Shown in pieces: positions 1 through 22,229 of a stretch of DNA of 22,229 bases (within the stretch, counting starts at the first letter, position 1; the number at the start of each line of letters is the position of its first letter). Below the pieces are notes generated by a model. The model was not told where the DNA came from. It ran no database searches and saw nothing but the letters and a program-made list of their open reading frames with translations. This DNA is from a virus: positions 1 through 22,229 of the IMG/VR virus record IMGVR_UViG_3300024517_000119; one strand, given 5' to 3'. Both the position numbers and the translations under genes were made by a program.

Positions 1-105
1 CCTGTCAGCACCCAGACTTGCTGGTGAGGCGATGGTAACACTGCTTGTGTTATCATTCTCAAATAGCTTTATCGTGCCTGTTGATTTTACTCTTAATTCT
101 GCCAT
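1..105 (-). CDS. Tail-fibre-like protein, N-terminal fragment (cut by window edge)
   Basis: Only the first 35 codons are in the window. The ATG is at 105-103, three bases after the TAA of the 104-residue gene, and an AAAGGA ribosome-binding site lies in the end of that gene. The visible residues begin MAELRVKSTGTIKLFEND and continue into a Ser/Thr-rich stretch ending in LGADR. This resembles the opening of marine phage fibre or fibre-tip proteins, which start with a short beta-strand segment before a TLP or GADR-type repeat. That is a family resemblance recalled from experience, not a search result. Its position directly after the other fibre genes supports the reading. Nothing can be said about its C-terminal, receptor-binding part. 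Confidence 0.6.
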   Translation of the reverse strand, partial: MAELRVKSTGTIKLFENDNTSSVTIASPASLGADR

Positions 106-108
106 TGT

Positions 109-423
109 TTATTCCTTTGGATTGTCTGTCTTGATTTTAGTATTGCGTTCAATGAGCTTGTCCACTCCCTGCTCTACCAAAATTTCTAGTTGTTCGTGTG
201 GTGTTCCGTATAAATTCTTTCTTGTAGCAATAACTTGATTGTTTGATTCTAAAGTTGTTGCTTGGCTTTCGAATGCGTTGAGCTGTTCGTCTGTAGGTTG
301 TTCTTCTGCGACATTCCATTCTTTTATATATGCTCCATCTCCGTCATCTTGAAGGCGAACATCTTTAGTGAAATCAACTTCCCTATCCAAATATTTTCTA
401 ATTTTACTGCTTAACTGTGCCAT
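109..423 (-). CDS. Small acidic virion or tail-fibre-assembly protein (104 aa)
   Basis: A 104-residue, charged, mainly helical protein. The middle has a W-N-V segment followed by PTDEQLNAFES, and the end reads YGTPHEQLEILVEQGVDKL and then a Lys-rich tail finishing DNPKE. A Trp, then P-T-x-E-Q-L, then Y-G-x-x-x-E-Q-L-E is the layout of short proteins found beside tail-fibre genes (XkdW-like proteins and fibre-assembly chaperones). I infer a structural or chaperone role from this and from its place between two fibre genes. It has one of the strongest ribosome-binding sites in the window, AAGGAGGT at 435-428, four bases before the ATG. No signal peptide or membrane segment is visible. Confidence 0.6.
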   Translation of the reverse strand: MAQLSSKIRKYLDREVDFTKDVRLQDDGDGAYIKEWNVAEEQPTDEQLNAFESQATTLESNNQVIATRKNLYGTPHEQLEILVEQGVDKLIERNTKIKTDNPKE

Positions 424-427
424 TTAG

Positions 428-435
428 ACCTCCTT
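428..435 (-). promoter_or_regulatory. Strong ribosome-binding site AAGGAGGT
   Basis: Near-perfect complement to the 16S rRNA 3' end, four bases upstream of the ATG at 423. It fixes the start of the 104-residue gene and suggests high expression despite its late place in the operon. Confidence 0.8.
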
Positions 436-450
436 TAAAAATTGTTTTCA

Positions 451-1029
451 TTATCCTATTAATTTAAATCCTTGAAAACCACCCATGTGAGAGCTTGTTT
501 GAGATAAGCTCATATCAGAACTTGCATTGTGATAAAAATAAAGTTGAACATAATCACTTGCGGACAAATTAAGTATTCCATAAACAGCCACATAACTGTA
601 AGTGTTAAGACCCCCTGTGCCACCTAATTCATTCGCCAAACTAACAGCTCCGTTTACCCAAATAGAAGTAGTTGCTCTGGTAGGTATGGCAGCAGTTCCA
701 ACCATTCTGATTGCTCCTTTAAACCAATACACGCCACCTTCTCCAGCAGGAACTGTGAACTTTCCATCAGAAGTATTATAGGCACTTGCGGAGTCAAAAG
801 CCTCCGTAGCCATAATAACCGCCACTTCAGTATCTTTTGTCATAGTCTGACTTGCAGGATTATATGCCCAAAAATTAGGAGTGTTAGCTACAGTAACTCC
901 GCCACTTTGCATAGTTCCAGCGACATTGAAAGTTGCACCTGATGGTACTGTTATCGTATCACCAGAAGTTCCAATTTCTAAAGCTGTGCCTGTACTAGGA
1001 TCTACTTTATCTACATTTAATGTACTCAC
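451..1029 (-). CDS. Tail-fibre tip protein with C1q-like C-terminal domain
   Basis: 192 residues, start codon GTG at 1029-1027, overlapping the TGA of the preceding 59-residue gene as GTGA. Residues 1-45 (STLNVDKVDPSTGT, then TSGDTITVPSGATFNVAGT) are the short beta-strand repeats that open many marine phage fibre proteins. From about residue 50 the pattern fits a C1q/TNF-like jelly roll: NFWAYN near its start, AFDSASAYN, KFTVPAGEGGVYWFKGAIR, a central ANELGGTGG, LSASDYVQLYFYH and a final GGFQGFKLIG. C1q-like domains are trimeric and often bind surface glycans, so this is a candidate host-recognition tip. The fold is assigned from the motif pattern only. Confidence 0.72.
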   Translation of the reverse strand: MSTLNVDKVDPSTGTALEIGTSGDTITVPSGATFNVAGTMQSGGVTVANTPNFWAYNPASQTMTKDTEVAVIMATEAFDSASAYNTSDGKFTVPAGEGGVYWFKGAIRMVGTAAIPTRATTSIWVNGAVSLANELGGTGGLNTYSYVAVYGILNLSASDYVQLYFYHNASSDMSLSQTSSHMGGFQGFKLIG

Positions 1030-1205
1030 ACTATTACCAAATTTCCTGTTACTGTTACTGTGCCTGTGAAAGTAATCGTTCCTGCCACAACAGCACTATC
1101 TATGTAATGATTTCCGTCTATGGTTGCCTGATGGGTAAAAATTCCATCTTTGGCACTTTCCTGACCAATGTACAGAGTTCCGTTTTGGTCTTTTGTTTCA
1201 GCCAT
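1026..1205 (-). CDS. Short fibre-shaft-like protein (59 aa)
   Basis: A 59-residue gene in what otherwise looks like a 187-base gap. ATG at 1205-1203 is preceded by AAGGAG and the spacer AAATAAT, a clear ribosome-binding site. The TGA at 1028-1026 overlaps the GTG of the C1q-like gene. The protein starts MAETKDQNGTLYIGQ, passes through GIFTHQATIDGNHYIDSAVV and ends in alternating Thr/Gly/Val (TITFTGTVTVTGNLVIV), which looks like a beta-prism or beta-helix strand. It is probably a fibre-shaft or adaptor piece co-assembling with the next gene product. The spacing, the ribosome-binding site and the stop-start overlap make it a gene; the function is inferred. Confidence 0.75.
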   Translation of the reverse strand: MAETKDQNGTLYIGQESAKDGIFTHQATIDGNHYIDSAVVAGTITFTGTVTVTGNLVIV

Positions 1206-1216
1206 ATTATTTCTCC

Positions 1217-1555
1217 TTAACTAATTGCGTCTATGTAACTTACATAAGCTGAACACGATGTTGCTGCTGATGCTTGTACTCTTAATAAATCTGTGCTTTG
1301 AATGACAACTTTTGCTCCACCTTGAATAAGCTCTACACTCGATTTTGGTGCAATGCTTAAATCGTCAGCCAAGTAAACAATTGACGCTGTACTTCCTGCT
1401 GCTGCTACATCAATCCAACAATCAACTGTAATGGCAGATGAAGTGATATTCGTTAAGCGAATACCAATGATCGCATCATCAGAATTGGATGTAATTAATG
1501 TATGGGCAGCAGTTGTAACTTGCGATTTATATGCTTTTTCAAAATCTTGAGCCAC
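1217..1555 (-). CDS. Small beta-sandwich virion protein (112 aa)
   Basis: 112 residues, GTG start at 1555-1553. Beta-rich with no charged helices: IIGIRLTNITSSAITVDCWID, then YLADDLSIAPKSSVEL, QGGAKVVIQSTDLLRVQAS and a closing CSAYVSYIDAIS. This layout (strand, N-x-[ST], TVDC-like strand, IAPxSS turn, GGxKVVIxxxD) is common in small phage tail or head accessory proteins of unknown name. It lies between the main fibre gene and the short fibre genes, so a fibre or tail-decoration role is likely. Its pattern resembles the 91-residue protein at 12910-13185, which may be a paralogue. Confidence 0.7.
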   Translation of the reverse strand: MAQDFEKAYKSQVTTAAHTLITSNSDDAIIGIRLTNITSSAITVDCWIDVAAAGSTASIVYLADDLSIAPKSSVELIQGGAKVVIQSTDLLRVQASAATSCSAYVSYIDAIS

Positions 1556-1563
1556 TTTTTATT

Positions 1564-1569
1564 CTCCTT
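1564..1569 (-). promoter_or_regulatory. Ribosome-binding site AAGGAG fixing a GTG start
   Basis: AAGGAG follows a run of A residues and lies eight bases before the GTG at 1555. No ATG is available at this end of the frame, so this site is what supports the GTG start of the 112-residue gene. Confidence 0.75.
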
Positions 1570-1581
1570 TTTTTTTATAGT

Positions 1582-3447
1582 TTAAAGTGCAACTGCCATC
1601 GCAATTGCAAATCCTTGTGTTGCTCCACTTGATGTTCCAGATGAAGCTGCCGTTAATCTTCCTTGTGCATCTACTGTGATGTCTGAATTGGTGTATGAGC
1701 CTGCTGTAACGGCTGTGTTTGCCAAGTTCAATGTCGCAGCTCCACTCGTTGCTCCACCACTTAAACCTGTTCCTGCTACGACAGATGTAATGTCACCTGT
1801 AGTCGGTGTTGCCCAAGCGGGATTTGCCGATCCACCTCCAGTAGTTAAGACATCGCCAGAGGTTCCAGCCGCCAGTCTTGTTGGTGCTCCTGAAGCGGCA
1901 TAGTAAAGGATGTCCCCTTGCGTACCGTCCTCGAGCTTGGCTAGGGTAACAGCGTTTGCCGCTATCGTAACGGCTCCAGCATTGGTCATTGTTACATCAC
2001 TTGACAGTGATGCAGCAGTAAATCCTGTGCCGTCTCCAATTAAAATTTCTGTAGTAGCGAGTGCGAGATCGGATGGTACTCCACTTGAATTGGCGTTTCT
2101 TACCTTAATGGTATTAGCAGCCATATCAGCGAGTTCGGCATTCGCCACACCTGCATCTTTTATGGTTATGTTTCCTGATGAAGCTGCAAAATTATCTGAA
2201 CTGAAACTTGCCGCTCCTTTTTGACTTGTTGAAGAATCCTGAATGGCTATTGTAACAGAGCCACTCGTTCCACCACCTGTAATCGGTGAAGTAACGCCTA
2301 CGCCAGTTATATCGCCAGTTGTAGGAGTAGCCCATGCAGGGTTAGCTGCCGCTCCACCAGTTGTCAGTACATCGCCTGATGTTCCTGCTCCCAGTCGGGT
2401 GGGTGCTCCACTTGCACCATAATATAAAATATCGCCTTGCGTTCCATCTTCTAATTTTGCTAATGTTACTGCATTATCAGCAATTGTAACTGCTCCTGCG
2501 TTTGTCATGGTGACATCACTAGACAGACTTGCTGCCGTGAAGCCAGTTCCATCACCAATCATTATTTCGGTGGTTGCCAATGCCAAGTCAGAAGGAACTC
2601 CAGAAGAGTTTGCATTTCTTACTTTGACAGTATTGGCTGCCATATCAGCTAATTCAGCGTTTGCTACACCTCCGTCTTTTATGGTAATGGCTCCTGAACT
2701 AGCGGCAAAGTTATCACTGCTGAATGAAGCGACACCTTTTGCCGATGTACTTGCGTCATCACCTGCGACAGTCAGGGTTTGTCCTGAAGCTGTTGTTGTA
2801 ATTCCGCTTCCACCTGCTATGTCTAATGATTGTGAATCTAAATCAACGGATGATGATCCACTATCACCTTCAAAATCTAAATCCTGGTGAGTAACGGTAT
2901 TGGCTACTGTAGCTTTCTTCAAGGCTGAATCGGTTGCATCCCATATCAGCATGAAGTCATTGGTTGCATCTATGGAAGTGATTGTTGTTTTCGCACTAAC
3001 AGTTGTCGGTGATATGTTGGAAGTCGCTACATTATCATAGCTTGATCCGACATAGACATCCACGGCTGCATCACTAGCTGAAATGCTACCAGAATCAAAA
3101 GTAAAGTTAATCGTTGTGTTTGTTGAAAAAGAGGAAGAAGCGATATACCCATAGATGGTACCAGTATTACTCCCTACGACCTTTACCCTTCTATTGGCGT
3201 GATAAACGGTGGTTACATTTGTTGCGGATACGGTTACAGCCGTGCCGCTTGAATAAGTGAATGTCGTTGATCCGTCCTGATCGCCTATGATGAACCAATC
3301 CTTGTCATTCCAGACATCACGGATTTGAGCCATCATCTCCCTTGCAGAGTTGTTTACTCCGCTAGGAGGCATTCCCTCTGGCCAGCCATCAGGGGCTGTC
3401 GAGTTATTACTCGCTGCCGTTGTACTCCAGGTTGATATTTTACTCAT
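1582..3447 (-). CDS. Main tail fibre protein with tandem ~151-residue repeats
   Basis: 621 residues, very rich in Ser, Thr, Ala and Gly. The N-terminus (STWSTTAASNNSTAPDGW, then PEGMPPSGVNNSAREMMAQIRD) is a recognisable virion-attachment segment of many phage tail fibres. Residues about 70-200 are beta-rich (GDQDGSTTFTY, VYHANRRVKVVGSN). Residues 233-383 and 406-556 are two copies of one unit containing NAELADMAAN, LATTEI[ML]IGDGTGFTAASL and LEDGTQGDILYY. The C-terminus (VAGTGLSGG, NSDITVDAQGRLTAAS) is a typical fibre-shaft ending and shows no obvious separate tip domain. Recognition may therefore lie in the downstream fibre genes. The start overlaps the previous gene's end by eight bases and has an AAGGA site. 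Confidence 0.88.
   Translation of the reverse strand: MSKISTWSTTAASNNSTAPDGWPEGMPPSGVNNSAREMMAQIRDVWNDKDWFIIGDQDGSTTFTYSSGTAVTVSATNVTTVYHANRRVKVVGSNTGTIYGYIASSSFSTNTTINFTFDSGSISASDAAVDVYVGSSYDNVATSNISPTTVSAKTTITSIDATNDFMLIWDATDSALKKATVANTVTHQDLDFEGDSGSSSVDLDSQSLDIAGGSGITTTASGQTLTVAGDDASTSAKGVASFSSDNFAASSGAITIKDGGVANAELADMAANTVKVRNANSSGVPSDLALATTEIMIGDGTGFTAASLSSDVTMTNAGAVTIADNAVTLAKLEDGTQGDILYYGASGAPTRLGAGTSGDVLTTGGAAANPAWATPTTGDITGVGVTSPITGGGTSGSVTIAIQDSSTSQKGAASFSSDNFAASSGNITIKDAGVANAELADMAANTIKVRNANSSGVPSDLALATTEILIGDGTGFTAASLSSDVTMTNAGAVTIAANAVTLAKLEDGTQGDILYYAASGAPTRLAAGTSGDVLTTGGGSANPAWATPTTGDITSVVAGTGLSGGATSGAATLNLANTAVTAGSYTNSDITVDAQGRLTAASSGTSSGATQGFAIAMAVAL
1780..2232 (-). repeat. 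Tail-fibre repeat unit B (residues 406-556)
   Basis: Second copy of a ~151-residue unit, offset by 519 bases (173 codons) from unit A. It spans STSQKG to NPAWATPTTGDITSV and is almost the same protein as unit A, but differs in most codons. Confidence 0.9.
2299..2751 (-). repeat. Tail-fibre repeat unit A (residues 233-383)
   Basis: First copy, from STSAKG to NPAWATPTTGDITGV. Units A and B are separated by a 22-residue linker that also looks related to the residues before unit A, so the full duplicated period is 173 codons. Confidence 0.9.
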
Positions 3448-6400
3448 TAATTATTCCTTTTTCTAAATTACTATTAAATGTTATGAAGTCATTTAATGGA
3501 ACTCGTTTAATTGAATTATAAATTTTATTTATTTCTTTTCGTGGGTAGATGTTTCCTGATTTTTTTATTCGCAGTAATGTTGCATCACTAGGATAATAAG
3601 GAACATACACGCCCATGAATAATGAATTAATTACTTTTTTGCTCACTCCCTTATCTCGCAGAGAAGTAATGATTGATCTTTTATCTCCCCCTAATTCTAA
3701 AGCGGATTGTATGTACTTATACATTTCTGAAAAATTACGATAGCGTGCTGTTTCGGCCTCCATATAAGCTCCCACATACTCCCCAACGGGAACTATGTTC
3801 TGATTATTGGCTACCGTTCTGAATAATCTTTCTGAATCCCTTACATTTTCTATGAAAGGATAAACTTTAAAATTAAATGCTTCCTCTATGTTAAGTTGAG
3901 TTATTCTCAATCCACCCAGATTGGCCCATAATTCTACCCCTAAATCGTATTCTTTTCCGTAAGGTTCTTTCTCTCCTTTTACCGCCTTAAATAATTTCTC
4001 TATTTGTGGTACCGAACCTGGTTCAATGGCTTCAGCCACATGAACAAACCTTTGCATAATCCTGTCGCCTAAAGGCAATTCAGGGTTATATACCTGCCGT
4101 CCTTCGGAAGTTTGGTTTCGTCTAATGTCAATAAACTTTTGAGTTATAATTGATTCCGATATGAATGGCTTGAAAAACTCATTCATCGCTCCTAAAGCGG
4201 CATCAACTATAATTTGATTGGTGTCCTTGCTGTCTATGGACCCATCGGCTATGGCATTAAAGATGGCTTGGATAGGTCGCTGTATAATATCATAAGGAAA
4301 GGTATAACTTAAATCTATATATTCTATCTTTCCTTTATCGGGATCAAAATTTGTTATTAAAAGACTGGAGTTTTTACTCCACTCTGCGACATAATCTCGA
4401 AGGGCATCCCGTTCTTCCTTTGTTACACCCCAATATTCTTGTGCCTGATCCACTAATACTTTCACACCCAGGGTGCCAAAGGCGATATTTCCTGCTATTC
4501 TTTTTGCTCCCCTTGATTTTAAGTTGGGAGTTCTAATTTCATACAATCCTTGTTTGAGAGAATTAAATGAAATCCTGATGATTTCGGCAGGGAATGAAAT
4601 GAAATTACCTATGGGCAATCGTCTTACCACTTTAATGGATGTCGGAACCTTGTCATAGGTCGGCATCGTATTAACCGTAATCTCTGATGCCATTTGTTTT
4701 AGTTTACTGATATTTGTTTTGGGGAACGCCTTGGTTAAGGTCCTTAACTCATTCTCATAGACAATAATTTTAAAAATATCATCCACACCCATATAGACAT
4801 CTTGGAATTTCTCGGCTATCTTTAGCGGTACTTTTAAAATTTTATCCTGTAAATATCCAACAATATTGTCAAATGACTTAAAACCCTCTATGTCCTTGAA
4901 GATGGCTTGTAGCTCTCTCCCCTTTACACTTGTTCTAACTATTCCCGCCTGAAGATATTCTTCATACTTTAAGATGAAAGCCTCATCGGATAATTTTGCT
5001 ATGTCATGTATGACGGTTCTTAACGCATTAAAACCTGTCTTACTGAAAGGATTGATGCCATTGTAGGCTGTCATCCATGCACCACCCACCACATTTCTTA
5101 TCTGTGTTACATGATTGAACACAGTTTTCATGGTTTGGGACACTCCCTTTAAGAATAAAAAAGGTTTATAAAAATTCCAGGCACTTGGCATCGCTGTTAC
5201 ATCCACACCCTTGATGATATTAGCTATCTCTGGTGAAGTGTACCATCCATCCAAGGGACTGAACCTGTTGCCCTCTATTTTTGCATGAAACCGTCCTTCA
5301 GGTTTGGGGAAAAAATATTTATTAACCCCTGCTTTTTTAATGCTGTTGAAATACTTATCCGAAGCCACCCATTTGGTCAGGTTATTAATAGTGTTAATAA
5401 GGTTGGCTCTTGGGTCCTTTATATCTCCTATTAAATTTTTGATCTGTTGAGGAATGTCTTTCTTTTTAAGAAATAAGGATTTCTCCTTTGCTGGGAGAGT
5501 TTCATATATATTAAAAATATTTCGATTGGGTGATTTATGAAGTAAATGATCTATAACACCGTTAATCTGTGCATCCGTTAAAGTGGAATCCTGTTCCCGT
5601 ATGTAATCAAAAGCATTTTTTCTTGCTTCCTTTGTTGGTTTGTATCCTTTGGTTTCAAAAGTCTTATAGCTTTGTCGTAAATAGGAACCAATGTTCTTTT
5701 CAATGATTGTCTTTATTGTTGCATCCAAATTTCGAGTAGTGAGTAAATGGGTGCTTAATGTATCAATTAAATTTCTTGCCTCTTTTACTACGGGCTGGAT
5801 GGTTATATCCAAAATATCAGCCGTTTTATTTCCCACCATTACTTCCTGAATATCGTTTAATATTCTGGTTTTAAGTGGTTTCCTTTCAACACGGGCAGCT
5901 TTTTTAACTACTGTGTTAATTGCCCTTTCAAGTTTCTTGCTTAAACTAATGGCACGATGGTTGTTAGTCCTGACATTCGCAGAAAAAGTTTCATACGATC
6001 TTTGCATTTGAGGAGTACGATTACCCCTGGAACGAAACACCGAAAATATTCTGTCAATGCCACTCAAGATAGGGCTTTCACTAAATTGCCACATCTTACT
6101 GGGTTTCTCCACCACATCAAAAGATGTTTTGGCCTCGTCTGTTGTTTTCTTAAATCGTGAATCTTTTCCTAAATCATCATAGATTTCCCAATTTCTGTAA
6201 TCTTTTCTGGGATCGGAAAGTGTTTCTTTTAAATTGTGTTCTATCCTCTTGATAACGGAATTGGGTTTTATCATGCCCTCATCAAACTTCTTATTCAGTT
6301 CATTTTTTATTTTGATTTTATTGGGCGAATCCTTGAATGTGGTTTCCACATAAGTATCTATAAGTTCTTTGGCTTTTTTATTATATGTTTTAACTTGTGA

Positions 6401-7213
6401 TTTTGTGTTGCCCCAGCTTCTGACAGCAGCTCCTCCAGTACCCATTTGTAGGGGGAGGGAACTTTCAAACAACGCCACCAATGCTCGCATGGCGTTTGCC
6501 CCTTCCTGCTCTTTCCCTGTGATATTCGTTACTGCATCTCCTATAGCAGCAGCTCCTCCATAGATTGCTGTGGCAATAGTTCTCAACGCAGCATCGGCTA
6601 CATCGGTAGTGCCCATTACTAGAGGACTGCCAACAAATCCTTTCCAAAAAGGACTTTCAATTTCTTCAACGCTTTTTTTGTCTATGCCGAGTTCATCTGA
6701 CCAAATTAAATCGGTGGCCTCACTTACCAATGACCAATCGGACTTATATTCGTCCCACGGGATAATGCTGCCATCTCTCTCATATTTGGGATCACGCTCT
6801 AAATTAGGAATAAACTTTTTAGAAAAATCTACTTCTTGGTAAAGTTCTGCATCAATAGACGGTTCCTGAACAACAGATTTTAATTTTTCAACAGGCAATC
6901 CATACCATGCAGAAGCATCTTCTACTGTTTCAAAGTCAGGTATGTACCTAACATCAAATCCACCCGTCTTTTCAAATAAAGGATGTTCATTAACAAAATC
7001 TATATTTAATTGTTCGGATGGTGGGTCCCAATCGTATTGTTTTTCTTGCTGTGTTGCAACATCTTCTAATGAAAAAGAACTTTGAGAAATAATAGGTTCT
7101 TGCACATCTTCTAATGATACACCTTGATTAGCAGAAACTATATCTTCAATAGAATAAGACTTTATGTTGTTTGAAGAACCAGATATTTGATTAAGTGTAA
7201 AACCTTCTGCCAT
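3440..7213 (-). CDS. Large internal virion (ejection) protein, 1257 aa
   Basis: The longest gene, 1257 residues, ATG at 7213 with a CAGGAA site. The N-terminal ~65 residues carry three short motifs (SIEDI 21-25, SLEDV 33-37, SLEDV 48-52) before YDWDPP. A hydrophobic Ala/Gly stretch lies near residues 190-255 (SPLVMGTTDVADAAL, ATAIYGGAAAIGDAV). The rest is mainly helical and charged. I see no convincing lysozyme or transglycosylase motif. A very large helical protein after two smaller ones, in the position of T7 gp14/15/16-type or P22 gp7/20/16-type proteins, points to a protein packaged in the capsid and injected with the DNA to span the envelope. That role is inferred from size, context and composition. 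Confidence 0.72.
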   Translation of the reverse strand: MAEGFTLNQISGSSNNIKSYSIEDIVSANQGVSLEDVQEPIISQSSFSLEDVATQQEKQYDWDPPSEQLNIDFVNEHPLFEKTGGFDVRYIPDFETVEDASAWYGLPVEKLKSVVQEPSIDAELYQEVDFSKKFIPNLERDPKYERDGSIIPWDEYKSDWSLVSEATDLIWSDELGIDKKSVEEIESPFWKGFVGSPLVMGTTDVADAALRTIATAIYGGAAAIGDAVTNITGKEQEGANAMRALVALFESSLPLQMGTGGAAVRSWGNTKSQVKTYNKKAKELIDTYVETTFKDSPNKIKIKNELNKKFDEGMIKPNSVIKRIEHNLKETLSDPRKDYRNWEIYDDLGKDSRFKKTTDEAKTSFDVVEKPSKMWQFSESPILSGIDRIFSVFRSRGNRTPQMQRSYETFSANVRTNNHRAISLSKKLERAINTVVKKAARVERKPLKTRILNDIQEVMVGNKTADILDITIQPVVKEARNLIDTLSTHLLTTRNLDATIKTIIEKNIGSYLRQSYKTFETKGYKPTKEARKNAFDYIREQDSTLTDAQINGVIDHLLHKSPNRNIFNIYETLPAKEKSLFLKKKDIPQQIKNLIGDIKDPRANLINTINNLTKWVASDKYFNSIKKAGVNKYFFPKPEGRFHAKIEGNRFSPLDGWYTSPEIANIIKGVDVTAMPSAWNFYKPFLFLKGVSQTMKTVFNHVTQIRNVVGGAWMTAYNGINPFSKTGFNALRTVIHDIAKLSDEAFILKYEEYLQAGIVRTSVKGRELQAIFKDIEGFKSFDNIVGYLQDKILKVPLKIAEKFQDVYMGVDDIFKIIVYENELRTLTKAFPKTNISKLKQMASEITVNTMPTYDKVPTSIKVVRRLPIGNFISFPAEIIRISFNSLKQGLYEIRTPNLKSRGAKRIAGNIAFGTLGVKVLVDQAQEYWGVTKEERDALRDYVAEWSKNSSLLITNFDPDKGKIEYIDLSYTFPYDIIQRPIQAIFNAIADGSIDSKDTNQIIVDAALGAMNEFFKPFISESIITQKFIDIRRNQTSEGRQVYNPELPLGDRIMQRFVHVAEAIEPGSVPQIEKLFKAVKGEKEPYGKEYDLGVELWANLGGLRITQLNIEEAFNFKVYPFIENVRDSERLFRTVANNQNIVPVGEYVGAYMEAETARYRNFSEMYKYIQSALELGGDKRSIITSLRDKGVSKKVINSLFMGVYVPYYPSDATLLRIKKSGNIYPRKEINKIYNSIKRVPLNDFITFNSNLEKGIINE

Positions 7214-7215
7214 TT

Positions 7216-8139
7216 TTATTTCCTGACATTTATTTCTTCAAGTTTTTTTGTTTCCTTATTCCATTGTAATATTTTGTTTTTGCCGTCTATTATTGTTTCG
7301 TAATATTCTTTATCAACCATAATTTCTGGTGTTGGATTAGTTGGTACTGGCTTTGGATTGAAATAGATTTTTTTAGACATGTAATCTATATTTTCTTCCA
7401 AATCTTTAAATGCTTGTGTACCTTCCTCACCACTCCAATCTATTCCTACGGTTGATTTCATCGCATCCGAAATCATATCGGATTTAAACTCTTTGAATGA
7501 TTTGTCTTTTGATGAGAAGTATAAATCTATTGCATCGGAAAAGGATGTTTCTGAATCTTCAAATTTTTCTTTTGCTATCCATTTAAGTGTTGAAACCAAT
7601 GCTGGGTCTTTTATTCCTGAAATATTTAATAATTCAGATTCCATTTGTTGTTTATTTATATTACCCTCTTTATAATCATGAACAACTCTACCTGTTTGAG
7701 ATAACGGTCCTTTATCAGTAAATCTTTTATACTCTGATTCTACTGTCCATGTATCTCCACCATCTTCACTTATTTCATATCGTTCCCATTGTTCCCCATC
7801 TTTTCTAAATGGAACTTTTCTTTCTTTGTATTTAATTTTATTTCCTTCGTGAATTATTTCTGTTGTTCCTTTAATCTTGTCAAGTTTAATTATATCTCCC
7901 ATGTCGTTTGTCATATAATCAGTTGTTGCTAATTCTGCTTGTAAAAAATCTTTTTCCCCTTGTCTTATACCTGCTGCACCAGCTCCCATCACTTCACCCA
8001 TTGTGGGTGCTACTTGTCTTTTACCTGTGAGCGGTCCTAACTGCTCTATCATACCTAAACGAATATTACTCATGCGGGGATCGGAACTTAAAAGCGAACT
8101 CTGTAATTTATCCTTAAAAGATTCTGTTATTAATCCCAT
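7216..8139 (-). CDS. Probable internal virion or ejection protein (307 aa)
   Basis: 307 residues, not recognised as a named family. The N-terminus has an amphipathic start (MGLITESFKDKLQSSLL), then an Ala/Gly segment GEVMGAGAAGIRQGEKDFLQ. The middle is charged and polar, with several aromatic strands (KYKERKVPF, EQWERYEISEDGGDTWTV). The C-terminal part is helical, with Pro-rich FNPKPVPTNPTPEIMV and a Lys-rich end. Its start shares one base with the stop of the 273-residue gene (TAATG), so translation is probably coupled. It sits between an Ala/Gly/Gln-rich virion protein and the 1257-residue protein, the usual place of the middle member of an ejection-protein trio. Confidence 0.65.
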   Translation of the reverse strand: MGLITESFKDKLQSSLLSSDPRMSNIRLGMIEQLGPLTGKRQVAPTMGEVMGAGAAGIRQGEKDFLQAELATTDYMTNDMGDIIKLDKIKGTTEIIHEGNKIKYKERKVPFRKDGEQWERYEISEDGGDTWTVESEYKRFTDKGPLSQTGRVVHDYKEGNINKQQMESELLNISGIKDPALVSTLKWIAKEKFEDSETSFSDAIDLYFSSKDKSFKEFKSDMISDAMKSTVGIDWSGEEGTQAFKDLEENIDYMSKKIYFNPKPVPTNPTPEIMVDKEYYETIIDGKNKILQWNKETKKLEEINVRK

Positions 8140-8960
8140 TACGCAACCGCTCCTAGTAACGCACCACCTAATGCCCAGTAAGGATTAGCTGCTTGTCCAG
8201 CTCCAGCCATCATACTTCCCATTTGTGCTCCCATCAATCCACCTTGAAGCAATCCTGCTCCTACATTTCTTTCAAGAGGCATGATTTTCTCACCTGTTTG
8301 TCCATACGAACCACCAGTTGATCCCTGAAAGGCTCTTAACTTTTCATAAGGCAGTTGTTGTTGATATTGGTATCTGTTCATCGCATCGGCTAATGCCGCT
8401 TGCTGCAGTCCTTCTCTTTGTTGTCCCACTTGTTGCAACATACCGATGTCTTGATAATCTGCTTGTGCGAGTTGTGGTGCTTGGAATAGGACATTCTGCA
8501 TGTTCTGTCGCTCTGCCGCATATTGAGGGGCATAGACTTGGTTGGCTAAATTTCCTAACTCTCTTGCGAGCACGGCTTGGTTCGCACCGCTCCCGTATCG
8601 TCCTGCTTTAGAAAATTCAGACTGTACGCCTGCGGTTACATCACCTGCCATTTGGTTGTATAGTCCCTGTAAATAAGGATTGGTATTGGGCGATAGATAT
8701 TGTCCTTGTGCTTGTTTGAGTAATTCGGCTTGGGATTGTTGCAGTAAAGGGGAACCTGCCGTTGCTCGTTGTTCTGCCGCAGTTAGGGCGGTTTGTGTCT
8801 GTGGAGAGAATCCTACATAGGTCTGACCTGGAAAATAACTTGGTCCTGGTTGCCCGTATAATGATTCTGCTCTCTCAAATCCTTTTGTCAGATAGGGCTG
8901 TTGCGTTGCCCACGGTTCAATGTTCTGAACTGATCTTGCTTCTCCTGCTCCTTTACTCAT
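8139..8960 (-). CDS. Ala/Gln/Gly-rich internal virion (DNA-transfer) protein
   Basis: 273 residues. The N-terminal part has PWATQQPYLTKGFERAESLY and a Pro/Gly/Tyr loop (GPSYFPGQTYVGFSP). The central helical region is Gln/Ala-rich: SGANQAVLARELGNLANQVY, APQYAAERQNMQN. The C-terminus is a long Gly/Ala/Met stretch, GAGLLQGGLMGAQMGSMM through ALGGALLGAVA, able to insert into membranes. This layout (Gln/Ala helices, N-x-Q-N-M-Q-N, hydrophobic Gly-rich tail) is typical of small ejection proteins in podoviruses, which form a pore in the outer envelope. ATG at 8960 overlaps the previous TGA as ATGA. Confidence 0.75.
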   Translation of the reverse strand: MSKGAGEARSVQNIEPWATQQPYLTKGFERAESLYGQPGPSYFPGQTYVGFSPQTQTALTAAEQRATAGSPLLQQSQAELLKQAQGQYLSPNTNPYLQGLYNQMAGDVTAGVQSEFSKAGRYGSGANQAVLARELGNLANQVYAPQYAAERQNMQNVLFQAPQLAQADYQDIGMLQQVGQQREGLQQAALADAMNRYQYQQQLPYEKLRAFQGSTGGSYGQTGEKIMPLERNVGAGLLQGGLMGAQMGSMMAGAGQAANPYWALGGALLGAVA

Positions 8961-9421
8961 AAATTTTCCTTAACTAATACTATGTGTTTGGGCGTGTAAT
9001 CCTTGAGCCATCTTGACCACCCCTTGCGGCCGACTAATTCTATGCGATGGCATTTATTAAGTTTTGCCCATTGTTCAACTTCTTTTGTAATTTTTTTAAA
9101 CCAGCTTTTCATGTTACTTCCTCCTGCGAGAAAATACCGACAAGCCCGTTTCTGCGGATAGTCCACTATTTCTGTAACAATGGCTGCTTCCACTTTTTCT
9201 TTTTTCTTGCTCCAACTAATCCATAGTTGCATCTTGCCGTTAATCAGACTGTTGAGAACATCCTGGGAGGTGTAGGCATAGCCGTCCATCTCCAATGGTT
9301 TTTCCAAATGTTTTTCAACCTGCTTCCATAAGGGTCCAATATGGTCTATGGGAACAAAGGATATTTCACTATCCGATGATGATGTAGGCGAAGTTTTGGT
9401 CTGTGTTTGCACTTGAGGCAT
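8957..9421 (-). CDS. GNAT-fold-like virion-associated protein (154 aa)
   Basis: 154 residues. After a polar Ser/Thr/Gln start come FVPIDHIGPLWKQVEKHL, GKMQLWISWSKKKEKVEAAI, a central CRYFLAGGSNMKSWFKKI and a final CHRIELVGRKGWSRWLKDY ending in HIVLVKENL. The strand-helix order, a Q-L-W strand, an AAI(V/A)TEI strand, a G-G turn and an E-x-x-G-R-x-G-W strand-loop match a GNAT-like family found near podovirus head and ejection genes. The acetyl-CoA-binding loop is not clearly present, so it may be non-enzymatic. The ATG lies 53 bases inside the preceding gene, with only a distant GGGAG upstream. The conserved part begins near residue 20, so the start is uncertain. Confidence 0.65.
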   Translation of the reverse strand: MPQVQTQTKTSPTSSSDSEISFVPIDHIGPLWKQVEKHLEKPLEMDGYAYTSQDVLNSLINGKMQLWISWSKKKEKVEAAIVTEIVDYPQKRACRYFLAGGSNMKSWFKKITKEVEQWAKLNKCHRIELVGRKGWSRWLKDYTPKHIVLVKENL

Positions 9422-9698
9422 GTGTTAAAGTAGCACTCCCATTCGCTCTAGCCGATACATACAAGTTAGCTCTGGCTGTTGCTCCGTTTGCCGTAATCGG
9501 CATGAACAAAATAACACTATTGCCACCTATTCTTGCATCGGTTAAAGTAGTTGTCGTTGAACTCGCTGTTAAAGTTACCGTTCCTGTGGAGTTCAGTTTC
9601 CCAGAAATGGTGTTGTTCAGATAAACACTTACGATACGCAAATGCTCGTCATTGTCTGGTAAGTATAAGGGTGCTAATGGATATTGATTAACAGCCAT
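9369..9698 (-). CDS. Small beta-rich virion protein (109 aa)
   Basis: 109 residues. The core pattern is TGTVTLTASSTTTTLTDARI, then GGNSVILFMPITANGATA, NLYVSARANGSATLTHAS and a closing FAYIIIG. Alternating Thr/Val strands, a D-[AP]-R-x-G turn, an I-L-x-M-P strand and S-A-R-x-N-G-[ST]-x-T-L-T-H are a common signature of small tail or head-decoration proteins in environmental phages. The ATG at 9698 shares one base with the TAA of the preceding gene (TAATG). It overlaps the next gene by 53 bases. Placed after the nozzle gene, so probably part of the tail or a fibre-attachment collar. Confidence 0.7.
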   Translation of the reverse strand: MAVNQYPLAPLYLPDNDEHLRIVSVYLNNTISGKLNSTGTVTLTASSTTTTLTDARIGGNSVILFMPITANGATARANLYVSARANGSATLTHASSANTDQNFAYIIIG

Positions 9699-10165
9699 TA
9701 CACAGACGCTACATAAATATCCAAATCTACTGTTTGAGCCGAAGTAATGGATTGTCCTTTAACCGAAGTTAAATCAGCCACACTTGGAGCGGATACCGTT
9801 CCACTTGCTACTGCATCCAACATCGAGGAAGCTCCGCTTACAATAAGGGATTTTCCTGCATCCACTACTATCCAAGCGTTCTCCGCAGCTCCTGTAAGAT
9901 TGATATATGCTCCGTAAGTATCATCCTTGTTGGTGATACGAATATATTTAACATCGCCTGTAATGAATTGTCCTGCACCTGCCACGGTACTGAAATCCAT
10001 TAATGCTATTGTTGAGTTGTCGCTTGGCAGCGTAACAATGCGGTGAGAAATCTCGTTAATGCTAGAGATGGAAATAATGTTTTCATTTCCCTGGTCTATG
10101 TTATTTAATAAAATTTCTTCCTTGATTGTAACCTTTAAGGTTGCTGCTGTAATTGTTGTTGCCAT
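9698..10165 (-). CDS. Beta-rich virion structural protein (155 aa)
   Basis: 155 residues. Polar start with TLKVTIKEEILLN, then RIVTLPSDNSTIALMDFST, AGQFITGDVKYIRITNKDD, AENAWIVVDAGKSLIVSGAS and a final TAQ-like segment TSAQTVDLDIYVASV. It is built of alternating hydrophobic strands and short turns with no catalytic motif, consistent with a jelly-roll or beta-sandwich virion protein. The start shares one base with the nozzle gene's stop (TAATG). Function is not recognised; a tail-tip or fibre-adaptor role is suggested by position. Confidence is high that it is a gene, low for its role. Confidence 0.7.
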   Translation of the reverse strand: MATTITAATLKVTIKEEILLNNIDQGNENIISISSINEISHRIVTLPSDNSTIALMDFSTVAGAGQFITGDVKYIRITNKDDTYGAYINLTGAAENAWIVVDAGKSLIVSGASSMLDAVASGTVSAPSVADLTSVKGQSITSAQTVDLDIYVASV

Positions 10166-11922
10166 TATCGTAATCCTTCTGGTCTAGCGGATACATCCAC
10201 GCCCTTGAGGGTGGTGAATGATCCTGTTGATGTGCATCGCAAACGATGAAAACGGCTTGTTGACCGTATCGGTGTTGTTCCTGTATCTGTCATGCTGACT
10301 GCTGTTCCTACTGTTTGGCCATCTGCCTGACTTGATCTTGTAATTGGTGTTACGGTTGTTGTTCCTCCGTCAATAATCGGTGTTGCCGATGTAAGTGTGG
10401 AACGCCTTCCTTTTGCTCCTTCAAATTCTGTTGTGTCTATGGTTGCCGTGGCATTAGTTCCAGCCAGTTTTCCAAACTTATGAGAACCATTGAAACCACC
10501 TATGCCAATATCGCCATCCAACCAAGCCCATGAATCCAGGGAATAAGGAAGTGAATCCAAATCCGTTGAAATTTCATCGAGGGCATCCAAGGAAAAGGCT
10601 TCTTGAGCTGATGTATTCATAAACTCAAAGTCAATTTCCCCTGTGGACCAACGATCCAAACTGTAATTGTAAATCATTAGTTTGTTATTGGTGGAACCGT
10701 CAAACCCTTCTCCTGCATAACTCCACATAACTGTGGTGTTCTTCGGATCAATCGCTGCACAAATTCCGTCTAGTTTTGCTCCAATCAAATCATTGAAGAA
10801 ATACTTGTTAACCTTGTTCGCTCCGATAGGCTTCACATTGATACCATCAAACATATAGAAACCGTCATCAGATAAAAAGAAAACCAATCGTCCCCAAGCT
10901 GTTATGCTTCGAGGTGCGAAACTTCCCAGATTATCAGCCGCCTTGTCAAACTGAAAGACCAGAGGAGTACCCACATAAGTACCACGAATGATACTTCGTT
11001 CTGTGATGATGGTGAGGTATTCTCCTCCGATCAATCCTGTAATCGGACCTACTGCTGAAACTAAATCTTGAAAATCGGATTGGGATGATTGTCCTCCATC
11101 TTCCCATGTAGCCGTATCATTCAACCCACTCCAACGAACACGCTGTTTGTTAACAGTATATTGCTGTAGCTTATGGGTTTCTGATCCGCCTGTTGCCGAT
11201 AAAGTGATTACTGTTCCTGCAATAGCGTTAGCTCGGGAGGTTGCTAATTTTATTGTATCGGCATCTATCTTAATAACATAGTAGACAGAGCCGTCAGTCA
11301 AATTCGTTAAACTTGTATTACCATTATTGTCATAGACAACTGTATAGCCTGTGAGCCATCCATGTGCGGTAATGGTTATTTCATTACTTGAAATAGCACT
11401 TGAATCAAAATTCTTTGCTGTTTGAAACTCCTTCGTAAAGCCTGTCATGATAAAGTCTTTAACCGTAGCCATGTATTTGGCTTGTGGTGCTGTTCCTGTT
11501 GTTGTTGTAATATTGGCAAACAAGGAAGAATTATCCAAGTCAAACTGCTGAATGGGATTTACATAATTTGTTGCAAAAACATTAGAGCCAAATTGTGTAA
11601 AGCTCCAATAAGTTCTGTCGTTTTCTGTATCAAGCCCGTTATAGCCTGCCGCTATGGAAACATTCGACCAGGTTTGATCTGACGCATATTTATATAGTTT
11701 TGCCTTATCCCCAGAAAATAATGTTGTATCTGTTTTACCATTTTCATCAATGGCAAAGGAAGTGAATAGTCCTCTTGCCTCATTTGTAAGAGCATCGCTT
11801 CTTGACGCAAAGTTCGGTAACGCCCTGTAGCCATCAGAGTTCGGTATGACATTATTCGCCTTGGTTGCCCCTCCACTCATGAACGGGTTGGCATCTGGAA
11901 TATAATCGCCAAAAGGAATCAT
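10165..11922 (-). CDS. Tail nozzle / gp10-like tail tube protein
   Basis: 585 residues. It starts with SGGATKANNVIPNSDGYRAL, a conserved opening in podovirus tail-nozzle proteins that follow the adaptor gene. Later landmarks fit a beta-propeller: TLFSGDKAKLYKY, TYWSFTQFGSNVFATNY, RVRWSGLNDTATWEDGG, GGEYLTIITERSIIRGTYVG, SFAPRSITAWGRLVFFLSDD and the F-Y-M-F-D-G strand. The final part includes TSRFHRLRCTSTGSFTTLKG and the tail PEGLR. In P22 (gp10) and SU10-type phages this protein forms the hexameric tube below the adaptor and carries fibres. Residues about 165-256 look like an inserted domain. ATG at 11922 is within TAATG. Confidence 0.8.
   Translation of the reverse strand: MIPFGDYIPDANPFMSGGATKANNVIPNSDGYRALPNFASRSDALTNEARGLFTSFAIDENGKTDTTLFSGDKAKLYKYASDQTWSNVSIAAGYNGLDTENDRTYWSFTQFGSNVFATNYVNPIQQFDLDNSSLFANITTTTGTAPQAKYMATVKDFIMTGFTKEFQTAKNFDSSAISSNEITITAHGWLTGYTVVYDNNGNTSLTNLTDGSVYYVIKIDADTIKLATSRANAIAGTVITLSATGGSETHKLQQYTVNKQRVRWSGLNDTATWEDGGQSSQSDFQDLVSAVGPITGLIGGEYLTIITERSIIRGTYVGTPLVFQFDKAADNLGSFAPRSITAWGRLVFFLSDDGFYMFDGINVKPIGANKVNKYFFNDLIGAKLDGICAAIDPKNTTVMWSYAGEGFDGSTNNKLMIYNYSLDRWSTGEIDFEFMNTSAQEAFSLDALDEISTDLDSLPYSLDSWAWLDGDIGIGGFNGSHKFGKLAGTNATATIDTTEFEGAKGRRSTLTSATPIIDGGTTTVTPITRSSQADGQTVGTAVSMTDTGTTPIRSTSRFHRLRCTSTGSFTTLKGVDVSARPEGLR
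11155..11430 (-). other. Inserted domain in the nozzle protein (residues ~165-256)
   Basis: Between VKDFIMTGF and VRWSGLND, which I recall as close together in related nozzle proteins, lies a strand-rich block (NEITITAHGWLTGYTVVYDN, GSVYYVIKIDADTIKLATS, AGTVITLSATGG, ETHKL). The D-[AT]-D-T-I-K-L-A-T pattern resembles small domains seen in many phage tail proteins. Boundaries are approximate. Confidence 0.5.
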
Positions 11923-12584
11923 TACGCAGTTACATTAGTTTGCGGCCAACTTCTTGCTTTGGCAAATGCTCCCGATGGTGTCATTTGTAACGGGGAACCA
12001 GAATGTTTTTCTTTTGCATCGCCATCTTCCGCATTACGAACAGCCGTCTGATACATTTCTGCCCATACGGGTAATCGTTCATCGGCCATGATGAAAGGTT
12101 GTGCCTCTAATAGGCAACCATATAAATATAAATCAGGATAATCTTTTAGAATTTCATTGGTAGCATTGGTTGAACTTAACCCTTGCACTTTCTTGTAGTA
12201 GCACATTTCTATTTCGCTGCTATCCGATGGTGTTGGTCCCAACATAATATTATCACCAAGAATGGTGTAGTAAATGGGACCTGCATTTCCCTGGCTGTTA
12301 TAAATCCTGCTAATTTCATTAGGGGACATATATTGAATAAAATTTTTATTTCCTGAATTGAGTTGAATATAGACAAATTGCAGATAATCGCTGGGCAGAG
12401 GAATCTTATTGTTTCCCCCTGTTGCATTGGTTGTGGTAATAATAATGGTTGGTCTTAAACGCAGTTCTCTTGCGTGTCTTGCCTCTGTTAAATCAATAAA
12501 ATCATCGAGATAGCTCGTTAAATCTGTTCTGTTCAGATAGTTGGCTACTGCTGTTTTTAAGTTTGAATACGAATCTAGTGCCAT
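11922..12584 (-). CDS. Head-tail adaptor (connector) protein, 220 aa
   Basis: I choose the ATG at 12584 (220 residues), not the upstream in-frame one at 12602, because 12584 forms the TAATG overlap used at neighbouring junctions and has AAGGA eight bases before it. The protein starts with MALDSYSNLKTAVANYLNR, a helical adaptor opening with a D-D-F-I-D-L-x-E-A segment, and continues with IPLPSDYLQFVYIQLN, a strand with P-x-Y-Y-T-I-x-G-x-x-I-x-L-G-P, EMCYYKKV and a C-terminal helix, LYLYGCLLEAQPFIM. This is the pattern of the phage adaptor family (P22 gp4 and SU10-type adaptors) that binds the portal and connects it to the nozzle encoded next. Confidence 0.8.
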   Translation of the reverse strand: MALDSYSNLKTAVANYLNRTDLTSYLDDFIDLTEARHARELRLRPTIIITTTNATGGNNKIPLPSDYLQFVYIQLNSGNKNFIQYMSPNEISRIYNSQGNAGPIYYTILGDNIMLGPTPSDSSEIEMCYYKKVQGLSSTNATNEILKDYPDLYLYGCLLEAQPFIMADERLPVWAEMYQTAVRNAEDGDAKEKHSGSPLQMTPSGAFAKARSWPQTNVTA

Positions 12585-12910
12585 TATACATTTCCTTGCC
12601 AAATACGAAACGCCCTGTTGTCAGGATCATTCATCCATTTCTTAAATCGTTTCTTGTCCTTGATAGCTCCGTGAGGGTGCATGATTCCTTTCTTGGACAG
12701 TTGCTGAACAACCACCAATGGAATACTTGCTGCGTGATACCAATCCTTTTTCTTGTTGTGAAACTCTCCCAAGTTATGCTTAATCTTGTTTTCTTCTAAA
12801 ACAGGTTGAACATCTTGCGTGGTTTCTATGTGTATCTTACCCTCACCTTCATCACTATGAACAGTAGTTTGAGTAACCCCTGTATTCTCAATAGGTAATT
12901 TTTTACTCAC
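12584..12910 (-). CDS. Conserved head-associated protein (108 aa)
   Basis: 108 residues with a GTG start at 12910-12908 that shares one base with the TAG of the preceding gene (TAGTG). A GGAG lies 11 bases upstream. The first half is acidic and polar, with THR/GLU repeats. The second half is basic: KKKDWYHAASIPLVVVQQL, KDKKRFKKWMNDPDNRAFRI. The W-[ML]-N-D-P-[DE]-N-R-x-F-R ending is a signature I recall from unnamed small proteins encoded between capsid and adaptor genes of podoviruses. Its job is unknown; a head-completion or DNA-contact role would fit the basic C-terminus. I see no enzymatic motif. Confidence 0.7.
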   Translation of the reverse strand: MSKKLPIENTGVTQTTVHSDEGEGKIHIETTQDVQPVLEENKIKHNLGEFHNKKKDWYHAASIPLVVVQQLSKKGIMHPHGAIKDKKRFKKWMNDPDNRAFRIWQGNV

Positions 12911-13185
12911 TATTCAGACATCTCCGTTACTGATATTTGTCCTGCTCCTGTTGCATACGCTGAAATGGTATCAGAAGGACTGACTTTGATTGTTATATCT
13001 CCATCAGCACTTACTAACATGCCATCTTTGCTTGCTGCGGTTCCCTCTACTTTGAAGTAACAATCAACAGTTGTTGAAATATTCACAACATTGATTTCCG
13101 CACTAATTGCAGTCGTTAAAACACCCGCACCAGAATGGTCCTGAACAGTATATTTAATTGGTCTATAATAATATACTCTTGCCAT
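12910..13185 (-). CDS. Small beta-sandwich head protein (91 aa)
   Basis: 91 residues: MARVYYYRPIKYTVQ, then an AISAEINVVNISTTVDCYFK strand pair, DGMLVSADGDITIKVSPSDT and a final ISAYATGAGQISVTEMSE. All predicted strands, with a cysteine in the TVDC motif. It lies just after the capsid module with the 115-residue protein, so a capsid-decoration or head-fibre role is likely. It shows the same strand order as the 112-residue gene at 1217-1555 (N-[IV]-[ST], TVDC, I-x-x-x-x-S-x-D). Not a recognised named family. Confidence 0.65.
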   Translation of the reverse strand: MARVYYYRPIKYTVQDHSGAGVLTTAISAEINVVNISTTVDCYFKVEGTAASKDGMLVSADGDITIKVSPSDTISAYATGAGQISVTEMSE

Positions 13186-13192
13186 AGTAAAC

Positions 13193-13540
13193 CTATCTTC
13201 TAATTACATAAGTAACATCAACTGTGGTTGCTCCACTTTGTTCACCGTTACTTCTTAATTTAATTGCATCACCTGCTGCATATTCTACTGAACCACCTAA
13301 TGATAAAGCTACGCCAGATTCATCGGGTGTAGCATCAGCTAAAGTTGCATCCACTCCTGAATCTGATCCATTTTTGTAAATATCAAATGTTGTAGTTGCA
13401 TCAATCAGAGTGTGAACATGCATATAAATAGCTTGTAAAGTTCCTCCGTCAGGAATTACTGTATCAGTATTTTCAGTATCAACTGTGTGAATTGTAGCGA
13501 TAATACCACCTGGTAAAAAATAATCGTTTAATGTTCTCAT
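13193..13540 (-). CDS. Small beta-rich head-decoration-like protein (115 aa)
   Basis: 115 residues: MRTLNDYFLPGGIIATI, then IPDGGTLQAIYMHVHTL, TTFDIYKNGSDSGVDATLAD, GVALSLGGSVEYAAGDAIKL and a final TTVDVTYVIRR. The Gly-rich strands, with a D-I-Y-K-N-G turn and an AGDxIKLRS strand, are seen in phage decoration and fibre proteins with a C1q- or jelly-roll-like core (the F-x-I-x-x-N-G motif is common there). It is the first gene after the terminator behind the capsid gene. Possible start site AAAGGA in the intergenic region. I infer a capsid decoration or head-fibre role. Confidence 0.68.
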   Translation of the reverse strand: MRTLNDYFLPGGIIATIHTVDTENTDTVIPDGGTLQAIYMHVHTLIDATTTFDIYKNGSDSGVDATLADATPDESGVALSLGGSVEYAAGDAIKLRSNGEQSGATTVDVTYVIRR

Positions 13541-13598
13541 AATATATCCTTTAAATGTTCCGCTCTATTCCTTGCTTTGAGCTTCATTGTTAGAAATA

Positions 13599-13631
13599 AA
13601 GGGGGAATAATAATCAAGGTTATCCCCCCTT
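13599..13631 (-). terminator. Hairpin terminator after the capsid gene
   Basis: On the minus strand, AAGGGGGGATAA pairs with TTATTCCCCCTT across a nine-base loop: 12 base pairs with one G-T wobble. TATTTCTA follows, a moderate T-rich tail. It sits in the only sizeable gap of the morphogenesis block (13541-13655), 25 bases after the capsid stop. A short AT-only inverted repeat overlaps that stop. Probably an intrinsic terminator or attenuator limiting read-through, or an RNA 3'-end stabiliser. Confidence 0.72.
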
Positions 13632-13655
13632 CAGTAATCTTAATTCTTATTAAAA

Positions 13656-14600
13656 TTAAGAAGATGTTAAATCTGCAACAATACCTGATGCTGCTTCGTT
13701 GCGTGATACAAGACCACCTTCAACTAATAAGAGCATGTGAGTATTATCGCCAGTTTTTGCTAGTTCGTGAGTTTGGAAATTTCTCAAGAAATTGTAACCC
13801 CAGTATTCACTATCAAGAACAAATGCCGATCTATTCGACATGAACCTGTTAGGAACAACTGACATTTCTCCAAAATCTGAAACATAGACATCAACTGCCG
13901 CTATTACTGTTTTAGCAGGAACATCACGAATTGCCGTGCTGTTGCCTGTGAAAGTAGAAAGTTGTTGCTTGTTGAATGCACCAACCATGATAACATCAGG
14001 GTTTCCGCCAGAATCATAAGCCGCTTTAATAACTGCTTTTAATTGTGATTCAGCGAAAGCTCTTTGTGTACCATTAGTTCTGGAATCGGAACCATCTCCT
14101 GTTGGAGCTGCTCCGCCCGTACCTACACTTTGGTTAGTTGCGATCCAAGTCATCACTCCGCCAGTTCTTCTGGCTACGGAAGATGAACCTACCGCTTTAG
14201 CTGTGTTAGTTGATGTTAGTGCAAATTCTACATCTCTCTTTAACTCCTTCGCATTTTTCGCAAGAAGATACGCTAATTCCGTAGTTCTTCCTGCTGCGTC
14301 TACTGCATCATCCGTACCTGTTACGATAAAGTTTTTTGCAGAGATTTGCGTGTAGTTATTTAACTCGGTTGTAGCAGTGCTAGCCGCACCCGTATAATCA
14401 TCACCTTCAATTTTAAGGTTATCTGCTGCCGCAGCAAGTGAATCAGTTAACCATTTGAATTGAGTATTATGGGCTTTGCCTTTACCGCACATCGAGAAAA
14501 ATGGAGTTTCCGTAGGAGAGATGTTGTAAATGATATTCGCTAAATCCTCACGGATTCCCGACATATCGTAAGTATCAAAAGTTCCACCTGGTTGTGACAT
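13656..14600 (-). CDS. Major capsid protein (SU10-type / DUF5309-like)
   Basis: 314 residues. The N-terminus (GGTFDTYDMSGIREDLANII, then ISPTETPFFSMCGKGKAHN) is the characteristic opening of the SU10-type major head protein family, which has the HK97 fold. Further landmarks are TQFKWLTDSLAAAADNLKIE, the ISAKNFIVTGTDDAV segment, AYLLAKNAKELKRDVEFALTS, an E-loop-like Ser/Gly/Thr-rich stretch (GVMTWIATNQ, DGSDSR) and NPDVIMVGAFNKQQLSTFTG. The C-terminus with LDSEYWGYNFLRNFQTHELA supports this. Hundreds of copies form the capsid shell. It has one of the best ribosome-binding sites here (AGGAGG, eight bases before the ATG) and follows the scaffold gene, as expected. Confidence 0.92.
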   Translation of the reverse strand: MSQPGGTFDTYDMSGIREDLANIIYNISPTETPFFSMCGKGKAHNTQFKWLTDSLAAAADNLKIEGDDYTGAASTATTELNNYTQISAKNFIVTGTDDAVDAAGRTTELAYLLAKNAKELKRDVEFALTSTNTAKAVGSSSVARRTGGVMTWIATNQSVGTGGAAPTGDGSDSRTNGTQRAFAESQLKAVIKAAYDSGGNPDVIMVGAFNKQQLSTFTGNSTAIRDVPAKTVIAAVDVYVSDFGEMSVVPNRFMSNRSAFVLDSEYWGYNFLRNFQTHELAKTGDNTHMLLLVEGGLVSRNEAASGIVADLTSS

Positions 14601-14608
14601 TTGATTTT

Positions 14609-14614
14609 CCTCCT
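14609..14614 (-). promoter_or_regulatory. Strong ribosome-binding site AGGAGG for the capsid gene
   Basis: Perfect six-base Shine-Dalgarno match, eight bases before the ATG at 14600. It fits the high output needed for the major capsid protein. Confidence 0.82.
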
Positions 14615-14620
14615 ATGTGT

Positions 14621-15619
14621 TTATTTTTGTGAAGCCTCCAACCATGCTTTCATCGCATCTTTAGTCGCCTGGTTATTACCCCTGTTACTAAATTTGCGTT
14701 GTTGGTGTAAGGCCTTGTCCATAGGTCTCATTTCACTTTCATCTACATTTTGAGATCGGCTCGTACTTGCAACCTTGGGAACCTTCCTCACTTTCTTTCC
14801 CTCTAACTTTGCTGTGCGTAATTGGTCCATTCGCATGGCATCATACGCCATCAGTACAGTTCGGTGGTCGGTAAGTGCGTTCAGTTCTTGGTCGCCAAAA
14901 CCTTTGTTTTTCAAGAAATTCGTTAAGTCCCTTCTGGTTTTTTCCCCTTTAACGGGATCACCAAAAATGGGTGCCTTCTCTGCTAATAATTCTTGTTCCT
15001 TTACAAGAACATTCTGAAGTTTTTGCTGATAGACTTCTTCGTTCTTACGCTTTTCTGATTCTAACTCGGTTTTAATTTTTGATTGAGCGTCCCTCTGTTT
15101 TGATATTTGAGCTTGCCTGCGAACATACTCGGCTGGGTCCTCATTGTAAATGCGATCCAATTCCGCCTCGTCCACTTTCGGCTCTACCATTTGAGATGAA
15201 AGTTCATTTAACCGTTGAACATATTTTTCTCTCTCTTGATTTGCCACATTCATCTGATCCATTATCTTCAATCGTTCATCCTCAACGGATTTACGATCTT
15301 CGGATAATCTTGCAGATTTTTGTCGGTAATCAGAATCTTTGGAGTAACCTTTCATCAGTTCATCGAGGGTAACTTTATGGTTCTTGCCATTGACTTTGAC
15401 ATTATAAAGTTCCTCGTCCTGGTGAGTATCGGTGTCCTCTGATACTAAATCCAAATCGTCAGGTTTTAATTCCTGTGGGTCAACACTTTTCGTTTCTTCT
15501 TTGGGTGGTGATCCCTGCTCCTCGTTCCCTGTGGCCTTGGAATTATCCAAAAGGTTGACGAGAGCTTCTTCTGCTTGAAATTGATTCAATGCAGATTCCT
15601 TTGCAGGCGTGTCTGCCAT
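14621..15619 (-). CDS. Head scaffolding protein
   Basis: 332 residues, highly charged. An acidic, disordered N-terminus (GNEEQGSPPKEETKSVDPQE, DTDTHQDEEL) is followed by YNVKVNGKNHKVTLDELMKG and YSKDSDYRQKSARLSEDR, a short motif block I recognise from phage scaffold proteins. A long coiled-coil region follows (about residues 95-210, dense in E/K/Q) and then a basic C-terminal region (KKVRKVPKVASTSRSQN through KAWLEASQK) that in scaffolds contacts the capsid protein. It lies immediately upstream of the capsid gene. Scaffolds guide procapsid assembly and leave before or during packaging. No protease motif is seen. Confidence 0.85.
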   Translation of the reverse strand: MADTPAKESALNQFQAEEALVNLLDNSKATGNEEQGSPPKEETKSVDPQELKPDDLDLVSEDTDTHQDEELYNVKVNGKNHKVTLDELMKGYSKDSDYRQKSARLSEDRKSVEDERLKIMDQMNVANQEREKYVQRLNELSSQMVEPKVDEAELDRIYNEDPAEYVRRQAQISKQRDAQSKIKTELESEKRKNEEVYQQKLQNVLVKEQELLAEKAPIFGDPVKGEKTRRDLTNFLKNKGFGDQELNALTDHRTVLMAYDAMRMDQLRTAKLEGKKVRKVPKVASTSRSQNVDESEMRPMDKALHQQRKFSNRGNNQATKDAMKAWLEASQK

Positions 15620-15630
15620 TGTTCTCTCCT

Positions 15631-15650
15631 TTAATTTTAATTAAAATTAA
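15631..15650 (-). repeat. Perfect 20-base AT palindrome upstream of scaffold
   Basis: TTAATTTTAATTAAAATTAA reads the same on both strands. It overlaps the TAA of the 89-residue gene and ends directly before the scaffold ribosome-binding site (AGGAGAG). It could be an operator-like site, a weak RNA hairpin at the gene boundary, or chance in an AT-rich gap. Listed as minus because the operon is minus. Confidence 0.85.
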
Positions 15651-15916
15651 TGATACAAAGTATCTTTGTGCTCTTTAGATAATTGCTTGTTCGCCAATTT
15701 TCCTGTTTCTGCAACAGAAGTAATTTCGTTGACAATCATATCTAAAGCCTTTGAGAGTGTATAAAGCCACTCTCGTGCTTCCGAATCACGCATAGGCGAA
15801 TTTTTCCATTCAAGGTCAATCGCCTGACGGATTCTTTTCACCGCATTGGTGAAAATCTCATCCTCTAAAAATCTTTTAGCTTGTATTCCTTTTGACTTTT
15901 CTTTATCTAAACCCAT
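15647..15916 (-). CDS. Small helical protein between portal-side genes and scaffold (89 aa)
   Basis: 89 residues, entirely helical and charged: GLDKEKSKGIQAKRFLEDEI, FTNAVKRIRQAIDLEW, SEAREWLYTLSKALDMIVNE, and a Lys/Gln-rich end. Short proteins of this style between the portal and scaffold genes are common in podoviruses and have no established role; a head-assembly chaperone would fit. The ATG at 15916 shares one base with the preceding TAA (TAATG). I see no cysteine or metal-binding pattern. Confidence 0.68.
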   Translation of the reverse strand: MGLDKEKSKGIQAKRFLEDEIFTNAVKRIRQAIDLEWKNSPMRDSEAREWLYTLSKALDMIVNEITSVAETGKLANKQLSKEHKDTLYH

Positions 15917-17241
15917 TAACGCCCTTTAGTAAATTGACCTTTTTTTGGATCATAACTCTCTTTAAATCGAGAGATATTTTTTACTATTCTTTCTTGTTGT
16001 TTATTCAATTCTTTATCACTCATAGTTTTAGTTTTTTTAGTATCTTTTTGTTTTGGTTGAGATTTAACTCGAACATGTTGATCTGTTGTCATATCCCTAG
16101 TTGATTCTGTTGTGCTTCTAATTTTTTTAAGACCTTCTTCAACTTTCTTATCAGAAGCCTTGATGTCTTTCCAAGCCTCCTTTAAATCATTTTTTTGTGT
16201 TGATGTAAGGTTCACACTATCTTTTACTTTATCATACCATTCCTGGTCGAATTTAGATGGAATGGACTTGTTGGCTTTTGCTGCCGCCTTGATGGTTTCA
16301 ATCGCATCATCCATTGAACCAAAGGCTGCCTTTTGTCCGCTTGCCGTTACAAACTTATTATCAGTAGGATCGTAGTATCCTCCTTTGCTTGTGTAATACA
16401 CAACTTCCTGTTCTCCTGTACCCGTCATAGTTGGGGCATATTGATTGATAGTTTTCTGAACAGATTTGAAAGTGCCAGGTATTTTAATTGGTTTTGAAGT
16501 AAATCTTTCACTAATTTCAGTTTCCGTTAATCCTTGTTTTAATATATCATTATAAAATTGGGCTTTTTGATCCAACACTCTAAACTGTGGGGAGTGCATC
16601 GCAAAGGATAAACTGTCAGCAGTTCCGCTTCCCTGTAACATTCCCTTTTGATTGAGTGAATCGAGGAACCAATCATATTTCTTGTCATTCATTATTTGGG
16701 CTGGACCAGAAATCATATTTCCATATATTCCTAACTTACCTGCATCAACTTGCATAGAACCCATTAATCTTCCATCTTCATCAATATAACCTTTTGATTG
16801 TCCAAATGCCATCAACTCCTGTTCCGTCATTTGGTTCATTGGCTTGTTGCTTGGATAGGTGTAAATATCCTGGGTAAAGTCATCGCTGGTGAAATCACCA
16901 TAAGGTGTGGATACGGTATCTCGAACATCGGAGCTATAATCAATTTCTCCTCCGCCTCCGCCACCGCCTCCGTTTGGTGGTGGTTCAGTTGTAATAGGGT
17001 CAACACCAGGAGCTTGTGGTACTACTCCGTATTGGGGATAATTCAAATTCGGATTGGGTTGAACCTTATAAGGAAATTGATTAAAGGTATTAAAACCAGT
17101 ATCATATCCCTTAATTTGATCTTCGGTTAAACCTTGGGATAATAAAGTATTATAGTTTGGCAGGGAATAATTGTAATTATATAAACCCATTCCTCCTTGG
17201 TTAATGCCTAATAAATTTTGTAAATAAGGATTCTGTGCCAT
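15916..17241 (-). CDS. Virion-associated protein with Gly-rich linker (441 aa), unrecognised
   Basis: 441 residues; I do not recognise the family. The N-terminal ~90 residues are Asn/Tyr/Pro/Gln-rich and probably disordered (NPYLQNLLGINQGGMGLYN, PNPNLNYPQYG). Eight consecutive glycines at 91-98 separate this from an ordered part. Two short similar elements, QGLTEDQI and QGLTETEI, occur in the two halves. The middle has FLDSLNQKGMLQGSGTAD and FRVLDQKAQFYNDILK. The C-terminus is helical and very Lys-rich. Between portal and scaffold, it could be an internal core or portal-associated protein. Start within TAATG after the portal stop. Confidence 0.65.
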   Translation of the reverse strand: MAQNPYLQNLLGINQGGMGLYNYNYSLPNYNTLLSQGLTEDQIKGYDTGFNTFNQFPYKVQPNPNLNYPQYGVVPQAPGVDPITTEPPPNGGGGGGGGEIDYSSDVRDTVSTPYGDFTSDDFTQDIYTYPSNKPMNQMTEQELMAFGQSKGYIDEDGRLMGSMQVDAGKLGIYGNMISGPAQIMNDKKYDWFLDSLNQKGMLQGSGTADSLSFAMHSPQFRVLDQKAQFYNDILKQGLTETEISERFTSKPIKIPGTFKSVQKTINQYAPTMTGTGEQEVVYYTSKGGYYDPTDNKFVTASGQKAAFGSMDDAIETIKAAAKANKSIPSKFDQEWYDKVKDSVNLTSTQKNDLKEAWKDIKASDKKVEEGLKKIRSTTESTRDMTTDQHVRVKSQPKQKDTKKTKTMSDKELNKQQERIVKNISRFKESYDPKKGQFTKGR

Positions 17242-19238
17242 TATCGTCCACCATTGGTTTTAATCAAGGCTGTTTCAATTTCAGCAGCTTTACGCAATTC
17301 GGTTGAATCTATTTTCTCCGCCTCTATTTTCAGTTTTGCCTGTAGTTCTAAAATCTTCACTTGCATGTCCACCATCATTTCCTCTCGCTTCTGTTGGAGA
17401 GTAGCGATTGTTTTTTCCTTCTCTGCCTGTATCTCCGCCATCGCTGTTTGGATTAACGGATCAGGTTGTGGAGGAGGTGGAGGTGGTGCTGTTTCGGGAT
17501 CGACAAAGAATGGTTCGGCTGATTTGAAACCAGCGTTAATAACCAACTTCTCTAAAGTGTTGTAGATTTTTTGGTCATCCACCAAGCGACCATATCCGCC
17601 TTGTTGAATTAATGTTTTCTGTATGTTTAAAATTTGTGAAAGTAATGCAACACGCTGATCGGTATTTCCCGTTCCTAGACCAACTTGAATGGATACATCC
17701 ATGTCATAGTTTTGCCAGTCTTTTGGATTCATTTTGTAGAACTGGTTGCGAAGCCTGATTGTTCTTTCCTCATCCTGGTATTTTGTTACCAAGTGCATGA
17801 TGCTGCGGAACATATCCTTCACGCCCGTTTCAGCAAAGATACGAGCTATCAATTCAATTCGTTGTGTCGCTGCGTTGACTAAAGCATTTACGCCTGTGGC
17901 AGTAGTGTGTGATTTTTGTATCACATTTGGATCGGCTCCCATTTGGGATCGGGAGATTCCTGTTCGTGCCTCTTTCAGTTGGTCAATTTTTTCCAACATG
18001 GCAAGACCTTCATTCAAGAAACTAGGAGTTGCCAAAGGTGTTACCGCTCCAGGTCCTTTCACTCGGATAATTCCGCCAGGCCGTGATGTGATTAAGTCAT
18101 CTAAATTCACTTGTCCATCAATAACGACATTCCTTGCATTGTTCTGCAAGTACATGTTGTCCATTGTTTGTCGCAGGACAGTTGATTTGATAAGTTGTAA
18201 ATCCATGACCAAATCCGCCACACTCATTCCAAAGAATAGGTGGGGCATAGGAATTGGTGTTACCATGGAAAATGGAATGTCATCTATGGGTTCGTTATCC
18301 AGTATGTGATTTCTATTGCCAGCCATCGTAATTTTACGAAGCTGTGCTTTTCCGTTTCCGTTGTAATCTAACCGAGCGTAACATTCCATTAGTTCGATGT
18401 AATCCGTTGACTTGTCAATGGATTGAAATTCTATTGCGGGATCGGCTGTTTCGTACAGCTCCCTTGTTGTGTGTTCCTGATTGTAAAAACTGTTTGTATA
18501 AGTTGGAAGTTTACTGACTACTTTTTTGGAATAGCCCATGTTTAGCAGTTGTGTTCTTGTTCTGAACAGTCGGTGGGCAAAGAACTGGGCATCCTGAATG
18601 TTGATCGCATTACGGGCAACATAAACATCCTCTGGTGCAACGCTGTCAACTTTTACTCGACCAATCTTCTTTGTTCGTGTAATCTTAACATCGTGAATAT
18701 ATTCCACGCCTATGTCTGTTTCTACTTCCTGCTCGTCATGTTCGTCTATACTCACTTCATCATCAATTAATAAAGTTTGGTATTCTACTTCCGTGAGTTC
18801 CTTGTATTCTTCTTCAACCTTTTTTTCTTCCTCCAGCCAGAAATGTTTGACGAAACCATTTTTCTGCAAGAGGGCATCCTTGAATAAATTGTAGAGAATG
18901 AGAAAACCTGGATTGTCTTTCATAAAGACATAGTTTACATAATCGGTGCATTGGTCTGCAACCTGCTGATCCTCTGGTCCCTTGGGTTCAAATCTTACGA
19001 TCTGTTCTCCTGCGGTAAAAATGCGTAGGAGTGACGGCAATATGCTCTCAATTACCTCCAATACATCTTGTGATACTACCTGTGATCGGCCTTCAACTTC
19101 ATTACCATAAGGTTCTCCCAGGTAATATTTAAAGGCAGCTCTGCGTTCCTGCGGAATCTTTCCTGATAAATACCCTAGAGATTGTTCAAGCTGTTGACCG
19201 AGCAAAGCGAGTATCTCTGAATCTCGCATTTTTGCCAT
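17241..19238 (-). CDS. Portal protein (P22-like)
   Basis: 665 residues. The start MRDSEILALLGQQLEQSLGY, the segment QERRAAFKYYLGEPYGNEVE, and GRSQVVSQDVLEVIESILP followed by LLRIFTAGEQIVRFEP are characteristic of the P22-type portal family. Also visible are GFVKHFWLEE with a long acidic stretch (135-175), DSVAPEDVYVARNA, FFGMSVADLVMDLQLIKSTV and RPGGIIRVKGPGAV. TGISRSQMGADPNVIQKSHT is a strongly conserved portal motif. Residues 585-590 are six prolines, followed by a long coiled coil rich in K/E/Q (about 595-665). Twelve copies form the head vertex channel for packaging. Start ATG at 19238, six bases after the previous stop. Confidence 0.9.
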   Translation of the reverse strand: MAKMRDSEILALLGQQLEQSLGYLSGKIPQERRAAFKYYLGEPYGNEVEGRSQVVSQDVLEVIESILPSLLRIFTAGEQIVRFEPKGPEDQQVADQCTDYVNYVFMKDNPGFLILYNLFKDALLQKNGFVKHFWLEEEKKVEEEYKELTEVEYQTLLIDDEVSIDEHDEQEVETDIGVEYIHDVKITRTKKIGRVKVDSVAPEDVYVARNAINIQDAQFFAHRLFRTRTQLLNMGYSKKVVSKLPTYTNSFYNQEHTTRELYETADPAIEFQSIDKSTDYIELMECYARLDYNGNGKAQLRKITMAGNRNHILDNEPIDDIPFSMVTPIPMPHLFFGMSVADLVMDLQLIKSTVLRQTMDNMYLQNNARNVVIDGQVNLDDLITSRPGGIIRVKGPGAVTPLATPSFLNEGLAMLEKIDQLKEARTGISRSQMGADPNVIQKSHTTATGVNALVNAATQRIELIARIFAETGVKDMFRSIMHLVTKYQDEERTIRLRNQFYKMNPKDWQNYDMDVSIQVGLGTGNTDQRVALLSQILNIQKTLIQQGGYGRLVDDQKIYNTLEKLVINAGFKSAEPFFVDPETAPPPPPPQPDPLIQTAMAEIQAEKEKTIATLQQKREEMMVDMQVKILELQAKLKIEAEKIDSTELRKAAEIETALIKTNGGR

Positions 19239-19244
19239 GATTTA

Positions 19245-19496
19245 TTAAGCTTTTCCCCAGTTTTTAGGGTGTATCCTATCTGGATCAAATAGTTTTCCAC
19301 GGGTAAGATTTTTTGTTGTCGCCCAAACCTTTGGTTCGCTTGGAACGGCTGTAGATTTGCCTTTGTCATTCGGCTGTGCTGCTGCATCGAGCCTGTTGAT
19401 TTCGGCATCATACCCAGCAACCCTGTATTCGCTTCGTACAGAGCCTTTTCCAAAACTCAATTTGCCATGGTATTTTTTTCCGTTTGAAGTTCCCAT
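19245..19496 (-). CDS. Small basic protein between terminase and portal (83 aa)
   Basis: I choose the ATG at 19496 over the one at 19508: it shares one base with the TAA of the small terminase gene (TAATG) and has GGGAG upstream at the right spacing. The product is basic and Gly/Lys-rich: MGTSNGKKYHGKLSFGKGS, then YRVAGYDAEINRLDAAAQ, VPSEPKVWATTKNLTRGKLF and an ending HPKNWGKA. Not recognised. The location suggests a terminase or portal accessory protein, but no motif shows a function. Confidence 0.6.
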   Translation of the reverse strand: MGTSNGKKYHGKLSFGKGSVRSEYRVAGYDAEINRLDAAAQPNDKGKSTAVPSEPKVWATTKNLTRGKLFDPDRIHPKNWGKA

Positions 19497-19912
19497 TATT
19501 TCTCCCATCTAATTATAAGGGGCTGACCATCAGCTCCCACAATTTCCTGTTGGTTTTTATCACCATACACTTTTGGCACTAATTTACTAGCCGACCAATG
19601 TGCATCGTGCATCAGTAATTTTAAAGCATGGGTTTCTTCCAACCCTACTTTTCCTTTTCCCTCTTTTGACCGTTCATAGGTATCAAGGGCTTTTTTCCTG
19701 TTATCGGATAAAATATATTCTATGCCTTCCATCTTCGCTTGGCTGTAGCGTGCCTGAAAGCCTTCCTTTGTCTTGAACCAGTCCCTGACTGTTTTCCAAC
19801 AAGGCATACCTTTCTCGGAAGTAATGGTGCGAATAGCTTCACCTGAAGCGAGCCTGTCGCATATATGTTCCTCTAGTTCCTTTGTATGTATTTCTGGTCG
19901 TCCTGCTGTCAT
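19496..19912 (-). CDS. terS: Terminase small subunit
   Basis: 138 residues. The N-terminus TAGRPEIHTKELEEHICDRL, then ASGEAIRTITSEKGMPCWKT and VRDWFKTKEGFQARYSQAK, is a helix-turn-helix of the phage small-terminase type (the G-R-P start and the M-P-x-W-x-T-V-x-x-W motif are typical). The following helical part (YILSDNRKKALDTYERSKEG and LLMHDAHWSASKLVPKVYGD) is the usual oligomerisation region. It recognises the packaging site and recruits TerL. The ATG at 19912 shares one base with the TAA of the large-terminase gene (TAATG). The usual order is terS then terL; here terS is second. Confidence 0.85.
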   Translation of the reverse strand: MTAGRPEIHTKELEEHICDRLASGEAIRTITSEKGMPCWKTVRDWFKTKEGFQARYSQAKMEGIEYILSDNRKKALDTYERSKEGKGKVGLEETHALKLLMHDAHWSASKLVPKVYGDKNQQEIVGADGQPLIIRWEK

Positions 19913-21162
19913 TAAACTATTCCCATCTTTGGATATTTTATGTTGCTAGCAAAGTTGGTTGATTGATTCAATCCAACGGCTAGATACCGAAACGCATCCG
20001 AGCCATGCGAGGCCCAGGTGTGTTTGGGTTTATTTTGTATGTGTCCTGTTCTGTCGTTTCGTTCCCATGAATATTGTCGCAGGGCTTCCAAGCCCAGTTT
20101 GCATTTTTCTTTGTCAAACCAGCAACGAGGCAGAATCATGCGTGCTGCATTAATCCCGTCCTCAATCAAGAGCTTGGGAACAATGGTGAAATATAATCCT
20201 AAATTATTGGCTATTTCCACTCTGCTTTGTCCTGATCCTAATTCCCTTACTTTGAGGTCATGGGGGCCAAAATGATTCTCATATTTAAAATCCTTGCTTG
20301 CCAGGTACTTAACATAATGTTCTAAACTTCGACCTGAATTTTCATAATATTCAATCAAATGAATACGGTTGCCGACATTCTGGGAAAACCAGATGGCGGT
20401 TGCATCTCCTATGCCAAGGTCCCAATGCGTGTTCACTTGGTACTGGGGATCGTATTCTATTTTCGTTATCTGTCCCTTCTCCGTAATCTCGGAGATCGCT
20501 CGGGTATATATTCCCCCTAATACCCCTGCATCGAAGGAACATTCAAATTCCTGTTCGTATTGCTCTGGGGACATGAGGGCTTTTGAGGCTTCGAGTTCCT
20601 CTGCGTCTATAATTTTTGTATCACTCGCCTTGAATACAGAGGAATACCAGTCCTTTGAGTTTCTTGCGTTCTCAAAAAGGTCAAAAAAAGCGTTATGCCC
20701 TGCTGGAGTGCCAATCGCTATCAGCCAACCTTTCCTGTCGGACAAGGCAGGTCGCAAGACCTCCCATATCGCAGGGGGCATCATCGCAATTTCATCAACA
20801 ACGATGCCATCAAATCTCATTCCTCGTAGATTCTGGTAGGCATCCGCTCCAAAGCATTGGATTCTTCTCTTGCCAGGAAGATCCACCCTTAATTCTGTTT
20901 CATGATAATGAACATTGGGGATGGTTCCTGTATATTCCATCAAATAGCTCCAGGCGGTCTGTTTCGCCATCCTGTAGGTAGGGGCTATATACCCATACTT
21001 GGGGCTAGAGAGGGTGTTGGTCATACATTTTCGGATCAGTTCGTTGAGAACAAGGCAGGTTTTTCCAAACCTCCTGTGTGCCACCAGAACATTCCACCTT
21101 TTCAGGTTGTCATGTATGATCTTTTGATGTTCCCTCGGCTTATACGGTATCGTTATCTTCAT
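19912..21162 (-). CDS. terL: Terminase large subunit (ATPase-nuclease)
   Basis: 416 residues, complete. The ATPase domain has Walker A AHRRFGKT (28-35), Walker B GIVVDE (119-124; catalytic pair D123-E124) and the coupling motif IAIGTPAG (148-155). The nuclease domain has the acidic residues D248 in NTHWDLGIGDATAIW, D302 in FGPHDLKV and D389 in SHGSDAFRYLAVG, fitting the RNase H-like terminase nuclease. It drives DNA into the head through the portal and cuts the concatemer. The ATG at 21162 has no good ribosome-binding site and lies inside the last codons of the overlapping ORF (stop 21142-21140), so translation is probably coupled to it. Confidence 0.95.
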   Translation of the reverse strand: MKITIPYKPREHQKIIHDNLKRWNVLVAHRRFGKTCLVLNELIRKCMTNTLSSPKYGYIAPTYRMAKQTAWSYLMEYTGTIPNVHYHETELRVDLPGKRRIQCFGADAYQNLRGMRFDGIVVDEIAMMPPAIWEVLRPALSDRKGWLIAIGTPAGHNAFFDLFENARNSKDWYSSVFKASDTKIIDAEELEASKALMSPEQYEQEFECSFDAGVLGGIYTRAISEITEKGQITKIEYDPQYQVNTHWDLGIGDATAIWFSQNVGNRIHLIEYYENSGRSLEHYVKYLASKDFKYENHFGPHDLKVRELGSGQSRVEIANNLGLYFTIVPKLLIEDGINAARMILPRCWFDKEKCKLGLEALRQYSWERNDRTGHIQNKPKHTWASHGSDAFRYLAVGLNQSTNFASNIKYPKMGIV

Positions 21163-22060
21163 TACTTTTATGCTCGAACAGAACTTGGTCCGCTAAAGCC
21201 GTTGAACCCCTTTTTTTCCTGTGCTGATAGCCACCCTTGTTATTCGGACCTATCCTGCTGTCCTGCTGTGTCGGCGTTCTCCACATTGAGGGTTTGGATA
21301 ATTGATTGCCCGATGTAGAACGGGATTTGAGGGACGAGGCTGTTTCCGAGTGCTTTAAGTCTGTCCACCCTGTGGGGTATCCCATGAGCCACTCGACCCA
21401 CATCGGGTTCAACGCTCCACCACCCTTGATCCATTGATCCTTGTCGCTCCTCGCCACTTTCTGTGGCAGTAAATTCCGATCCGAATTGACCACGGCTTTT
21501 CCACTGTCCTTCCAGTCCCTCGCTGTGGGTGTCGGCCATGTCCTGTGGGGCTTCTCGCTTCGGCTGTCCGTTACGGCTGCCGTCAAACTCCATCCGTGCG
21601 TTCCCTTTACCATGCTCGGAGCTGGCTGTTCGTAATACGCCATCCTTGGTGTCGCTCTCGGTGTTGGCCACATCGTTATCATTTCTGAAAGATAGCCCGT
21701 TTTCCTTCCCGTTGCCGCCCTGCTTGGCCTCATGTGTTTTCTCACTATGTGATCCATGTTTGTCGGAGTGGGCAATAATCCAGATTCTTTCCCTTTGGTG
21801 GTTGGCACCGATGCTCGAAGCTGAAATACTAAATGTCCTTGTGGCGTAACCTTCACCTTCCAGGTCCTCGATAACGGAGTCCAGACCGAGTTTAATGTGT
21901 CCAGCAACATTCTCTCCAATGACCCAAGTGGGCCTTGATTCCTTGATAATTCTAAACATTTCTGGCCAGAGGTGTCTTGGATCTTCAACACCCTTTTGCT
22001 TTCCCGCAACCGAGAAAGGCTGGCAGGGATAGCCACCCGTGATAATGTCAACTGTTCCAA
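21140..22060 (-). CDS. Overlapping +1-frame ORF within the methyltransferase gene (306 aa)
   Basis: A 306-codon ORF fully open in the frame +1 to the methyltransferase, starting TTG at 22060, with AAGGGA upstream and an in-frame stop five codons before. It ends 23 bases inside terL. The translation reads like a real family seen as separate phage and prophage proteins: MLLDTLNSVWTPLSRTWKVK, VTPQGHLVFQLRAS, GLLPTPT (94-100), WPTPRATP (131-138), WPTPTARDWKD (175-185), ALNPMWVEWLMGYPTGWTDL (216-235) and WRTPTQQDSR (260-269). No function is known to me. Either it is a true overlapping gene or a by-product of unusual constraint on the methyltransferase; the length in AT-rich DNA and the full set of family motifs argue for the former. 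Confidence 0.6.
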   Translation of the reverse strand: MEQLTLSRVAIPASLSRLRESKRVLKIQDTSGQKCLELSRNQGPLGSLERMLLDTLNSVWTPLSRTWKVKVTPQGHLVFQLRASVPTTKGKESGLLPTPTNMDHIVRKHMRPSRAATGRKTGYLSEMITMWPTPRATPRMAYYEQPAPSMVKGTHGWSLTAAVTDSRSEKPHRTWPTPTARDWKDSGKAVVNSDRNLLPQKVARSDKDQWIKGGGALNPMWVEWLMGYPTGWTDLKHSETASSLKSRSTSGNQLSKPSMWRTPTQQDSRIGPNNKGGYQHRKKRGSTALADQVLFEHKSNEDNDTV

Positions 22061-22229
22061 TGTCCGTTCCCTTCAATTTTTTTATATCCCCATATATGGG
22101 TACATCTGGCCAATGCTTCTTCAGCACCTTCTGGCAGTACGGATCTATTTCGCAAAAGGCGGATGTTTCAAATCCCCCCGTTCTTTCCAGTCCGAGGGAG
22201 AAACCCCCTATGCCAGAAAAAAGATCAAG
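21240..22229 (-). CDS. C5-cytosine DNA methyltransferase (5' end cut by window)
   Basis: 329 residues visible; a few N-terminal codons are missing. An internal GTG at 22127 is in frame but not the true start, because motif I (LDLFSGIGGFSLGLE) lies upstream of it. Motif IV, with the catalytic cysteine, is GGYPCQPFS (Cys at visible residue 69), motif VI is ENV (106-108) and motif VIII is NHQRERIW (144-151). The region between motif VIII and the end is unusually polar, with ADT/ANTESD-like repeats, where the target-recognition domain normally sits. Motifs IX/X are RVDRLKALGNSLVPQ and the end. It transfers methyl from S-adenosylmethionine to cytosine C5. No partner restriction enzyme is visible, so it is probably an orphan anti-restriction modifier. 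Confidence 0.93.
   Translation of the reverse strand, partial: LDLFSGIGGFSLGLERTGGFETSAFCEIDPYCQKVLKKHWPDVPIYGDIKKLKGTDIGTVDIITGGYPCQPFSVAGKQKGVEDPRHLWPEMFRIIKESRPTWVIGENVAGHIKLGLDSVIEDLEGEGYATRTFSISASSIGANHQRERIWIIAHSDKHGSHSEKTHEAKQGGNGKENGLSFRNDNDVANTESDTKDGVLRTASSEHGKGNARMEFDGSRNGQPKREAPQDMADTHSEGLEGQWKSRGQFGSEFTATESGEERQGSMDQGWWSVEPDVGRVAHGIPHRVDRLKALGNSLVPQIPFYIGQSIIQTLNVENADTAGQQDRSE

Follow-up and report, generated by a model that had tools for sequence, protein, structure and literature searches.

At one end of the window, by which we mean the whole 22,229-nucleotide stretch of viral DNA analysed here, two overlapping reading frames, alpha and beta, very probably encode a C5-methyltransferase of M.EcoHK31I type, split and with nested genes, whose beta subunit bears an array of reshuffled recognition modules. 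As we read the sequence, one stretch of DNA would give rise to a two-subunit C5-cytosine methyltransferase, with one translation start for alpha and another, independent one for beta inside the alpha gene. Alpha would be the catalytic domain, connected to its motif X helix through a flexible linker that the cassette DNA encodes in the alpha frame, and beta would dock on alpha through an N-terminal block and provide motif IX together with the target-recognition modules. Which short DNA site or sites the alpha-beta complex methylates would depend on the cassettes present, and exchange of whole cassettes between phages would alter the specificity while both frames stay open. On balance, we also favour a wider proposal, that of a modular DNA-recognition code in doubly coded DNA, present in phages and in bacteria of many phyla: each cassette, open in two frames, would be a beta module and a piece of alpha linker at once, cassettes would be traded between phages and so reprogram the methylated sites, and the family would be a large one whose beta half often goes unannotated.

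The alpha frame (21240..22229, minus strand) has lost its 5' end at the contig edge and retains motifs I, IV, VI, VIII and X of a C5-cytosine methyltransferase catalytic subunit; PCQPFSVAG, ENV, QRERIW and RLKALGNSLVPQ are all present in the window translation. It was matched by Pfam PF00145 (E=6.8e-45, residues 1-169) and by phrog_363 (E=8.6e-83). Motif X, RLKALGNSLVPQ, is located at 21327..21362 (minus strand), and its LGN..P is invariant in 47 homologues. A sequence search for motif IX found none in alpha, nor in frame across the nested class. The large domain (residues 1-158) was mostly confidently predicted by AlphaFold, and Foldseek matched about 159 columns of the alpha model to M.HaeIII (1dct) and M.HhaI. 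Residues 160-298 (21336..21752, minus strand) form a predicted disordered linker with pLDDT values mostly of 31-48, and the motif X helix at residues 301-322 was modelled at a pLDDT of about 93. The linker shares its DNA with the beta cassettes and the motif-IX block of beta. An alpha identical to that of the window over all 329 residues was found in locus L002 (IMGVR_UViG_3300024520_000762), which extends slightly farther upstream than the window.

The beta ORF (21140..22060, minus strand) lies in the +1 frame and comprises 306 codons, from a TTG at 22060 to a stop at 21140, the stop included. The shift places the wobble base of alpha at codon position 2 of beta, as the initial annotation had stated. 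The two frames with their named motifs and landmarks, and the exact pairings between them, were all found as that annotation had described them, and the open length of 306 codons was likewise confirmed. The span of 21240-22060 given there for the +1 frame was too short, as the ORF runs 100 bases beyond the alpha stop, and the start codon is TTG rather than ATG. The description of the DNA as AT-rich fits the phage, the window being 41% GC, and not the segment itself, which is 52% GC as against 40% in the rest of the window. Beta was matched by phrog_1008 (E=1.8e-32, residues 2-241), and searches with it against Pfam, NCBIfam and the PDB returned no match. Its 3' end overlaps the start of the terminase gene (21162) by 23 bases; this gene belongs to a phage structural block on the minus strand (451-21162) made up of terminase, portal, scaffold, major head protein and tail fibre genes.

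A likely ribosome-binding site in the sequence, AAGGGA (22068..22073, minus strand), is situated 7 bases ahead of the beta TTG. Among the homologues, a Shine-Dalgarno (SD) sequence coupled to a beta-frame start was observed in 41 of 53, compared with 8.8 expected from alpha; the SD pattern, as defined here, was missing in 12 of the 53. In most homologues the region upstream of beta contains a stop, an AGGAG-like site and an ATG, all inside alpha, for example TAAAGGAGCTGACTTATG. These data bear on the possibility that the selected +1 product is made by frameshifting, as an alpha-beta fusion with no start of its own. Beta lies wholly in the +1 frame over motifs IV-X, a shift close to motif VIII would produce a chain resembling the single-chain enzymes, and in one group of homologues the +1 frame is free of stops for a good distance ahead of the usual start; nonetheless, the fusion is quite improbable given the excess of beta-frame ribosome-binding sites and starts (41 of 53), the in-frame stop just ahead of the beta start in most of those homologues, and the conservation of a beta N-terminal block over motifs IV-VIII that a late shift would not need. 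This block (TSGQKC...TWKVKVTPQGHLVFQL; 21818..22027, minus strand) is conserved in 70 aligned betas, and substitution by codon position points to constraint on both frames in the region that it occupies.

For the analysis of the +1 frame, 80 viral loci were collected by means of the alpha protein only, resulting in 56 non-redundant loci and 54 usable genes, and the null expectation was obtained by shuffling the synonymous codons of every alpha gene separately. In the span from the PCQ motif to the LGN motif, 368 stops in the +1 frame were expected in the 54 homologues and none was observed, whereas the third (+2) frame contained 1056 against 1093 expected, as by chance. The window alone had 0 stops against 4.9 expected, and not one of 1000 synonymous-codon permutations was that low. 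In single-chain and canonical methyltransferases, +1 stops occurred mostly at chance level, with the exception of one canonical enzyme (L259; 5 versus 11).

Substitution patterns changed with the overlap. By alpha codon position 1/2/3, the values were 0.273/0.189/0.495 in the alpha-only region, 0.229/0.133/0.306 in the core overlap and 0.298/0.103/0.214 in the overlap of the IX/X block. The overlapped cassettes gave 0.208/0.118/0.418 by beta position, and since position 2 was the slowest, the alpha wobble base changes least of all; a closely similar pattern, 0.166/0.139/0.373, was seen in cassettes located after the motif-IX block. When the window was compared with its close relative L013, alpha wobble differences were found at 7 of 70 codons in the overlap and 22 of 47 before it (Fisher p=9e-6), an approximately five-fold lower level of change in the overlap. 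Seven further wobble comparisons agreed in direction (p 4e-6 to 0.012), all of them sharing the window and hence non-independent. Past the alpha stop, the fourth cassette of the window differed from L056 at 0/0/10 sites by beta codon position 1/2/3.

It could be argued that alpha codon use and repeats (VADT..S giving WPTPTA) are enough to leave the +1 frame open, with no second protein. The words VANTES/MADTHS do recur in alpha and become PTP when read in +1, but synonymous permutation, in which the alpha protein and its codon usage stay unchanged, still yielded the 368 stops, the wobble positions of alpha are the slowest in the cassettes, the cassettes go on in the beta frame past the alpha stop with changes mostly at third positions, and the mostly chance-level stops of the single-chain and canonical enzymes argue the same way. 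These results refute the reading without a second protein, to which we assign next to no probability.

The converse reading, in which the cassettes have beta as their sole real product and the alpha frame there is accidental, accords with the observations that cassette substitution tracks beta almost alone and that alpha is predicted to be disordered over this region. In a reverse test, beta codons were shuffled and alpha-frame stops were counted within cassettes. The 375 cassettes inside alpha contained none against 636 expected, a zero owed in part to the selection of loci for an intact alpha, although beta was the query that retrieved about half of them; the 32 cassettes after the motif-IX block, mostly past the alpha stop, contained 136 against 97 expected. 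An accidental alpha frame is very improbable in view of this difference between cassettes inside alpha and similar ones outside it; by this test, the alpha frame is kept open where alpha must reach motif X and not elsewhere. The stop depletion, the suppressed wobble variation, the conserved internal ribosome-binding site and the third-position change past the end of alpha uphold the suggestion of a real overlapping gene pair that had been made in the initial annotation. Selection on both the alpha and beta frames, and with it the reality of the pair, is strongly supported by these patterns, and on the same grounds we consider the existence of the beta gene to be near certain.

Beta is built of the conserved N-terminal block, followed by cassettes and a motif-IX-like block, LNPxWVEWLMGYPxGWTDL. 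The initial annotation was silent on the cassette array and on a possible function of beta. A total of 408 cassettes were delineated in 113 non-identical betas, of which 407 were long enough for clustering at 65% identity, resulting in 88 families (60 with more than one member). The cassettes are 30-45 residues long and mostly open with W/L-x-T-P; most betas have 2-5 of them, in varying number and order, and some cassettes are located past the alpha stop and are read in the beta frame only. The order in the window is F18-F6-F2-[IX]-F32. Cassette 1 (family F18, LPTPTNMDHIVRKHMRPSRAATGRKTGYLSEMITM; 21671..21775, minus strand) is identical in nucleotides (100%) to cassette 1 of L013, whose later cassettes differ from those of the window. 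Cassette 2 (F6, WPTPRATPRMAYYEQPAPSMVKGTHGWSLTAAV...; 21539..21670, minus strand) is 89% identical in nucleotides to a cassette that is fourth in L089, and cassette 3 (F2, WPTPTARDWKDSGKAVVNSDRNLLPQKVARSDKDQWIKGGGA; 21413..21538, minus strand) is 92-94% identical to cassettes of L062, L089, L088 and L005. The motif-IX-like block LNPMWVEWLMGYPTGWTDL (21356..21412, minus strand), which is encoded over alpha GRVAHGIPHRVDRL, was aligned by hhalign to single-chain phage enzymes. Cassette 4 (F32, WRTPTQQDSRIGPNNKGGYQHRKKRGSTALADQV...; 21143..21283, minus strand) lies mostly past the alpha stop, and the alpha frame has stops here. The beta ends of L052, L071 and L074 possess an extra module without alpha overlap, RTPTA.D...YAARIL...KRSS...TLSM.VAMEEL...EFVEYL.SQT.PK.LSE.SGI..TTVEHWFRR...PSI.DWN.IK.

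Evidence for exchange came from close relatives. The window, L005 and L013 have a common core of 91-94% identity and share single cassettes at 92-100%, with unrelated cassettes in between; cassettes 3 and 4 of the window are 92-95% identical to those of L005, and cassettes recur in other orders and on other backbones. A global test for near-identical cassettes in diverged cores failed as proof of transfer, as only 1 of 324 near-identical cassette pairs had a core identity below 75%. Exchange is therefore argued from cassette order and from close trios rather than from distant transfer, and the exchange observed in these sequences is among related phages.

The position of the cassettes is informative when compared with mycobacteriophage single-chain enzymes such as Fancypants gp73 (L256), in which a single frame encodes motifs I-VIII, then LLPTPSAADGGGG.../LLSTPQARDYKG... 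cassettes, then AAFPEWMMGWPAGWV and motif X. The PTP cassette arrays of these enzymes vary in number and order among phages; the mycobacteriophage contigs L266-L295 contain such variable one-frame arrays after motif VIII, and their single-chain methyltransferases are likely a multispecific family in their own right. Since the single-chain cassettes lie between motifs VIII and IX, the beta cassettes are placed at the position of a target-recognition domain. The beta motif-IX block aligned to the in-frame motif IX region of the single-chain phage enzymes with an hhalign probability of 95% (E=4e-8), and the beta profile matched these enzymes in HMMER (E=4e-4, scaled to 100,000 sequences) with an alignment limited to the motif-IX block. 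A cassette HMM made from nested betas reached whole-protein E values down to 1e-6 against the single-chain enzymes, with weak single-cassette matches and no shuffled control among the matches listed. By eye, beta LNP.WVEWLMGYP.GWT resembles the canonical LTPRECxRLQGFP, and canonical phage enzymes carry LTPRECWRLQGFP in frame.

We considered whether beta, though real and nested, might have a job other than DNA recognition, for example in regulating alpha or in blocking host restriction. The AlphaFold model of beta alone was poor (pLDDT 53) and found nothing among PDB structures at E<=0.001 in Foldseek, so a recognition-domain fold for beta is only putative; the sole match of the beta profile to PDB sequences, Gp16 (E=0.6), was dismissed as chance. 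The TL consensus of C5-methyltransferase recognition domains, P(STCA)PT(ILV)(TASV) (PMC2413257), was matched by 0 of 407 cassettes and was dropped as proof of such domains. The low-confidence model and the absent consensus favour another role, against which stand the placement of the cassettes at the recognition-domain position of single-chain enzymes, the motif-IX-like block that is present in beta and missing from alpha, and the cassette exchange, which is the pattern expected of recognition modules. We regard a different role as improbable, and these comparisons make it likely that the beta cassettes are target-recognition modules.

The pair is widespread. One genome scan identified 344 bacterial relatives, and beta was nested in +1 within alpha at 78 of the 79 bacterial loci examined, the remaining one ending at a contig edge; two loci taken as candidates for non-overlapping betas, L234 and L237, were rejected, both being nested and missed by the motif pattern. 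The family had been described in the initial annotation as separate phage or prophage proteins, and wherever it was examined we found the same nested frame instead. Three observations had been named there as telling against an overlapping pair, and none was found in full: synonymous variability, if normal, was to count against it, and was suppressed; frequent +1 stops in homologues were absent (0 versus 368); and a lack of standalone homologues without the methyltransferase frame was found only in part, for no stand-alone beta gene occurred among the loci examined, including the 79 bacterial ones, and cassettes without the alpha frame did occur, solely downstream of the alpha stop or fused in frame in single-chain enzymes. 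Bacterial hosts of the pair include Clostridia, Proteobacteria, Bacteroidota, Actinobacteria, Planctomycetes, Nitrospirota and others, and the named phages include Paenibacillus phage Shelly, Escherichia K1ind2, Burkholderia BcepC6B, Salmonella SEN5, Mycobacterium Hades and Lacticaseibacillus R23.9.

Annotation of the pair is uneven. Both alpha and beta are annotated in Escherichia K1ind2, and alpha alone is annotated in RefSeq at both of two intact E. coli loci (A16, E21), where beta is open. In Escherichia phage P AB-2017 (L252:22-702), the annotation kept the beta frame only, as a 'putative Mte8-like protein', and not alpha. In E. coli EC20 (L298:2363-3532), the methyltransferase is annotated as two incomplete pieces and the adjoining MT-A70 gene is marked as frameshifted; a Pseudodesulfovibrio MAG (L237:4616-6471) has two alpha genes in tandem that differ in subtype, and a nested beta is clear in the second. 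A widespread methyltransferase family is thus probably annotated with half its enzyme, and where alpha alone is annotated, a prediction of specificity from its 'variable region' would read a linker. The cassette array would be a natural parts list for C5-methylation at chosen sites, recognition by each cassette becomes a directly testable question, and the pair would offer a clear natural case of modular shuffling working in two frames at once.

At this locus beta is nested in alpha in a different frame, and this would be a further likeness to M.EcoHK31I of E. coli (YGGCCR), whose small gene probably lies inside the large gene in another frame. According to PMC3404938, two polypeptides are required in M.EcoHK31I, of which the large subunit has motifs I-VIII and X and the small subunit has motif IX, and the predicted recognition domain is placed in the large subunit. 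Alpha is like the large subunit in having motifs I-VIII and X with motif IX absent, and beta is like the small subunit in its motif-IX-like block. In contrast, we propose that the recognition part is in beta, and the available description of M.EcoHK31I in PMC3404938, with which our comparison was made by description rather than by sequence, includes no cassette array. PMC3404938 also describes M.AquI as a C5-methyltransferase naturally split into two subunits, the smaller with motifs IX and X; unlike M.AquI, motif X stays in alpha here and the genes overlap in different frames.

In Bacillus phages, a single enzyme combines several recognition domains as a defence against many restriction systems (PMC12707154), and the multispecific enzymes of these phages (M.SPRI, M.phi3T and kin) have tandem exchangeable recognition modules (PMC12707154; PMC8936443). 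Beta is similar in its tandem exchangeable modules, with cassettes that precede motif IX and a putative recognition role; unlike beta, the Bacillus phage enzymes are single chains in a single frame, and the beta cassettes are without the TL consensus. By analogy with these enzymes, self-methylation against several host restriction enzymes would be a plausible use of the pair to a phage. M.phiBssHII is a single chain encoded in a single frame. Its recognition domains are at separated positions, as cited in PMC8936443, and the beta cassettes are similarly divided, some preceding the motif-IX block and some following it. The mycobacteriophage single-chain methylases (Fancypants gp73) are like nested beta in having PTP cassettes and an EWMMG..GW motif-IX block between motifs VIII and X, and unlike the nested pair in that all of this is in one frame and the +1 frame is not conserved. 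The same nested frame is represented by phrog_1008 and by gp56 of Paenibacillus phage Shelly ('g55 internal gene'), annotated in a few phages as a hypothetical protein or DNA methyltransferase with no role given. No description of an array of cassettes within a nested frame turned up in the literature searched, which covered few subscription papers. The split and nested arrangement is known in kind, and what appears new is the cassette array in doubly coded DNA and its breadth over phages and many bacterial phyla.
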